DNA of 64,000 bases from Chloroflexaceae bacterium (GTDB lineage Bacteria > Chloroflexota > Chloroflexia > Chloroflexales > Chloroflexaceae), in the NCBI GenBank assembly GCA_012034075.1, contig JAAURD010000001.1, positions 1-64,000 of the forward strand, in the 5' to 3' direction. The notes under the pieces were generated by a model that was given only the letters and a program-made list of their open reading frames with translations, was not told where the DNA came from and made no database searches. Shown here piece by piece: positions 1 to 64,000 of the stretch. Every line of letters begins with the position of its first letter. The first letter of the stretch is position 1. A program made the translations under genes and the position numbers.

Positions 1-286
1 CAGGGCGAAGCAGTTGGCTCCGATGTGGAAACAGGGGATAATTGTTGGCGCGGCCAGTGGGGGGCAATGGGGGCAAATTCACGTATTGCTGGTAGCGGGT
101 TGGGGGGCGGGGGCAACGACGGTGAAATGGCAGCATCTGGCGGAGCGCTGCACATGCTCAGGCAACAGGTGAGCACGCAGAGTGTGAGCAGGAGCGTTGC
201 TTTCATCGTCTGGTTATCATACCACAGGAATGGGTATGCACCGGCAAACATGATGAAGTATCACACAGAACTGCTCCACAGCGTGC
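1..286. other. No gene recognised at window start
   Basis: This stretch holds short open frames but none with a recognisable protein, a plausible ribosome binding site or codon bias like the neighbours. It includes a G-rich run around 99-117. It may be intergenic sequence or the tail of a feature lying outside the window. Confidence 0.4.
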
Positions 287-315
287 TTGCCCGATGGTCC
301 ATTTTTTGCTACAAT
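287..315 (+). promoter_or_regulatory. Sigma-70-type promoter for tRNA-Ser
   Basis: A -35 box TTGCCC (287-292) and a -10 box TACAAT (310-315) are separated by 17 bases and lie 18 bases before the tRNA-Ser gene, so transcription would start just upstream of the mature 5' end. Confidence 0.7.
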
Positions 316-333
316 AGAGACTAGTCTCGCAAA

Positions 334-425
334 GGGCGGGTCGCATAGTTTGGTCTAGTGCGCGGCACTGGAAATGCCGTAGGGTGTCACAACCCTCGTG
401 GGTTCGAATCCCACCCCGCCCGCCA
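334..425 (+). tRNA. tRNA-Ser (anticodon GGA)
   Basis: The acceptor stem GGGCGGG (334-340) pairs with CCCGCCC (415-421). The anticodon stem CGGCA/TGCCG encloses the loop CTGGAAA, giving anticodon GGA, which reads UCC and UCU. A long variable arm (AGGGT...ACCCT) is as expected for a class II serine tRNA. The T arm is GTGGG-TTCGAAT-CCCAC, the discriminator is G422 and CCA is encoded at 423-425. Confidence 0.95.
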
Positions 426-531
426 GAAACGCTGGAACACTATCTCATCGGCGTATGTGTGCCTATATGGCGTCTATTGATAGACAGACACAGCTATCTT
501 TTCCCCAGGTCGAAACAGTTACCAGGTGTCG

Positions 532-560
532 TTGACATGGAATACGAGACTTGCTATGAT
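532..560 (+). promoter_or_regulatory. Promoter of the first polysaccharide operon
   Basis: TTGACA (532-537), a 17-base spacer and TATGAT (555-560), with an extended -10 TG just before it, form a near-consensus sigma-70 promoter. It would leave an untranslated leader of about 115 bases before the GDP-fucose-synthase-like gene. No other strong promoter was seen until about 10470, so the (+) genes between may be largely one transcript. Confidence 0.75.
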
Positions 561-568
561 AGTAATAG

Positions 569-2615
<2,047 letters not shown>

Positions 2616-2753
2616 TGAAAAAATCATCACACGCAAGATAGAACGTGGCGTTTGCTGCTTCATTTCTGAAATCTGAACAGGTATAGGCGTTTCCATGCAT
2701 ATACAACAACAATTAAAAATACGGTCAAACCGTTCTACCGTTATCCCGTACCA

Positions 2754-3539
2754 TTGACTGTTCGAGAATTACGGGCGTATCATCAGGGTCCGCGTGTCTT
2801 GCTGAATAGCATTCCCAAAGCGGGAACACACCTACTGATTCGTATTCTCTCACTGGTTGATGTGCTATCGCCTCGGTGGAAGAGTCATATAACACGACAC
2901 ACTCCTTCAACATGTGATCAACTAAGTCACATTCATCGTGGTCAATTTATCTCAGCGCATTTGATGTGGCGTGAAGAGTATCGATCCATTCTGCAAACGA
3001 ATAACATAAAAACCCTTTTTATCATACGAGACTTGCGGGATCTTTCCGTTTCAAAAATGTTCTTTTCTAAAAAGATCGGTCCAAAGCTAGGTGGACGATT
3101 TTACGACTATCATAAACATATCGATTCCGATGAAGAACGCTTGACGGCTGTCATTGCTGGCGTTGATGCTGATAGTATGCCTGATGGGATACGCTATATT
3201 AGCGTCGGTGAGCGTGCTCGCAGTTTTTTGCCCTGGATGCATGCCCCTGGCTGTCTGACAGTACGGTTTGAGGATTTAATTGGACACGCCGGTGGTGGCA
3301 GCGATGAACAACAGCTTGAGACGGTGCGAGCGATTATCCAACACCTTGGGCTTACCTATTCAGATGAACAGATAACCCGGATTGCAAGTCAAGCTTTCTT
3401 TCAGAAGGCCAAGACATTTCGTAAAGGCCAGATTGGCGATTGGAGCAATCACTTTACTGAAGAGCAAAAACGTATCTTTAAGCAAGTGGCTGGGGCCGAG
3501 CTAATCGAGATGGGCTATGCTGATGGGTATGATTGGTAA
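2754..3539 (+). CDS. Sulfotransferase family protein
   Basis: About 261 residues with the PAPS-dependent sulfotransferase layout: a 5'-phosphosulfate loop SIPKAGTHLL near residue 19, a 3'-phosphate motif IIRDLRDLSVS near residue 90, and a C-terminal RKGQIGDWSNHFT motif. In this locus it probably sulfates a sugar of the exported polysaccharide (inference). The only start in this frame is TTG 2754, which has no clear ribosome binding site. The same frame remains open upstream to about 2700 and encodes a plausible N-terminus, while ATG 2695 in another frame begins a protein that stops at 2757. A one-base error near 2700-2715 may therefore hide the real start. Confidence 0.8.
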   Translation: MTVRELRAYHQGPRVLLNSIPKAGTHLLIRILSLVDVLSPRWKSHITRHTPSTCDQLSHIHRGQFISAHLMWREEYRSILQTNNIKTLFIIRDLRDLSVSKMFFSKKIGPKLGGRFYDYHKHIDSDEERLTAVIAGVDADSMPDGIRYISVGERARSFLPWMHAPGCLTVRFEDLIGHAGGGSDEQQLETVRAIIQHLGLTYSDEQITRIASQAFFQKAKTFRKGQIGDWSNHFTEEQKRIFKQVAGAELIEMGYADGYDW

Positions 3540-3571
3540 CCGGGCAAAGTCAAATCACGAGAGTAAGTATC

Positions 3572-4717
3572 ATGCGTATTGCTATGATCTATCTTGGTCG
3601 CCGCGGTTCCGGTGGTCCAACAAGCCTGACTCTGGCAACCCATCTGGCTGATCATCTGGCAGTTGCCGTTGTCTCGAGTTATGCAGAACAGCTTGCCGTC
3701 TGGCAGCAATCAGGTCTGCCGCTCATACAAACACCCACCTACCATGGTCTTGTAGGGGCACTGGGGTCCTGGCTGAATCAACCCCGTTTGCAGAAACTGG
3801 CCCTTGAAATACGTTCCCATCGCCCTGATGTAGTATTGTATCCCATGATTGATACGTGGAGCTGCTTTCTCCAGTGGTACCTGCGACCGATACCAGGGGT
3901 AGTCGTCGTGCATGATCCAACACCCCATCCAGGTCTCTTTCACGGACTGGTTTCGCTCTTTGAGCGGGCACTTATCCGTCAGGCAACCCGATGCATTACC
4001 TTGAGCCAGTCGCTTGTTCCTGATCTTGTGCGTCAGGGCGTACCACAGCACATGATTGATGTTATTCCAATGGGCATGCTATCGTATTATCAAGCACAAG
4101 CTCGTCCTGAATCTCAAGCTGTACTTCGTTCAGAAGCACCGGTCTTGCTCTTTTTTGGTCGAATCACAGCATACAAGGGGCTTGAAGTACTGCTTCAGGC
4201 CTTTGCCCAACTTTCCCAACATCATGCAGTCAGGTTACGGATTGTCGGTGCTGGTTCACTACGACCGTATCAATCGCGCTTAGATGGCCTGCAAAACGTT
4301 GAGATTGTCAATCGTTGGATTGGTGAAGAGGAAGTGATGGGCTTTTTTACACCAAACAGCATTGTGGTATTGCCCTATACCAGTGCCTCACAGTCAGGTG
4401 TGATACGGATAGCCGCAAGTGCCGGTGTACCAGTCATCGCAACCAACACGGGTGGTCTAGCTGAACAGATTATCGATGGTGCCACCGGTTTACTGGTTGA
4501 GCCAGGATCACCAGAACAGCTTGCCACTGCTATTGAACATCTGCTCAAGAACCCATCGTTTGCACGCCAACTTGGTGACAACCTGAAGCGTGATTATATC
4601 GAATCCCGCAATTGGGATATCATTGCTGAGCGAGTATACCACGTCTGCCAACAAGCATGGTCTGAAGAGGAGCAAAAGCATCATGCAACCCTTGCAAAAC
4701 CACCCTATGCTGGCTGA
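3572..4717 (+). CDS. Glycosyltransferase family 4 (GT-B fold)
   Basis: A 381-residue sugar transferase. The N-terminal half begins MRIAMIYLGRRGSGGPT, a glycine-rich acceptor/donor loop. The C-terminal half has the GT4 nucleotide-sugar region: LLFFGRITAYKGLEVLLQA, then the E-x7-E-like stretch around SGVIRIAASAGVPVIATNTGGLAEQI. It should act on the cytoplasmic face, adding a sugar to the lipid-linked repeat unit. ATG 3572 is chosen because the conserved N-terminus starts there; an upstream TTG at 3533 is in frame but adds an unlikely leader. It overlaps the next gene by 35 bases, indicating co-transcription. Confidence 0.85.
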   Translation: MRIAMIYLGRRGSGGPTSLTLATHLADHLAVAVVSSYAEQLAVWQQSGLPLIQTPTYHGLVGALGSWLNQPRLQKLALEIRSHRPDVVLYPMIDTWSCFLQWYLRPIPGVVVVHDPTPHPGLFHGLVSLFERALIRQATRCITLSQSLVPDLVRQGVPQHMIDVIPMGMLSYYQAQARPESQAVLRSEAPVLLFFGRITAYKGLEVLLQAFAQLSQHHAVRLRIVGAGSLRPYQSRLDGLQNVEIVNRWIGEEEVMGFFTPNSIVVLPYTSASQSGVIRIAASAGVPVIATNTGGLAEQIIDGATGLLVEPGSPEQLATAIEHLLKNPSFARQLGDNLKRDYIESRNWDIIAERVYHVCQQAWSEEEQKHHATLAKPPYAG

Positions 4718-5783
4718 ATCGCGTTTACCGTCGGTAACATGGACAGAATACCCACCACCACAAGATCTGCCGCCCGTTCAGATTGGGGATCCTGCTCTGC
4801 CATTGATCAGTATTGTCACCCCTTCATTTAATCAGGGTACCTTTATTAGCGAAACAATTGAAAGCGTGCTCCATCAGCCCTATCCCAATATTGAATACTG
4901 GGTGATTGATGGCGGTAGTACCGATGAGACGCTGGATGTGTTACGTCGGTATGAACATGATCCGCGCTTTCACTGGTTGAGTGAACCAGATCGAGGCCAG
5001 AGCGATGCAATTAACAAAGGCTGGAGCCGTTGTCGGGGGGATATACTGGCCTGGCTGAACAGTGATGATTATTATGAACCTGATATCTTCAGTGCGGTGG
5101 TCAAGGAATTTTGTACCCATTCAAGCCTGGGGTTAGTCTATGGCGAAGTCCGTACTGTGACGAGCACTGGTCAACTGGTACGGACTATGGGCTACCGTGT
5201 AACACCCGAACAGATGCTCACCGAACTGATTGCTCCTTTCCAGGCAACAACCTTCTTTCACCACGCTGCGGTCCAACTGGCTGGCCCAATTGATCTGTCA
5301 TTACATTATGGCATGGATGCTGATTTTCTCCTGCGACTCATGGCAAATGTTCCATACCGGTTCTTACCTCGAGTCATCGCAAACTATCGTCTGCATCAAA
5401 CGTCTAAAACCGTTACTGCAAAGAGTAAATTTGTCTACGAAAAGCTGACGGTTTTGGAAAAAATCTTGGCCCACCGCAACCAATATCCAGCATTTCTACC
5501 CTACTCAGAAGCAGAACTGCGCAGCAAGTTTTATCGTCTGGCCAGCAAAATGCTGTATACCGAAGGCGCTATGACCGAATCGCTCTTCTATCTTGACCGG
5601 GCTGTGCGCGTTTATCCGGCAAGTTGGAAGACCATCGCCCAGCATGATGTACCGCGCTGGCTCATGCGCTGGCTATTACCATCAGCACTGTATGAGCAAT
5701 TGATTGCCCTGATGTATCGGGGCCGGCGTGCAATGCGATTGGCAAAAACCAGATTACGGTCTCTATCAAGCTCTTCGGTGTGA
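4683..5783 (+). CDS. Glycosyltransferase family 2 (GT-A fold)
   Basis: About 366 residues. The GT2 domain starts near residue 40 with ISIVTPSFNQGTFISETIESVLHQ, followed by the nucleotide-binding IDGGSTDET and the metal-binding DSD-like motif in ILAWLNSDDYYEPD. It is expected to transfer a sugar from a nucleotide donor in the cytoplasm. The start ATG 4683 lies inside the 3' end of the preceding gene and has a GAGGAG ribosome binding site at about 4667-4672. The C-terminal 80 residues are basic and may associate with the membrane. Confidence 0.85.
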   Translation: MQPLQNHPMLAESRLPSVTWTEYPPPQDLPPVQIGDPALPLISIVTPSFNQGTFISETIESVLHQPYPNIEYWVIDGGSTDETLDVLRRYEHDPRFHWLSEPDRGQSDAINKGWSRCRGDILAWLNSDDYYEPDIFSAVVKEFCTHSSLGLVYGEVRTVTSTGQLVRTMGYRVTPEQMLTELIAPFQATTFFHHAAVQLAGPIDLSLHYGMDADFLLRLMANVPYRFLPRVIANYRLHQTSKTVTAKSKFVYEKLTVLEKILAHRNQYPAFLPYSEAELRSKFYRLASKMLYTEGAMTESLFYLDRAVRVYPASWKTIAQHDVPRWLMRWLLPSALYEQLIALMYRGRRAMRLAKTRLRSLSSSSV

Positions 5784-5799
5784 GGAGAGGAACAGGCGA

Positions 5800-7204
5800 T
5801 TGCGAGCGATTCTTCCCAGAAAACAACCGCCACTTAATGGACTGACGTTTGTCCTCTTGCTGGTGTTTATAGGTGGTGTCACCTGGTCCCTCTTGACGGT
5901 TGTCTTTGAGTTAGCAGTCGTGCTGGGTGAAAACCTACGCCAGAATGACCTGCAGCTTGACTATCTGACGGGCTTGCTGGCTGCGGTGATTATCGGCCTC
6001 AGTATTCTGTTCTGGCCCGTGCCATCACGCTATAAGCCAATGTTAATTCACCTATGGATCATTCGCTGCGGTGTCACGCTAGGATTTATGCTGTTGTTTG
6101 AGTACAGTTATAGCTCAAACGATGGTCTGGCCTATTTTCATGGGTCTCAAGGTGACTGGTTTGGATGGGATCGTAGTGGCGGCGCTAGTCAGATTCTGGC
6201 TTTGAGTTGGTTGTATCATCAAATATTTCCTGACTCGTATCATGCGTATAAGGTTCTATTTTCCGTTCTCGCTCTCATTGCAACGTATCTGGCGTATCGT
6301 GCAGTAACCATCTTTTGCAAAAGATGAATACCTCCTGTTCTACATTCTGGGCATTTTTCCGTCGCTTCTCTTCTGGTCAAGCCGACCAGGCAAAGAACCG
6401 GTCATTCTGCTTGGTGTAGCAGCCTATATGTTGGGTGTCATTGGTTGGTACTGCCTCCGGCGGCGTCGGTATCTCTTGTTGATTGTTGGCGGTATTATTT
6501 TGGCAGCATGGATCCGAGTCTGGATGGGTGTCATTCTTTCATTCCCGTTACTCATTATCATCTGGTGCTCGCTGCGGTGGAAAGTAAGCCGGCTTATGTT
6601 CTTTACCCTTGGCTGTATTGGTTTTGTCCTCGTATTCCAGCTCTTTGCAGAGCGGTTTTCGATCACGAGTCTGGACCGTTTACCACAGGTTGCGAGTATT
6701 CTGATCCGCCGTTTTACCAAGGGCGAATCGGCCCAGGAGGTTGATGTTACGTTTACCAGTATTACGGATATGCTGCTCTTCTTCCCATTTGGCGCATTCA
6801 GTGCCCTGTTTCGACCGCTCCTCGGCGAAGTTCGGAATGCCTTTGGAATGCTGGCGGGCATGGAAAACGCCATGCTCCTGGTGCTGGCATTCCTGGCCAT
6901 GCTGAGGTTACGCTGGTCGCATCTGCGTCAGCCCATTATCCTTTGGGCAGGCTTACTGATCATAACCTGGGCATCATTTTATGCATTTGTCTCACCCTAT
7001 AATCTGGGTACGGCAACACGTTATCGTGTCCCAATTCTCATTATTTTGCTCTTTTTGCTGCTGTATCTCACAAAGGTATCACCCCATCCTTCACACCAAA
7101 CGGCACCTCAAGAGCGCATAAAGTATCAAGATCGTAATTCTATGCTCCCATCGCTAGCGGCAACGTGTATTGCAACAGCATCTACCGATGTTGCAAAGGA
7201 TTGA
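5800..7204 (+). CDS. Polytopic membrane protein, possible Wzy-like polymerase (interrupted by a one-base shift)
   Basis: A strongly hydrophobic protein with about ten membrane segments, read in two frames. The first part (5800-6327) ends in a premature stop. The second continues from about 6323 to 7204 in the +1 frame, and dropping one A from the run at 6319-6322 joins them without loss. The TTG start at 5800 has a strong GAGGAGAGG site at 5782-5790. Position between glycosyltransferases and topology fit an O-antigen/exopolysaccharide polymerase or a lipid-linked sugar transferase, but I see no diagnostic motif. A soluble-looking segment with SSNDGLAYFHGSQGDW lies near residue 105. Confidence 0.6.
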
Positions 7205-7217
7205 CACTCACAGAACG

Positions 7218-8363
7218 ATGCCAAAACCACGTATTCTCTTTCTCGTCAATGAATCCTGGTACTTCTGGGCGCACCGGCTGCACATTGCCCGTGCTGCTCG
7301 CGATGCCGGCTACCAGGTGATTGTGGCAGCAGCACCGCATGAAGTACAGCAGCAGATCGAGGCTGAGGGATTCTGGTTTTATCCCTTACGCCTCCCCAGA
7401 AAAGTGTCCCATCCATGGCAGGAATTGGTAGCACTGCTTGATATTATCTCGATCTACCGGCTAGCTCGTCCTGATCTGGTGCATCAAGTTACCATCAAAC
7501 CGGTCCTCTATGGTTCGCTCGCAGCAAAGATCACGGGTATACCTGCTATCGTCAATGCGGTTACAGGATTAGGCTTTGTCTTTTTACCCGGTGGTTGGCG
7601 GCGGCGCCTGTTTCGCACAGTCATTGAATGGTCCTATCGTCTCTTGCTTACCGGAAAGCGGATCAAGGTCATCTTTGAAAATCCAGACGACCGTGATCTC
7701 TTTATCCAGCGACGGATGATTGCAGCATCACAGGCGTTTGTATTACCCGGCTCAGGGGTTGATGCCCATACTTTTACACCATCAGCCGAACCGGAGGGTG
7801 ATCCCGTGGTATTGCTGGCTTCGCGCTTGCTCTGGGATAAGGGCGTTGGGGAACTCGTAGATGCTGCTCGAATACTGAAACAACGTGGTGTGACAGCACG
7901 CGTTGTCCTGGCTGGCACACCCGATACGAGCAATCCGGCAACTATTCCTGAATCCCAACTGATTGCCTGGACCGAAGAAGGGGTGGTTGAGTGGATTGGC
8001 TATCAGGCCAATATGCCAGCGGTACTGGCACAATGCCATATCGTTTGTTTGCCTTCGTCCTACCGTGAAGGGATTCCGATGTCGCTGATTGAAGCAGCGT
8101 CCTGTAGTCGGCCGATTGTCACTACCGATGCGCCCGGTTGTCGCGAGATTGTCCGTGACCAGTGGAACGGCCTGCTGGTACCGGTAAAAGATGCCCAGGC
8201 CGTCGCCAATGCGTTAGAAACGCTCATCCAGAACCCGTCGTTGCGACGCCAGATGGGAGAGCGCGGCCGTCAACTGGTGTTGGAACGCTTTACCAAAGAG
8301 CATGTGATTGAACAAACGTTCGCTATCTATCGCTCACTGGTCGGTGAGGGGTGGCCGGCATGA
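7218..8363 (+). CDS. Glycosyltransferase family 4, PglA/WbpX-like
   Basis: A 381-residue GT-B enzyme. Landmarks are the N-terminal KPRILFLVNESWYFWAHR, the VNAVTGLGFVF motif near residue 114, and the C-terminal donor site VLLASRLLWDKGVGELVDAA followed by SYREGIPMSLIEAASCSRPIVTTDAPGCREIV with the paired Glu residues of GT4 enzymes. Relatives act early on undecaprenyl-linked oligosaccharides, which fits its place directly before an epimerase and a WecA-like initiating transferase. ATG 7218 is chosen because the conserved N-terminus starts there. It ends with a 4-base overlap (ATGA) into the epimerase gene. Confidence 0.85.
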   Translation: MPKPRILFLVNESWYFWAHRLHIARAARDAGYQVIVAAAPHEVQQQIEAEGFWFYPLRLPRKVSHPWQELVALLDIISIYRLARPDLVHQVTIKPVLYGSLAAKITGIPAIVNAVTGLGFVFLPGGWRRRLFRTVIEWSYRLLLTGKRIKVIFENPDDRDLFIQRRMIAASQAFVLPGSGVDAHTFTPSAEPEGDPVVLLASRLLWDKGVGELVDAARILKQRGVTARVVLAGTPDTSNPATIPESQLIAWTEEGVVEWIGYQANMPAVLAQCHIVCLPSSYREGIPMSLIEAASCSRPIVTTDAPGCREIVRDQWNGLLVPVKDAQAVANALETLIQNPSLRRQMGERGRQLVLERFTKEHVIEQTFAIYRSLVGEGWPA

Positions 8364-9336
8364 AACGCGTTGTGGTGACCGGTGCAAGCGGCTTTATTGG
8401 TCAGGCGCTTTGCCAGCATCTGGTACAGCAAAACTGGCTGGTACAGGCGGTGTATCGTACCCCACCGGTGTCGATAGCCTACCATCACCAAACCTGTCCG
8501 TAACGCTGGTGGATGATATTGGCCCAGAGACAGATTGGTCGGGTATATTGCAGGATGTTGATGCGGTTGTGCATCTGGCAGCGCGTGTGCATATGATTCA
8601 AGAATTAGCACCAAATTTATACACACTGTATCAACAGATGAATGTTGACGCCACAAGACGTCTCGCTGAGCAATCAGAAGCAGCAGGTGTTCATCGGTTT
8701 GTATTTCTCAGTTCGATAGGGGTGCATGGAGCCATAAACCGAGGGCAGCCCTGTTCGGAAAAGAGCCATCCTGCTCCATACAATCATTATACGCAAAGCA
8801 AATGGCAAGCCGAACAACTGCTGCAACAGATAGCAACTGAATCAGCCATGCAGGTGACTGTGCTGCGACCGCCGCTCGTCTATGGCCCGCGTGTGCCAGC
8901 CAATTTTCTGGCTCTGATGCGCCTGGTTGACCGAGGCATTCCTCTTCCGCTGGGAGCGGTACAGAACCAACGAAGTCTGATCTATCTGGGCAATCTGGTC
9001 AGTGCCATTCAACACTGTCTGGAGCATCCCGATGCGGACGGGCAGACGTTTGTGGTAAGCGATGGCGACGATGTGTCAACCCCTGAGTTAATTCGTCGGC
9101 TAGCTCGTGCGCTGGGCAAACCAGCTCGATTGTTACCAGTATCCACCTGCTGGCTATTGGCGGCTGCCCGTCTCACGGGAAAGATGGCTACCCTGGAACG
9201 ATTGACGGGTTCGCTGCTCGTTGATAGCCGCCACATTCGGCAAGAGCTTTCCTGGCAACCACCCTTTACGATGGACGAAGGACTGGTTGAAACGGCCCGA
9301 TGGTTTCGGTTGGCACAGGCGAAAGGAGCAAACTGA
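8360..9336 (+). CDS. NAD-dependent nucleotide-sugar epimerase/dehydratase, WbpV-like (one-base shift near N-terminus)
   Basis: An extended SDR of about 325 residues. The first 35 codons (8360-8463) carry the NAD-binding motif VVVTGASGFIGQAL in one frame and the rest is in another. Adding one C to the run 8460-8463 gives a continuous protein, so I treat this as one gene with a missing base. Further on are the serine in SSIGVHG and the catalytic pair in YTQSKWQAE. Relatives next to WbpL-type transferases supply N-acetylhexosamine or 6-deoxy sugars for O-antigen initiation. The exact substrate cannot be told from sequence. Confidence 0.8.
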
Positions 9337-10412
9337 TGTTTCCAACCGCAGTGGTGTGGATCCTGGCCCTGGTCGTGAGCTGGCAACTAACCCAGGCCAT
9401 ACGGCAGTATGCGCTGAATCGTGCGATTATTGATGTGCCCAATGAGCGCAGTTCGCATAGTCAACCCACCCCTCGTGGTGGCGGGCTAGCGCTAGTGGTT
9501 GTCACGATTGGTGGTGCCTGGGTCTTTTACCTCCTGCTCTTACGCGATTCCGCCTGGTTTCCGCTGTTGATGTACACGATTGGCGCGGTACTCATTGCCG
9601 GTGTCAGCTGGCTCGATGATCTCCGCTCACTCTCCAACCGGCTGCGGCTGGCAACCCATGTCCTGGGCGCTCTGATCGCCGTGGTGGGATTAGGGTTCTG
9701 GCATACCATTCGTCTGCCCTTCTTCGGCCCAGTACCATTCGACCTGATTGGTTTGCTGATCACGATTATCTGGATTGTTGGATTGACCAATGCCTATAAC
9801 TTTATGGATGGGATCGACGGCATTGCTGGCAGTCAGGCGGTCGTCGCCGGTCTCGGCTGGGCTGTGCTGGGTTGGCGTACCGATGATGCGTTGGTGGGCT
9901 TGCTCGGTCTCTTGCTCACCGCCAGCAGCCTGGGGTTTTTGGGGCATAACTGGCCGCCGGCACGAATCTTTATGGGCGATGTTGGCAGTGCTTTTCTGGG
10001 CTATAGCTTTGCGGTGCTCCCGCTAATTGCCATGTCGACAACGATCAATATGGCCGTGTGGGACAGATTGCCACTCACCGCAGCGCTCCTGGTCTGGCCG
10101 TTTGTCTTTGATACCGTGCTTACTTTTCTGCGTCGCCTGCGGGCAGGCGAGAATGTTTTTGCGCCGCACCGTTCGCATCTCTATCAGCGGCTGATCATCA
10201 CCGGCCATAGCCATCGGTTTGTTACCCTGCTCTACATCGGTCTGGCTGTTGTCGGCTTTGTGCTGGCATTTGTGTGGTGGCTGGCACTCCCAGGGGCCGA
10301 TTTGATTGTCGGTATGACGATCCCGCTCTTATGTGTTGGCCTCTGGGCCTTTGTTGGTGAGGAACAACGTCGCCATCTGCTCCACAATCGCCCCGAACGA
10401 ACACCATCATAA
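9336..10412 (+). CDS. Undecaprenyl-phosphate sugar-1-phosphate transferase (WecA/WbpL family)
   Basis: A 358-residue polytopic enzyme of the MraY/WecA/TagO superfamily, which starts lipid-linked glycan synthesis by moving a HexNAc-1-phosphate to undecaprenyl phosphate at the inner membrane. Visible signatures are DVPNERSSHSQPTPRGGG, the metal-binding SWLDDL, the catalytic NAYNFMDGIDGIAG, GDVGSAFLGY and the sugar-recognition loop APHRSHLYQRL. ATG 9336 overlaps the epimerase stop by one base, with AAAGGAG at 9323-9329. Epimerase plus WbpL-like transferase is the same pair seen at the end of Pseudomonas O-antigen clusters. Confidence 0.9.
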   Translation: MFPTAVVWILALVVSWQLTQAIRQYALNRAIIDVPNERSSHSQPTPRGGGLALVVVTIGGAWVFYLLLLRDSAWFPLLMYTIGAVLIAGVSWLDDLRSLSNRLRLATHVLGALIAVVGLGFWHTIRLPFFGPVPFDLIGLLITIIWIVGLTNAYNFMDGIDGIAGSQAVVAGLGWAVLGWRTDDALVGLLGLLLTASSLGFLGHNWPPARIFMGDVGSAFLGYSFAVLPLIAMSTTINMAVWDRLPLTAALLVWPFVFDTVLTFLRRLRAGENVFAPHRSHLYQRLIITGHSHRFVTLLYIGLAVVGFVLAFVWWLALPGADLIVGMTIPLLCVGLWAFVGEEQRRHLLHNRPERTPS

Positions 10413-10471
10413 GATTCAGGTCGTTCTGGGGCTTGCAACAGTGTACAACAGCCATACCATCAAGCGTTCGT

Positions 10472-10499
10472 TTGACTTCATCGCTACCAGTGGTATAAT
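10472..10499 (+). promoter_or_regulatory. Sigma-70 promoter
   Basis: TTGACT (10472-10477), a 16-base spacer and TATAAT (10494-10499) make a near-consensus promoter just upstream of the small membrane protein gene at 10542. Confidence 0.75.
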
Positions 10500-10541
10500 T
10501 TTAAAGATACCACAAGTAATATCCGGAGTCGGGAGTTGTTC

Positions 10542-11058
10542 ATGGTTGAGTATCTATTAACGTCAGATCCTACCCTTGGCCCATTTTCCTGGGCTTTTTG
10601 CTGTTTCAAGTTGCTGTGCTGTCTGCCGGTCTCTATCTCCGGTTTCTCCGCGGTTATGCCAACATTGCCCATCAAGCAGCGCTCCATCGCCTGGGCATGG
10701 TGCTGATAGCGGCTGGCGGTGTCGGGTTGCTGCTGGTGCTGCTGCGCGTTTGCATGTCCCGCTGTTTAGCATGCGTTTCTGGTTCTATCTCGCGCTCATC
10801 TTACAAGTCACGGTGATCGGTTATACCGCATATTACGTTCGGTCGGCGATCCAACTGGTTGACCAGGAGCTGCAAAAACAGACGCGTGGCAAGAAACGTG
10901 CCAGCAAAGCAGCTTCAGCCAGAGCCACCACCGCTGGTAGCAGTCAGGCTAGCACCAACGGGAATGTGTTGCCTGAGCATGCCGAAGATGAACCAATGCC
11001 GGTCCGTAGTCGGCGCAATGCTCGTCAGAAAATCAAACGCAAACGGAAACAGCATTAA
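10542..11058 (+). CDS. Small membrane protein of unknown function (two one-base shifts)
   Basis: I do not recognise the family. Three overlapping frames join into one protein if one T is added to the run 10595-10599 and one base is added near 10741-10752. The result starts MVEYLLTSDPTLGPFSWAF, continues with membrane segments (FQVAVLSAGLYL, LGMVLIAAGGVGLLLVLL, FWFYLALILQVTVIGYTAY) and ends in a basic, Ala/Ser-rich tail with KIKRKRKQH. Three helices followed by a cytoplasmic basic tail is the most that can be said. It has its own promoter and ends at a strong bidirectional terminator. Confidence 0.55.
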
Positions 11059-11080
11059 GGGTATCCTCTATATTATTTGC

Positions 11081-11127
11081 ATAGCAGGTGCAGCCGGTCT
11101 GAAGCTTCAGAGAACTGCACCTGCTAT
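11081..11127. terminator. Bidirectional hairpin terminator
   Basis: A perfect 13-bp inverted repeat, ATAGCAGGTGCAG (11081-11093) with CTGCACCTGCTAT (11115-11127), sits between the convergent membrane-protein gene and rsgA. Confidence 0.7.
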
Positions 11128-11132
11128 CTGGC

Positions 11133-12041
11133 TCAACGTTCGTCATTCCGTAATTGGCGAACGTAGCTCTCGTATCGCTCCTGCGTGATGGTTTGCTCTG
11201 CCACTGCCTGACGCACGGCACAGCCAGGCTCATGCGTGTGTAGGCAATTGTGAAAATCACACGCTCCCAGAAAAGGGCGCATCTCAGGGAAACACCAGGC
11301 CAGTTCTTCCTGCGGCACCAGCCAGGCAGCCAGTTCCCGCAGTCCGGGCGTGTCGGCAACATAGCCACCAGCCGGGCCACCGAGCGGGTGCAACTCAGCA
11401 ACGACGGTGGTATGACGGCCCTTATTGACAGCCGTGCTCACGCTGCCTTCTTGTAACGCCAGTTCCGGTTGCAGTGCATTGAGCAGACTGCTCTTGCCCA
11501 CACCAGATGGACCAGTCAACACACTGATACACCCCTCTAGTCGGTCACGCAAGGCTTCGATACCGCTGCCCTGACGGGCACTGACAGAGAGCACCGGGTA
11601 ACCAATCTGCTGATATGGCGCAAACTGTACGTTGACCTGATCGCTACCGACCAGGTCAACTTTATTCGCCACAATCACTGGGGCAATTTCGTTATACTCG
11701 GCAATCACCAGAAACCGATCCAGCAGGCGTGGCTTCATAGGTGGGTTGGCACAGGCAAAGACCAGCACCACTTGATCAACATTGGCAATCAAGATGTCTT
11801 CTTTCCACTGGCCGCGTGAGCCTGGCTGGCGTCGCGAAAAGCGTGAACGACGCTCGTACACCGACTCAATCGCTCCCTGTTCCGGCGAAACGCGCATCAC
11901 TTCCACGTCATCACCGATAACCACAATATCACTCTGTTGACGTTCCTTTTTCAACCGACCACGCAGCCGGCACTCCAGGATCCCTTCATCGGTTTGGACC
12001 CAGAAAAAGCCACTCTGGGCACGCAGCACTTTTCCCTGCAT
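11133..12041 (-). CDS. rsgA: Ribosome small-subunit-dependent GTPase A
   Basis: A 302-residue circularly permuted GTPase that assists late maturation of the 30S ribosomal subunit. An N-terminal OB-fold precedes the GTPase motifs in permuted order: NKVD (G4) near residue 125, GPSGVGKSS (G1) near 177 and DTPG (G3) near 225. A C-terminal zinc finger follows with Cys and His in CDFHNCLHTHEPGC. The ATG at 12041 has a GGAG site about eight bases upstream. It lies 21 bases after the ABC ATPase gene and is probably co-transcribed with it. Confidence 0.95.
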   Translation of the reverse strand: MQGKVLRAQSGFFWVQTDEGILECRLRGRLKKERQQSDIVVIGDDVEVMRVSPEQGAIESVYERRSRFSRRQPGSRGQWKEDILIANVDQVVLVFACANPPMKPRLLDRFLVIAEYNEIAPVIVANKVDLVGSDQVNVQFAPYQQIGYPVLSVSARQGSGIEALRDRLEGCISVLTGPSGVGKSSLLNALQPELALQEGSVSTAVNKGRHTTVVAELHPLGGPAGGYVADTPGLRELAAWLVPQEELAWCFPEMRPFLGACDFHNCLHTHEPGCAVRQAVAEQTITQERYESYVRQLRNDER

Positions 12042-12062
12042 TGTGTGCTCCTCACTCCTTTG

Positions 12063-12964
12063 CTACGCTAAATCATCGTCGAGACTCTTGCCCGTCAGGG
12101 CCAGAAAGACCTCTTCCATTGTCGCCGGTCGGTCATACCCCTGCGCAGCGGCAATCTGCTGCTTCAGTCCATCGGGTGTATCGAGCGCCACAATGCGACC
12201 GCTATCAATAATGGCAATCCGGTCACAGAGCCGGTCGGCTTCATCCATATCGTGCGTGGTCAGAAAGACCGTTGTATCATGTTCGGCTCGCATGCGCAGC
12301 ACAAAACGCTGCACATCGTGCTTCGAGCGTGGGTCAAGGCCGGTGGTTGGCTCATCCAACAACAGGAGCACGGCGCCGTGAGCAGGCCACGAGCAATCGC
12401 AACTTTCTGCTGCATACCCCGTGACATGTGCTCTAGTGGTTCAGAGAGCCGTTTCTCTTTTAACCCAAGCTGTTGCAAAATCGCCCCGGCTTGCTGGCGT
12501 GCCTCCACTATCGGCAAATCATACAGACGTGCCGCATACATCAAATTTTCAAAGGCCGAGAGCTTCTTAAAGAAGGCTGCCTCAACGCTCACGCGGTTAA
12601 TGAGTTGCTGTACCTGACGCCCTTCACGTTCAACATCATAGCCAAAGACGGTGATGTTGCCGGCATCCGGGTATAAGAGCGTTGAAATCAGCCGGATAAG
12701 TGTTGACTTACCAGAACCGTTGGCCCCCAATAAACCGAAGATTTCGCCCCGGCGGATCTCCAGGCTGATATGATCGACTGCCAGCGTGATGCTGGGCAAT
12801 GTGACAGCCTGTTTCCGCAGTCGTGCGGTCCAAGGGGGATGTTGTTTGCCAAAACGTTTCACAACATCCACAATCTCAAGGGCTGTTTCGGCCACTGTCA
12901 GTTCTGGTGGTCGAGTCAGCAGATCATGGAGCAGGGAAGCAGTCGGGTCTTGCAGATGAATCAC
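12063..12964 (-). CDS. ABC transporter ATP-binding protein, DrrA/CcmA-like (one-base shift)
   Basis: About 300 residues when joined. The N-terminal part has Walker A (GANGSGKST), a Q-loop region and the signature helix in EHMSRGMQQKVAIARGLL. The C-terminal part in the next frame has Walker B (LLLLDEPTTGLDP) and the switch His (LTTHDMDE). Adding one base near 12371-12378 fuses them, so the break is probably a sequencing error. The start is GTG 12964 with AAAAGGAG upstream. The class pairs with ABC-2 permeases for drug, lipid or polysaccharide export, but no permease is adjacent. The leader region upstream suggests regulated expression. Confidence 0.8.
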
Positions 12965-13022
12965 TGCGATCTCCTTTTATAGTTTTATGTTTTGTTGTGA
13001 CCGATAAAAACCGAATCAAAAA

Positions 13023-13097
13023 CCGTGAGCGCATACTGCTCTCACGGCTTGAACACCAAAAAGCCGTGAGCATCAGGGTATCTGCTGCCCACGGCTT
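13023..13097 (-). terminator. Tandem terminator hairpins with a competing anti-terminator pairing
   Basis: Read leftwards, hairpin 1 pairs AAGCCGTG (13097-13090) with CACGGCTT (13068-13061) and is followed by a T run. Hairpin 2 pairs CCGTGAG (13047-13041) with CTCACGG (13029-13023) and is also followed by T5. The 3' arm of hairpin 1 and the 5' arm of hairpin 2 can instead form a perfect 10-bp stem, CTCACGGCTT with AAGCCGTGAG, that destroys both. It may simply end the upstream sugar operon, but it lies downstream of a promoter and small ORF and upstream of the ABC ATPase, as an attenuator would. Confidence 0.6.
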
Positions 13098-13130
13098 CCA
13101 TATGCTCAGTTTATCAGGGTGGTGTGAGGT

Positions 13131-13241
13131 TCATTGTTTGAGCTTTTGGAAAATGGGCAGAATCGTCCCTAGAAACACCATAGGTGTGAACTGCAAGCGA
13201 TGTGCAATCCCCTGGGTTTGTATGATGAGAACATTTCTCAT
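13131..13241 (-). CDS. Possible 36-residue leader peptide
   Basis: A short frame with ATG at 13241 preceded by an AAAGGGAG ribosome binding site, beginning MRNVLIIQTQGIAHR and ending FQKLKQ. It lies about 55 bases after the predicted transcription start and ends about 35 bases before the first of two competing hairpins. No homology is recognised; the position suggests a translated leader whose translation influences the downstream hairpins. It could equally be a chance frame. Confidence 0.4.
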   Translation of the reverse strand: MRNVLIIQTQGIAHRLQFTPMVFLGTILPIFQKLKQ

Positions 13242-13300
13242 AACGACGTCTCCCTTTCCAAAAGCAATTTCAGGCTCTCAAAAGCCCGATGCGTTTGTTA

Positions 13301-13330
13301 TTATACCATAGTATGGTACGGTTTGTCAAC
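13301..13330 (-). promoter_or_regulatory. Promoter with palindromic operator for the ABC ATPase leader
   Basis: On the minus strand TTGACA (13330-13325) and TATAAT (13306-13301) are separated by 18 bases, with an extended -10 TG. Between them lies a perfect odd-centred 15-base palindrome, TACCATAGTATGGTA at 13305-13319. A dyad filling the promoter spacer is a typical repressor or MerR-type activator site. Confidence 0.7.
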
Positions 13331-13408
13331 GCTCAATCTTACATTTTTTCAGCTTTTTTGCAAACTGGTAAGGCCAATTGCCTGGTTGGTTGTGGTTGCA
13401 AAGCCAAC

Positions 13409-14209
13409 TCAAAAAAGGCTTTCATAGGCAACTTTGGGAAAGACCATCAATTGACCACCGACCGTCGCATCGAGAATGCGCCGTTGATGGCGCGTATAGG
13501 TATCGCGGGCGAGATGATAGGCAATCTCCGACGTCTCAAGGTCGGGCAGTTGCCAGCGCGTACCTTTGCCAAAGTAGTTGGCCGCAAAGTGGTTCGGGTC
13601 ATCGCCCTGCGATACGACCAACTTGTGCGGGTCGCCCTGCGTCACAAACGAATGGTCCACACCGATCAGAATAACCGGATTGAAGCCCATGTAAAAGGCC
13701 AGCTGCATCGCAACATAGGTGACCGTGGCGCCCTGCCAGATACCACGGGTCGGGTCGGTCGAGAAGGCCGGAAAGAGCAGACTGCGCAGCAAGATCGTGC
13801 GATCATCAAAGGGGATAAAGTTGCGTGCGCCCCATTCGATGAAGCGCGGAATGGGGATCGCCGCAATGTCACGACCAAATTGCTCGATCACATGCGTGTT
13901 GACCGACACCAGAAAGGTCGTCGTAAAACCCAGTTCGGCAAAGAGCAGATAGATGCGGTTCAAGCCAAAAGTGTATTCATGGCGCAACGGCTGCAAATCC
14001 ATCTGGCGCAGGCTGGGGCCATTGCCAATCAGAAAGCAGCGCTGGCCGACATAGGCATCTTTGAGCGCACGCAGCCGCAGCACGCTGGCATGGTGGCGTG
14101 GGCTGACAAAGCTGGGGGACTGGCGGATGACATGATGGTTGATCGCCCGCCAGGCATTCCAGACCAGCGGTGGGGTCATGTTGGCAAGGGTTTGTTTGAT
14201 CGGTTGCAT
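13409..14209 (-). CDS. MptE-like (DUF115) protein of a glycan locus
   Basis: A 266-residue protein with the core motif RCFLIGNGPSLRQMDL near residue 57, as in the 6-hydroxymethylpterin diphosphokinase MptE-like / DUF115 family, and a later stretch FNPVILIGVDHSF typical of the same fold. In bacteria such proteins sit in surface-glycan or flagellin-glycosylation loci (Maf relatives) and are thought to handle activated sugars rather than pterins. It is the last gene of a seven-gene minus-strand operon. Function is inferred from fold and context only. Confidence 0.75.
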   Translation of the reverse strand: MQPIKQTLANMTPPLVWNAWRAINHHVIRQSPSFVSPRHHASVLRLRALKDAYVGQRCFLIGNGPSLRQMDLQPLRHEYTFGLNRIYLLFAELGFTTTFLVSVNTHVIEQFGRDIAAIPIPRFIEWGARNFIPFDDRTILLRSLLFPAFSTDPTRGIWQGATVTYVAMQLAFYMGFNPVILIGVDHSFVTQGDPHKLVVSQGDDPNHFAANYFGKGTRWQLPDLETSEIAYHLARDTYTRHQRRILDATVGGQLMVFPKVAYESLF

Positions 14210-14217
14210 GGTGTTGT

Positions 14218-14973
14218 CTATTCTGTACTCAGGCGAATGGTGGCGCCGCCATCAACGACGAGCGCCTGACCGGTGATAAAGGACGACGTTGCAGGGTCAA
14301 TCAAAAAGCGAATAGCCTGGGCAATCTCATCTGGCTGACCAATGCGACCGATGACCGTGCGGCTGGCGAGCGCTTGCATTTGCTCGTTCAGGTTGCTGGC
14401 AGCAAGATGGCCTCGGCTCAGGCCGGCGTGCAGCATAGGCGTATCGACCGCACCAGGCAGCACCGCATTGACGCGAATATGATCGCCGGCCAGTTCGATG
14501 GCAAGCGCACGGGTAAGCGCCAGCAAGCCGCCTTTGCTGGCAGCGTAGGCGGCAATATTGGCCGATGTTGCCACCGCATGCACTGAGCTGACATGGACAA
14601 TCGAACCGCCATGGGTCTGCATGAACGGGTAGGCATAACGCACAGCCAGATAGGCCGCTCGCACGTTCACCGCCATCAGGTGATCCCATTCTGCCAGCGT
14701 CGTTTCGACCAGCGGCTTGCAGATTTGCACAGCAGCGTTATGCACCAGCGCATCAATTCGGCTGGTCAGGCCAGCCGTCTCCGTAAAGATACGCTCCACC
14801 GCCGATGCATCCGCGAGGTCGGCGGCGATAAAGTGCTGCAGCCCGCTGATCGGCTGCTCCGGTGGTGCTTTATCAACGCCAATCACCGACCAGCCCGCAT
14901 CAGCACACAGACGCACGGCCGCCCGTCCAATGCCACCCGCCGCACCAGTCATCAACAACACTGGCTGACTCAT
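14218..14973 (-). CDS. Short-chain dehydrogenase/reductase
   Basis: A classical SDR of 251 residues: NAD(P)-binding TGAAGGIG near residue 9, NAA motif in VHNAAVQ, the active-site Ser (VHVSSVHAV) and Tyr-x3-Lys (YAASKG), and the C-terminal GQALVVDGG typical of sugar/keto-acyl reductases. Its stop lies eight bases before the MptE-like gene and its start overlaps the end of the upstream dehydrogenase gene. Context suggests it modifies a sugar or sugar-acid precursor; the substrate is unknown. Confidence 0.85.
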   Translation of the reverse strand: MSQPVLLMTGAAGGIGRAAVRLCADAGWSVIGVDKAPPEQPISGLQHFIAADLADASAVERIFTETAGLTSRIDALVHNAAVQICKPLVETTLAEWDHLMAVNVRAAYLAVRYAYPFMQTHGGSIVHVSSVHAVATSANIAAYAASKGGLLALTRALAIELAGDHIRVNAVLPGAVDTPMLHAGLSRGHLAASNLNEQMQALASRTVIGRIGQPDEIAQAIRFLIDPATSSFITGQALVVDGGATIRLSTE

Positions 14974-15911
14974 ACCGATTGCTCCAGCACTTCCAGCACA
15001 TTGCGAATAGTGTTTTGATGCACATGCTCCCAGGCTTGCGGGCTGCTATTCGCGTTGTGTGGTGCGAGCATCACCTGCTCCAGCTGGCGTAATGGGCTAT
15101 CGGGCGGCAACGGCTCATCTTCAAACACATCCAGCGCTGCGCCGGCGATGCGCTGCTCTTGCAGTGCGCGTATCAGGGCTGGCTCATCAATCACCGGCCC
15201 ACGCGCTGTGTTGATCATGACCGCAGTCGGTTTGACCAGTGCTAGCGTGGTCTCGTTGATCAGATGCTGACTGGTCGGATTGAGATCACAATTGATGCTG
15301 ATAAAATCGGCCTGCTGGAGCAGTTCCTCAAGCGTGACCATTGTGATACCGGTTTCGGTCAGAAAGTCTTCTGGCATGGCAACCAGGTCATTACCCAGCA
15401 AGCGCATCCCAAAAGCACGCGCACGCCGCACCACGGCCTTGCCCACATCGCCCACGCCAATCACGCCCAGGGTGCATTCACGTAGCGCGATACCGGGTAT
15501 TTTGTGCCAGATACCCTGACGCATCGCCTGAGTCATCCAGGGCAGGCGGCGGGCAAAGCAGAGCATGTAGCCCAGCACCGAGTCGGCAACTGGCTCGCTA
15601 AACGCGTTGGGCGTATTGCGCACCGCAATGCCTAGCCGTTGGCAGGCTGCTTTATCGATGGAGTCGGTACCGGTGCCCCACTTGGAGATCACTTTGAGGC
15701 GCGGCGCTGCTTGCAACACCCGCTCGGTAAAGCGGTCATCACCGCAGATCACGCCATCGATTTGATCGACCCATTGCAGTAAATCGGCTTCTTCAAACCG
15801 TTCCTCAACCGGCGGCACCAGCAGTTCAATCTGATGTTCGGCGAAGAGTGGGCGGAAGCGTTCAATCACCGGTTGCATATAGGGAGCGGTGACCATAACA
15901 GTCCACTTCAT
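14970..15911 (-). CDS. D-2-hydroxyacid dehydrogenase, phosphoglycerate-dehydrogenase-like
   Basis: 313 residues with both domains of the D-isomer-specific 2-hydroxyacid dehydrogenases. The NAD-binding glycine motif LGVIGVGDVGKAVVRRA lies near residue 145, followed by the catalytic Arg (NTARGPVIDEPAL), Glu (DVFEDEPLP) and His (APHNA). In an operon with a CMP-sugar synthetase it may oxidise a sugar-acid precursor rather than 3-phosphoglycerate. ATG 15911 is preferred because the conserved N-terminus begins there; ATG 15938 is possible. Either start overlaps the upstream gene by 50-77 bases. Confidence 0.8.
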   Translation of the reverse strand: MKWTVMVTAPYMQPVIERFRPLFAEHQIELLVPPVEERFEEADLLQWVDQIDGVICGDDRFTERVLQAAPRLKVISKWGTGTDSIDKAACQRLGIAVRNTPNAFSEPVADSVLGYMLCFARRLPWMTQAMRQGIWHKIPGIALRECTLGVIGVGDVGKAVVRRARAFGMRLLGNDLVAMPEDFLTETGITMVTLEELLQQADFISINCDLNPTSQHLINETTLALVKPTAVMINTARGPVIDEPALIRALQEQRIAGAALDVFEDEPLPPDSPLRQLEQVMLAPHNANSSPQAWEHVHQNTIRNVLEVLEQSV

Positions 15912-16596
15912 GAAAGTATCGTTCCTTTTGCTGTTCATGATAGAGAAACTCGGCAATCCGAAAGTCGATCTCCTCGTCAATATCCCAGGCTTCGTGGCGT
16001 TCCATGGTGAAGAGCAGCGGGCGCTCGCCAATGCGGTTATGCCGCCGTTCTAGCAGGGCACGGGTAAAGAGATACAGGCACGAGTTCTCTTCGTAGATCG
16101 GCGGTAAATCCTGGGTACGGAGCAACATCGCCGGGTTGTGGTTCACCGCACGGGCGAGAGCATCCCACAGACGCGTTTGCAGCCGCGTGACCGAGAAGAG
16201 CGAATCGTAGATGGGATAGTGATCGAGAAACTGTTCGATAGCCTGGGTAATCGTTGCAATGGAGAGCAATGGATTGGTGCTATGAGTTTGCAGGTAAAAG
16301 TCCGCGGGCACCTGGCTCACATCGTAGAGCAGAATATCGTTGGTTGGCACCGTGTCAGCTCGCAGGTGCTCTGGGCGCTCTAGCAAGCGCACCTGGGGGA
16401 AGTCACGGCTCACGCCTTCGATAATGACCGGGCTATCGGTATTGATCACAACCGTGCTGATCAAGGACAGGCTAGCAGACTTCTGCAAAATATGGTGATA
16501 GAGTGGCTTCCCTGCCAGGGGGCGATAATTTTTGCCAGGGACACGCTGGCTCTGGTGGCGCATAGGCACCAGGGCTACCAGGGTCGGTTGACTCAT
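15862..16596 (-). CDS. Acylneuraminate cytidylyltransferase-like CMP-sugar synthetase
   Basis: A 244-residue nucleotidyltransferase with the signature VALVPMRHQSQRVPGKNYRPLAGKPL at its N-terminus, as in NeuA/KdsB-type enzymes that couple CTP to sialic-acid-like or Kdo-like sugars. INTDSP and LQTHSTNPLL mark the nucleotide and sugar sites. It overlaps the upstream sulfotransferase by four bases (ATGA) and the downstream dehydrogenase by 50. No NeuB-type synthase or Kdo-8-phosphate synthase is visible in the window, so the activated sugar cannot be named. Confidence 0.85.
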   Translation of the reverse strand: MSQPTLVALVPMRHQSQRVPGKNYRPLAGKPLYHHILQKSASLSLISTVVINTDSPVIIEGVSRDFPQVRLLERPEHLRADTVPTNDILLYDVSQVPADFYLQTHSTNPLLSIATITQAIEQFLDHYPIYDSLFSVTRLQTRLWDALARAVNHNPAMLLRTQDLPPIYEENSCLYLFTRALLERRHNRIGERPLLFTMERHEAWDIDEEIDFRIAEFLYHEQQKERYFHEVDCYGHRSLYATGD

Positions 16597-17381
16597 GATT
16601 TCACCTGTGTGGATGATCGAGAAAGCAAGCGTCGTCGCATCTGTCGGCGAACCGTGTGCCAGAGTGATATCCGCACACGACTAAGATAATCCAGGCCATG
16701 TTGTTCGATATGAGCAATATCATTCATCATTGCCTGATCAAAGTGGTTGGCATAATCACCCATAATGCCTTTGCGAAAGAAACGTTGCCGTTCCGGCTTT
16801 TTGTCCTGACCTGTTTGTTGTTGAAACGACTTGAAGGTGGTTGCTTCGTAAATGGCGATAATAGCATCATCCGTCAACTCAAAGCCCAGAAATGACCCGA
16901 TATGTTTCGTCTCCTCAACAAAGTTGGTCTTTAACTGCTTATAGGATGAAACATAGACATGGGGATGGTCCACCCGCCAGAGCAGATTGTAGCGGCGGAT
17001 CCGATCGGCGGTATGACGACCGACATGCCAATAGTATGTTGCAAAATCGATTTCATCGTGTTCAACGCGGCAGTAGTGATAATACGCCGATACGACAACA
17101 TCACGCAAATCACGCTCAATATTGAGTACCCGCACATAATCACGACTCAAGAGCAGTTGCTGCTGACTTTTTTCGCTAAAATGGTTCTTGACGGCATAGT
17201 TGTCCCGGTTTATATCAAGATCAGCAAGCAACCGGTTGAGTCTGGCCGGATCTATGACCGGATTATGTCTATCGTTACGCAAATACGTATCTGGAGGTGA
17301 TGGGAAGTCGGTGATGCGGCGCACGATATGGAAGAGCCAGGTTGAACCGCTTTTAAACGCTCCATTGGAGACAACAAGCAT
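16593..17381 (-). CDS. Sulfotransferase family protein
   Basis: 262 residues with PAPS-dependent sulfotransferase motifs: 5'-phosphosulfate loop FKSGSTWL near residue 9, 3'-phosphate motif NIERDLRDVVVSAYYHY near residue 88, and RKGIMGDYANHFD near residue 208. It is the second of three sulfotransferase genes in the window and is translationally coupled to the CMP-sugar synthetase gene. A cytoplasmic enzyme sulfating a sugar before export is the likely role. Confidence 0.85.
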   Translation of the reverse strand: MLVVSNGAFKSGSTWLFHIVRRITDFPSPPDTYLRNDRHNPVIDPARLNRLLADLDINRDNYAVKNHFSEKSQQQLLLSRDYVRVLNIERDLRDVVVSAYYHYCRVEHDEIDFATYYWHVGRHTADRIRRYNLLWRVDHPHVYVSSYKQLKTNFVEETKHIGSFLGFELTDDAIIAIYEATTFKSFQQQTGQDKKPERQRFFRKGIMGDYANHFDQAMMNDIAHIEQHGLDYLSRVRISLWHTVRRQMRRRLLSRSSTQVKS

Positions 17382-17422
17382 TGCTATTCTTTCTGATCAC
17401 AGCTGTTCAAATCAATTGCTGT

Positions 17423-18192
17423 TCAAGTCAACGCATAGACCTGACGAATAGTATCAATCACGGCACCTTGTACACCGCGCTTGAGAAAGATAACATCATA
17501 CTGCGAGTTAAACGTGCTATGGGCCGGCAGCTTTCGCACCGGCTCAAACCCCAGCGTTGCTACATATTCTACCACCTCTGGCAAGAGGGTCATGCCCTGA
17601 TACAGCGGAATTTCAAACAACTCCAGATGCAGACCAACACACCCGCCACGCAAAAAGGTCTCGCCACCGCGCAGCACCTGGTATTCGGCGCCCTGGGCAT
17701 CAACCTTGAGGAAGTGATATTGGATGCGTTGACCCGGCGCCAGCAGAATGCTATCCAGTGTGCGGCAAGCAATCCGCTCAACCCGTTCAAGCTGTGAACG
17801 TTCAAACCAGGTCTCGGCCAGATAGGATGGACCACGGGTGCGCAACTGCTCAAAGTTGGCTCGCACATAATCAACATTCTGGGGAAAGAGCGATGATCCA
17901 CTCCCTTTCCGTCCTCGGTAGATATAAAAGTCGCGTTCTTCTGCGCGATCCCAGAGGGCTGCATCAATGGTGGTGATAAACGGGTTATCGCTGGCAGTCT
18001 CTCGCGGTTCAAAACGCAAGAGATAACGCACCTTACGGGCATGTTCGTGCCAGGGCGATGGCAGATCACCCACGGAACCAACATCGATCAGGTTGACGAT
18101 GCCCTGCCCACCGGCATTGACCACACCTTCCAGATGCAGTTGCTTTTTATGGTACGAACCAGCTTCTTCAATGTCTGTTTTACCTGTTGCAT
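17423..18192 (-). CDS. FkbM-family methyltransferase (one-base shift near N-terminus)
   Basis: About 256 residues. The AdoMet-binding region starts at NLIDVGSVGDLP, and the FkbM hallmark FLKVDAQGAEYQVLRGGE lies near residue 165. The first 16 codons, starting at ATG 18192, are in a different frame; one more T in the plus-strand run 18144-18148 restores continuity. FkbM enzymes O-methylate sugars or polyketides and are common in surface-glycan loci. Here it probably decorates the same glycan as the flanking sulfotransferases. Confidence 0.8.
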
Positions 18193-18210
18193 CGTTGCTA
18201 TCCCGTTCTC

Positions 18211-19116
18211 CTATCCGGATGTTCGCGACCAGGTGGCATAGACCCGCTCAATCGCGGCATCGCTGTAGAAGTGGCGAGTATATTGGCTCTGACACATCGT
18301 GTCCAGATACGTCAATGGGAGTTGAATCTGCTGTTTGAACCGCTGGTAGTGCTCAGCATAATATTTATCACTGCCAACATTTTGGCGCTTCAGGGTAAAA
18401 TTGGGTATATCCAGAAAATCGCCGATAGCTGCTGCTTTGGCGGCATCCTCCAACTCACTCTGGAGGATCAGCATATCGAACGGACCATGCTGAATGGTTG
18501 TATACCCCTGCTCTTTATCAAAAGAATACGCATAAACATCGATGCCCAGGGTTTGTTTCGGCTCGTGCTCAAACCAGGCGGCGGGAGTGCCATGAGCATA
18601 GGTGGTCAGGAATTGTTCGATCAATGTATCAGTTGATACCGAGATTGTTCCCGGCGTATCACCCGTAAAACGATACACATTCTGGAAGAAGCCCGAAATA
18701 TTGCGGCTAATCGGTTCACGGACCAGCGTGATAATGCGTGCTGGCCGCTGCTTTTGCAAAACGTGGGTGAAGAGCAGTTGGCCGAGCATTTCGTGCGGGG
18801 CCAAGGGTGTTTTGCGTGGATTATGCTGACGCTTACCGGTAAACATATAGGCCGGGTTCATGCGATGGACATGAAAGACCGCCGGTACACCGCTGTGTTT
18901 GAGCGAGACATCGATAGAAGATGATCCCACCTTGCCCATCTGGTAAATAATAATCGGCACATGATGTTGGCGTTGAACATCATTCCAGAACAAAAATGCG
19001 TATTGCAGATAGGTTCGTGTTCGTGCCAGATATCGTCGTGTGTAAACTATCTGTCTCATCGCCCCGATGACTCCCCATCTGGGTATCGTCTGTAGCCGCT
19101 TGCTCAACAGCACCAT
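18211..19116 (-). CDS. Sulfotransferase-like putative capsular polysaccharide protein
   Basis: 301 residues. The central fold has a PAPS-loop-like motif YQMGKVGSSSI near residue 58, an acidic/aromatic stretch and LVREPISRNISGFFQN near residue 132, the arrangement found in the putative capsular-polysaccharide sulfotransferase group. It is the first gene of the seven-gene minus operon. A distinct -35/-10 pair was not obvious upstream, where a repeat element begins about 85 bases away. Confidence 0.7.
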   Translation of the reverse strand: MVLLSKRLQTIPRWGVIGAMRQIVYTRRYLARTRTYLQYAFLFWNDVQRQHHVPIIIYQMGKVGSSSIDVSLKHSGVPAVFHVHRMNPAYMFTGKRQHNPRKTPLAPHEMLGQLLFTHVLQKQRPARIITLVREPISRNISGFFQNVYRFTGDTPGTISVSTDTLIEQFLTTYAHGTPAAWFEHEPKQTLGIDVYAYSFDKEQGYTTIQHGPFDMLILQSELEDAAKAAAIGDFLDIPNFTLKRQNVGSDKYYAEHYQRFKQQIQLPLTYLDTMCQSQYTRHFYSDAAIERVYATWSRTSG

Positions 19117-19200
19117 ACTCTATGCAACGCCTCTAGTATATACTGCTTGCGGTTATTTGTAAAAATGGTACACAACAAATTCTTCATGATCCATTCGCTC

Positions 19201-19420
19201 ATACCAAATTCGGTTAATCGATAGACGTAGGTGCGGCTTGCAGCAAGCGCTCCGAGTCGCGCACGCGCCAGGGGTGAGACCGTAGGCGTGGCTTGCAGCC
19301 GCGTAACCTGTCCACCGCACGGAGCACACTGCGTAGGTGCGGCTTGCAGTCGCACGCAAACCGCTCTAGGCGCTACACGTCCTATCAAAGAACATACCAG
19401 TGATCACCTGAATTGGGTAT
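19201..19420. repeat. MITE-like repeat, copy A
   Basis: The left end ATACCAAATTCGGTTAATC and the right end ATACCAGTGATCACCTGAAT (about 19394-19413, then TGGGTAT) form imperfect terminal inverted repeats. The inside carries three copies of a GTAGG(T/C)G(C/T)GGCTTGCAG motif. No transposase is encoded. Copies B, C and a partial D share the ends but differ inside. Confidence 0.65.
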
Positions 19421-19441
19421 CACTGGTGCTGGCATCCGGTT

Positions 19442-19582
19442 ATACCCAATTCGGTTTATCAATAAAAGCGATCCTGATTCAGCATCCGACGGAGGTGCGG
19501 CGTGTCGCCGCGTAGCGCCCGCGGCAAGCAGGAGCTACGCAGCCGAGCAAAGAATATACCCGCGATCACCTGAATTTGGTAT
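19442..19582. repeat. MITE-like repeat, copy B
   Basis: It starts ATACCCAATTCGGTTTATC and ends in GATCACCTGAATTTGGTAT, about 140 bases long, 21 bases from copy A. The right end touches the stop codon of the small minus-strand gene at 19582, so the element may have supplied that gene's terminal bases. Confidence 0.65.
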
Positions 19583-19821
19583 TACTCGTGCGAATCGGTT
19601 TTGCAGTGGTGTCTGGGTACGGGTTGCTCAGGTGTCTGCCGCTGTGAGCGTTTTTTGTGTTGGGCTGCTTGATGCCGACGAGGCTTGCGCTTGCGCTCCC
19701 AGTGGGTTTGAGATAGCCACCAGGAGCGCAGTATCATGATGATGAGCCAGAAGATAACCAGCGCTAGCGTCAGTTGGATAAAAGCGATCAGTGCGGTGGT
19801 AGCAGTGCCATCGATGGACAT
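19582..19821 (-). CDS. Small single-span membrane protein next to feo genes
   Basis: I do not recognise the family. It begins MSIDGTATTALIAFIQLTLA and has one membrane helix (residues about 10-32) followed by a basic tail with ERKRKPRRHQ. It lies directly downstream of the FeoC-like gene and slightly overlaps the feo operon's end, so it may be a small accessory of iron transport. Its stop codon abuts repeat copy B. Confidence 0.45.
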   Translation of the reverse strand: MSIDGTATTALIAFIQLTLALVIFWLIIMILRSWWLSQTHWERKRKPRRHQAAQHKKRSQRQTPEQPVPRHHCKTDSHE

Positions 19822-19828
19822 TGTGGGA

Positions 19829-20119
19829 TTATTCCGCTGGGTGCTCTGGCTGTTTGCTGATGGTTGCCGGGTCAATCAGCACAGGCCGAAAAGTACGTGG
19901 CGCAGCACCCGCAAAGGGACAGCCCGCCGCACAATCACCACAGCTACCACTACTGCAGGCTTGTCCTTCGACGCGGTCTGCGGCAATACGGCCCTTCCGT
20001 ACCCAGAAGGCAATCATGCCCTCTAACACGCCTGGTTCAAGCTCGAGCTTGCGGGCCAGTTCCGTGAGTGACCATGTTCCCTGGGCCTGTTCAATTTCGT
20101 GGAGTACTTGCTGTAACAT
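19829..20119 (-). CDS. feoC: FeoC-like [Fe-S] winged-helix regulator
   Basis: 96 residues. The N-terminal half is a small winged helix (MLQQVLHEIEQAQGTWSLTELARKL), and residues 55-67 hold four cysteines in CSSGSCGDCAAGC, the Fe-S-binding loop of FeoC. FeoC proteins bind the cytoplasmic part of FeoB and adjust its stability or activity according to Fe-S status. It starts 16 bases after the feoB membrane-domain gene. Confidence 0.85.
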   Translation of the reverse strand: MLQQVLHEIEQAQGTWSLTELARKLELEPGVLEGMIAFWVRKGRIAADRVEGQACSSGSCGDCAAGCPFAGAAPRTFRPVLIDPATISKQPEHPAE

Positions 20120-20134
20120 GGTGTTCCTCGCTTT

Positions 20135-21871
20135 CTAGCCCAATCCGAGCAATACACCACCTTGAAAAACGATGAGCGCCACCAACCAAGCTACTGCAAA
20201 TTGCCCAATAACACTGACCCACATCCAGCGGTTGCCAAACTCTTGACGTGCCGCAGCAGTAGCGACCATACAGGGCGTATAGAGCAATACAAACACCAGA
20301 AACGAGAGCGCCGACAGCGCCCCATGACCGCCGCTCGATTCTTCAAACCCGTTGCGAATAGAATCCATTAAAGCGGTCGGTTCTTCCTCCTCTTCCGCTT
20401 CAAACAGGTTGATACCGACAATAAGGGGAATAGATCGCACTGTATCAAAGACAGCACTCCCAAAACTGGTAGCAATCGTGCCTAGATCTTCAAAGAACGT
20501 GGTTGCCTCAGCCTGTTCCTCTTCTTCGGCATCAACACCATAGATCTGAGCCATCGTACTGACAACGACTTCTTTGGCAACAAAGCCGGTCAGCAATGCA
20601 CCACTGGATTGCCAAGAGCCAAAACCAAGTGGGGCAAAGACCTGCGCAAATGAACCCGAGATTGCAGCAAAAGCACTCTGGTCGATATCAGTATCGGCAA
20701 AGCTGCCGGAACCGCCGACGGGAATAGCAATAAGCAACCAGACGACAATACTGGTGATCATAATGATAGTCCACGCCTTGCGAACAAACGCTGCTGTCTT
20801 TTCCCACATGTGAAACCATATGCCCTTGAGCGTTGGGAGACGGTACGGCGGTAATTCCATAATAAAGGGTATCTGCTCTTGTCCCCGAAAAACCGTATGT
20901 TTAAAGATAAAACCCAGCACAATGGCAACAATAATGCCGAGCAGATACATACTAAAGACGATAATGCCACCATAGAGTGGAAAGAAGACCGCTGCTAACA
21001 GAATATAGACCGGCAGGCGAGCGCTACAGCTCATAAATGGAACAAGAAGACCAGTAAGAATACGGTCTTTCTCATGCTCAAGCGTGCGGGTCGCATAAAT
21101 AGCAGGCACAGTGCAGCCAAACCCAACAATCATGGGCAGAAAGCTCTTGCCATGGAGCCCCAGAGTGCGCATCAAACGATCCATCACAAAGGCGGCACGC
21201 GCCATATAGCCCGAATCCTCCAGCAGGGCCAGCGCAAAGTAGAGCGACATGAGGACTGGAACAAAGACCAGCACACCACCGACACCGGCAATAATCCCGT
21301 CAACCGCGAGGCTTTCGATCCAGGTACCGCTCACACCAGCAAACGTCAAGAGAGTGACAGCCCAACTGGTGATTGGCCCGGTGATGACGCCATCAACCCA
21401 ATCGAGCAAGGGCGCCGCAACATCCGACGTAATTTTAAAGACAATCCACATCAGAGCCAGAAAGATCGGAATACCCAGCCAGCGATGGGTCACCACACGG
21501 TCGATTTTATCGGACAGCGTAAGCGCGTGTGCGGCCGGGCGGGTCATTACTTGCTGCACCAGACGATTGACAAAGGTATAGCGCTGGTCAGTCAGCACCA
21601 CATCAAGGTCATCACCATAATGGGCCTGCAAACGAGTGCGTATTTCGTCGAGCATCGGCAGCAACGTGCCACTCTGGGGCAGCACCTGAAGCTGCTGCAA
21701 CACATCAGCGTCACCTTCGAGCAGCTGAATAGCCAGCCAGCGTGGTTGATATTGCTGGAACTCAGGCAGCATGGTAAGCACATTGCTGATCTGGGTAATG
21801 GCTTCTTCCAGACGTTGTTCATAGTTCACGGTACTACGCCGTGCATGGAGCGGGAAGTAGGATACAGTCAT
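20135..21871 (-). CDS. feoB: FeoB membrane permease domain (separate polypeptide)
   Basis: 578 residues covering the FeoB permease without its G domain. An N-terminal helical spacer of about 130 residues precedes the membrane part, which contains the two conserved gate regions: SGYMARAAFVMDRLM with GFGCTVPAIYATRTL, and GFVAKEVVVSTMAQIYG. It moves Fe(II) into the cell. The start ATG 21871 has its own AAGGAG site, and the preceding gene encodes the matching GTPase domain. An acidic insertion EEEEQAEATTFFEDL and a second at EAEEEEEP are unusual. Confidence 0.9.
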   Translation of the reverse strand: MTVSYFPLHARRSTVNYEQRLEEAITQISNVLTMLPEFQQYQPRWLAIQLLEGDADVLQQLQVLPQSGTLLPMLDEIRTRLQAHYGDDLDVVLTDQRYTFVNRLVQQVMTRPAAHALTLSDKIDRVVTHRWLGIPIFLALMWIVFKITSDVAAPLLDWVDGVITGPITSWAVTLLTFAGVSGTWIESLAVDGIIAGVGGVLVFVPVLMSLYFALALLEDSGYMARAAFVMDRLMRTLGLHGKSFLPMIVGFGCTVPAIYATRTLEHEKDRILTGLLVPFMSCSARLPVYILLAAVFFPLYGGIIVFSMYLLGIIVAIVLGFIFKHTVFRGQEQIPFIMELPPYRLPTLKGIWFHMWEKTAAFVRKAWTIIMITSIVVWLLIAIPVGGSGSFADTDIDQSAFAAISGSFAQVFAPLGFGSWQSSGALLTGFVAKEVVVSTMAQIYGVDAEEEEQAEATTFFEDLGTIATSFGSAVFDTVRSIPLIVGINLFEAEEEEEPTALMDSIRNGFEESSGGHGALSALSFLVFVLLYTPCMVATAAARQEFGNRWMWVSVIGQFAVAWLVALIVFQGGVLLGLG

Positions 21872-21910
21872 CGTGGGTTCTCCTTGCTCAATCAAAGAGC
21901 AGTATAACGA

Positions 21911-22450
21911 TCATGCAGATAGTTCAATCAGCGCTTGTTGTTCGAGAGCATGGGCTACGGTGGCGGTCAATGCCTGTTTCAGGGTATCGATGCCTTGCCC
22001 CTGACTGGCAGTCATTGGGACAACCGGTACACCATCGAGTAATCGCGAGAGTTGGGCCGGGTCAAGCGTCAGGTTGCGCTCGCGTGCCATATCCATCATA
22101 TTGAGCGCCAGAATCAGCGGTGTTCCCGTATCGATGAGTTGTGCTGTCAAATAGAGATTGCGCTCAAGATTGGTAGCGTCAAGCACATTGATCACAGCAG
22201 TTAAGGGCGTGGTCACCACAAAATCGCGGGCAATCTGTTCTTCAAGTGAATACGCCGAGAGGCTATAGGTGCCTGGTAAATCAACTACGGTGATCATATG
22301 CTCAGCCAGCTTCATCGAGCCAGCTTTCTTCTCTACCGTTTTACCAGGCCAGTTGCCGACATGTTGGCGTGAACCAGTCAGCGCATTAAAGATGGTGCTT
22401 TTGCCGACATTCGGATTACCAGCGAGTGCGATCATCAGTTCAGGTTTCAT
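21911..22450 (-). CDS. feoB: FeoB GTPase domain (separate polypeptide)
   Basis: 179 residues with the FeoB G-domain motifs: G1 [10 protein letters not shown] near residue 10, G2/switch [11 protein letters not shown]3 DLPGTYS, G4 NMMD and a G5-like MTASQGQG. In most bacteria this is fused to the permease that follows. Here the frame ends at TGA 21911-21913, 39 bases before the permease ATG, and the permease has a separate ribosome binding site, so the split looks genuine. The start overlaps the feoA stop by four bases. Confidence 0.9.
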
Positions 22451-22701
22451 TGTTGTTCCTCTTCTAGTGCGACGCGAATGGTGTGTGCTAATCCTCGTGC
22501 CAGTGCCAATCGTGTTGCTCCTACTGCTATCAGCAAGCTACTCCCATTATCTTGTACAATCGTGATTTGAGCACCACGAACAATACCAAGATGGCTCAGA
22601 CGATGACTTGCGCGACCCTCATCAGGGATGTTGACCACACGCACGCGTTGGCCGGGCGGGATCAGGCTGAGGTTGACTGTTGTTTGCGTTAATGGTGTCA
22701 T
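22447..22701 (-). CDS. feoA: FeoA-domain protein 1
   Basis: 84 residues forming a single SH3-like FeoA domain ([17 protein letters not shown]...[18 protein letters not shown]). FeoA is a small cytoplasmic protein required for FeoB function. Start and stop overlap the neighbouring genes (ATGA), indicating tight coupling. Confidence 0.9.
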
Positions 22702-22946
22702 GATTGCACCTCAACCAGAATATGACTCGCCTCATGTTTGCGTAACGACAAATGATAGCCTTTGACAAAGACTTCAATCGGATCACCCAGAGGTGCAATA
22801 CGCTCTAAACGGATTGTTTCACCGGTGATCAGGCCCATATCGAGCAAGCGCCGTCGAATGGTTTTTTCACCGCCCACTTTGACGATAGTGGCTTGCTGAC
22901 CGACGACCAACTGTTCAAGGGTACAGGATGTTGTTTCGGTTGACAC
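22698..22946 (-). CDS. feoA: FeoA-domain protein 2, first gene of the feo operon
   Basis: 82 residues with another FeoA domain (CTLEQLVVGQQATIVKV...RRLLDMGLITGETIRL...KGYHLSLRKHEASHILVE). Start GTG 22946 is chosen for the AAAGGAG site nine bases upstream; the frame runs further back without a ribosome binding site. Two tandem FeoA proteins are not rare, but they differ clearly here and may have distinct partners. Confidence 0.85.
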   Translation of the reverse strand: MSTETTSCTLEQLVVGQQATIVKVGGEKTIRRRLLDMGLITGETIRLERIAPLGDPIEVFVKGYHLSLRKHEASHILVEVQS

Positions 22947-23097
22947 GCTAGCTGCTCCTTTCTTCTTGCTGCTCCATACAATATGGTATCCCTGAGAACA
23001 AAGAGCTATTCTTCTGGTTTTGCCAGACAAGTATGCAATTATTCAGGTTAGCTCTCAAACTATACGCCAATTTCTCAGGTATTCCTGTGTTTTGCAT

Positions 23098-23126
23098 ATT
23101 ATAGTGATATCTTGTTTATCTGTCAA
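23098..23126 (-). promoter_or_regulatory. Consensus promoter of the feo operon
   Basis: On the minus strand TTGACA (23126-23121) and TATAAT (23103-23098) are separated by exactly 17 bases. Downstream, before feoA, the plus strand holds CAGGTATTCC at about 23077, a sequence repeated near the fur gene, and TCAGGTTAGC at about 23043, which resembles half of a DtxR/IdeR box. A perfect promoter that must be repressed by a bound regulator is expected for iron uptake. Confidence 0.8.
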
Positions 23127-23327
23127 GCAATGATCAAAAAGAGCGGTTTGGGTCAATAAGATGCGGAAAACATCAGTAAGAGGCAGTCCGCTTGCGTTAT
23201 CAGATGAGTGAAGATTTCTCTACTTTTGGGGCTACCCCGACTGATGTTCTGTGGTCTACCCGATTGTTTGCAACATTTCGGAGTCACAGTGGGAGATAAA
23301 GCAGGCAATACATTGCGCTTGAAGCAT

Positions 23328-23369
23328 GGGAATACCTGGGAAAAGAGACCACGAATATCAGGTATTCCC
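23328..23369. promoter_or_regulatory. Inverted repeat GGGAATACCTG / CAGGTATTCCC, possible operator
   Basis: A perfect 11-bp inverted repeat (23328-23338 and 23359-23369) with a 20-base centre lies between feo and the Fur-family gene. A third copy of CAGGTATTCC occurs in the feo leader at about 23077. Shared occurrence suggests a binding site for a metal regulator; it is a hypothesis. Confidence 0.35.
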
Positions 23370-23446
23370 TCGTGCAAAGATACTACAAGGGGTATCCTTC
23401 AAGAGATAAACCGGCTGTGTGCAGCTTGATCATGAGGCATGCTGGT

Positions 23447-23476
23447 TTGACAAACCATTGCTCTTTTTGCTATCAT
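23447..23476 (+). promoter_or_regulatory. Promoter of the Fur-family operon with TTTGCA dyad
   Basis: TTGACA (23447-23452), an 18-base spacer and TATCAT (23471-23476) form a strong promoter. TTTGCA-TG-TGCAAA at 23476-23489 overlaps the expected start point and would suit autoregulation. Confidence 0.7.
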
Positions 23477-23514
23477 TTGCATGTGCAAAGAGTTGCAAGA
23501 GAGCCATCTCCCTT

Positions 23515-23955
23515 GTGAAGCAAAAGTATCGTATGATAACAACACTGCGGCAGCGGGGGCACCGTATCACCCCACAGCGCGAAATGATTATTCAGGCAAT
23601 GATGCACCAGCGCCGCCATCTCACGGCCGAAGCGATTTTTGCGCTGGTGCGCGATCAGAGCGAGGCGATTAACCTGGCGACGGTTTACCGCACGCTTGAT
23701 TTTCTGGTACGTGAAGGGTTAATCAACCGCACCGACCTGGGTGACGGTTCGTTTATCTATACGACCGCCGATCATGGTTCACATCTTCATCTCGTCTGTT
23801 CCAACTGCCAGCAGATAACGGAAGCGAGTTATGAGATGCTTGCGTCTTTGCAGCATGAGTTGTCCTGCCAGTATGGTTTTCAGGCTCACCTGCATCATCT
23901 TGCCATTACTGGTCTCTGTGAACACTGTCGGGAAGAACAGGGGGTATCATCTTGA
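23515..23955 (+). CDS. fur: Fur-family metal-responsive repressor
   Basis: About 146 residues. The winged-helix part has HRITPQREMIIQAM, HLTAEAIFALV and NLATVYRTLDFLVREGLI. The dimerisation/metal part has HGSHLHLVCSNCQQITE, which carries a CxxC, and a final CEHCREE, giving the two CxxC pairs of a structural zinc site. GTG 23515 follows an AGAGAG sequence; ATG 23533 is an alternative. It could be Fur, Zur or Nur. Coupling with a CbiM-type gene leans to nickel or cobalt, adjacency to feo to iron. Its stop overlaps the next start. Confidence 0.85.
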   Translation: MKQKYRMITTLRQRGHRITPQREMIIQAMMHQRRHLTAEAIFALVRDQSEAINLATVYRTLDFLVREGLINRTDLGDGSFIYTTADHGSHLHLVCSNCQQITEASYEMLASLQHELSCQYGFQAHLHHLAITGLCEHCREEQGVSS

Positions 23956-24437
23956 TGCACCGAAGGTATGTGGCTATCATCATAGTCTGTTTGATCATGA
24001 GCGCGGCACCGACCATGATCCTGGCACACGGTGCTCATATCACCTATACAACCGGTCCAGCTATCTCGATTGTGGCAACGTATGACTCCGGGGAACCAAT
24101 GGCTGATGCACAGGTAGCAGTCTATGCCCCGGATGACCCGATGACCCCATGGATGACCGGTACATGCGATGCCGAGGGGCGTTTTACCTTCATTCCCGAC
24201 GCATCTATCAGCGGCAACTGGGAAGTGCAGGTACGGCAGGCCGGTCACGGCAATATCATCACCATCCCGATACAGGCCGAAACAACAACGAACAGTGCCG
24301 CCATGTCCAGTGGCATGGGATCAACTGCTGTGAGCGGCGGTGGGGGATACACCCCGTTGCAAATTGTCTTAATGAGTGGTTCGATCATCTGGGGACTGGT
24401 GGGTACCGCCCTCTTTTTTATGCGCAGGAGGAATTGA
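23955..24437 (+). CDS. Exported NikL-like protein preceding CbiM
   Basis: 160 residues: signal peptide to about residue 24, a mature N-terminus starting HGAHITY, a carboxypeptidase-regulatory-like beta domain (ISIVATYDSGEPMADAQVAVYAP...CDAEGRFTFIP) and a C-terminal membrane helix (LQIVLMSGSIIWGLVGTALFF). Periplasmic proteins of this layout (NikL/CbiN-type extra components) accompany Ni/Co ECF transporters. The histidine-rich mature N-terminus could bind metal. It overlaps both neighbours by one or more bases. Confidence 0.6.
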   Translation: MHRRYVAIIIVCLIMSAAPTMILAHGAHITYTTGPAISIVATYDSGEPMADAQVAVYAPDDPMTPWMTGTCDAEGRFTFIPDASISGNWEVQVRQAGHGNIITIPIQAETTTNSAAMSSGMGSTAVSGGGGYTPLQIVLMSGSIIWGLVGTALFFMRRRN

Positions 24438-25123
24438 TGCATATTACCGATGGATTCTTGCCGCCCACCGTGTGTATTGCCGGTTATGCGACAACCGCAG
24501 CGCTCACCTGGTATACCTTGCGACGGATCAACCAGCAAGAAGACCCGCAGGCCGGGGTACCACGCGCGGCCCTATTAACGGCCGCATTTTTTGTCGCTTC
24601 ATGGATCCATATTCCGATCCCACCAGGCAGCGTGCATCTTATGCTTGGTGGCTTAATGGGCGTGGTGTTGGGGTTCTACGCGTTTCCCGCGATTCTCATC
24701 GGTCTCTTCTTCCAGGCAGTGATGTTTGGTCACGGTGGGCTAACCACGCTTGGTATCAATGCCACGATGATTGGTGCGCCGGCCTTGATCGCTGGTTTGC
24801 TCTTTCGTCAGGTGATCAAGCTCAACCCCACCAGTCGCTGGCTGCACGGGGCGGCCGGGTTTGGAGCAGGCGCTCTTTCCACTGGCCTGTCGATCAGCAT
24901 CTTCTTTATTGTGCTCATGACCAACCTGCCGACCAACCTTGATGCTGCCATAGAACAGGCAGCGATTGTCGGCTTGACCCTGCTCCATATCCCATTGCTA
25001 GGAATTGAGGCCATCATTACCGCGATGGTCGTGCTCTTTTTGCAGCGCGTGCGTCCAGAACTCCTGGAAGGTACGGATGCACTGCCGGTGGCACTCCCGC
25101 CGGCATCTATCGAACAGGCTTGA
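24437..25123 (+). CDS. cbiM: Cobalt/nickel ECF transporter substrate-binding subunit CbiM
   Basis: 228 residues of the CbiM/NikM family. The N-terminus MHITDGFLPP is diagnostic: His2 and the following loop form the metal site. Six to seven membrane segments follow with MFGHGGLTTLGINATMIGAPALIAG, the second signature. It imports Co(II) or Ni(II) and normally works with CbiQ and the ATPase CbiO. Neither is present here, and the next gene is on the other strand, so this operon is regulator, NikL-like protein and CbiM only. Confidence 0.9.
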   Translation: MHITDGFLPPTVCIAGYATTAALTWYTLRRINQQEDPQAGVPRAALLTAAFFVASWIHIPIPPGSVHLMLGGLMGVVLGFYAFPAILIGLFFQAVMFGHGGLTTLGINATMIGAPALIAGLLFRQVIKLNPTSRWLHGAAGFGAGALSTGLSISIFFIVLMTNLPTNLDAAIEQAAIVGLTLLHIPLLGIEAIITAMVVLFLQRVRPELLEGTDALPVALPPASIEQA

Positions 25124-25142
25124 TTTGCGGGTAGATAGTGTC

Positions 25143-25886
25143 CTACACTGGTGGCCAGGGAATATGTGGCCCATCGCCAGGCGCGGGGTAGCGTCCGGAT
25201 GCCATCAGCGCTGCCAGACGCCGCTCCAGGGCACGCATCTCGGCGATGCTCAACAGTTCACCAAGCAGCTGTGCCACTTTTTCTTCCTTACACAGACATT
25301 GCTGAAATCGTTGGAATGCCTCTATAACCGGGTTCGGAAAAGGCTGCCCGATGAAATCCCAGAGCACAGTACGGAGCTTTTCCTCTTCATGGAAACAGAT
25401 TCCATGATCAATCGACCAGAGCCGGCCATCAACACCCTTCAAACAATGCCCGCTCTTGCGGTCTGCATTATTGACCAGATGATCAAAAGCAGCCAGTTGC
25501 AATAACACATCGTCATAGCACCCTTCGCGTTGCATGGTGAGCAGGTGCGCTTCAGGGTCGTTTTCGATATACAGCTGCACCACCCCAACGCCAAAATCGC
25601 CGTTCCGTATGACCGTCGGTGGAATGAGATCAAAATCAAGCGCCTCACTCACCAGATACGCCGCAAACTCGCGCTGGTAGAGGGTGCCGCGCGGAAAATC
25701 CCAGAGCGGTCGTTCACCCCGTCGCGGTTTATACACGGCCAGGGCCTGCAAGCCCTGATAGGTCAGACTGACGAGCAGGGTATAGTTGCTGCTATAGGGG
25801 AGCAACCCCTCTACCTCCATCGTACCGTGGGCCAGGAGTTCAAGAATACGCGGAATATCCAGTTCAATCACATTGGTCTGGCTCAT
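25143..25886 (-). CDS. SCO1664-family conserved protein (PI3/4-kinase-like fold)
   Basis: 247 residues of a family best known from Actinobacteria. YKPRRGERPLWDFPRGTLYQREFAAYLVSE near residue 53 and the FDHLVNNADRKSGHCL...WSIDHGICFHEE block match kinase-like catalytic and metal-binding loops (an HLVNNADRK-type loop and a DHG motif). The family is uncharacterised biochemically. It follows DUF3090 and a histidine phosphatase gene in the same order as in actinobacterial genomes, implying a shared function. Confidence 0.85.
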   Translation of the reverse strand: MSQTNVIELDIPRILELLAHGTMEVEGLLPYSSNYTLLVSLTYQGLQALAVYKPRRGERPLWDFPRGTLYQREFAAYLVSEALDFDLIPPTVIRNGDFGVGVVQLYIENDPEAHLLTMQREGCYDDVLLQLAAFDHLVNNADRKSGHCLKGVDGRLWSIDHGICFHEEEKLRTVLWDFIGQPFPNPVIEAFQRFQQCLCKEEKVAQLLGELLSIAEMRALERRLAALMASGRYPAPGDGPHIPWPPV

Positions 25887-25900
25887 CGTTTATACCCAGG

Positions 25901-26440
25901 TCAGGGATCAAATTTTCCCCAGCAGGGGCCATGCCCATTGCGTTCTGGGCAGAAATTGCCCTCCGGGTTCACAGGACGGCCACAACCACGACAGACCGGT
26001 CGGCCTGAGGCAACGACCTTCTGGGCATGGAGGCCAAGAGTACGAATCTGAGAACGATTTGCCGAAAAACGTGCCAGGATCGTATCGCCCTCCTCTTCAC
26101 CCGATGCTCCTTGTACGACCAGGACAATCATGTCGCGATCATTATCATAACCGAGGCCCATTTGGGCAACACGGAACATTGGCTCGATAGGTTCTTCGAG
26201 CGACATGTTGGTGATCAGCATATCATCGGTCGTTGAGAGCAATGGGTTCTTTTCGGTCAATTCCTCAAGCAAATGATCGATAGCTTCGGAAAGCGCACGT
26301 ATTTGCTCCTTTTCAGCGAGCAAGGTCAATAATTGGCGATCACGGCGGGCTTGCATATAAAAGACACGCTGCCCCGGTGGCCCGACAGTCCCAACCGTGA
26401 TATGATCCACTGGATCCAGGTTATAGGTAAAATCTGCCAT
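25901..26440 (-). CDS. DUF3090-family protein
   Basis: 179 residues. The N-terminus DFTYNLDPVDHITVGTVGPPGQRVFYMQAR and the C-terminal zinc-ribbon-like CRGCGRPVNPEGNFCPERNGHGPC define this family, whose function is unknown. ATG 26440 is preferred to TTG 26452. It lies between the phosphatase and SCO1664-family genes with short gaps, as one transcript. Confidence 0.85.
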   Translation of the reverse strand: MADFTYNLDPVDHITVGTVGPPGQRVFYMQARRDRQLLTLLAEKEQIRALSEAIDHLLEELTEKNPLLSTTDDMLITNMSLEEPIEPMFRVAQMGLGYDNDRDMIVLVVQGASGEEEGDTILARFSANRSQIRTLGLHAQKVVASGRPVCRGCGRPVNPEGNFCPERNGHGPCWGKFDP

Positions 26441-26452
26441 AAAACTACTCAA

Positions 26453-27109
26453 TCAAGTCTTTTCGGGTTCAGTTGTTGCTTCTGCGACGGTTTCTGGTTT
26501 CGGTCGCACATGGTCAAGACTACCGGTCTCATTAAACGCAAGGAGACGCGGTCCCATCCGTTCAAATGACAGGGCTGTGACCGAAGCGGTGTTAATCACC
26601 AGCCGTTGAAAAAGATCAATGTGAACACCAATATAATGAGCTACGACCAGTCGGATGAGGTCAGCGTGCGATACAACCACAATCATCTCTTTGGGATGCT
26701 GATCGCAGAGTGCATTGAGGGTTGCAACAGCTCGTGCCTGTGCTTCGCCCAGGGTTTCGCCACCAGGAAAGCGCGTACCACTGGGATAAAACTGAACGCC
26801 CTGCCAGCGTTCATCTTTCGCCAGTTCTTTAATTTCGGCACCGTTCCATTCACCATAACGCACTTCGCCCATGCCCTCAATCGTCTGTATTGCGAGAGTA
26901 CGCGGCTTTGCAATCGCTTCGGCTGTCTCAACCGCTCGTTCCAGGGGGCTGCTATAAATCGCAGCAATAGGCAAATCACCCAGGCGCTGGCTCAAGTCGG
27001 CCACCTGTTGCTGACCTTCCTGGTTCAAATGCACACCTGGGGTCCAGCCTGCCAGACGACCACTGACCCAATCATTCATACCGTGACGGATAAGAAGGAG
27101 TGTTGTCAC
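26453..27109 (-). CDS. Histidine phosphatase (phosphoglycerate-mutase-like), MSMEG_4193-type
   Basis: 218 residues with the phosphohistidine motif LLLIRHGMNDW, a second Arg in SSPLERAVETAEA, Glu in EVRYGEW and the second His in VVVSHADLIR. The enzyme hydrolyses a phosphate monoester of unknown identity; it belongs to the phosphatase subgroup that accompanies DUF3090 and SCO1664-type genes. GTG 27109 is chosen for the AGGAG six bases upstream; an in-frame ATG at 27124 overlaps that site. Confidence 0.85.
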   Translation of the reverse strand: MTTLLLIRHGMNDWVSGRLAGWTPGVHLNQEGQQQVADLSQRLGDLPIAAIYSSPLERAVETAEAIAKPRTLAIQTIEGMGEVRYGEWNGAEIKELAKDERWQGVQFYPSGTRFPGGETLGEAQARAVATLNALCDQHPKEMIVVVSHADLIRLVVAHYIGVHIDLFQRLVINTASVTALSFERMGPRLLAFNETGSLDHVRPKPETVAEATTEPEKT

Positions 27110-27336
27110 AGAAACTCCTGTCATTGTTATTGGTTACAACCTCACTTCTGATCATAACAGAGTTCGATAATCCATGTCAAGTGACACAGACCGAACAAAG
27201 CAACGGTGGTGTGTTGAGAATCAAGTACACGCGCCAGTTCCTGTTCCATCGCCAGAAGGGATCAGGTACTCTTTCTATTTTATCACAGAAGTTCAGCGTG
27301 CAGCGTTTGTTGGGTAGCCTGTAACAAACATCATCA

Positions 27337-27345
27337 TGCTATAAT
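27337..27345 (+). promoter_or_regulatory. Extended -10 element before the recombinase gene
   Basis: TGCTATAAT at 27337-27345 is a perfect extended -10 box, though no clear -35 lies 17 bases upstream. The rest of 27110-27408 shows no gene, only a short CAGCCG/CGGCTG hairpin near 27360-27377. Confidence 0.45.
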
Positions 27346-27408
27346 ACAAAACGCCTGTGGCAGCCGCCAGCGGCTGACGAAAAAGCGCTTTGTGAAGAGG
27401 AACAAGCG

Positions 27409-28343
27409 ATGGATGTCCTGAGCAATCAACATCTGACCACGCGGATTGATGCGGCGATTATGGCCTGGTTGCACGCCAAAACCGGGCGGAGCAATAGTAT
27501 GAAAACGCAGCGCGCTTATGCCGAGACGATCAAGAGCTTTCGTGCTATGCTGATCAGCGCCGGGCTTGATCTGGATAGCGATGCCGATATGATTCAGCTT
27601 GCTGCGCAGTCGTGGGCGGCGCAGGGCGAACCATCGCCGGCGACGTTTAATCACCGGCTAGCGGTGGTTAGCAGTTTTTATAGCTATGCCCATAAAATGC
27701 GCTTGCTGCCCGAAACGGCAGCAACTGACCTGAGCCGGGTGGAGCGGCGACGGGTGCAGGCGTATGGTAAGGCGCAGGCGCTCACCCCGGAAGAGGCGCA
27801 GATGATGCTGGCCCAGATCGACCAGTCGGATATTGCTGGTCAGCGTGATTATGCTTTTTGCGGCTGGCCCTCTCGACTGGGCGGCGGGTTGGCGAGATTG
27901 CTGGCCTGCGCTGGCGTGATGTGCGGGTCACGGGGATGCGCATTACGCTGACCTTTCGCCATTGCAAGGGCAACAAATCGATGAGTGACACCCTGTCGGT
28001 GCCGATGTCAAAGGTGATTCTGGATTGGATGAACGCCTTTTATGGGCCAAAACTCAAAAACCGTGGCCCGGATATACCACTATGGATGTCACTCTCCAAC
28101 AATAGCAAGGGCAAACCGCTCAGCATCACCAGCCTGGAAGAGATTAGTCGCCGGCGATTGGGGGTGCATTTTCATGCGCTACGCCATACCTTTGCCCGCA
28201 TTATGGAGGATCAGGGCGCCAAGGTCAGCGATATTCAATCACGCCTGGGCCACGAAAGTCTGCAAACGACGGGGCGTTATCTGGCTGCGCTGCGCCGTTC
28301 CGACAACCCTTACGCCGATGTGTTTGATAATCTGTTGGGATAG
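27409..28343 (+). CDS. Tyrosine recombinase/integrase, XerC/D-like (one-base shift)
   Basis: About 311 residues when joined. The N-terminal SAM-like core-binding domain (MKTQRAYAETIKSFRAMLISAG) precedes the catalytic domain. The catalytic residues are Arg in STGRRVGEIAGLRW, the HxLRHTFAR pair, the late His in RLGHESLQTTGRYL and the final Tyr. The frame changes at the T run 27855-27859, where one extra T restores YAFLRLALSTGRR. It is a lone recombinase with no attachment site or cargo recognised nearby, so a housekeeping or remnant role is possible. Confidence 0.8.
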
Positions 28344-28347
28344 GGAT

Positions 28348-28376
28348 TTGACGTGTTGCTCTTTCGCCACTATGCT
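28348..28376 (+). promoter_or_regulatory. Promoter for the P-type ATPase gene
   Basis: TTGACG (28348-28353), a 17-base spacer and TATGCT (28371-28376) lie about 80 bases upstream of the ATPase start. Confidence 0.55.
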
Positions 28377-28453
28377 ACAAGCCAGACAGGGTTGAGGATT
28401 TCGTCAGTTTATCTGGTTTTGGATAACACACAAGCAGTATAAAGGAGCAAAGC

Positions 28454-30586
28454 ATGGGCATCACCGGTCTGCAACAACGGGAGAAGCATGGAACGGCTTC
28501 GTTGGTTCCACCGCTCCGCGGCAGGAGACGGCGCAACCTGGGCGCCATTCTGGCAATGAGTAACACCCCCGCTGAGCAAAGCAGTGGTAGTGGTCTTTCA
28601 CAAATTGTCAATCAAGCCTTTATCGACCGCCTGCGCGATTTTGTGCTGTTTGGTAAGATTCCCATCGGATATAACAGGGCGGACGAACCAAAATCACGCC
28701 AAGCACTGGCCGATTCGCAGCAAAAGGTTGTGCGCTTGGAACAACAGATTGCGCGTGAGCTTTATCTTGCGCCGCTGTCGGTGCTGCTGATTGGTGCTGG
28801 GGCGCTGGGTTTTGTACCTGGTATGCTGGTGGGCGTTCCGCTGGTGGTGTATGCCACGATTCCCTACTGGCGGCTGGCCCTGCTGCAGTTATCGCAGGAG
28901 CGGCAAATTGGGTACAGTGTGGTGTTTTCCATTCTGATGACCGGTGTCCTGGTATCGGGCCAGTTTCTGCTGCATGCCTTTCTGCTGACGGTCAGCAATG
29001 CTGCTTATCTGCTGGTCACCCGCATCTACCGTTCATCCCGTGCGACGCTGACGACGCTGGTGAACGATATGCCGCAGGAAGTGTGGCTGCGGCACGATAG
29101 GGTGGAAACGTGTGTGCCTCTGGAGCAGGTGCAAAAAGGTGATATTCTGGTGGTCCATGCGGGGGAGGTGATACCGGTCGATGGTACTATTGTTACAGGC
29201 AATGCGAGCATTGATCAGCGGGCGCTGACCGGTGAAGCACAACCCGTTGAAAGGGAACCTGGTAGCAAGGTCTTTGCTGGCACGATAGTCATATCCGGAA
29301 CGCTGGATGTGCATGTTGAAAGAGCCGGCAGTCAGACCGTTGTTGCTGAGATTGGCGATGTCTTGAGCCGCACGATTGAATACACCTCGACGCTGGAATT
29401 GAAAGGACGGGCACTGTCTGAGCGCAGTGTGATGCCAACTTTGCTGCTCAGCCTGGCCTCTATGCCGTTTCTGGGGCCGTTGCCCGCACTGACGATCTTG
29501 TTTTCCTACTTTGGCGGCATGATGCGGGTCCTGGCGCCCGTCAGTGTGCTCACGTTTTTGAAGCTGGCTTCGGAATACAGCATTCTGATCAAAGATGGCC
29601 GGGCCTTGGAGACCCTGAATGAAATTGATACGGTGGTCTTTGATAAGACCGGCACCCTGACTCTGGAACAACCGCATGTTGCGGTGATTCATGCCTGTAC
29701 GGACATGAAGAGCGCGGAGGTAATCCGCTATGCGGCAGCTGCGGAGCATAAACAGACGCACCCGATTGCGCGAGCGATTCAGCTGGCAGCAGAGGAGCAG
29801 GACCTGCCTGCGTTGGAGGCGGTGAGCTATGAGGTGGGGTATGGGCTGAAGGTGCAGGTAGAGGGGCGGCAGGTGCGGGTGGGTAGCGCCCGGTTTATGG
29901 AACGGGAGGACATTGCCATTCCGGCAGACATCGAGAGTCTCCAAGCAAGCTGCCATCTGCAGGGCCATTCCCTGGTGTATGTGGCAGTGGATGAGCAACT
30001 GGCGGGGGCTATTGAATTGCACACCACCGTGCGCCCGGAAGCGCAAGAGATTATTGCCGGTTTGCACCGGCGTGGCATCAAGACGGTGGTCATTTCAGGT
30101 GACCATACCCAACCAACCCGTCATCTAGCGGAGCAGCTGGGCATTGATACCTTTTTTGCCGAGGTGTTGCCTGAAGACAAGGCCAATCTGGTTGAACGCT
30201 TACAGGATGAGGGGCGAATGATCTGCTTTGTGGGCGATGGCATCAACGATTCGATAGCGTTGAAACAGGCCAATGTCTCGGTCTCGTTACGGGGTGCCAC
30301 CGCCATTGCAACGGATACCGCTGAGATTATTCTGATGGATGAGAGCCTGGAGCAGGTCGTGCGCCTGTTTGAGCTGGCCGAGCAATTGGATCAGACTATG
30401 CATCAGAGCCTGGTGATCTCGGTTATTCCCGGCGTTCTTATTTTAGTGGGAGTCTATGGGTTCAATATGGGGTTGGCGATGGCCGGGATTACCAATCTTG
30501 GTGGGCTGTGGGTTGGCCTGGGGAATGCGTTACTGCCACGGATTAAGCACTATCTGTCAACCACGGTTGAGGCGGTCCAGGCATAA
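28454..30586 (+). CDS. P1B-like metal-transporting P-type ATPase lacking the CPC motif
   Basis: 710 residues without an N-terminal heavy-metal-associated domain. The actuator motif TGEA is at 259-262, the phosphorylation site DKTGT at 397-401, a P1B-type HP pair at H436-P437 and the hinge GDGINDS at 594-600. Where P1B pumps have CPC/SPC/TPC in the membrane helix before the phosphorylation domain, this protein has LAPVS (360-364), so no Cys ligand is present. The metal, if any, is unknown. AAAGGAG precedes ATG 28454. Confidence 0.85.
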   Translation: MGITGLQQREKHGTASLVPPLRGRRRRNLGAILAMSNTPAEQSSGSGLSQIVNQAFIDRLRDFVLFGKIPIGYNRADEPKSRQALADSQQKVVRLEQQIARELYLAPLSVLLIGAGALGFVPGMLVGVPLVVYATIPYWRLALLQLSQERQIGYSVVFSILMTGVLVSGQFLLHAFLLTVSNAAYLLVTRIYRSSRATLTTLVNDMPQEVWLRHDRVETCVPLEQVQKGDILVVHAGEVIPVDGTIVTGNASIDQRALTGEAQPVEREPGSKVFAGTIVISGTLDVHVERAGSQTVVAEIGDVLSRTIEYTSTLELKGRALSERSVMPTLLLSLASMPFLGPLPALTILFSYFGGMMRVLAPVSVLTFLKLASEYSILIKDGRALETLNEIDTVVFDKTGTLTLEQPHVAVIHACTDMKSAEVIRYAAAAEHKQTHPIARAIQLAAEEQDLPALEAVSYEVGYGLKVQVEGRQVRVGSARFMEREDIAIPADIESLQASCHLQGHSLVYVAVDEQLAGAIELHTTVRPEAQEIIAGLHRRGIKTVVISGDHTQPTRHLAEQLGIDTFFAEVLPEDKANLVERLQDEGRMICFVGDGINDSIALKQANVSVSLRGATAIATDTAEIILMDESLEQVVRLFELAEQLDQTMHQSLVISVIPGVLILVGVYGFNMGLAMAGITNLGGLWVGLGNALLPRIKHYLSTTVEAVQA

Positions 30587-30662
30587 GCTGAACTATCTTG
30601 ATATGACGAGGATCGCTTGCTTGCAGCATCGACGTGCGGCTGCAAGCCGCACATGTCTCATA

Positions 30663-30706
30663 TGGAGGCTGGATAGACACAGCGTATGGTGTCTATCCAG
30701 CCTCCA
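30663..30706. terminator. Bidirectional terminator between P-type ATPase and enolase genes
   Basis: An 18-bp perfect hairpin, TGGAGGCTGGATAGACAC (30663-30680) with its complement at 30689-30706 and an 8-base loop. A separate short palindrome, GTGCGGC-TGCAA-GCCGCAC, lies just before it. Confidence 0.75.
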
Positions 30707-30726
30707 TGCGAATCTACGAAAGACGA

Positions 30727-32040
<1,314 letters not shown>

Positions 32041-32055
32041 TCAAATTTTGGTGCC

Positions 32056-32064
32056 AGTATAGCA
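32056..32064 (-). promoter_or_regulatory. Extended -10 promoter element of eno
   Basis: On the minus strand TGCTATACT lies about 40 bases before the enolase start; the -35 region is weak. Confidence 0.5.
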
Positions 32065-32216
32065 TACTCCCGGCGATTGGGATTCAGCGGTCCGGCAGGT
32101 CGTCAGTTTGCGTATCACGATTCGGTGTAATGGTCAATTTGTGATATTATACACAATACACCCTTTTTCTCGTGGAAAGGGAAGAGACACCATTATAATC
32201 CGAAGGAAGGAAAACC

Positions 32217-32711
32217 ATGAAACGTCTTTCACTGGTCTTTGTGGGTGCCGTATTGCTGGGTATCTTGATTGGCTGGTCGATGAATCTGTTCGCTGGTGGC
32301 ACAGGGCCAGCAACGCAGACGGTGCTGGCCCAGGGTGAGCCGGATGCCCAGACGGCAGGCTTGGTAATCAATCTTACGACTGATGATACCTGGAGTGCCA
32401 ATATGGCATTGAACCTGGCAACCACGGCACGCAACCAGGGGCTTGATCCGGTGGTGGTCTTTCTCAATGTCCGTGGCGTGTATCTGGCCGACCGTGAACG
32501 CATGCCTGCGACCGAGGGCAATAGCGATCTGAATATCCATGAAAAAATTCAGGCATTGGTCGATGCTGGCGGTCAGGTGATCGCCTGCCCCAGTTGTTCG
32601 GAAGAGGCCGGGCTGACCCAGGCGGATTACATTGATGGCGTGGTGATTGGTGAACCTGGTGGGATTGTGCCATTGCTTGCGAACCCGGCGATCAATGTAA
32701 TATCGTATTAA
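32217..32711 (+). CDS. Membrane-anchored DsrE-like protein, copy 1
   Basis: 164 residues. An N-terminal helix (residues 7-29) anchors or exports a DsrE/DsrF-type fold, recognised from INLTTDDTWSANMALNLATTARNQG and the ending GVVIGEPGGIVPLLANP. The family acts in sulfur relay through a cysteine; here the candidate is in VIACPSCSEEAG. Placement outside the cytoplasm is unusual for DsrE. The DNA for the core is almost the same as in the next gene. TTGTG-N8-CACAA at 32139-32156 may be an operator. Confidence 0.75.
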   Translation: MKRLSLVFVGAVLLGILIGWSMNLFAGGTGPATQTVLAQGEPDAQTAGLVINLTTDDTWSANMALNLATTARNQGLDPVVVFLNVRGVYLADRERMPATEGNSDLNIHEKIQALVDAGGQVIACPSCSEEAGLTQADYIDGVVIGEPGGIVPLLANPAINVISY

Positions 32712-32733
32712 GTCGTCAGGCAGGAGTACTCCT

Positions 32734-33309
32734 ATGGACCATCGTCGAAGATGGGCGTCCTGGTTCTGGCTGGCCTGGCTTGTTCTGTTCACTGCTTGCA
32801 GTACCGGACCAGCAGCACAACCAGTCGCACCTTCACCAATCGAAGAACCGGAAACGGTTGAAGCAGAGCCAACCGCTGCGCCAGCAACCGAAGTGATCAC
32901 AGATTCGGCAGCCCTCGCTCTGGAAACAGACCATGGCTTGCTGATCAATCTCACCACCGATGATACCTGGAGTGCCAATATGGCACTGAACCTGGCAACC
33001 ACGGCACGCAACCAGGGACTTGATCCGGTGGTGGTCTTTCTCAATGTCCGTGGCGTGTATCTGGCCGACCGTGAACGCATGCCTGCGACCGAGGGCAATA
33101 GCGATCTGACTATCCATGAAAAGATTCAGGCATTGGTCGATGCTGGCGGTCAGGTGATCGCATGTCCTAGCTGTTCGGAAGAGGCAGGGCTAACCCAGGC
33201 GGATTATCTTGATGGCGTGGTGATTGGAGAGCCTGGCGAGATTGTACCATTGCTCGCAAACTCGGCCATAACGGTGATTTCCTATCCTGGACCAAATAGA
33301 ACAGAATAG
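32734..33309 (+). CDS. DsrE-like lipoprotein, copy 2
   Basis: 191 residues. A lipoprotein signal (LVLFTACSTG, lipid Cys at about residue 24) and a Glu/Pro/Ala-rich linker of 45 residues carry the same 115-residue DsrE-like core as the upstream gene. The two cores differ at only a few residues, and the DNA between about 32366-32690 and 32944-33268 is nearly identical. The copies are 22 bases apart and probably co-transcribed. Recent tandem duplication or gene conversion is implied. Confidence 0.75.
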   Translation: MDHRRRWASWFWLAWLVLFTACSTGPAAQPVAPSPIEEPETVEAEPTAAPATEVITDSAALALETDHGLLINLTTDDTWSANMALNLATTARNQGLDPVVVFLNVRGVYLADRERMPATEGNSDLTIHEKIQALVDAGGQVIACPSCSEEAGLTQADYLDGVVIGEPGEIVPLLANSAITVISYPGPNRTE

Positions 33310-33418
33310 GGGCTTTATCGCAAACCCCATACTTTCTCATAAAAAAGGATAGAAATCAAAAATTGTGGCTCAACATCAGGAGACTGGCTTGGGCCTTCTG
33401 GTGTTTTTTGGCAAGCTA

Positions 33419-33427
33419 TGCTATAAT
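33419..33427 (+). promoter_or_regulatory. Extended -10 promoter of rpsO
   Basis: TGCTATAAT at 33419-33427 is a perfect extended -10 box about 65 bases upstream of the S15 gene; the -35 is weak. Confidence 0.6.
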
Positions 33428-33493
33428 GCAGTTTGAGAACGAAGCAAACATACAGGTTTCACGACCCTGTTCTATGTTTTGAGGAGGCTATTG

Positions 33494-33763
33494 GTGTCAC
33501 TCGACACGCAGGAAAAAATGTCTGTTATCACCGATTATCGGGTTCATGGAAAAGATACGGGGTCACCCGAAGTGCAAATTGCGTTGCTCACCGAGCGGAT
33601 TAATTTGCTGATTGAGCATCTCAAGATACATATCCATGATTACCATTCTCGACGTGGTTTGCTCAAGCTTGTTGGTCGTCGCCGCCGCCTGCTCGCGTAT
33701 CTGCGAAAACAAGACCGAAACCGTTATTTTTCACTGGTGGAACGTCTAGGCTTGCGACATTAA
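33494..33763 (+). CDS. rpsO: 30S ribosomal protein S15
   Basis: 89 residues, the usual length. [47 protein letters not shown] and [12 protein letters not shown] are the family's conserved blocks binding 16S rRNA helices. GTG 33494 is chosen because GAGGAGG at 33481-33487 lies six bases upstream and the N-terminus SLDTQEK then matches other S15 proteins. As in many bacteria it precedes pnp. Confidence 0.95.
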
Positions 33764-33804
33764 TACCAGCTCTTATGCAAACATGGCTTGTCGTATATCT
33801 TCAG

Positions 33805-33834
33805 GGCACCAGGAATACGTATGACCCTGGTGCT
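33805..33834 (+). terminator. Hairpin between rpsO and pnp
   Basis: GGCACCAGG (33805-33813) pairs with CCTGGTGCT (33826-33834). No T run follows, so it may be a partial terminator or an RNA-processing hairpin in the pnp leader rather than a full stop. Confidence 0.45.
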
Positions 33835-33986
33835 CTGTTGCTGTTGCCATGATTTTACGGGCAAATTGCCGAGAAAGAATCGGCTGGTAGGACCAGACAC
33901 CCAATCAAGGTGCATCCTCGCATCTGTTCTGGCAAGCAGGAACGATGCAGAGGCATGCCGATAATAGACGGAGGAATGAAGTAGTT

Positions 33987-36191
33987 ATGTCAGATCAAGT
34001 GTATACCGTAAGTGCAGAAATTGCCGGACGGACACTGACCCTGGAATCGGGAAAGCTAGCGGGCCTCGCCGATGGGGCTGTGCTGGCACGTTATGGCGAC
34101 ACGATGTTGCTGGCAACCGTGGTAGCGGATAAAGAGGAAAGAACCGATAAAGATTTTTTCCCGCTAACGGTTGATTATGAAGAGAAGATGTATGCGGTGG
34201 GGAAGATTCCAGGGAACTTTTTTAAACGTGAAGGGAAACCCACCACCGCGGCGATTTTGATATCACGGCTGACCGATCGTGGTCTGCGACCGTTGTTCCC
34301 CAAGGGATATGCGCAGGAAATACAGATTATTATCACCACACTCGCGATTGATATGGTCAATGATCCCGGTCCACTGGCGATTGTGGCGACCTCGGCCGCG
34401 CTTTCCATTAGTGGTATCCCATTTAAAGGGCCATTGGGCGCGGTACAGGTGGGTTATGTCAATGATGAACTGGTGGTCAACCCGACCATGACCGATATGG
34501 AGGAACAGAGCGGGCTGAACCTGACTGTGGCTGGCAGCAGCAATGCGGTGCTTATGGTGGAAGCGGGTGCATCGGAGTTGAGCGAGGAGACGATGCTTGA
34601 TGCGGTGCAGCAAGGCCATGCCGTGTGCAAAGAGCTGGTTGCGCTGCAAGAGCAGCTGGTTGCCCTCTGTGGGAAGCCCAAAGCCGAATTTGTGCCACCG
34701 GCAGATGAGGCCGAAATCGAACAGATGGTTGCAACCTTTATGGGTGATCAGCTGAAGGCGGTGATTAACCAGCCAGATAAGGCCAGCCGCGATAGTGCTA
34801 TCCAACAGCTCAAAGAGAGCGTGGTTACGCACTTTACGGCGGATGAGCCGCCTGAGGAATTACCAGATCGTACTAAAGTGCTGGAGAAGGCGTTTGAGAC
34901 GCTCTTGAAAGAAGCGGTACGGTCGGCCATCTTAGATCAGGGCTTGCGCGTCGATGGTCGTGCGCTGGATGAAATTCGGTCGCTCTCGATGGAAGTGGGA
35001 CTCATCCCGAGAGTGCATGGGAGCGGGCTGTTTACCCGTGGTCAGACGCAGGTGTTGACCATTACCACTCTGGGCTCGCCCAGTGAAGAACAGCGCCTGG
35101 ATGATCTGGGCATTGAGACCAGCAAAGGCTATATTCATCACTATAACTTTCCGCCCTTTAGTACGGGTGAAGTAAAGCGGTTGGGCGGGCCACGCCGCCG
35201 TGATATTGGTCATGGTGATCTGGCTGAGCGTTCGCTCTATGCAGTGCTGCCAGATGCGTCTGTTTTTCCGTATACCATGCGGCTGGTGAGCGAAGTGTTA
35301 AGCTCCAACGGCAGCAGTTCGATGGCAAGTGTGTGTGGCAGCAGCCTGAGCCTGATGGATGCGGGGGTACCGATTAAGCATCCGGTTGCGGGGATTGCGA
35401 TGGGATTGGTGACCGGGAGCGATGGTCGCTGGAAAGTGCTGACGGATATTCAAGGGATTGAAGATGCTCTGGGTGATATGGACTTTAAGGTTGCCGGCAC
35501 CGAACAGGGCATTACTGGCTTGCAGATGGATATCAAGACGACAGGGATTACCTATGATATCATGCGCCAGGCATTTGAGGAGGCCCGCAAAGCGCGGCTC
35601 TTTATTCTGGAGCGCATGCATGAGGTGCTCCCGTCACCGCGTTCGGAACTCTCACCCCATACCCCACGTATCTTCAGTTTGCAAATCCCGGTCGAGAAGA
35701 TTGGCACGCTGATTGGTCCGGGCGGAAAGACCATTCGCAGCATTATTGAAGAGACCGGCGCCTCGATTGATGTCGAGAGCGATGGCCGTGTCTTTATCAC
35801 CACCGCCGATGGTGATTCAGCCAATATGGCGGTTGCGCGTATCGAGGGCTTGACGCGGGAAGCCAAGATCGGCGATGTCTTTCTTGGGACGGTTGTGCGC
35901 ATTATGCCCTATGGTGCGTTTGTCAATATTCTGCCCGGCAAAGATGGCATGGTGCATATCAGCGAATTAGCCGAGAGCCGTGTCAACAGCGTTGAGGATA
36001 TTGTGCAGATTGGCGATGAGATTAACGTGATGGTTATGGATATTGACGACTCTGGAAAAATTAGCCTGAGCCGGCGGGCGGTGCTGACAGGTGAAACCCC
36101 ACCTGAACCGGGTGATGGTTCGCGGTCACGCGGGAATGGACAGCGCGGCGATGATCGCAATAAGGGGCGCAACCGGCCACGCCGTAAGTAG
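33987..36191 (+). CDS. pnp: Polynucleotide phosphorylase
   Basis: 734 residues with the full layout: two RNase PH domains separated by an all-helical segment, a KH domain (IGPGGKTIRSIIEETGASIDV, with the GxxG loop) and a C-terminal S1 domain (GDVFLGTVVRIMPYGAFVNILPGKDGMVHISELA). It degrades RNA 3' to 5' with phosphate as part of the mRNA decay machinery. ATG 33987 has GGAGG upstream. The tail is basic (RGDDRNKGRNRPRRK). Downstream is a compact hairpin. Confidence 0.97.
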   Translation: MSDQVYTVSAEIAGRTLTLESGKLAGLADGAVLARYGDTMLLATVVADKEERTDKDFFPLTVDYEEKMYAVGKIPGNFFKREGKPTTAAILISRLTDRGLRPLFPKGYAQEIQIIITTLAIDMVNDPGPLAIVATSAALSISGIPFKGPLGAVQVGYVNDELVVNPTMTDMEEQSGLNLTVAGSSNAVLMVEAGASELSEETMLDAVQQGHAVCKELVALQEQLVALCGKPKAEFVPPADEAEIEQMVATFMGDQLKAVINQPDKASRDSAIQQLKESVVTHFTADEPPEELPDRTKVLEKAFETLLKEAVRSAILDQGLRVDGRALDEIRSLSMEVGLIPRVHGSGLFTRGQTQVLTITTLGSPSEEQRLDDLGIETSKGYIHHYNFPPFSTGEVKRLGGPRRRDIGHGDLAERSLYAVLPDASVFPYTMRLVSEVLSSNGSSSMASVCGSSLSLMDAGVPIKHPVAGIAMGLVTGSDGRWKVLTDIQGIEDALGDMDFKVAGTEQGITGLQMDIKTTGITYDIMRQAFEEARKARLFILERMHEVLPSPRSELSPHTPRIFSLQIPVEKIGTLIGPGGKTIRSIIEETGASIDVESDGRVFITTADGDSANMAVARIEGLTREAKIGDVFLGTVVRIMPYGAFVNILPGKDGMVHISELAESRVNSVEDIVQIGDEINVMVMDIDDSGKISLSRRAVLTGETPPEPGDGSRSRGNGQRGDDRNKGRNRPRRK

Positions 36192-36243
36192 TTCGCAAAC
36201 ACGTATTGGTCTCATGCTGGATACAACATCCAGACACCTCAGA

Positions 36244-36261
36244 AGCCCGCTGAAGCGGGCT
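36244..36261. terminator. Terminator hairpin after pnp
   Basis: AGCCCGC-TGAA-GCGGGCT forms a 7-bp stem with a four-base loop between the convergent pnp and LCP genes. It is GC-rich, with a T-rich tail on the plus strand. Confidence 0.7.
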
Positions 36262-36283
36262 ATTGTATTGTTTATCAATACGC

Positions 36284-37480
36284 TTATCCCTCTGGTGCTT
36301 GCAACAGCAAATCCATCTGGTTGCGAATACCCGTTTCGTCCCAGATCAGGTCCGAACCGATTTCGGTGACCCACACGTGGTCGGGGTTAAGCGCTAGTTG
36401 CCCAATCTGGTGGGGGTTCAGTCCGCTTGCCAGCAACAGCCCACCAAGCAACACATCCGGGCGGTTGATCGGCATTGTCGTAATGATTGGCACTTGATCG
36501 CTGCTGGCCGATTGCATCTGATCTAGCAGCGCTGAAAAGAGTGCGGTACGCTCGAACCAGTTGCGTTGCTGCATGTTGGCGACCATGGCTCGCAGCACCT
36601 GTTGCTGGCGAGCCGAACGGCTAAAATCACTATCGGCATGGCGGGTGCGAGCATAGATTAACGCGGTGGCACCATCCATATGCTGAAGTCCGGGCTGAAA
36701 CTCAACTCGCATCGTCTGTAAATCAGGCGTCGGGTAGGCTTCATCAATGAGCGCGTAGGGAACATCAATCCAGACACCGCCCATGGCATCGATCAGCCCG
36801 GCAAAGCCATCGAAGTTGACCTGCACTGTATAATCGACGCGCATGCCACGCTCATGCAGCAAGAGAAGCTGTTCGACAGCGGCAGCGGCCTGAGCCATAC
36901 CGCCCTGTTGCGGGGTTGTGTGGGTGCCATAGAGTGCTTCGGCATTGGCATAACCGTAGCCATAGGCCGCATTGATTTTGGTGCTGCCGAGGTCGGGCAG
37001 ATTGACCAGCGAGTCCCGTGGTATCGACAGCAGGTTGATCCAGCGGCCGGCCGGGTCAATCCGCGCCAGCATCAGTGAGTCACTGCGAACGCCCTCTTCG
37101 GGGTGGTCGGGCCGTTCATCAACACCCATCACCAGTACATTGACTGCACTAGGCAGCATCAAGCCGAGCGGCGGGTTGGTGCGTGCATCGGCTTGAACCA
37201 TGGCTTGGGCCAGGGCATGCACCTGCCAGTAGCCAACCACCAGCGCTATCAGCATTAGGACCAGACCGATTTTCCAGGTACGGCTCCAGGCTCGCCGCAG
37301 GCGTTGTTTGAAGGTGCGGGGGGTATCCTGTGGGCTTGTACTGGTTTCTGGCACTGGTGTTGCTGGTCGAACTGGTTTGCGCGATGCCGCCGTTCGGGCG
37401 GGACGGCGCGACGTTACCGGTTTGAGTGGTGGTAGGTCCGTGCGCTTTGTGGTGGGCTGTGGTTTCCGTGGTTGAGACAT
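36284..37480 (-). CDS. LytR-CpsA-Psr (LCP) family glycopolymer ligase
   Basis: 398 residues. A proline/arginine-rich cytoplasmic N-terminus of about 75 residues precedes a membrane helix (IGLVLMLIALVVGYWQV) and the extracellular LCP domain. The pyrophosphate-binding residues are visible in VNVLVMGVDERPD, RSDSLMLARIDP, NLLSIPRDSLVNLP and KINAAYGYG, with YARTRHADSDFSRSARQQQVL near the end. LCP enzymes transfer lipid-linked polymers to the cell wall. ATG 37480 has TTGAGGAG upstream and replaces a longer, unsupported frame. Confidence 0.9.
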   Translation of the reverse strand: MSQPRKPQPTTKRTDLPPLKPVTSRRPARTAASRKPVRPATPVPETSTSPQDTPRTFKQRLRRAWSRTWKIGLVLMLIALVVGYWQVHALAQAMVQADARTNPPLGLMLPSAVNVLVMGVDERPDHPEEGVRSDSLMLARIDPAGRWINLLSIPRDSLVNLPDLGSTKINAAYGYGYANAEALYGTHTTPQQGGMAQAAAAVEQLLLLHERGMRVDYTVQVNFDGFAGLIDAMGGVWIDVPYALIDEAYPTPDLQTMRVEFQPGLQHMDGATALIYARTRHADSDFSRSARQQQVLRAMVANMQQRNWFERTALFSALLDQMQSASSDQVPIITTMPINRPDVLLGGLLLASGLNPHQIGQLALNPDHVWVTEIGSDLIWDETGIRNQMDLLLQAPEG

Positions 37481-37581
37481 AGACTCCTCAATGCTGTATG
37501 ATGATGCCTTTCTTGTATTATACGCCGGTCGTCGTACTTGACAAGATGACCGAACACTGAGATCGCCATGATATGCGGGTG

Positions 37582-37720
37582 ATACCAAATTGGGTTAATC
37601 AATATGAAAAATAGGTGCGGCTTGCAGCCTGTTTTGGAGGGTGCAGCGCGCTGCGACCCTCCAAAACAGGCGCTCCTCGTTCTATGAAAGTGCATACCAG
37701 TGATCACCCGAATTTGGTAT
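37582..37720. repeat. MITE-like repeat, copy C
   Basis: 139 bases with left end ATACCAAATTGGGTTAATC and right end GATCACCCGAATTTGGTAT. The core is a 16-bp perfect inverted repeat, GCCTGTTTTGGAGGGT (37627-37642) with its complement at 37656-37671. It lies between divergent genes. Confidence 0.65.
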
Positions 37721-37826
37721 GAGATACGCAAAACAACGTTACTTTTTGTATGGTATCATACGAGAGAGCAAACGCATGATCGCCTGGTTATGATACCACT
37801 GCTAACACGGGAAAGGATGCCACTGG

Positions 37827-38369
37827 ATGCCCTCGGCGACAACGCACGACCGTATTGCCCTGATTGCGGCTGCTGCTCTGACGGTTCCGACGTATGTGAT
37901 ACTGCACAGCGGGTTTCAGCAAGACCCAACCACGGCCTATCAAGGGACGCTGCTGGTGATCGGATCGCATCTGGTCGGCTCATGGTGGCTCTCGCCTGAT
38001 CTGGATATTGATGGCAGCATTGATGATCGCTGGGGTCCGCTCAGGCCGATCTGGCTGCCCTATATGAAGTTGGTGCCACACCGCCATTTTGTCTCCCATT
38101 CTGGTATTTCTGGTCTGTTTCGGTTGATCTATCTGCTGTTGATGATTGCTGGGCTGCTCTTTCTGATTAGCATGGCTGGTATGCTAGTAGGGGCACGCTT
38201 AAGCTATCATACCATGTTTTTTGATTGGCTCTGGGATGCCTTTCAGAACCAGTCGAGCCCACTCATCCTTTTGATGGTGGGGGTCGTCATCAGTGATATC
38301 ATTCATGTGGCAGCGGATTTGATTGATACGCGGCGCAAGCGCATGTTTCGGGGGGGCCGCCGGCGGTAA
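37827..38369 (+). CDS. DUF2227-type membrane metal-binding protein
   Basis: 180 residues starting MPSATTHDRI, with the family's motifs SWWLSPDLDIDGSIDDRWGPLRPIWLPYMKLVPHRHFVSHSG: His and Asp residues able to bind metal lie in the first half, followed by two membrane segments and the second ISDIIHVAADLI. The family is common in Cyanobacteria and Chloroflexota, and no function is established. Starts at ATG 37827. Confidence 0.75.
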   Translation: MPSATTHDRIALIAAAALTVPTYVILHSGFQQDPTTAYQGTLLVIGSHLVGSWWLSPDLDIDGSIDDRWGPLRPIWLPYMKLVPHRHFVSHSGISGLFRLIYLLLMIAGLLFLISMAGMLVGARLSYHTMFFDWLWDAFQNQSSPLILLMVGVVISDIIHVAADLIDTRRKRMFRGGRRR

Positions 38370-38401
38370 ATGCATGATGCCAGCGCAAGTGGGAATGATA
38401 G

Positions 38402-38475
38402 TGGCTGGGGAACAGGGAGTCGAACCCCAACTACCTGATCCAGAGTCAGGCGTTCTACCATTAAACTATTCCCCA
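38402..38475 (-). tRNA. tRNA-Gln (anticodon CTG)
   Basis: Read on the minus strand, the acceptor stem TGGGGAA pairs with TTCCCCA and the anticodon stem CCTGA/TCAGG encloses CTCTGGA, giving anticodon CTG. The discriminator is G and CCA is encoded at 38404-38402. It is co-oriented with tRNA-Leu just upstream. Confidence 0.93.
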
Positions 38476-38483
38476 GCGAGGTA

Positions 38484-38570
<87 letters not shown>

Positions 38571-38612
38571 TGAATAAAGAAAGACGGGCATCCCTACCCG
38601 TTGATGCATGGT

Positions 38613-38641
38613 ATGATACTACACATGCAATGATTTGTCAA
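38613..38641 (-). promoter_or_regulatory. Promoter of the tRNA-Leu/tRNA-Gln transcript
   Basis: On the minus strand TTGACA (38641-38636) and TATCAT (38618-38613) are 17 bases apart and about 43 bases upstream of tRNA-Leu. Confidence 0.75.
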
Positions 38642-38655
38642 TCATTCGGGCAAGA

Positions 38656-38686
38656 TTGCCATTGGCATTCAGGATCCTGGTATAAT
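38656..38686 (+). promoter_or_regulatory. Promoter of the LamG-like gene
   Basis: TTGCCA (38656-38661), a 19-base spacer and TATAAT (38681-38686) with an extended -10 (TGG) lie about 30 bases upstream of ATG 38718. Confidence 0.6.
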
Positions 38687-38717
38687 GGGGCAGGCGTAAC
38701 CCTATGGAGAATATTGC

Positions 38718-39679
38718 ATGGCAAAATCAGAAACAACACCATCAGATACAAGTTCGGATCTTCCCCGTCCCAAAACCAAAAGCAAAATACCTGGTTGGTT
38801 ACCACTGGTCATCATCCTGCTGATTGTGCAATTGCGATTGGCGTTGGTTTTATTCTCAGCTCTGGTGATCAGGGATCGGACGACGATCAAGCACCTGCCG
38901 CCGATACACCCACTGATCCCACGGCTGATTCAGCGGATGAAACTGCGCCGGCGGTTGCTGATGCGACTGAGACCAGCGACCAACCTACGGAGACCGCAAC
39001 CAGCGGTAGCGATGACACTGCCACGCCAACCGCCGACGATGCTGCTGACGATGCTACACAGACAGCACCACCGATCACGGCAACACCGCCACCGGCGCCA
39101 CCAGCCTCAGATGAGGTATCGCCGCCACCGGCTGATACCGGGTTTGTCGAGGATTTTAGCAGTAATGAGCGAAACTGGTCGGTGGGCGCACTTGAAACGG
39201 GCGAAACGACAACCATTGAAGATGGCGTCTTTAAGGTTCGCTGGAGTGGCACCGGCGCATCCTACGAGGTGTATAGTGGACAGACCTACACCGATTTTGC
39301 GGCCGAACTGGATTGTGCTTTGATCGAAGGCGGTGATAACGTCAGCTGCGGCATTGTGTTTGCCGAGGAGACAGGGGTCGGCTTGTATGAGTTTGAGGTA
39401 TTGAATACGCTCTACCGACTGAATCGCCAGGAAGGTGGTAATACGCCGATCACGCTGGTGAGCGGTGATCCTGGTGGCATGATGCAGGTCGGTCAAACCA
39501 ACCAGCTGCGCGTTGTGCGGCGCAACAATGAGATTCAGCTGTATCTCAATGATCAACTGTTAACGACGATGACCGATACCATGTTTGTTACTGGTCGGGT
39601 GGGTATTTCAACTAACTCGTATAGCGAAACTGGGGCTGAAATCTGGCTGGATAACTTGCGTATCGAGGTGCTGCCCTGA
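38718..39679 (+). CDS. Membrane-anchored protein with LamG/concanavalin-like domain (one-base shift)
   Basis: About 320 residues when joined. A short cytoplasmic segment, a membrane helix (LPLVIILLIV, then AIAIGVGFIL in the next frame) and an 85-residue linker rich in Asp, Ala and Thr lead to a beta-sandwich domain. That domain starts FVEDFSSNERNWSVG and ends IWLDNLRIEV, typical of the laminin-G/3-keto-disaccharide-hydrolase-like domains of Chloroflexota. Adding one base near 38825-38831 joins the frames. It is probably an extracellular sugar- or protein-binding module. Confidence 0.65.
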
Positions 39680-39703
39680 TACACGATGGCTGGTTTCCAT
39701 CCT

Positions 39704-39739
39704 AGCAAAGCGCACCCCGTGATCACCTGCATTTGGTAT
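39704..39739. repeat. Partial MITE-like repeat, copy D (right end only)
   Basis: The sequence CGTGATCACCTGCATTTGGT matches the right terminus of copies A to C; no left end is visible. Confidence 0.5.
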
Positions 39740-39756
39740 GCGCCGGAAACCGGACG

Positions 39757-39795
39757 CAATGGGGATGGGTCAAACGAACTGACCCATCCCCATTG
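39757..39795. terminator. Bidirectional terminator with 16-bp perfect stem
   Basis: CAATGGGGATGGGTCA (39757-39772), loop AACGAAC and TGACCCATCCCCATTG (39780-39795), between the convergent LamG-like and DUF11-like genes. Confidence 0.8.
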
Positions 39796-39833
39796 GAGAT
39801 GACTGGTGGTAACAGCCAGTCAGCAGGAAGCGT

Positions 39834-40571
39834 CTATTCTCCCGTGTTGGTAAAGGTTATTGCCGCAATGTTATTGTCCGGGCGAATATCGCGGCTGGTT
39901 GTGGTCACTGAGGCAAACAGGGTTGCATCATCAGCGGATGGTTCACTTACCACTTCGGTGGTAATTTGTACCACAACGACATCGCCGAGAGCCATCGGAA
40001 ATTGTCGTGGGATAGTGACCGAAACTGTTTGATCATAGATCGCCAGATGGCCCCAGCTGGTTTTGGTCAACGCATTGTACACATCATCATACTGCACGAT
40101 GCGCAAAAATGAAGGGATTTGATGCAGAACGGCGACTTCATTGGCCGGGGCACCGCCGTCGACATAGCTGATGGTTGCAAAAATAACGAATTGATCACCA
40201 ACTTGCACCGTATCGGCACTGGTTTCCAAGGTGACTACCAGATCGACATAGCCTGGCTGTGATGACTCTATGCGTCGTTTTGCGGGTTCTTCGGGTTCTT
40301 CGGGTTCTTCGGGTTCTTCGGGTTCTTCGGGTTCTTCGGGTTCTTCGGGTTCTTCGGGCTCTTCGGGCTCTTCCGGATCATCGGGAGGTTCAGCTGGTGG
40401 TCGTGGTGGTAATTCGCCGTTATCCTGAAAGACAGATGGATGGACAGGATGACTTGGCTGCATGGGCGCTGCCTGGGTTGTATCGGCAAAACCCAGACAA
40501 CCAAGCATGGTCAGGGCCAGCACCACTATGGCGGTACTCAACCCCTGGACATACCGAACAAGTATTCTCAT
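39834..40571 (-). CDS. Exported DUF11-like repeat-linker protein
   Basis: 245 residues. A signal peptide (MRILVRYVQGLSTAIVVLAL to about residue 33) is followed by a proline-rich segment, ten Glu-Glu-Pro repeats and one DUF11-like beta domain (VDLVVTLETSADTVQVGDQFVIFATISYVDGG...NNIAAITFTN). Such domains form stalks on surface proteins. There is no sortase or PEP-CTERM tail, so it is probably secreted or loosely attached. ATG 40571 has AAAGGAG seven bases upstream. Confidence 0.7.
   Translation of the reverse strand: MRILVRYVQGLSTAIVVLALTMLGCLGFADTTQAAPMQPSHPVHPSVFQDNGELPPRPPAEPPDDPEEPEEPEEPEEPEEPEEPEEPEEPEEPEEPAKRRIESSQPGYVDLVVTLETSADTVQVGDQFVIFATISYVDGGAPANEVAVLHQIPSFLRIVQYDDVYNALTKTSWGHLAIYDQTVSVTIPRQFPMALGDVVVVQITTEVVSEPSADDATLFASVTTTSRDIRPDNNIAAITFTNTGE
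40284..40373. repeat. 9-bp tandem repeat encoding (EEP)10
   Basis: Ten copies of GGGTTCTTC (plus strand), the last two with a single T-to-C change, inside the DUF11-like gene. Such near-perfect arrays change length by slippage without shifting frame. Confidence 0.9.
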
Positions 40572-40856
40572 TATACACTCTCCTTTGAAACTGAAATAGG
40601 CAGAAGCCTTTGATGCATGTGCAACCACAATATGATCTATTGTAACACACATTGTCATTGATCTGTCATGATAAAATCGGCAAATTCTAGGTATCAGCAA
40701 AGAAGAGCGGTATTTAGCATCGGTCTAATGCGCCATACTATGGCATCAACAGCGATCATACATACTGCAAAGTAATAACGACACTGGTACATACGATACA
40801 CATTGCTCATGGAGATACAAAAGGGTGCTCTCTCATGAGTATACGACAGATTGTCG

Positions 40857-41276
40857 TTATGTATTGGCTTGGTTGTGCTCAAGCTCGGCCAGGCGTGTTT
40901 CGAGCATGGCGATGCGTAACTCCAGGTTGCGTTGTTGCGGGGAGGCTGGTGCAATTTTGTGTTGCTGTGCGTGGTTGAGCTGCTGTCGTAGTTGATCAAT
41001 CTGGATGTCTTCTTCCAATCGGGCGAGACGTTGCTCGATTGACTCGGTTGCTTCATGGTATGTTTCGGCGGTTTTTGCTTCATCGGCCTGCAGGGCTTTT
41101 TGGAGCTGCAACAGGCCATCGCGCCAGCCCTGGTAATACATCTGTCTGGCACGTTCGGCGGTGACACTGCCATATGGCGTTGTATGCGCCGCTGATGCCG
41201 AGCGTGCCTGTGCGTCGAGATGTTGTTGTATGGTGTCTAATGCGTGTTGTATTTGCTGGTTTGGTGTGGTGTTCAT
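40857..41276 (-). CDS. Coiled-coil protein of unknown function
   Basis: 139 residues, no family recognised. Heptad-like spacing over most of the length (IEQRLARLEEDIQIDQLRQQLNHAQQ, LELRIAMLETRLAELEH) suggests a long coiled coil; there is no signal peptide or membrane segment. It follows the DUF507 gene by 15 bases and is probably in the same transcript. No good ribosome binding site is seen. Confidence 0.55.
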   Translation of the reverse strand: MNTTPNQQIQHALDTIQQHLDAQARSASAAHTTPYGSVTAERARQMYYQGWRDGLLQLQKALQADEAKTAETYHEATESIEQRLARLEEDIQIDQLRQQLNHAQQHKIAPASPQQRNLELRIAMLETRLAELEHNQANT

Positions 41277-41291
41277 TGTTTCATTCGTTAT

Positions 41292-41591
41292 CTAAATGAT
41301 ATAGCCGCGCTTACGCGCAATCTCTTCTTTGTGCTTGCGAAAGAGGATGTCGCGCTCGGTTCCTTTAATTTCGCGACTATACGTTGCTAGTACCTTTTCA
41401 ACTTCGTCGTCGATTTCTTCTTCACGTTTCAAATCTTCAATGATAAAGTCATACAGCTGTTTCACGCGGGCGGCTCGCCCTTGCTGCGGTTTGACTCCGC
41501 GTGACTCTTTATAGCTGACCAGCTCACGTTGTACCAGTTCATCGTGCAAACGTTCGGTGATACGGCGTACTTTATCTTCAGATAATCGCAT
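41292..41591 (-). CDS. DUF507-family protein
   Basis: 99 residues. The start MRLSEDKVRRITERLHDEL and the end LFRKHKEEIARKRGYII match DUF507, a small conserved protein of unknown function. Helical throughout and highly charged. A GGAAG-type site precedes ATG 41591. Confidence 0.85.
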   Translation of the reverse strand: MRLSEDKVRRITERLHDELVQRELVSYKESRGVKPQQGRAARVKQLYDFIIEDLKREEEIDDEVEKVLATYSREIKGTERDILFRKHKEEIARKRGYII

Positions 41592-41648
41592 GCGAGAGCT
41601 TCCTTTCGAGCATAGATCACGATCTTCTCAGATGATTCTACCATAAAC

Positions 41649-42848
41649 TCAAGCCGAACGATGGTCTGGTTCAACCGAATGGGTCGTTTGACGGACTACG
41701 CGCCGCACCACATAGAGTGGGCGTTGTTTCACCTCTTCAAAAATACGCCCGACATATTCGCCCATTACACCGAGCGTGATGAGTTGAATACCCGAGAGAA
41801 AGAAGATCGCCACTGTGAGCGTGGCAAAACCGGGCGGGCTCAGGCCAACGGTTAATTTCTTAATGGTGTAGAAAATCGCAATAAAAATGGAGAGGAGCGA
41901 AATCGCTAGCCCCACCATCATGATGAACTTGAGCGGCATATAACTAAAGGAGATGATGCCATCCAGCGCAAGGCGTATCAGGCGGGTCAGCGTATATTTG
42001 GGTTGACCGGCATGGCGAGCATGCCGCTCATAGGCCAGACCGGTTTGGCGTAAGCCAACCCAGCTGCGTATACCACGCACAAAGCGGTTGCGTTCGGGCA
42101 TGGCGGTGAGCATATCAACGACACGTCGATCCATAATGCAGAAGTCACCTGAGTCGAGGGGGATCTCAATATGGGCTGCACGCTGCAACAGACGGTAGAA
42201 GAGTTTGTAGGACATTTGTTTGAGCCAGCCCTCTTTGCGCTGTGTGCGAATAGCATAGACAACATCGTAGCCTTCTTGCCAGCGGTGAATAAACTGGGGC
42301 AGCGCTTCAGGCGGATCTTGCAAATCGGAGTCCATGACAATCACGCCACGGCCACGGCTTTGTGCCAGGCCAGCACTGATGGCAATCTGGTGACCAAAGT
42401 TGCGTGCTAGTTCTACGGCAACCACACGCTGATCCTGTGCCGAAAGGGCTTCGAGTTGCGCCAGGCTGCTATCATGGCTGCCGTCATCGACAAAAACCAG
42501 CTCGTATTGCAAACCGGTTGCATCGAGCACGGTGGTCAGGCGCTGGTACAATTCGGGCAGATTCTCTTCCTCGTTATACACTGGTAATACCACTGAGATA
42601 TCGGGTGGCAGCGGTGATAGGAGCATCTCTTCGAGTGGTTGATGTAATCCGGCCACTGTGGCACCGTTGGTATGGCTGAGCACATGGGCCAGTGATTGGC
42701 AGAAGTGGAGTGCTGCCAGAGGGTCGCTGGTGGGAATGGCAGCAAGAGGCCCAGGACAAGCCGTATGAACTGACTCAACACCATTCAGTGTATCAGCGGT
42801 ATGGTTGGGTTGGATTGCAGGTGGCAGCGAACCGGACACAGATGACAT
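41649..42848 (-). CDS. GtrB/DPM-like membrane glycosyltransferase, family 2
   Basis: 399 residues. An N-terminal extension of about 80 residues has no recognisable fold. The GT2 domain starts ISVVLPVYNEEENLPELYQRL and has FVDDGSHDSS and the DSDLQDPPE metal site. Two C-terminal membrane segments (FIMMVGLAISLLSIFIAIFY, ATLTVAIFFLSGIQLITLGVMGEYVGR) place it with polyprenyl-phosphate sugar synthases. It probably makes undecaprenyl-phosphate glucose or mannose. An internal start near residue 75-85 is possible. Confidence 0.85.
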   Translation of the reverse strand: MSSVSGSLPPAIQPNHTADTLNGVESVHTACPGPLAAIPTSDPLAALHFCQSLAHVLSHTNGATVAGLHQPLEEMLLSPLPPDISVVLPVYNEEENLPELYQRLTTVLDATGLQYELVFVDDGSHDSSLAQLEALSAQDQRVVAVELARNFGHQIAISAGLAQSRGRGVIVMDSDLQDPPEALPQFIHRWQEGYDVVYAIRTQRKEGWLKQMSYKLFYRLLQRAAHIEIPLDSGDFCIMDRRVVDMLTAMPERNRFVRGIRSWVGLRQTGLAYERHARHAGQPKYTLTRLIRLALDGIISFSYMPLKFIMMVGLAISLLSIFIAIFYTIKKLTVGLSPPGFATLTVAIFFLSGIQLITLGVMGEYVGRIFEEVKQRPLYVVRRVVRQTTHSVEPDHRSA

Positions 42849-43052
42849 TCCTCTTTATGCAATACACTGGCTCTGGACGCGGAACTGCTCCTTGCCCAGA
42901 ATCCGGCTTATTCCCTTCAGTTTTATTATAGAAGAACAATGGGGCGCTGTCCATAGCAATTCTGATGACTATGGCATTCTTGCGTATTCAGACGTTTCTC
43001 GTTTCATAGGTTTGGATATTTGTTGTGTGTGTTCGTTTTCACGCCACATTGT
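42849..43052. other. Intergenic region before ppa
   Basis: About 200 bases between the divergent GT2 and ppa genes hold no gene I can support; the start region of both transcripts lies here. Confidence 0.4.
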
Positions 43053-43061
43053 GCTATAATA
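43053..43061 (+). promoter_or_regulatory. Extended -10 promoter of ppa
   Basis: TGCTATAAT at 43053-43061. The transcript would have a leader of roughly 145 bases containing a 9-bp inverted repeat (GGCAAGCAG with CTGCTTGCC) at about 43074-43108. Confidence 0.6.
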
Positions 43062-43213
43062 GACAACGGATAGGCAAGCAGCGGCAAGATGCCCGGGACT
43101 GCTTGCCCAAAACATACAACGAAACCGTTTGAACCGGTGATACTGAACACCCTATGCTAACATCGCAAACCAAAAGCGTAAGATCCGGTGTTTATGTGTA
43201 AGAGAGGTTGTCA

Positions 43214-43837
43214 ATGTCGGTGAACCTGTGGCACGATCTGGAAGTTGGGCCAGACGCTCCCAATATTATCAATGTGATTGTTGAGATTCCCAAAGGATCA
43301 CGCAATAAATACGAATACCACAAAACCTCGGGGGCTTTTAAGCTTGACCGTGTGCTTTACTCACCCGTGCATTATCCTGGTGATTATGGCTTTGTTCCGC
43401 AAACCTACTATACCGATGGTGACCCGCTAGACGTGCTGGTGATGACAAATCTGCCTACGTTTACTGGCTGTATTGTTGAGGCGCGTCCAATTGGTCTCTT
43501 TCGGATGCTGGACAAAGGTGATGCCGACGATAAGGTACTGGCTGTGTTGCACTACGATCCCTTCTTCCAGGAATATAGTGATTACCAGGACCTGCCACAA
43601 CATTACCTGCGCGAAGTTGAACACTTTTTTACGGTATATAAAGATCTGGAAGGCACACGGGTAGAGCCGGTGGGCTGGGAAAATGCAGCCTATGCGAAAG
43701 AACGTATCTATTTTGCGATAGATCATTACTGGGATATGCGAGCTGGTCGCCTGAATCGTCCGGTGCCAAGTCCGGCTGCGATACTCCAGCCGCAAAATCA
43801 GGCACAGCCGCAACCACAAACGTATGAACACGAATAA
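43214..43837 (+). CDS. ppa: Inorganic pyrophosphatase (family I)
   Basis: 207 residues. It hydrolyses pyrophosphate to drive biosynthesis. The active-site blocks are EIPKGSRNKYEYHKTSGAFKLDR, YPGDYGFVPQTYYTDGDPLDVLV (the DxDPxD-type metal site) and DLPQHYLREVEHFFTVYKDLE. ATG 43214 has AGAGAGG seven bases upstream. A Pro/Gln-rich C-terminal tail of about 25 residues is extra compared with many homologues. Confidence 0.95.
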   Translation: MSVNLWHDLEVGPDAPNIINVIVEIPKGSRNKYEYHKTSGAFKLDRVLYSPVHYPGDYGFVPQTYYTDGDPLDVLVMTNLPTFTGCIVEARPIGLFRMLDKGDADDKVLAVLHYDPFFQEYSDYQDLPQHYLREVEHFFTVYKDLEGTRVEPVGWENAAYAKERIYFAIDHYWDMRAGRLNRPVPSPAAILQPQNQAQPQPQTYEHE

Positions 43838-43873
43838 GAGGGGCATGTTGTGCGCATACCATAAGAGAATCGC

Positions 43874-44356
43874 GTGCAGTATGATCATGTAGGTATGACA
43901 ACACATCATCTTCGTTCAGATGCACGGACACAACGCACGGTCTATTCGGCCGGCGGGGTCCTTTATCGTTCGCATGAAAACCATGTTGAAGTGGTCTTGA
44001 TCGCCACCGATAAAGGATCACGCTGGGGCTTACCCAAAGGGCATGTGCATCGTGGCGAAACCGCCGAAAACGCAGCGACGCGTGAGGTTGCCGAAGAGAC
44101 GGGCCTGACATCACAGGTGGTGGGGCATCTGGCAACAACAGAGTACTGGTTTCGGTCTGGTCCAGCCCGTATCCATAAATACGTTGACTTCTTTTTACTG
44201 CGTCATATCGGAGGGAGACTGGTGCCTCAAGAAACAGAGGTAGACGATGCTCGCTGGTTTGAACTGGTCGAAGCTGTAGAGCTGGCCTTTTTTGAACGCG
44301 AACGAGCAGTCCTCGAACAGGTTCATACCCTCTGGCGGAGCAATAAACTGGTGTAG
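43874..44356 (+). CDS. Nudix hydrolase
   Basis: 160 residues. The Nudix box GHVHRGETAENAATREVAEETG lies near residue 57, after KGSRWGLPK. It should hydrolyse a nucleoside diphosphate derivative, with the exact substrate unknown. Two starts are possible: GTG 43874 after an AAGAGA site, or ATG 43895. It lies between ppa and ybeY in one direction. Confidence 0.85.
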   Translation: MQYDHVGMTTHHLRSDARTQRTVYSAGGVLYRSHENHVEVVLIATDKGSRWGLPKGHVHRGETAENAATREVAEETGLTSQVVGHLATTEYWFRSGPARIHKYVDFFLLRHIGGRLVPQETEVDDARWFELVEAVELAFFERERAVLEQVHTLWRSNKLV

Positions 44357-44396
44357 CTGGCTATGTCACAGCTTGTCCCAGGGATGACTCTCCCCC

Positions 44397-44888
44397 ATGG
44401 TCGGTGTCCATGTGGCACCGTCAGTAGATTCTGCTGTCGATCTTCCTCTGATTCAGCGTACTGTTGCGCTGGTGCTTAAGTACGAATGCGTGGGTGAGCC
44501 AATTGAAGTGGGTGTATTTGTTGCTGATGATACCGCTTTGCAACAGTATAACCGGCTCTATCGAGGAATAGATGCTCCGACCGATGTTCTCTCATTTGTG
44601 AATGATACCGATGAAACGCCGTTTCAATCGCTCTCTCGCTATCGCTATCTTGGTGACCTGGCTCTTTCGTATGAACGGGTACAGGCTCAGGCAACACAGT
44701 ATGGTCATGCCGTAGAACGTGAACTGGCGTATCTGGTGACCCATGGCATGTTGCACCTGCTCGGCTATGATCATGAGCGAGACGAGGCTGAAGCGAACCT
44801 GATGCGCTCGCATGAAGAAGCTATTATGCATTTGTTGGGATTATCACGCTTGGCATCCGATAGCGATTCATTTGCATTATCGCCCTGA
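44397..44888 (+). CDS. ybeY: rRNA maturation endoribonuclease YbeY
   Basis: 163 residues with the zinc-binding HGMLHLLGYDHE motif (three His). YbeY acts in 16S rRNA 3'-end maturation and 70S quality control. The core ADDTALQQYNRLYRGIDAPTDVLSF is also conserved. The ribosome binding site is weak. Confidence 0.93.
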   Translation: MVGVHVAPSVDSAVDLPLIQRTVALVLKYECVGEPIEVGVFVADDTALQQYNRLYRGIDAPTDVLSFVNDTDETPFQSLSRYRYLGDLALSYERVQAQATQYGHAVERELAYLVTHGMLHLLGYDHERDEAEANLMRSHEEAIMHLLGLSRLASDSDSFALSP

Positions 44889-44974
44889 CATGGGTTTGTT
44901 GTGTGTCTTACAATGTGTCTGAACACCATATTCAACGTATCATGAGCGATATACTATAGCGTTGGAGAGGAGCC

Positions 44975-46021
44975 GTGAACATGATCCGTTTTGGTATTTG
45001 TCCGTGTGTGCAAAGCCCACCCGATGGGCAACATCTGCAACAGCGCTGGCAAGAGGCCCTGGCTGAGGCCCAGGTAGCAGATGAAGCAGGTTTTGACCTG
45101 TGTGTCTTGACCGAGCACCATCAGCAATCTGATGGCTACTTCCCCAACCCCTTGCTGGCAGCGGCAGCAGTAGCAGCAGTTACGCGCCGTATCTATGTTG
45201 GTTGTGCGGTATCTATCTTGACTGTTCACCATCCGGTGCAGGTGGCCGAAGATGCCTTTCAGCTTGATGTGATGTCTGGTGGACGCCTCTTTCTGGGGTT
45301 GGGATCAGGCTATTCGGCGGATGACTATGCCTGCTATCAGGTGAATATGAACCACCGTCCCTCGCTCTTTGAAGAGGCATTGCAGATCCTCCATCAGGCA
45401 CGTACTGGTGCTGCTATCGACTTCCGGGGCAAACGCTATACCACAGGTGCGGTGAACGTCTATCCGCGACCGGTGCAGCAGCCCCTGCCGCTGTATGTTG
45501 GCGCCTGGTCTGTCCCTGGTCTTGAACGCACCGCCCGCCTGGCAGATGGTTGGATTACTGATGTTGTCAATACACGACCGACTCTGAAAGGACTGGCCCA
45601 AATCTATCGCGAAGCGTGTGCCACCGAGGGCAAAAAGCCAGAGGTTCTGGTGATGCGCGAAGGGTTTTGTGCTGCAACACGTGAAGCAGCGCAACAACGG
45701 TATGAAGCAGCGATTGTCAGTTCACATCGGCTCTACTATCAATTTGGTGCGTACAACCGTGAGCTTGAACCATGGATGGCAGCTGTTCCCTCGGCCGACC
45801 AGTTGACGCTTGAGCATATTCAAGCTGATCGTTTTATTCTGGGTGACCCACAGGAATGTATTGCCGAGATTGAGCGCTATATTGCAGAATTGGGTGCGAC
45901 AACGTTTATTTTACGCATGCGTCACCCTGATGGCCCATCGCATGCCGAGACTCTGGAGTCCATCCGGATTTTTGCGGAACAGGTGATACCGTATTTTCGT
46001 GAGCGCTATGGTTCTGCGTAG
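44975..46021 (+). CDS. LLM-class (luciferase-like) flavin-dependent oxidoreductase
   Basis: 348 residues with the bacterial luciferase-like barrel: IRFGICPCVQ at the N-terminus, EHHQQSDGYFPNPLL, the F420/FMN-binding stretch VGCAVSILTVHHPVQVAEDAFQLDVMSGGRLFLGLGSGY, and YVGAWSVPGLERTARLADGWI. Substrate unknown, possibly an F420- or FMN-dependent reduction. It is the last gene before tRNA-His, which is on the other strand. Confidence 0.85.
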   Translation: MNMIRFGICPCVQSPPDGQHLQQRWQEALAEAQVADEAGFDLCVLTEHHQQSDGYFPNPLLAAAAVAAVTRRIYVGCAVSILTVHHPVQVAEDAFQLDVMSGGRLFLGLGSGYSADDYACYQVNMNHRPSLFEEALQILHQARTGAAIDFRGKRYTTGAVNVYPRPVQQPLPLYVGAWSVPGLERTARLADGWITDVVNTRPTLKGLAQIYREACATEGKKPEVLVMREGFCAATREAAQQRYEAAIVSSHRLYYQFGAYNRELEPWMAAVPSADQLTLEHIQADRFILGDPQECIAEIERYIAELGATTFILRMRHPDGPSHAETLESIRIFAEQVIPYFRERYGSA

Positions 46022-46040
46022 GAAAGGCGGGGTAGAAGGC

Positions 46041-46118
46041 TGGAACCGGGAACGGGACTTGAACCCGTGACCTCCTGATCCACAATCAGGCGCTCTGACC
46101 AACTGAGCTATCCCGGCC
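46041..46118 (-). tRNA. tRNA-His (anticodon GTG) with atypical U73
   Basis: Acceptor stem GCCGGGA/TCCCGGT, D arm GCTCAGTTGGTCAGAGC, anticodon stem CCTGA/TCAGG with loop TTGTGGA (GTG), T arm ACGGG-TTCAAGT-CCCGT, and CCA encoded (46043-46041). G-1 is encoded at 46118, but position 73 is T (46044) instead of the C that pairs with G-1 in bacteria. G1 and U72 also form a wobble. Confidence 0.85.
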
Positions 46119-46140
46119 GAAAGCCGCAACTATTCTGGTT

Positions 46141-46169
46141 ATTATACCCTACATCGCGGAGAGAATCAA
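46141..46169 (-). promoter_or_regulatory. Promoter of tRNA-His
   Basis: On the minus strand TTGATT (46169-46164), 17 bases, TATAAT (46146-46141), about 23 bases before the tRNA. Confidence 0.8.
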
Positions 46170-46188
46170 GTACGGCATGAGCATACGA

Positions 46189-46220
46189 TGCTACAGGCAC
46201 AGTATGCTGCGCCTGTAGCA
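46189..46220 (-). terminator. Hairpin downstream of the pst operon
   Basis: TGCTACAGGC (46189-46198) pairs with GCCTGTAGCA (46211-46220), a 10-bp stem located 28 bases after pstB. There is no T run, so it may need Rho or act as an mRNA 3'-end protector. Confidence 0.55.
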
Positions 46221-46247
46221 AATTGGTGCAGGTGACGAAGCAATGCT

Positions 46248-47045
46248 TTACCCAAAACGTCCGCTGATATAGTCTTCGGTGCGTTTGTCTTTGGGGTTGG
46301 AAAAGACTTCTTCGGTTGGGCCATATTCAATCAGCATGCCGGCGCGGTCATCATCCATTAAGAAGAACGCGGTGTTATCGGATGCACGCTGGGCCTGTTG
46401 CATATTATGGGTTACAATCACAATAGTGTATTGGCGCCGCAGTTCAAACATCAACTCTTCAATCTTGAGCGTAGAGATTGGGTCAAGTGCCGAACAAGGT
46501 TCGTCCATCAGAATAATTTCGGGCGACACGGCGAGGGCACGCGCAATACAGAGGCGTTGTTGTTGCCCACCGGAAAGCGACAAACCGCTCTGTTTCAGTT
46601 TATCTTTGACGTCATCCCAGAGGGCGGCCGCACGCAGGCTCTTTTCGACTAGTTCATCCATTTCGGATTTCGAGCCGCGCCAGCCGTTGATTTTGGGGCC
46701 ATACATAATATTGTCGTAAATCGATTTGGGGAAGGGGTTGGGCTTTTGAAAGACCATACCAATTCGCCGACGTACTTCCACAGCATCTACATCGGGGTCA
46801 TAAATGTTTTTACCACGGAAGAGGATCGTCCCTTCAAAGCGAGCAACTGGAACCAGGTCATTCATCCGATTAAAGGCCCGCAGAACCGTGCTTTTCCCGC
46901 ACCCAGATGGGCCAATCAAGGAGGTGATTTTCTGTGCCTCAACATTCAGGGTAATCTCTTTAACGGCACGAAACGAGCCGTAGTAGATATGCATATTCTG
47001 CCCTTCCAGGGCATAAGCATTGCCATTTTGGGATGATGTTGCCAT
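46248..47045 (-). CDS. pstB: Phosphate ABC transporter ATP-binding protein PstB
   Basis: 265 residues. Walker [10 protein letters not shown] near residue 43, Q-loop [14 protein letters not shown], signature [17 protein letters not shown], Walker [15 protein letters not shown] and the switch His in [16 protein letters not shown]. It powers high-affinity phosphate import with PstC/PstA. The N-terminus and the phrase [25 protein letters not shown] match PstB rather than other ATPases. It is adjoined to pstA (ATG at 47045 overlapping the pstA stop). Confidence 0.97.
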
Positions 47046-48324
47046 TATCTGCTCCTTTGTGCGCGATTACGAATATACACAGCGATAGAATTGAGTAATA
47101 AGAGGATGATCAGCAGGACGATGATGGCTGCTGCTGCAATGTTCCGAAACTGATCTTGAGGCCGTGATGTCCAGTTATAGATCAGAATGGGAATAACCGT
47201 AAATTTTGAAAACGGTCCTTCCGGGTTCGTGAAGATCAAGGTCGAAGCCCCGACTACAATCAGTGGAGCGGTTTCACCGAGCGCACGGGACATCCCCAAA
47301 ATCGTCCCCGTGAGAATGCCTGGAATGGCGTTGGGTAAGACATGGTGCCAGACCGTTTGCCATTTGGTGGCACCAAGGCCATAGCTGGCCTGCCGAATAG
47401 AACGAGGAACGCTACGAATGGCTTCACGTGCATTGATGATAATCAATGGGAGAATGAGTAGCCCAAGGGTTAACCGGCCGAGATAATGGTACGGCCATTG
47501 GCAGTGGTCGGGTCATTCACGCCAAACGCGACACCGCTGGTGATAGGTGCAAGGGCGATCACAAAAATCGACAAGCCGAGAATACCATAGATAATCGATG
47601 GCACACCGGCGAGGTTGTTAATGTTCGTTTCGATAATCGTGTTGATCCGTTGAAGCATAGGGTTTTTGGTATCGGCAGAATATTCTTCCAGGTAAATCGA
47701 TGCACCAATACCGACCGGTACTGCAAAAATCATCGTGATGAAGATCACCCAGAGTGACCCCATAATCGCGGTACTAATCCCCGCTTGCGACGGAATAGCA
47801 GACATCGGTGATGTCACGAAGTCCCATGAGATCCAGGAGTGCCATTCAATGATGGCTCTGGGATACTTTTCGGCAATCTGGGCTTGAATGGCAGCACTGT
47901 TGAAGACTGAATCAAAGAATTTCCAACTGGCGACGATTTCCTGGCCGATAACCTCTGTCTCAACGATCTCCACCAGCTCTGCCTGGTCACGTGCCGTAAA
48001 AGGTTCTTCGCGATCAAGTCGGCGCAATGAACCGGAAGTCTGCATGTTCCTTTCGAGAATGGCAACCAATTCTTCCTCAGATAAAGTCTCAATCGGTTGG
48101 TCTGATATGGTCGCTGGATCAACCTTGTTTTGAATCGCGATCAGGCCAAAGGAGCCATTCAGAATGTCAACAATCAAAACGACAAGGATCACCAGGGCAA
48201 CGATCAACGATGTGAGAAAGACATTTCGCCAGATGTTGCCCTGAGTCTGACGATTATTGATGTTTTTCTGGAGGTCGTCCCCATCAGGAAGATAACCGCT
48301 TGATTGTTGCATGTTTATACTCAT
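47045..48324 (-). CDS. pstA: Phosphate ABC transporter permease PstA (one-base shift)
   Basis: About 426 residues when joined. The first 284 codons (48324-47470) end in ISAG and a stop. The rest, starting at about 47470 in the next frame, continues [23 protein letters not shown]...[44 protein letters not shown], the cytoplasmic loop that contacts PstB. One extra base at 47470-47473 restores one protein. A periplasmic insertion of about 100 residues after the first helix is unusual. It overlaps pstC by four bases. Confidence 0.9.
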
Positions 48325-49277
48325 TCATACACCTCCCGGAAGCGACGAACCACATAGCCACTCACGATATTGAGGCCAAGGGTAATCGCAAAGAGCACCA
48401 GTGCAATGGCAAAGATGCTGAGATAATCAATCGAATGGTAACTCAAGTCACCACCGCTGATGCGAGCAATATGGCCGGTCATGGTCTCGGCTGCTTCAAA
48501 TGGGTTAAAGGTAAAACTGGGACCTGCTCCAGCAGCAATTGCTACGACCATCGTCTCGCCAACAGCTCGGGAGATACCGACAATAAACGCTGCCAGTACA
48601 CCGGAGAGCGCAGCAGGTACCACAATTTTGGTGGCGGTTTCAAATTTGGTTGATCCAAGCCCATAGGCGGCCTGGCGCAGGCTTGAGGGGACTGAACTTA
48701 ACGCATCCTCGCTCATTGAGGCAATGAGTGGCACAATAAGGATACCAACTACAATCCCAGCTGCGGCAACATTGTAAATCTGGACGACATCTGGACCGAA
48801 TATATTCCGCAGCATCGGGGTGACAAAGCCGATAGCAAAGTAACCGTAAACCACGGTCGGAATACCAGCAAGCACCTCCAGGACTGGTTTCAGAGTTTTG
48901 CGTGCCTGGGGCGAAGCATATTCACTTAAAAAGATCGCTGCACCCAGACCGAGTGGTAGCGAGACCAACATCGCAATGGTGGCGACCATCATGGTCGCAT
49001 TAATGAGTGGTAAAATACCAAACTCACCAATTTGTGGCTGCCAACGTGTCTTGGTAACGAATTCAATCAGGGTGACATCCGGGTGGGTAAAGAAGGCGAG
49101 CGACTCGGTCAAAAGCACATAGACAATACCCACTGTGGTGAGAACGGATACCACACCACAGACAAATAGCAGCATTTCGATAACATTTTCAAGTGGACTT
49201 TTACGACGGCTCAAATTGAAGGGGACAGCAACGGCTGCTCCCCTGGTGCGATCCTGAGTGGTGCTTACATCTTGCAT
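48321..49277 (-). CDS. pstC: Phosphate ABC transporter permease PstC
   Basis: 318 residues with six membrane segments and the PstB-contact loop SLRQAAYGLGSTKFETATKIVVPAALSGVLAAFIVGISRAVGETMVV. It forms the channel with PstA. ATG 49277 is followed by a 40-residue cytoplasmic N-terminus. pstC overlaps pstA by four bases, and pstS is 95 bases upstream. Confidence 0.96.
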   Translation of the reverse strand: MQDVSTTQDRTRGAAVAVPFNLSRRKSPLENVIEMLLFVCGVVSVLTTVGIVYVLLTESLAFFTHPDVTLIEFVTKTRWQPQIGEFGILPLINATMMVATIAMLVSLPLGLGAAIFLSEYASPQARKTLKPVLEVLAGIPTVVYGYFAIGFVTPMLRNIFGPDVVQIYNVAAAGIVVGILIVPLIASMSEDALSSVPSSLRQAAYGLGSTKFETATKIVVPAALSGVLAAFIVGISRAVGETMVVAIAAGAGPSFTFNPFEAAETMTGHIARISGGDLSYHSIDYLSIFAIALVLFAITLGLNIVSGYVVRRFREVYE

Positions 49278-49372
49278 TGGTATCTCGCTTTCTCCTCTTT
49301 TTTATTGTAAAAGACACTATAATGGAGAGTATTTTTTCTGGACCCTCTCCATTATAGCGCAAGTTAGCAGGA

Positions 49373-50524
49373 CTAGTTCATGCCCATGGCTTCCATCCAT
49401 TTCATGCGCGACTCATTCAATGCTTCGTCGCTGGCAGGGAAGTAACCCACTTCATCAATCACCGAGTTGACATTGGTGAGTACGTAGTTCAGGTAATCCG
49501 CTACCTGTGGTTTGTCAGTCATAATCGTCGCATCGGAGTACATAAACAACGGACGGGCCAGTGGGTATTCACCAGCATCCACCGCTTCGGCGTTTGGTTC
49601 AACGCCTTCAATGGCAACCGCACGCATCAGGTCCTGGTTTTCGGCGTAGTAGGCAAAGCCAAAGAAGCCGATAGCGTAGGGGCTGGATTCGACCCCCTGC
49701 ACCAGTACGTTGTCATCTTCGCTCTGCTGCAGGTTGCTGGCGTTCAGGATCGGTGCCGGGTCTTCTTCAAAGATCTCCTCGACGAAATAGTCAAACGTGC
49801 CACTGTCGGTACCAGGCACAAAACGCTGGATTGGCTCAGCAGGCCATTCGGCATTGACATCGGCCCAGGTTTCGGCTTCCGAGAAGATCATCATCAGTTC
49901 GTCCATCGTGACATCTTCGAGGAAGTCGTTTTCGGTGCTGACGACGACGGCCAGAGCATCGGTGCCGATACGGTACTCAATCGGGTCGCGACCATTGTCC
50001 TGGCAAGTACTGATCTCTTCTGGGCGAATGGCACGGCTGGCATTGGCAACATCGGTCTCAGCTGTCACACAGAAGCGCTCGAAGCCGGCGCCACTGCCAA
50101 TGCTATCGATGGTGATCTGACCGGCGTAGCCCTCATCACGGAACTCGGTGGCGATGCGCTCTGCCAACGGGAAGACGGTGGAACTGCCGGCTGAGATGAT
50201 GTCGCCTTCGACCGCAGCCGGATCGACTGGCGGAAGTTCGCTCATCCCAGGTTCGGTAGGCTCTTCCTCTGCGGGTGTAGGCTCTGCTTCGGGTTCAGTG
50301 GTTTCTTCCGCTTCGGGTTCAGTGGTTTCTTCCGCTTCGGGTTCAGTGGTTTCTTCCGCTTCGGGTTCAGTGGTTTCTGCTTCAGCGGCTTCAGTCGCTG
50401 TTGGTTCAGTGTCAGCTGCGGGTGTTGAAGGAGTACCTCCTCCACCAGCACAAGCAACCAGGATAGGCACGAGGAGTACCAACATGAGCAGCAATGCTGC
50501 TGGACGTTTGAGACTCAGTAACAT
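49373..50524 (-). CDS. pstS: Phosphate-binding lipoprotein PstS
   Basis: 383 residues. The lipobox VLVACAGG (residues about 22-29) is followed by a Glu/Thr/Pro linker with 8-residue repeats (ETTEPEAE) and the phosphate-binding domain. Binding loops seen are ISAGSSTVFPLAE, SIGSGAGFERFC, ASRAIRPEE and PGTDSGTFDYF. It captures phosphate outside the membrane for PstCA. ATG 50524 has AAGGAG nine bases upstream; an in-frame ATG at 50551 lacks a site. Confidence 0.95.
   Translation of the reverse strand: MLLSLKRPAALLLMLVLLVPILVACAGGGGTPSTPAADTEPTATEAAEAETTEPEAEETTEPEAEETTEPEAEETTEPEAEPTPAEEEPTEPGMSELPPVDPAAVEGDIISAGSSTVFPLAERIATEFRDEGYAGQITIDSIGSGAGFERFCVTAETDVANASRAIRPEEISTCQDNGRDPIEYRIGTDALAVVVSTENDFLEDVTMDELMMIFSEAETWADVNAEWPAEPIQRFVPGTDSGTFDYFVEEIFEEDPAPILNASNLQQSEDDNVLVQGVESSPYAIGFFGFAYYAENQDLMRAVAIEGVEPNAEAVDAGEYPLARPLFMYSDATIMTDKPQVADYLNYVLTNVNSVIDEVGYFPASDEALNESRMKWMEAMGMN
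50286..50377. repeat. 24-bp tandem repeat in the PstS linker
   Basis: Three exact copies of a 24-base unit (GCTTCGGGTTCAGTGGTTTC plus TTCC) and a partial fourth, encoding the Glu-rich spacer between lipid anchor and binding domain. Confidence 0.9.
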
Positions 50525-51138
50525 ACAACTTTGCTCCTTAAATCTGTTCAACGTTTACAAACCATCAACACATGGTATCGTGATTCTTCATCTCCACCTA
50601 TCAAAGCTGATACATGGTCATTCCGAATCGTATTTGCTTTTCATGCTCCAGATGCATATGGTCTTTGCCATTGATGCATCCCCGCTCATCAACGGTCATT
50701 CAACATTGAATTCAGCGTTGTGCCTGTCGAGTTGATCTCTCTGAATCGTGGTTTGCCGCGTCAACTCGCTAGATGTGATGCTGCAAAAGCAACGATCATC
50801 AACCGTTTGCTCTGGTGCTTCATATGGCAACAGCGGCATGAAACAGCACCTGTAGGGGGCACAGAGGTATGGCCGGGAAACAGGTCGTTCTGCTGGTTGT
50901 TTTTTGCATCGGATCAGCTCCCCGTTTTGATACCACCGGATAGGTCAACCTAGGGTACGGTTATGATCGCTTACAGAAAAGGCCAAAACCAGGTTTTATC
51001 CGCAACCCTTATCACTTCTCCAAACCAACAGGTATGTTCCACTCGGTTATTCCCATGGCAAATATCCCGACATGCAATCCGGGCATGGCGCAAACAGCAT
51101 AACTATAACGGCAAAGTATTAAAGAAATGGTCTATTCA
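50525..51138. other. Long intergenic region upstream of pstS
   Basis: About 610 bases without a gene I can support. It includes the presumed pstS leader and, near its right end on the minus strand, a TATAGT box (51107-51102) about 31 bases downstream of the PHO-box-like repeats. Confidence 0.4.
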
Positions 51139-51156
51139 TGTTAAGATTTTGTTAAG
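51139..51156 (-). promoter_or_regulatory. PHO-box-like direct repeat
   Basis: On the minus strand TTAACA-N5-TTAACA (plus strand TGTTAAG repeated every 11 bases at 51139-51145 and 51150-51156) matches the PhoP/PhoB-type binding site. A TATAGT -10 lies at 51107-51102 with no -35, as in activator-dependent promoters. The target could be pst (leftward, 615 bases away) or the cytochrome gene to the right. Confidence 0.5.
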
Positions 51157-51280
51157 AAACGGGACGGAACAAAAAATGATTGTTATGCTCAGGAAGAGTA
51201 TCATTTGTCAAAATTGGTCATTGCTGGTAGCATACTACTGGTTCGACTTATTGAATGCAAAAGTGGAAGAAACAAGAGCT

Positions 51281-51784
51281 ATGCGACACGCATCATTCCC
51301 AGTTTTATCACGAACGCTGCTGTTTGTCACAACCGTCATCCTATCGTTTCTGCTGATTCTGTTGATGTCCTGGTGTCTTCCCGTTGAGGTTTTTTCTGCA
51401 CAAAGAGATCCTGCTCCCCATGCTCCTGTCCCGAAAGCGAGAATGGAGTATCATACGGATCATGTGTGGGTAGGGGCAGCCTCGAGAGACACACCGGGAT
51501 CATTGTTCAATTGTGTGAATTGTCATACCACCCATGATGTTATGATGCCCCATGAGATCAATCCCCGCTGCAATACGTGCCACAGTGGTTCTCCGGTGCG
51601 GTCACGTTGCCCCAGTTGTCACAGTGTGCATGGTGTGGATATTCCCCATGAGACCTATGCACGGTGTGATGAATGCCATGCTGGTGGGCTGCCGGGCTTT
51701 ATCGATGTTCCATCGAATGTTGTGCGGTATACCGGCTTTTTGTTTCACCAGTCCGATTTTTTCCTGATCGATGCAGATGAGTAA
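51281..51784 (+). CDS. Membrane-anchored tetraheme c-type cytochrome
   Basis: 167 residues. An N-terminal helix (residues 12-32) anchors a small periplasmic domain with four CxxCH heme sites at C78, C97, C110 and C129, and extra His residues (THDVMMPHE, GVDIPHETY) that could be distal ligands. NapC/NrfH-like or cytochrome c7-like proteins have this density, but I cannot assign a partner. ATG 51281 is the start nearest the helix; the frame is open further upstream without a supported start. Confidence 0.75.
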   Translation: MRHASFPVLSRTLLFVTTVILSFLLILLMSWCLPVEVFSAQRDPAPHAPVPKARMEYHTDHVWVGAASRDTPGSLFNCVNCHTTHDVMMPHEINPRCNTCHSGSPVRSRCPSCHSVHGVDIPHETYARCDECHAGGLPGFIDVPSNVVRYTGFLFHQSDFFLIDADE

Positions 51785-52513
51785 TGCTGGATGAAAAGAG
51801 TCCTGTGGATAGCATAAGGAGAAAAACATGATGAGCAAGCACGCCCATACCTGAGTATGCAAGCTAGGATATTGTTCTCCGATATGACGTCAAAGGCCGT
51901 ATTTATGCAGCCAAGTGTGGGCAAGATTTGGGCCTGGTCTTTGACCCAGATCGTCATCCCTGGATTGAGCCGAATCAGTCCAGGGCAGCTGGCATTGCTC
52001 TGGTGATACAACATTGTTCGACAGGAGCATTCCAGTATGTGCGCAAAGATGGTACATCGCTCGAAGTGGGAACGGCGGAGCCAACGGTTGTAATTGTTGC
52101 CAATGGTCCTTTCTCTGTGCAAGGCAAGAGCCAACAACATCGTTCGTTGCAATACTATCCTCTGTTTATCACTTTTTTCTCCTCTTAATCTCCACTTTAT
52201 GCCCTCCAATTATGAAGTATGATACTGGTACAGTTTTGTTTTTCATTACTCAATAATGCAGTTAATAGGTACTCTTGGATGAATGATGAAGATATGTCTC
52301 TTTTGCTGTCTCTCTCTCTGCAATGCGCCAGAAAATCATCGATCTGACCTCTGTTCTTGTCTGCCTGACCCAACGAATGCTGTACATGTTGCACGATCCT
52401 GTGTGGTATGTGCTACCCGCAGGAGTGTATGCGATACGTTGCCAGACTTTCTGTAGACTATAATCGTAGGCGTTTTTTGCTTGTTCCTAAAGCAGAGAAC
52501 GGATGAGGGGATA
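51785..52513. other. Region with a possible degraded gene
   Basis: A plus-strand frame from about 51877 to 52188 encodes YDVKGRIYAAKCGQDLGLVFDP and HPWIEPNQSRAAGIALVIQHC, which has a coding look, but a stop lies just before it and no start fits. ATG 51828 with a GGAG site opens a frame that ends after eight codons. It may be a gene remnant or a gene with base errors. The rest of the stretch (52189-52513) shows nothing. Confidence 0.3.
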
Positions 52514-53677
52514 ATGAGCCAGATGCAACAGTATACAAACCTGCAATTGTCTGGATCGATACCGCACCAATCTGATCCTGATAGAACTGGACGGAGGAAC
52601 AACCATCAATCGAGACCATATCTATTGCCCATGGCGAAGTCGATAGCTGATGAAACAGCAATGGGAGCAGATGGCATCCTTGGGGCATTGTTAGATGAAC
52701 TGGAACAAGACGTCGCTGCTGATGGGGTAGCAATGAGCATTACCAGTGCCCTTGATGGCACCACACTGCTTGAGATGAATCGTGGTCACGGGATTCCATT
52801 AGAACATGATCCACGAACTCAGAGACAGCATTTCAATCCTGGAGAAGGATTACATTCTTGTCTATGTACACAAGAAGGAACATATCAATCATATAGGTCA
52901 TGCGATAGTTGCTTTTTGCAGCAATTGCCGGTTATACTCTCTATCCCCCTTCTAGCACATAATTACTATCTGGGTGTTCTCTGGGTAGGTCGTCACACTG
53001 AGTTCACCAGACCAGAGATAGAACGGATAGAAACCATGGTCGCACGCCTTGCGGGCACACTCTATACTATGCAGTGGATGAATAGCGAGATGCAGGACAC
53101 CTGTGATCGAATGCTCGATACGTGGAGCCAGCTGTTGGCATTGCATCCCCAGGAATCAATAGAACATATATATGGGGTTGCCCAGACAACGCTAGCGCTA
53201 GCTCGCTTTCTGCGCTTGAACGAAAACGTATTGGTACATGTCTGGCGAGGGGCGCTGCTACACGATATTGGGAAAATAGGGATTCCCAAACGTCTTTTAC
53301 AAAAGCCTGGGCCATTGGATGCAACCGAATGGCGCATGATGCGTCAGCATCCACTGTATGCATATGAATTACTCTGGCCAACGCCATTCTTGCGACCAGC
53401 CCTGGATATCCCCCTGTATCACCACGAAAAGTGGGATGGCACAGGGTATCCTTATCAACTAAAGGGTGAAGATATTCCACTGGCAGCTCGCCTGTTTGCT
53501 ATTGTTGATGTCTGGTATAGTCTGAGCGAGGAGCGTCTGTACCGTTCACGCTGGAATGAACAGCACATTCGAGACTATATTCAACTGCAATCGGGTCGGC
53601 ATTTTGACCCGACTCTGGTAGCGGCGTTTTTCGCATGGCGCTTCGGTACAGCATGGACGGAAACACTTTCGTATTAG
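52514..53677 (+). CDS. GAF-like / HD-GYP signalling protein
   Basis: 387 residues. Residues 55-185 form a GAF-type sensor with four Cys in HSCLC (C116, C118) and RSCDSC (C130, C133), which could bind metal or an Fe-S cluster. The C-terminal HD-GYP domain has H250-D251 (LLHDIGKIGIP), H279, H303-H304 with HHEKWDGTGYP, and D332. Such proteins hydrolyse cyclic di-GMP; all core residues seem present. ATG 52514 follows GAGGGG. The next gene encodes a DUF4388 protein. Confidence 0.85.
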   Translation: MSQMQQYTNLQLSGSIPHQSDPDRTGRRNNHQSRPYLLPMAKSIADETAMGADGILGALLDELEQDVAADGVAMSITSALDGTTLLEMNRGHGIPLEHDPRTQRQHFNPGEGLHSCLCTQEGTYQSYRSCDSCFLQQLPVILSIPLLAHNYYLGVLWVGRHTEFTRPEIERIETMVARLAGTLYTMQWMNSEMQDTCDRMLDTWSQLLALHPQESIEHIYGVAQTTLALARFLRLNENVLVHVWRGALLHDIGKIGIPKRLLQKPGPLDATEWRMMRQHPLYAYELLWPTPFLRPALDIPLYHHEKWDGTGYPYQLKGEDIPLAARLFAIVDVWYSLSEERLYRSRWNEQHIRDYIQLQSGRHFDPTLVAAFFAWRFGTAWTETLSY

Positions 53678-53763
53678 TGCTGTTGATGCGATAACAGGAA
53701 CAGGAGTATGGCGATATGACATGATTGTGATAGAATGAAAGTATTGAAGCGAAAGGGAGCAAT

Positions 53764-54126
53764 ATGGTTTTAAAAGGGACACTGGATGAGATAGGACTGT
53801 TTGATCTTCTGGAGATGTGCGCATTAAGTCGATGTTCTGGCAGCATTCGCCTGGTAAAAACACATTACTATGGGATGATCTATCTCAGCGATGGCTATCC
53901 GGTCGATGCTCTGGTGGTGAAATACCAGGATCGGATCATTGATACCGTAGGCAAAGCGGCGATAGAGGCATTGTCCAACTGGCAGAATGCCATTTTTATT
54001 GTTCTGGATACCCCAGATGCTTCCGATGATACCATACCCGATGCTCATAATGTTGGCTGGCAACTAGAACAATCGGGTGATTGCCTGATTGATTTTTCGG
54101 GGTTTGGGTTTACCTCCGACTCTTGA
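53764..54126 (+). CDS. DUF4388 (PATAN-like) protein
   Basis: 120 residues. MVLKGTLDEIGLFDLLEMCALSRCSGSIRLV and GMIYLSDGYPVDALV match the N-terminal DUF4388 domain found alone or on response regulators in gliding and signalling systems. Follows the HD-GYP gene by 86 bases, suggesting a shared signalling role, possibly protein-protein interaction. Confidence 0.8.
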   Translation: MVLKGTLDEIGLFDLLEMCALSRCSGSIRLVKTHYYGMIYLSDGYPVDALVVKYQDRIIDTVGKAAIEALSNWQNAIFIVLDTPDASDDTIPDAHNVGWQLEQSGDCLIDFSGFGFTSDS

Positions 54127-54141
54127 TAGGGCGAGCAGACG

Positions 54142-55416
54142 TTGAAGCAGATACATCAGGATATGGGCCAACCACAACATCTCTATATTCATATTCCGTT
54201 TTGCCATCATCGTTGTTGTTATTGCGATTTTGTCACATATGCTGGCATGGAGGACCGTATCGAGGCGTATGTTGCGGCGGTATGCCGTGAACTGGCGATG
54301 CTAGCGCAGATAGGGCATGGCACACCTGCTTGTTTTCGTGCGCCGCTCCGTCCCAGTATCTTTTTTGGTGGTGGTACGCCGAGTTTACTTTCACCTGCAC
54401 AGATAGAGCGCATCATTGCGACCGCTGAGCAGGTGCTCCCACTGGCTGATGCAGAAATATCACTTGAGGTCAATCCCGGCAGCTTCTTGGGCACCGGTCT
54501 TCGCGAACAGGGTCGCACAGCACGGCATTACTTTGGAAAACTTGCCCAGATGGGCATCAACCGGTTGAGTCTGGGTGTGCAAACGTTGCACGACCCGACT
54601 TTACGCGTGATCGGTCGGCAGCATACGGCAATGGAGGCACGCCAGTGTTATGATGCGGCACGACGAGTTGGGTTTGCGCAGATCAGCCTGGACATGATGT
54701 TTGGGTTACCCGGCCAGACTCTGGCACAGTGGCAAGCCGATTTGGAAGAGATTATCGCTTGGCAACCGGAGCATCTGTCAGTCTATAGCCTGATCCTCGA
54801 AGAACGTGCTCCCTTGTATCAGCAGGTTGCACAAGGGGCGCTGGCTTTACCAGATGATGATACCAGTGCCATGATGTATGAGATGACCCTGGAACAACTG
54901 GCAACCGCCGGGTACGTTGGGTACGAAATAAGCAACTGGGCCAGAATTGATAGCGTTGCTGGCCTCGATACACGTTGCCAGCACAACCTGGCATACTGGC
55001 TCAACAGTGATTATCTCGCTGCTGGTGCTGCGGCGCATGGGCATATCTTTCCAGCACGCTATGCCAACCTCGCTCAAATTGATACCTATATCGCTGAAGT
55101 CTCTGCCAACCGGCGACCAGTTGAGACCTGGGTGCATTTGAACCAGGCGGATGGTTGTGCAGAAACGATGATGATGGGCTTGCGTCTGCATACCGGAGTC
55201 CGTTACGATCATTTTCAGCAACGCTGTGGGTGTGCATTGGATGCGGTCTACGGTGGCGTGCTCGAACGCCTAGTGGCGCAGGGATTGCTCGAACGAGACG
55301 AGCATGCTGTTTGGCTGACCTATCGCGGTCGGATGATTGGCAATCAGGTCTTTATGCAATTTCTGGAGAGTGGGTCAAAGGGAAGCATGGCAATCCCACT
55401 GCGTGATTCAGCGTGA
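54142..55416 (+). CDS. hemW: HemW-like radical SAM protein
   Basis: 424 residues. The radical-SAM cluster motif CHHRCCYCDF lies at residue about 22, followed by IFFGGGTPSLLSPAQ, LEVNPGSF, GVQTLHDPTLRVIGR, DMMFGLPGQT and the C-terminal HemW domain. HemW is a heme chaperone related to coproporphyrinogen dehydrogenase HemN. Start TTG 54142 or, more likely in terms of conservation, ATG 54163. A T-tailed hairpin follows at 55455-55485. Confidence 0.9.
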   Translation: MKQIHQDMGQPQHLYIHIPFCHHRCCYCDFVTYAGMEDRIEAYVAAVCRELAMLAQIGHGTPACFRAPLRPSIFFGGGTPSLLSPAQIERIIATAEQVLPLADAEISLEVNPGSFLGTGLREQGRTARHYFGKLAQMGINRLSLGVQTLHDPTLRVIGRQHTAMEARQCYDAARRVGFAQISLDMMFGLPGQTLAQWQADLEEIIAWQPEHLSVYSLILEERAPLYQQVAQGALALPDDDTSAMMYEMTLEQLATAGYVGYEISNWARIDSVAGLDTRCQHNLAYWLNSDYLAAGAAAHGHIFPARYANLAQIDTYIAEVSANRRPVETWVHLNQADGCAETMMMGLRLHTGVRYDHFQQRCGCALDAVYGGVLERLVAQGLLERDEHAVWLTYRGRMIGNQVFMQFLESGSKGSMAIPLRDSA

Positions 55417-55454
55417 AGAAATCTTCACCAATTCTTTACCATTATCGCAACTTG

Positions 55455-55485
55455 AAGTGGTGTTCAACATGAATACCACTTTTTA
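55455..55485 (+). terminator. Intrinsic terminator after hemW
   Basis: AAGTGGT (55455-55461) pairs with ACCACTT (55475-55481), followed by TTTAT. Confidence 0.7.
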
Positions 55486-55623
55486 TATCCCTCAGATAGA
55501 GATGTATTTCCGTCGAAGTCCGTAAATAAAGAAAGCTTTTCTCTCCAATACAACCACTCGAGGTTGCGCTTCTCTCCTCTCTGTGACTGGCTCGTAACAG
55601 TTCTGTCATATCATGGAGCTATC

Positions 55624-55652
55624 TTGACGTGAAAGCAAAAATTGCTTATACT
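55624..55652 (+). promoter_or_regulatory. Upstream promoter of the act operon (P1)
   Basis: TTGACG (55624-55629), 17 bases, TATACT (55647-55652). Confidence 0.7.
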
Positions 55653-55720
55653 AACATTTATTGCGCATGTACATATAAGTCACTCACGCAAATAGCCCAA
55701 TCTATTGCCTGAATGACTAT

Positions 55721-55749
55721 TTGACAGGGATTTCTTTTTTGCATATAAT
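55721..55749 (+). promoter_or_regulatory. Downstream promoter of the act operon (P2), consensus
   Basis: TTGACA (55721-55726), 17 bases, TATAAT (55744-55749), about 90 bases before actA. A perfect consensus suggests high basal expression unless repressed. Confidence 0.8.
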
Positions 55750-55837
55750 AATGCCAGTTTATCCACGTTGCAAAAAAGGTGTTTCCCAAACAGTAACTGC
55801 AACTCGATTCGAAAGTCAGGAAAGGTAGCTGGTCAGG

Positions 55838-56494
55838 ATGAATCAGATCTTTCGCCCCAGTGCCAACACGTATTTCAAAGTGATTGTGCTTAGTCTTGCT
55901 TTGGTTGTCGCTTCTGTGCTGTGGTCTATGGCGGTTCTTGATCGTTCCAATTTTACGCGACGAGTCAATCAACCTTTGCCCCAACCCATTGCCTTCAGCC
56001 ATGAATTGCACGCCGGCTCACTTGGTATGAATTGCCGCTACTGCCATAGTTCTGTAGACGTCAGTTCGTTTGCCAACATTCCGCCAAGCGAAACATGCAT
56101 GACCTGCCATCACGAAATTCGCACGAACAGCCCAGATGTTCAGAAAATCTGGGAAAGTTATTCCACTGGGGTACCGGTTGAATGGAACAAAGTCTATGAT
56201 CTGCCCGATCATGTGTACTTTAATCACAGTATTCATGTCAGTAAGGGCGTTGGCTGTACGACGTGTCACGGTCAGGTAAATGAAATGCCTGTTGTCTGGA
56301 GAGTACACGACTTGACAATGGGTTGGTGTCTTGATTGCCACCGCAATCCAGAAAAGTATGTTCGTCCATTAGATCAGATTTACAGTCTGGAATGGCAGCC
56401 GCCAGCCAATCAGATTGAGCAAGGACTGCAACTGGTAGAGACGTACAACATTAACTACGGCGAACTGGATCATTGCAATATTTGCCATAGATAG
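55838..56494 (+). CDS. actA: Alternative complex III subunit ActA, pentaheme cytochrome c
   Basis: 218 residues. An N-terminal helix anchors a periplasmic domain with five CxxCH motifs: C66-H70, C87-H91, C140-H144, C164-H168 and C213-H217. This is the pentaheme subunit of the quinol:electron-acceptor oxidoreductase that replaces the bc1 complex in many Chloroflexota. It starts the act operon and is followed by actB after 15 bases. Confidence 0.95.
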   Translation: MNQIFRPSANTYFKVIVLSLALVVASVLWSMAVLDRSNFTRRVNQPLPQPIAFSHELHAGSLGMNCRYCHSSVDVSSFANIPPSETCMTCHHEIRTNSPDVQKIWESYSTGVPVEWNKVYDLPDHVYFNHSIHVSKGVGCTTCHGQVNEMPVVWRVHDLTMGWCLDCHRNPEKYVRPLDQIYSLEWQPPANQIEQGLQLVETYNINYGELDHCNICHR

Positions 56495-56509
56495 CGACGG
56501 ATAGCAAAG

Positions 56510-59500
56510 ATGACGACAAAAAAACAAACAGGAACGCAGAATCACGACAACACACAACCACGTTCTACTCCTGATACCGGCGGTCAATGGCGCAGCTTTG
56601 ATGAACTGGCCGGCGATCAACGCTTGGTAGAAGAAGCTCAGGTTGAGTTTCCGAATGGGCTCCGTCCCCCGCCAAGCACATCGGTAACACGTCGTGATTT
56701 TCTTAAGATGATGACGGTTTCGCTGGCAGCTGCTGGAGTCACGGCATCATGCTCACGTCAGCCAATCGAGCAAATGTTACCCTATGCGCAACCACCTATT
56801 CCCGAACAGATCCCCAGCCTCCCGCTCTATTATGCTACTGCGATGCCATTGGGTGGGTTTGCCAATGGTTTGCTGGTGAAAAACATGATGGGTCGTCCGA
56901 TTAAGGCAGAGGGCAACCCAGAACACCCCGCCAGTCTGGGTGGTACCAATGTATTTGCCCAGGGGTCTATCTTTACGATGTACGATCCGGATCGTTCTCA
57001 GGTTGTCTTGAATACGGGGCAAAACAGTACCTGGGAAGCCTTCCGGGATACGATTGCGCCGATTATGACGGCAAAACTGGCTGATCAAGGTGCAGGTCTG
57101 GTGTTTCTTACCGAGACGATCACATCGCCCACCCTTGTCGATCAGCTGGCGCGCATGCGTGATGAACTGGGCTATGATCAGATGGAATGGTACCAATTTG
57201 AGCCAATAGATCACGCGAATGTACGGGTTGGCGCCGAACTGGCATTCGGGGAACCGGTTGACACCATCTACGACTTTACCCAGGCTGATGTCATTCTTTC
57301 ACTTGATGCGGATTTTGTCGCCCCCTCGTTTCACGGCTCGGTCCGTTATGCTCGCGATTTTGCCGACCGTCGGCGTATTCGTGAAGAGCATGGTGAAGAA
57401 CATAGCGAAGCGCCAATGAGCCGGCTCTATATCATCGAAAATACCCCTTCAACCACCGGCGTGCTTGCTGATCATCGGTTGGCCCTCCGAGCCAGCCAGA
57501 TTGAAATGGTGGCACGGATGATTGCTGGTGAGTTGGGCGTTGATAGTGGCGGGGAAATCGATACGAGCATGCTCTCCGAAGCTCAGATGACCTGGATTGA
57601 GGCGGCTGTTGCTGACCTCCGTGAGCGTGAGCCAGGTCGAACGCTGGTGATAGCCGGTGAACAGCAGCCACCAGTAGTCCATGCGCTAGCCCATGCCATG
57701 AATGATGCCCTGGGCAATGTTGACTCAACGGTTCGTTATATTGAACCAGTCGCCGGACAGCCATTCAATACCAATGCAGACGGTGATCTGGCCGGTTTGC
57801 GTGAATTGGTTGGCAAGATGTCTGCTGGTACGGTTGAGATTCTCGTCATTGTAGGCAGTAATCCCGTTTTTACCGCCCCCGTTGACCTCGATTTTGGCGG
57901 TGCGCTCGAACGGGTGAACCTGAGTATTCACCTTGGGGTGTTCCCCGATGAAACGGCCCAGGTTTGCACCTGGCATATTCCCGAAGCCTATTACCTGGAA
58001 GCCTGGAGCGATGCACGGGCCTACGATGGAACGGCCACGATTATGCAACCGCTCATCTTACCCCTGTTTGGCGGTCGATCAGCCCATGAACTGGTGGCTC
58101 TGCTTGGCGAACAGGTTGAGCGTTCGGGAGCAAGCATAGTGCGTGCGTACTGGGAAAATCAGTATGATGGCGACGATTTTGAAGTGTTCTGGCAAAATGC
58201 GTTGAACGATGGGATCGTGCCAGAAACCGAAGCTCCATCCGCCAACGTCAGTGTCCAGTCAGGTGCATTTCCTGGTCCGGCCACCGTTGCAACGGGAGAA
58301 ATGGATCTGGTCTTTCGGCCTGACCCGACGATTTGGGACGGTCGTTTTGCCAATAACGAATGGCTGCAGGAGCTGCCGAAAACGATCACGAAACTGGTCT
58401 GGGATAATGCGGTCCTGGTCAGCCCACGAACGGCCATTGCCATGCTGGGTCTGAGCGTCAGCGATCCGGAGAACCCCCAGGTCAGCGATCTGGAGCACCT
58501 CTCGGCGGCTAATGGGACTCTGGTGAACCTCTCACACAATGGCGCAAGTCTCCAGGCGCCAATCTGGATTACGCCTGGACATGCCGATAACGCAGCTACA
58601 GTCTATCTCGGCTATGGTCGTGAACAGGCTGGTAGCACTGGCACGGGGATTGGGTTTAATGCCTATAAGCTGCGGCAATCAGATGCTTTCTGGTTTACTC
58701 CGGGCTTGAGTGTAAATGCGACCGGTGGAACATATAAACTCGTCTCGACCCAGGATCATGGCACCATGGAAGGCCGGAACCATGTGCGTGCGGGTACCAT
58801 CAGCCATTTTGAGCATGACCCCGAATTTATACAACATATGGTTCACACCTTCCCCGATGAATATTCCCTCCTCCCGCCATTTACCTATGAAGAAAATGCC
58901 TGGGGAATGACCATTGAGCTGAACGCCTGTATTGCCTGTGGGGCATGTGTCACTGCGTGTCAGGCCGAAAACAACATCCCGACCGTTGGCAAGCAACAGG
59001 TAGCCACCTATCGTGCCATGCACTGGCTTCGGATTGACCGCTACTATGAGGGCAGTCTGAATGAGCCAGATACACTGGTGCAGCCGTTGCCCTGTATGCA
59101 GTGTGAACGTGCTGCCTGCGAGGTCGTCTGTCCGGTCAATGCTACGGTTCACAACGATGAAGGCCTAAACCAGATGATCTATAATCGCTGTGTCGGGACA
59201 CGTTACTGCTCAAATAACTGTGCCTACAAAGTTCGGCATTATAACTATCTGCAATATATCGATGAGCAGACTCCCAGTTTCCAACTCATGCGCAATCCGG
59301 ATGTGACTGTGCGGGCACGCGGTGTGATGGAGAAATGCACCTACTGTGTCCAGCGCATCAATGCAGCACGCATTGATGCCAAAAAAGAGGGTCGTCCTAT
59401 TGCCGATGGTGAGATTACACCGGCCTGTGCCCAGGCCTGCCCCACAAACGCAATCGTCTTTGGCGATACCAGAAATCCCGAGAGCCGTGTTGCTCAGCTG

Positions 59501-59707
59501 AAGGCCGAGCCGCATAACTATGCATTATTGGGCGAACTACTCTTCGTGCCACGCACAAGCTATCTCGGCCGCATCACCAATCCCAACGTCGCTATCAGTG
59601 GTGAGGAAATGTTTGAGGATCATGGTGGTCATGGTGATGAACCTGAAGGCAGCGGTGAAGATCACGGTGGTAGCGATGACCATGGTGGCGGTGAAGAAGA
59701 GCATTGA
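56510..59707 (+). CDS. actB: Alternative complex III subunit ActB, molybdopterin-like plus [Fe-S] fusion
   Basis: 1065 residues. A twin-arginine signal TRRDFLKMM (RR at 61-62) with a lipobox-like TASC (C81) precedes a large molybdopterin-oxidoreductase-like domain that lacks the cofactor in this family. The C-terminal part, from about residue 800, has several ferredoxin-type clusters (NACIACGACVTAC, LPCMQCERAACEVVCP, RYCSNNCAYKV, KCTYC, ACAQACPTNAIVFGD). The final 35 residues are an unusual His/Asp/Glu/Gly tail (from about EMFEDHGGHGDE). It is the largest subunit, on the periplasmic face. Confidence 0.95.
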   Translation: MTTKKQTGTQNHDNTQPRSTPDTGGQWRSFDELAGDQRLVEEAQVEFPNGLRPPPSTSVTRRDFLKMMTVSLAAAGVTASCSRQPIEQMLPYAQPPIPEQIPSLPLYYATAMPLGGFANGLLVKNMMGRPIKAEGNPEHPASLGGTNVFAQGSIFTMYDPDRSQVVLNTGQNSTWEAFRDTIAPIMTAKLADQGAGLVFLTETITSPTLVDQLARMRDELGYDQMEWYQFEPIDHANVRVGAELAFGEPVDTIYDFTQADVILSLDADFVAPSFHGSVRYARDFADRRRIREEHGEEHSEAPMSRLYIIENTPSTTGVLADHRLALRASQIEMVARMIAGELGVDSGGEIDTSMLSEAQMTWIEAAVADLREREPGRTLVIAGEQQPPVVHALAHAMNDALGNVDSTVRYIEPVAGQPFNTNADGDLAGLRELVGKMSAGTVEILVIVGSNPVFTAPVDLDFGGALERVNLSIHLGVFPDETAQVCTWHIPEAYYLEAWSDARAYDGTATIMQPLILPLFGGRSAHELVALLGEQVERSGASIVRAYWENQYDGDDFEVFWQNALNDGIVPETEAPSANVSVQSGAFPGPATVATGEMDLVFRPDPTIWDGRFANNEWLQELPKTITKLVWDNAVLVSPRTAIAMLGLSVSDPENPQVSDLEHLSAANGTLVNLSHNGASLQAPIWITPGHADNAATVYLGYGREQAGSTGTGIGFNAYKLRQSDAFWFTPGLSVNATGGTYKLVSTQDHGTMEGRNHVRAGTISHFEHDPEFIQHMVHTFPDEYSLLPPFTYEENAWGMTIELNACIACGACVTACQAENNIPTVGKQQVATYRAMHWLRIDRYYEGSLNEPDTLVQPLPCMQCERAACEVVCPVNATVHNDEGLNQMIYNRCVGTRYCSNNCAYKVRHYNYLQYIDEQTPSFQLMRNPDVTVRARGVMEKCTYCVQRINAARIDAKKEGRPIADGEITPACAQACPTNAIVFGDTRNPESRVAQLKAEPHNYALLGELLFVPRTSYLGRITNPNVAISGEEMFEDHGGHGDEPEGSGEDHGGSDDHGGGEEEH

Positions 59708-59786
59708 TGTAAAAACATATCAATGAAAATGGGTGTGCAAAGAATCATAATGAATCAAAAAACGCAATGGAAGATGGAGCAGCGGC

Positions 59787-61168
59787 ATGATACAATCTGA
59801 ATCGCTACACTCGGAGCGCAATGTTGAACCAGGGACTCCGGTTCTGGCGCCCGGTCAGAGTTACCGTTCAATCAATCGCCATATTACTTCGATTGTGCTG
59901 AAGACCGGTTCCCGCGCAACTGGTTTCTGGCCCTTGGGATTGCCTTTCTTTTGCTGATGATCTTTTTAGCCTCCGTTACCATGTTGCTGATGAATGGTGT
60001 GGGTATCTTTGGCAATAATGTCCCGGTTGCCTGGGCATTTCCAATCATCAACTTCGTCTGGTGGATTGGTATCGGTCACGCCGGGACGCTGATCTCGGCC
60101 ATTCTGTTACTCTTCCGCCAGGAATGGCGTAACTCGATTAACCGCTTTGCCGAGGCCATGACCCTGTTTGCCGTGGCCTGTGCCGGGCTTTTCCCAATTC
60201 TGCACTTGGGTCGTCCCTGGTTTTTCTACTGGCTCATTCCGTATCCAAACACCTACTGGCTCTGGCCGCAATTCCGCAGCCCGCTGGCCTGGGACGTGTT
60301 TGCCGTTTCGACCTATGCAACGGTTTCGTTATTATTCTGGCTGGTTGGTCTTATTCCAGACTTTGCCAAAATGCGTGACCGCTCTACCACGACCCTGTCA
60401 CGGTATGTCTGGGGTGTGCTGGCAATGGGTTGGACTGGGTCAGCTCGCAATTGGCAGCGTTATGAAGTGGCCTATCTCTTGCTCGCCGGTCTTTCCACAC
60501 CACTGGTCGTCTCGGTCCACAGTATTGTGAGTCTTGACTTTGCGGTGTCGGTGATGCCTGGCTGGCACAACACGATCTTCCCGCCCTACTTTGTGGCAGG
60601 TGCAGTCTTTGCCGGCTTTGCCATGGTGTTAACATTGGTGATCCCTATTCGTGCGATTTACAAGCTCGAAGGCATTATCACTATGCAACACATCGAAAAT
60701 ATGGCTAAGGTGATGCTCGCAACGGGCATGGTGGTGGTGTATGGCTATGCCATGGAAGCATTTATTGCCTGGTATAGCGGTGTCGAATACGAAGTCTTTA
60801 TGATCGCAAACCGTATGTTCGGCCCATATGCCTGGTCCTTCTGGGCCTTGATCTTCTGTAATGGTGTCGTTATCCAGCTGATGTGGTTTAAACGCTTCCG
60901 TACCAATCTTGTTCTAGTCTGGATTGTCACTATCTTTGTGAGCATTGGAATGTGGTTAGAACGATTTGTCATTGTGGTAACCAGTCTCACACGCGATTTT
61001 CTGCCATCATCCTGGGGCAACTTTATGCCAACGTTCTTTGACTTTTCGCTTTATTTCGGATCGATGGGTCTCTTTTTCGCGCTGCTATTCCTGTTTATTC
61101 GCTTCTTACCGATGATTAACATCTTTGAAGTCCAAATTTTGCAGCGCAATATCGATGAGTCACACTAA
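59787..61168 (+). CDS. actC: Alternative complex III subunit ActC, NrfD-like (one-base shift)
   Basis: About 460 residues when joined. The N-terminal 36 codons (from ATG 59787) and the rest are in different frames, rejoined by one base near 59895-59898, giving [23 protein letters not shown]. Ten membrane helices of the NrfD/PsrC type follow, with [24 protein letters not shown] and FPIINFV. It binds the quinone in the complex. The shift in such a conserved gene argues for a base-call error. Confidence 0.9.
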
Positions 61169-61200
61169 CCCGAAGTAGCACAATATTGAGAGGTGTGGAG

Positions 61201-61733
61201 ATGAGAAAGCCAATTTATGGCCTGGTAGCGGAATTTGATACGGCTGAGGAACTAATCAAAGCAACGGAAGAGGCGTACCATGAAGGGTACCGCAAATTCG
61301 ATGGGTTCTCGCCGTTCCCCATCGAAGAGGTCGCTGAAGGGATGCATTTTCACCGGACAGCGGTGCCAGCGATTGTCTTTGTTGCAGGCATAACAGGAGC
61401 TTTTGGTGGTTTTATGCTGCAGGTGATTGGCAATGCCTGGGATTATCCGATTAATGTTGGTGGACGCCCACTCATTTCATGGCAGTCATTCGTGCCAATT
61501 ACGTTTGAGTCTACCATTTGTTGGCAGCATTTTCGGCTGTGTTGAGTATGCTGCTTTTAAATGGGTTCCCCAAACCATACCAACCCGTTTTTAATACACC
61601 CAACTTCGACCGAGCATCAGAAGATGGGTTTTTCCTCTGCATAGAGGCAGCAGACCCGATGTTTGAAAGCGGGCGAACACGGCAGTTTTTACAACAACTC
61701 AACCCGCTTCAGGTATCTGAAGTTGAGTATTAG
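61201..61733 (+). CDS. actD: Alternative complex III subunit ActD (DUF3341; one-base shift)
   Basis: About 177 residues. KPIYGLVAEFDTAEELIKATEEAYHEGYRKFDGFSPFPIEEVAE is a DUF3341 N-terminus, followed by two membrane helices and NGFPKPYQPVFNTPNFDRASEDGFFLCIEAADPMF. The frame changes in the T run 61517-61519; one more T restores FESTILLAAFSAVLSMLLLNG. ActD is a small membrane subunit of the complex with no cofactor. Confidence 0.9.
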
Positions 61734-61746
61734 AAGGATCGGAAAC

Positions 61747-62442
61747 ATGTGGATGACTATTCGACAGAAATCCTGGCACATCCTGCGCGTGGTCGCCGTA
61801 ATCCTTTGTGTGTTTGTGCTTACCTCATGCGCCTTCCGCCAATGGATGTATAACCAGGCCAAGGTCAAAAACCTTCGCCCCAATGTCTTTTTTGCCGACA
61901 GCCAGTCAGCACGTCCGGCAGTAGATGGTACGGTGCCCAACGATGCACGACCAAAATTTGTGCCCGAAACTGTATCAATTGGGACGATTCGCACCAGTGA
62001 GCATTTTAATACAGGGCGTATCGATGGAGAGTTGGTAGATACATTTCCTTTCGAGATCACCGGTGAGGTTCTTGAACGGGGGCAGGATCGGTATAATGTC
62101 TACTGTGCACCTTGCCACGGTCTCGCTGGGTATGGTGTTGGCATTGTCGGTCAGCGTGGCGGTACACCAGCAGCAAACTATCATGTCAATCGTCTGCGTC
62201 CTATCACCATGGTTCAGGAACTGCAACCCGATTATGTCGCACAAGATACTAATCAGTTGGGCTACATCTTTGATGTCATTACCAACGGATTTCGTAATAT
62301 GTGGCCCTATGGTGCGAAGATAAATGTTGAAGATCGCTGGGCGATTGTTGCGTATGTGCGAGCATTGCAACTGAGCCAGAACGCGACGATTGAAGATGTA
62401 CCGGGAAGTGAGCAACCATCGTTGCAAGGGATGCAGCCATGA
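61747..62442 (+). CDS. actE: Alternative complex III subunit ActE, monoheme lipoprotein cytochrome c
   Basis: 231 residues. Lipobox LTSCAF near residue 29 and one CxxCH site, YCAPCHGLAGYG, with a likely Met ligand in GFRNMWPYG. ActE hands electrons to soluble or membrane cytochromes. ATG 61747 has AAGGA upstream; MTIRQ at 61753 is an alternative. It overlaps actF by four bases. Confidence 0.93.
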   Translation: MWMTIRQKSWHILRVVAVILCVFVLTSCAFRQWMYNQAKVKNLRPNVFFADSQSARPAVDGTVPNDARPKFVPETVSIGTIRTSEHFNTGRIDGELVDTFPFEITGEVLERGQDRYNVYCAPCHGLAGYGVGIVGQRGGTPAANYHVNRLRPITMVQELQPDYVAQDTNQLGYIFDVITNGFRNMWPYGAKINVEDRWAIVAYVRALQLSQNATIEDVPGSEQPSLQGMQP

Positions 62443-63644
62443 CAACAACAGCACAACAAAAATCATTAACTGGGTTAAATAGCGTTCAAATTGCGGGTCT
62501 GGTGCTCGGCATTGGCGGCCTTGCCCTGGTTGGGCTGGGCGCATCGCAGAGCGTCAAACAGATGTTACAGTCATATACCTTTGCCTATCTTTTCTGGTTT
62601 GGTCTAGGCCTGGGTTGCTTTGGCTTACTCATGATTCACCATCTGGTAGGTGGGCGCTGGGGCTTTATGAGCCGGCGGTTGCTCGAAGCCGGAGCCATGA
62701 CGCTGCCACTGATGGCGGTGTTATTCGCCCCCTTTGTCCTGGGCATCTTAACCCGCGATCAAAATATTACTCCCTACAAATGGGCAGACCCAACCTATAT
62801 TGCAGGAGATGCACTGCTCGAGCATAAACAACCATTCCTCAACGTTGAATTTTTCCTTATTCGAGCAGCAATCTACTGGATCATTTGGATCGGCATTACC
62901 CTGATGCTCTATAAATGGTCATATGACCAAGATCGAGCGAAACCAGGAGATTTCGCCCCGGCTCGTCGCATGCGTTTTGTGAGCGGTATTGGTATGGTCC
63001 TCTATGTCCTTACCATGACCTTTGCCGCAATTGACTGGGGCATGTCGTTAGAACCCCACTGGTATTCAGGTATCTATGGTGTGATCTTTATGGTTGGTCA
63101 GGGCTTAACCACACTGGCAATGATTGTGCTGATGTTTGCCCTGTTGCGCAAAACCCCGCCCATGAACGAAGTACTGCTACCGGTGCGTATTCATGATGTC
63201 GGGAAACTAATGTTTGCGTTTGTTATTCTCTGGACATATATGAGTTTCAGTCAATACATCATTCAATGGGCAGCGAACTTACCCGAAGAGACACCCTGGT
63301 ATATTGCTCGAACCAGTAGCGGATGGACGGCGGTATCAATGTTCCTGATCCTGTTTCACTTTGCGGTACCCTTTTTCATTCTGCTCTCACGCCGCATCAA
63401 ACGAGATCTGAGTATTCTCTGGGCGATTGCGGCCAGCCTGCTCGTCGTTCATCTCATCAATATGTTCTGGCTGATTATGCCCAATTTCTACCCCGAATTG
63501 ACCGTCCACTGGCTTGATATCGTTTCAGTGGTGGGTGTAGGGGGCATCTGGCTCGCGCTCTTTATCTGGCTCATCAAACGCCGCCCGCTGCTACCGCTCA
63601 ATGATGACTATCATGACCCGCGCAAACGGGCAGGAGGACACTAA
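62439..63644 (+). CDS. actF: Alternative complex III subunit ActF, NrfD-like
   Basis: 401 residues, ten membrane helices similar to ActC (LFWFGLGLGCFGLLMIHHLVGGRWGF; MTLPLMAVLFAPFVLG; IDWGMSLEPHWYSGIYGVIFMVGQGLTTLAMI). The two NrfD-like subunits form the membrane core of the complex. Starts at ATG 62439 inside the end of actE (ATGA) and is followed by a ribosome binding site for the next gene. Confidence 0.95.
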   Translation: MTTTAQQKSLTGLNSVQIAGLVLGIGGLALVGLGASQSVKQMLQSYTFAYLFWFGLGLGCFGLLMIHHLVGGRWGFMSRRLLEAGAMTLPLMAVLFAPFVLGILTRDQNITPYKWADPTYIAGDALLEHKQPFLNVEFFLIRAAIYWIIWIGITLMLYKWSYDQDRAKPGDFAPARRMRFVSGIGMVLYVLTMTFAAIDWGMSLEPHWYSGIYGVIFMVGQGLTTLAMIVLMFALLRKTPPMNEVLLPVRIHDVGKLMFAFVILWTYMSFSQYIIQWAANLPEETPWYIARTSSGWTAVSMFLILFHFAVPFFILLSRRIKRDLSILWAIAASLLVVHLINMFWLIMPNFYPELTVHWLDIVSVVGVGGIWLALFIWLIKRRPLLPLNDDYHDPRKRAGGH

Positions 63645-63646
63645 CC

Positions 63647-64000
63647 ATGAATAACCGACGTTATAGTGATTGGCAAAACGAAGAGACCGATGGTAAGGCG
63701 TACTTAAAAGCACGTTCCGGCAATCCCATTCGTGCCAGTATCTTTGCGGTAGGTGTGTTCCTGCTGGTCGTCTTGGTCATCGGTCTGCTTGGCGCCCTGC
63801 CACCCGTACCATATTCGCCACCAGTCTATGAAAGCAACACCATTCGGACCTTACAAACTCAGGAAACAGCGCTGCTGAATGGGTATGGCTGGATTGTACA
63901 AGACCAATCGGGTACCAACCTGATACCCTTTGGCACCAACAATCAAGAGACTGGTATCGTGCATATTCCTATTTCCGAGGCGATGACGAAAATACTCGAA
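63647..64000 (+). CDS. Small membrane protein after actF (cut by window end)
   Basis: 118 codons are present, all in frame with no stop: MNNRRYSDWQNEETDGKAYLKARSG, a membrane helix (FAVGVFLLVVLVIGLLGAL) and an external part ending NGYGWIVQDQSG...VHIPISEAMTKILE. The pattern GYGW ... IPI-x-AM matches small proteins that commonly sit between act and SCO1/cytochrome-oxidase genes. CAGGAGGA at 63631-63638 precedes ATG 63647. Its function is not established. Confidence 0.6.
   Translation, partial: MNNRRYSDWQNEETDGKAYLKARSGNPIRASIFAVGVFLLVVLVIGLLGALPPVPYSPPVYESNTIRTLQTQETALLNGYGWIVQDQSGTNLIPFGTNNQETGIVHIPISEAMTKILE

What the first reader, a model, noticed from the sequence alone, without database searches (positions are those of the whole stretch)
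13023..13330. Operator-controlled leader with a small ORF and mutually exclusive terminators before an ABC ATPase
Within 310 bases on the minus strand lie a near-consensus promoter with an 18-base spacer, a 15-base perfect palindrome inside that spacer, a 36-codon ORF with its own ribosome binding site, and two T-tailed hairpins whose inner arms can form a competing perfect 10-bp stem. That is the classical layout of a transcription attenuator, here upstream of a DrrA/CcmA-type ABC ATPase and rsgA. Ribosome-stalling leaders of this kind are known for antibiotic-responsive genes. The simple alternative, that the hairpins only terminate the upstream sugar operon, cannot be excluded.
Basis: partly seen in the sequence, partly recalled or inferred. 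Interest (0 to 1): 0.75.

Follow-up and report, generated by a model that had tools for sequence, protein, structure and literature searches.

The report
Translation-sensing leader before ABC–rsgA genes
This stretch is one copy of an apparently undescribed RNA switch, found across the bacterial phylum Chloroflexota, that probably lets genes for drug export, ribosome modification and ribosome assembly be transcribed only when ribosomes fail to finish a short decoy gene, so it may work as an antibiotic or translation-stress alarm.

Summary
The end of the small ORF (CTGCCCATTTTCC plus GCTCA) pairs with the bases before and inside the first terminator arm (TGAGC plus GGAA..GTGGGCAG). This hairpin encloses the ORF's stop codon and excludes terminator 1.

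A covariance model found the same leader in 46 of 82 genomes of the order, and at E<=0.001 in 52 of 400 genomes sampled across the phylum. In 72 diverse copies the antiterminator arms match their own partners far better than swapped partners (z = -13); four non-partner pairings show no effect and a fifth only a weak one.

Targets are rsgA, DrrAB- and MsbA-type exporters, SpoU-type rRNA methylases, phosphotransferases, an acetyltransferase and MFS pumps, which suggests induction by translation inhibitors. The "operator" is not conserved. No Rfam match and no published description were found. The sign of regulation and the inducer are inferred.

The parts
13300..13329 (-). Promoter TTGACA-18-TATAAT with TG before the -10; homologous leaders have TTGACA-17/18-TGnTATnCT
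   Evidence: 12/12 consensus; promoters at matching positions in relatives, mean score 10.0 vs 8.0 in shuffles
13304..13318 (.). 15-nt perfect palindrome in the spacer; operator role not supported
   Evidence: one perfect copy in the 5 Mb genome, not enriched; no 7-bp-arm palindrome in any other leader promoter
13250..13259 (-). Ribosome-binding site GGAAAGGGAG of the leader ORF
   Evidence: sequence; GAAAGG/AAAGGAG-type sites before most homologous leader ORFs
13131..13241 (-). Leader ORF, 36 codons, ends ...ILPIFQKLKQ-stop
   Evidence: CCC codon followed by exactly 7 codons and a stop, the commonest spacing (37 of 72); frame kept open in homologues
13148..13160 (-). Antiterminator 5' arm, region 1 (CTGCCCATTTTCC), inside the ORF
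   Evidence: pairs with 13099-13085; covariation
13139..13143 (-). Antiterminator 5' arm, X (GCTCA), inside the ORF
   Evidence: pairs with 13108-13104; own-vs-swapped z -9.8 over 72 leaders
13104..13108 (-). Antiterminator 3' arm, Y (TGAGC)
13085..13099 (-). A1 (GGAAGCCGTGGGCAG): 5' arm of terminator 1 and 3' arm of the antiterminator
   Evidence: covaries with two different partners
13058..13071 (-). A2 (GCTCACGGCTT) and T-tract: 3' half of terminator 1
13041..13050 (-). B1 (AAGCCGTGAG): 5' arm of terminator 2; perfect 10-bp complement of A2
   Evidence: A2:B1 own-vs-swapped z -6.3 in 40 leaders
13018..13030 (-). B2 (GCTCACGG) and T-tract: 3' half of terminator 2
12971..12977 (-). Ribosome-binding site AAAGGAG of the ABC ATPase gene
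   Evidence: sequence
12063..12964 (-). DrrA-like ABC ATPase gene, GTG start, interrupted by a one-base frameshift near 12371
   Evidence: ORFs 12260-12964 and 12063-12371; Pfam ABC_tran; best NCBIfam drrA
11133..12041 (-). rsgA, ribosome small-subunit-dependent GTPase
   Evidence: Pfam RsgA_GTPase 2.6e-54; TIGR00157 235.9 bits, cut-off 100

Best explanation
It is a ribosome-dependent transcription attenuator, one member of a Chloroflexota-wide leader family. Transcription starts just downstream of 13300 and a ribosome follows on the 36-codon ORF. If it reaches the last codons, it covers region 1 and X, so the antiterminator hairpin (region 1+X paired with Y+A1) cannot form; A1 pairs with A2 (terminator 1) and, if that fails, B1 with B2 (terminator 2), and the ABC ATPase-rsgA genes stay off. 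If ribosomes are blocked early in the ORF (for example by an antibiotic) or are too slow, region 1 and X are free, the antiterminator forms before A2 is made, the freed A2 can pair with B1 and disarm terminator 2, and RNA polymerase reads through. Shown: the elements, their conservation, coordinated change in the pairing arms, the open ORF with a positioned stop, the type of target genes. Inferred: translation of the ORF, the kinetic choice, the sign of regulation, the inducer.
For: Covariance model hits in 46/82 genomes of the order and, at E<=0.001, 52/400 sampled in the phylum. Own-versus-swapped partner test on 72 leaders: antiterminator z -13.2, X:Y -9.8, region 1:A1 -5.5, A1:A2 -10.8; non-partners R:Y -0.4, X:A2 -0.8, R:A2 +1.0, Y:A2 -0.5, X:A1 -1.9. 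Column counts: region 1:A1 86% paired with 32 double changes against 13 in shuffles. Stop codon exactly 7 codons after the CCC in 37/72; few stops in frame upstream (1 versus 10 and 20 in the other frames). Before A2 exists the antiterminator is predicted at median P 0.97, and at 0.00 with a ribosome over region 1; window 0.98 and 0.00. A2:B1 covaries, z -6.3. Targets are exporters, rRNA and other methylases, phosphotransferases, MFS pumps and rsgA. Experimental precedents: bmrB (PMC4191407), rli80-hflXr (PMC6310831), vmlR (PMC9226507).
Against: No expression data. With A2 present at equilibrium, terminator 1 wins in nearly all leaders whatever the ribosome does, so the switch must be kinetic. 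A ribosome parked at the stop codon leaves region 1 partly free (median P 0.43; window 0.10). The leader peptide is not conserved upstream of its last residues, so no specific stalling signal is identified. Outside the class, the region 1:A1 test alone is weak (z -1.3) because those bases hardly vary. bmrB needs translation for induction, so a no-ribosome state may not mean ON. Duplication of terminator 1 could explain part of the A2:B1 signal.
Confidence: 0.8

Rival explanations
1. The two hairpins simply terminate transcription of the upstream (sugar/glycan) genes; the rest is chance.
For: They lie downstream of co-directional genes in the window and are strong terminators.
Against: A consensus promoter and an ORF lie between the upstream gene and the hairpins, here and in relatives. 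In L032, L034 and L035 the upstream genes are divergent. Arms of the hairpin covary with the ORF's 3' end, and the hairpins travel with target genes, not with upstream genes.
Confidence: 0.04
2. An amino-acid-starvation attenuator: ribosomes stall at codons for a scarce amino acid in the leader.
For: Same general layout. A Met-rich leader before metG in Roseiflexus-type genomes shares the T1 hairpin.
Against: No amino acid recurs in the leaders before resistance-type genes or rsgA, and the targets are not biosynthetic genes.
Confidence: 0.07
3. A drug-specific arrest-peptide leader (erm/hflXr type) that stalls at a +X+ motif near the ORF's end.
For: Many leaders end in RRLKR, KLKQ or RRRR; +X+ occurs in the last nine residues of 18 of 57; hflXr uses RLR (PMC6310831).
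Against: The motif is missing in most leaders (for example ...LLLHS...LVLLS). The basic residues are encoded by the X arm and change when the helix sequence changes. A ribosome stalled there covers region 1 and would favour termination.
Confidence: 0.1
4. A repressor-controlled promoter with the palindrome as operator is the main control point.
For: Perfect 15-nt palindrome in the spacer of a consensus promoter.
Against: Not conserved in any homologous leader; single perfect copy and no enrichment in the genome.
Confidence: 0.05

Closest known systems
bmrB leader of bmrCD, Bacillus subtilis (PMC4191407)
   Same: Leader ORF plus alternative stem-loops control read-through into ABC exporter genes; induced by ribosome-targeting antibiotics
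   Different: In bmrB the terminator lies inside the coding region; here the antiterminator encloses the stop codon, the terminator lies after it, and there is often a second, relayed terminator; phylum and sequence differ
rli80-hflXr attenuator, Listeria (PMC6310831)
   Same: Leader ORF, terminator and antiterminator before a ribosome-associated GTPase gene, comparable to rsgA
   Different: 14-codon ORF with an RLR stalling motif; no conserved stalling motif here
vmlR leader, Bacillus subtilis (PMC9226507)
   Same: uORF, antiterminator and anti-antiterminator; induced by drugs and by ribosome assembly defects
   Different: Also uses translation attenuation and NusG pausing; target is an ABC-F protein, not an ABC exporter
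uORFC-6-1 motif before hflX, Bacillales (PMC8632094)
   Same: Candidate uORF attenuator before a ribosome-rescue gene, found by comparative genomics
   Different: Different phylum; that paper's main text does not mention Chloroflexi or rsgA

Membership tests
Ribosome-mediated transcription attenuator | Own promoter and short translatable ORF with ribosome-binding site | tested here: met
Ribosome-mediated transcription attenuator | Intrinsic terminator between the ORF and the structural gene | tested here: met
Ribosome-mediated transcription attenuator | Antiterminator exclusive with the terminator and overlapping the ORF | tested here: met
Ribosome-mediated transcription attenuator | Translation of the ORF controls read-through | not testable with these tools
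   only folding with a masked ribosome footprint was possible
erm/hflXr-type macrolide leader | Conserved arrest motif such as RLR (+X+) | tested here: not met
   +X+ in the last nine residues of 18/57 leader peptides, absent in the rest
Any described Rfam family (release 15) | Score above the family's gathering threshold | tested here: not met
   no match at gathering in the window leader; only chance-level matches at E<=5; none for the leader in ten relatives
DrrA (TIGR01188) | Curated cut-off 312 bits | tested here: not met
   137 bits for the frameshifted window protein; 240 bits for intact relative L122: DrrA-like only
RsgA | TIGR00157 cut-off 100 bits | tested here: met
   235.9 bits

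The most novel reading that the evidence does not exclude
A phylum-wide RNA family, absent from Rfam, that measures whether ribosomes finish a decoy ORF rather than sensing one drug or one arrest peptide, and that in Chloroflexales couples a ribosome-maturation GTPase (rsgA) to antibiotic exporters, using two relayed antiterminators (region 1+X:Y+A1, then A2:B1).
Probability: 0.5. Interest if true: 0.75.

Novelty: new variant of a known kind. Interest (0 to 1): 0.63.

Why it matters
Ribosome-mediated attenuators of resistance genes are known mainly from a few model bacteria. This family offers dozens of natural variants in a deep, little-studied phylum, ties rsgA to translation-stress control, and marks likely resistance genes (exporters, rRNA methylases, phosphotransferases, MFS pumps) in uncharacterised genomes. 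It also gives a clear case in which RNA pairing and stop-codon position, not the leader peptide, are what selection keeps.

Tried and rejected
Direct DNA search of 60 relatives with the leader found nothing outside the own genome: it is too diverged for BLAST, and loci had to be reached through the ABC protein and then a covariance model. Operator hypothesis: rejected. Rfam: no match. Equilibrium folding as a predictor of the switch failed; only the pre-A2 intermediate separates ribosome states, and its shuffled control (any upstream partner, mean 0.69) shows that A1 pairs easily with something, so this folding result alone is weak evidence. Peptide conservation test: negative. An enriched arrest motif near the leader N-terminus was sought; only Met/Asn/Ile/Thr/Lys enrichment, which could simply be that of gene starts, was seen. 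Literature searches for a Chloroflexi attenuator or an rsgA leader found none.

Full report
OBSERVATION. The promoter matches the consensus at 12 of 12 positions. The 36-codon ORF has a ribosome-binding site. Two hairpins with T-tracts follow; together they fold at -44.4 kcal/mol, z -6.4 against shuffles. The 10-bp stem CTCACGGCTT:AAGCCGTGAG between the inner arms is perfect. One correction: the two terminators can coexist; the inner stem excludes both.

WHERE IT IS. The window lies in a 5.0 Mb assembly, 88% complete. The nearest named relatives of the ABC protein are Chloroflexaceae and Roseiflexus MAGs. Downstream are a DrrA-like ABC ATPase, broken by a one-base frameshift near 12371, and rsgA.

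CONSERVED ARCHITECTURE. A direct DNA search found no relative, but the stretch upstream of the homologous ABC gene in many Chloroflexales has the same plan with different letters: promoter, short ORF, GCCGTGGGC...GCTCACGGC terminator, usually a second terminator. I aligned 13, built covariance model R1 and searched. It matched 46 of 82 genomes of the order, 55 of 158 of the class including that order, and at E<=0.001 52 of 400 drawn from the phylum, many before unrelated genes.

Near its end the ORF carries xUGCCCAC (region 1), complementary to the terminator arm A1 (GUGGGCAx), and a second stretch X complementary to Y just before A1. Together they form one hairpin around the stop codon that cannot coexist with terminator 1. 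In the window: CTGCCCATTTTCC..GCTCA with TGAGC..GGAAGCCGTGGGCAG. Examples of paired change: CUACCCAC:GUGGGUAG (L088) against CUGCCCAC:GUGGGCAG (L004); X:Y as GGCUCA:UGAGC, GUGCUU:AAGCAC (L019), CGGAGAC:GUCUCCG (L013). Column counts: 86% of region 1:A1 cells pair, 32 cells with changes on both sides against 13 in shuffles, and every slid register is far worse; the wider set gives 83%, 35 against 17. Terminator 1 itself pairs at 98.9%. The R1 alignment was fitted to terminator 1 only, not to this helix.

ALIGNMENT-FREE TEST. For 72 leaders less than 75% identical I computed duplex energies of each arm with its own and with swapped partners: A1:A2 z -10.8, region 1:A1 -5.5, X:Y -9.8, whole antiterminator -13.2. 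Arms not meant to pair: -0.4, -0.8, +1.0, -0.5, and X:A1 -1.9. In the 31 leaders outside the class the antiterminator still gives -6.1, although region 1:A1 alone is only -1.3 because it hardly varies.

THE ORF. The frame is open for at least 16 codons before the CCC in 71 of 72 leaders; in the 61 leaders with an exact CCC, codons -15 to -5 hold 1 stop in frame against 10 and 20 in the other frames. The stop falls exactly seven codons after the CCC in 37 of 72, five in another lineage, nine to twelve in others. The stop column contributed to the model, so its constancy is partly selected for. The peptide is not conserved upstream, and its C-terminal residues follow the helix sequence. Selection therefore seems to keep an ORF, its stop and the pairing, not a peptide.

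MECHANISM. With A2 absent, the antiterminator is predicted at median P 0.97, and at 0.00 with a ribosome footprint over region 1 (window 0.98 and 0.00). With A2 present at equilibrium, terminator 1 wins almost always, so the choice must be kinetic: the antiterminator forms first and blocks the loop-proximal part of A1, where terminator 1 would nucleate. The simplest reading is: ribosome finishes the ORF, genes off; ribosome held upstream, genes on, with A2:B1 disarming terminator 2. The sign and the kinetic step are inferred.

TARGETS. Besides the ABC-rsgA operon, copies precede rsgA without the ABC gene (for example L074, L076, L077, L078, L082, L088), DrrA/DrrB-type exporters, MsbA-type exporters, class I methyltransferases, SpoU-type rRNA methylases related to RlmB and NshR/TsnR (L155, L166), phosphotransferases (L147, L167), a GNAT enzyme (L157) and MFS pumps distantly related to Mef/Tap (L143). 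Assignments rest on Pfam/NCBIfam matches for the representatives scanned and on sequence resemblance for the rest; the NCBIfam resistance models are matched below their curated cut-offs. This is the spectrum expected of a response to ribosome-targeting compounds.

ALTERNATIVES. The hairpins are not merely the end of the upstream operon: the leaders have their own promoters and upstream genes are divergent in L032, L034, L035. The palindrome is not a conserved operator.

KNOWN RELATIVES. It works like the leaders of bmrCD, hflXr and vmlR, where experiments show antibiotic-dependent read-through (PMC4191407, PMC6310831, PMC9226507). It is not an erm/hflXr-type RLR leader by sequence, matches no Rfam family, and I found no paper describing it. 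I rate it a new variant of a known kind.

Noticed in passing
window 12260-12964 and 12063-12371 (-): The ABC ATPase gene is split by a one-base frameshift at LTAP/VLLLLDEP, where relatives are intact; probably an assembly or sequencing error.
   Followed up: partly
L096, L101, L174-L177 (Roseiflexus-type genomes, genus g23): Upstream of metG (methionyl-tRNA synthetase) lies a Met-rich leader ORF (for example MHTPRDMPDDRLPRAMRMMGIMSPAVCMSPG) followed by a similar GCCGTGGGC terminator: a candidate methionine-codon attenuator of metG.
   Followed up: partly
L053, 160 bases after the hit, and homologues in most rsgA loci: A conserved small protein (about 70 aa, VIILERDGSL...) with no Pfam match sits between leader and ABC/rsgA in most relatives but is missing in the window.
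   Followed up: no
window 13270-13289 (-): A further small hairpin (TCGGGCTTTTGAGAGCCTGA) followed by a T-rich stretch lies between the promoter and the leader ORF's ribosome-binding site; role unknown.
   Followed up: no
G000:C164:19679-20530 (L173): The ABC-2 permease that sits in the ABC-rsgA operon of relatives is encoded elsewhere in the window's genome, 66% identical to the L030 protein.
   Followed up: no
L084:2843-3110 (+): A T-box leader (Rfam RF00230, 104.7 bits) lies near the attenuator-methyltransferase locus.
   Followed up: no
L146, L149: Two copies of the leader in one large genome precede near-identical genes of about 668 codons that look like S9-type peptidases, an unusual target.
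   Followed up: no
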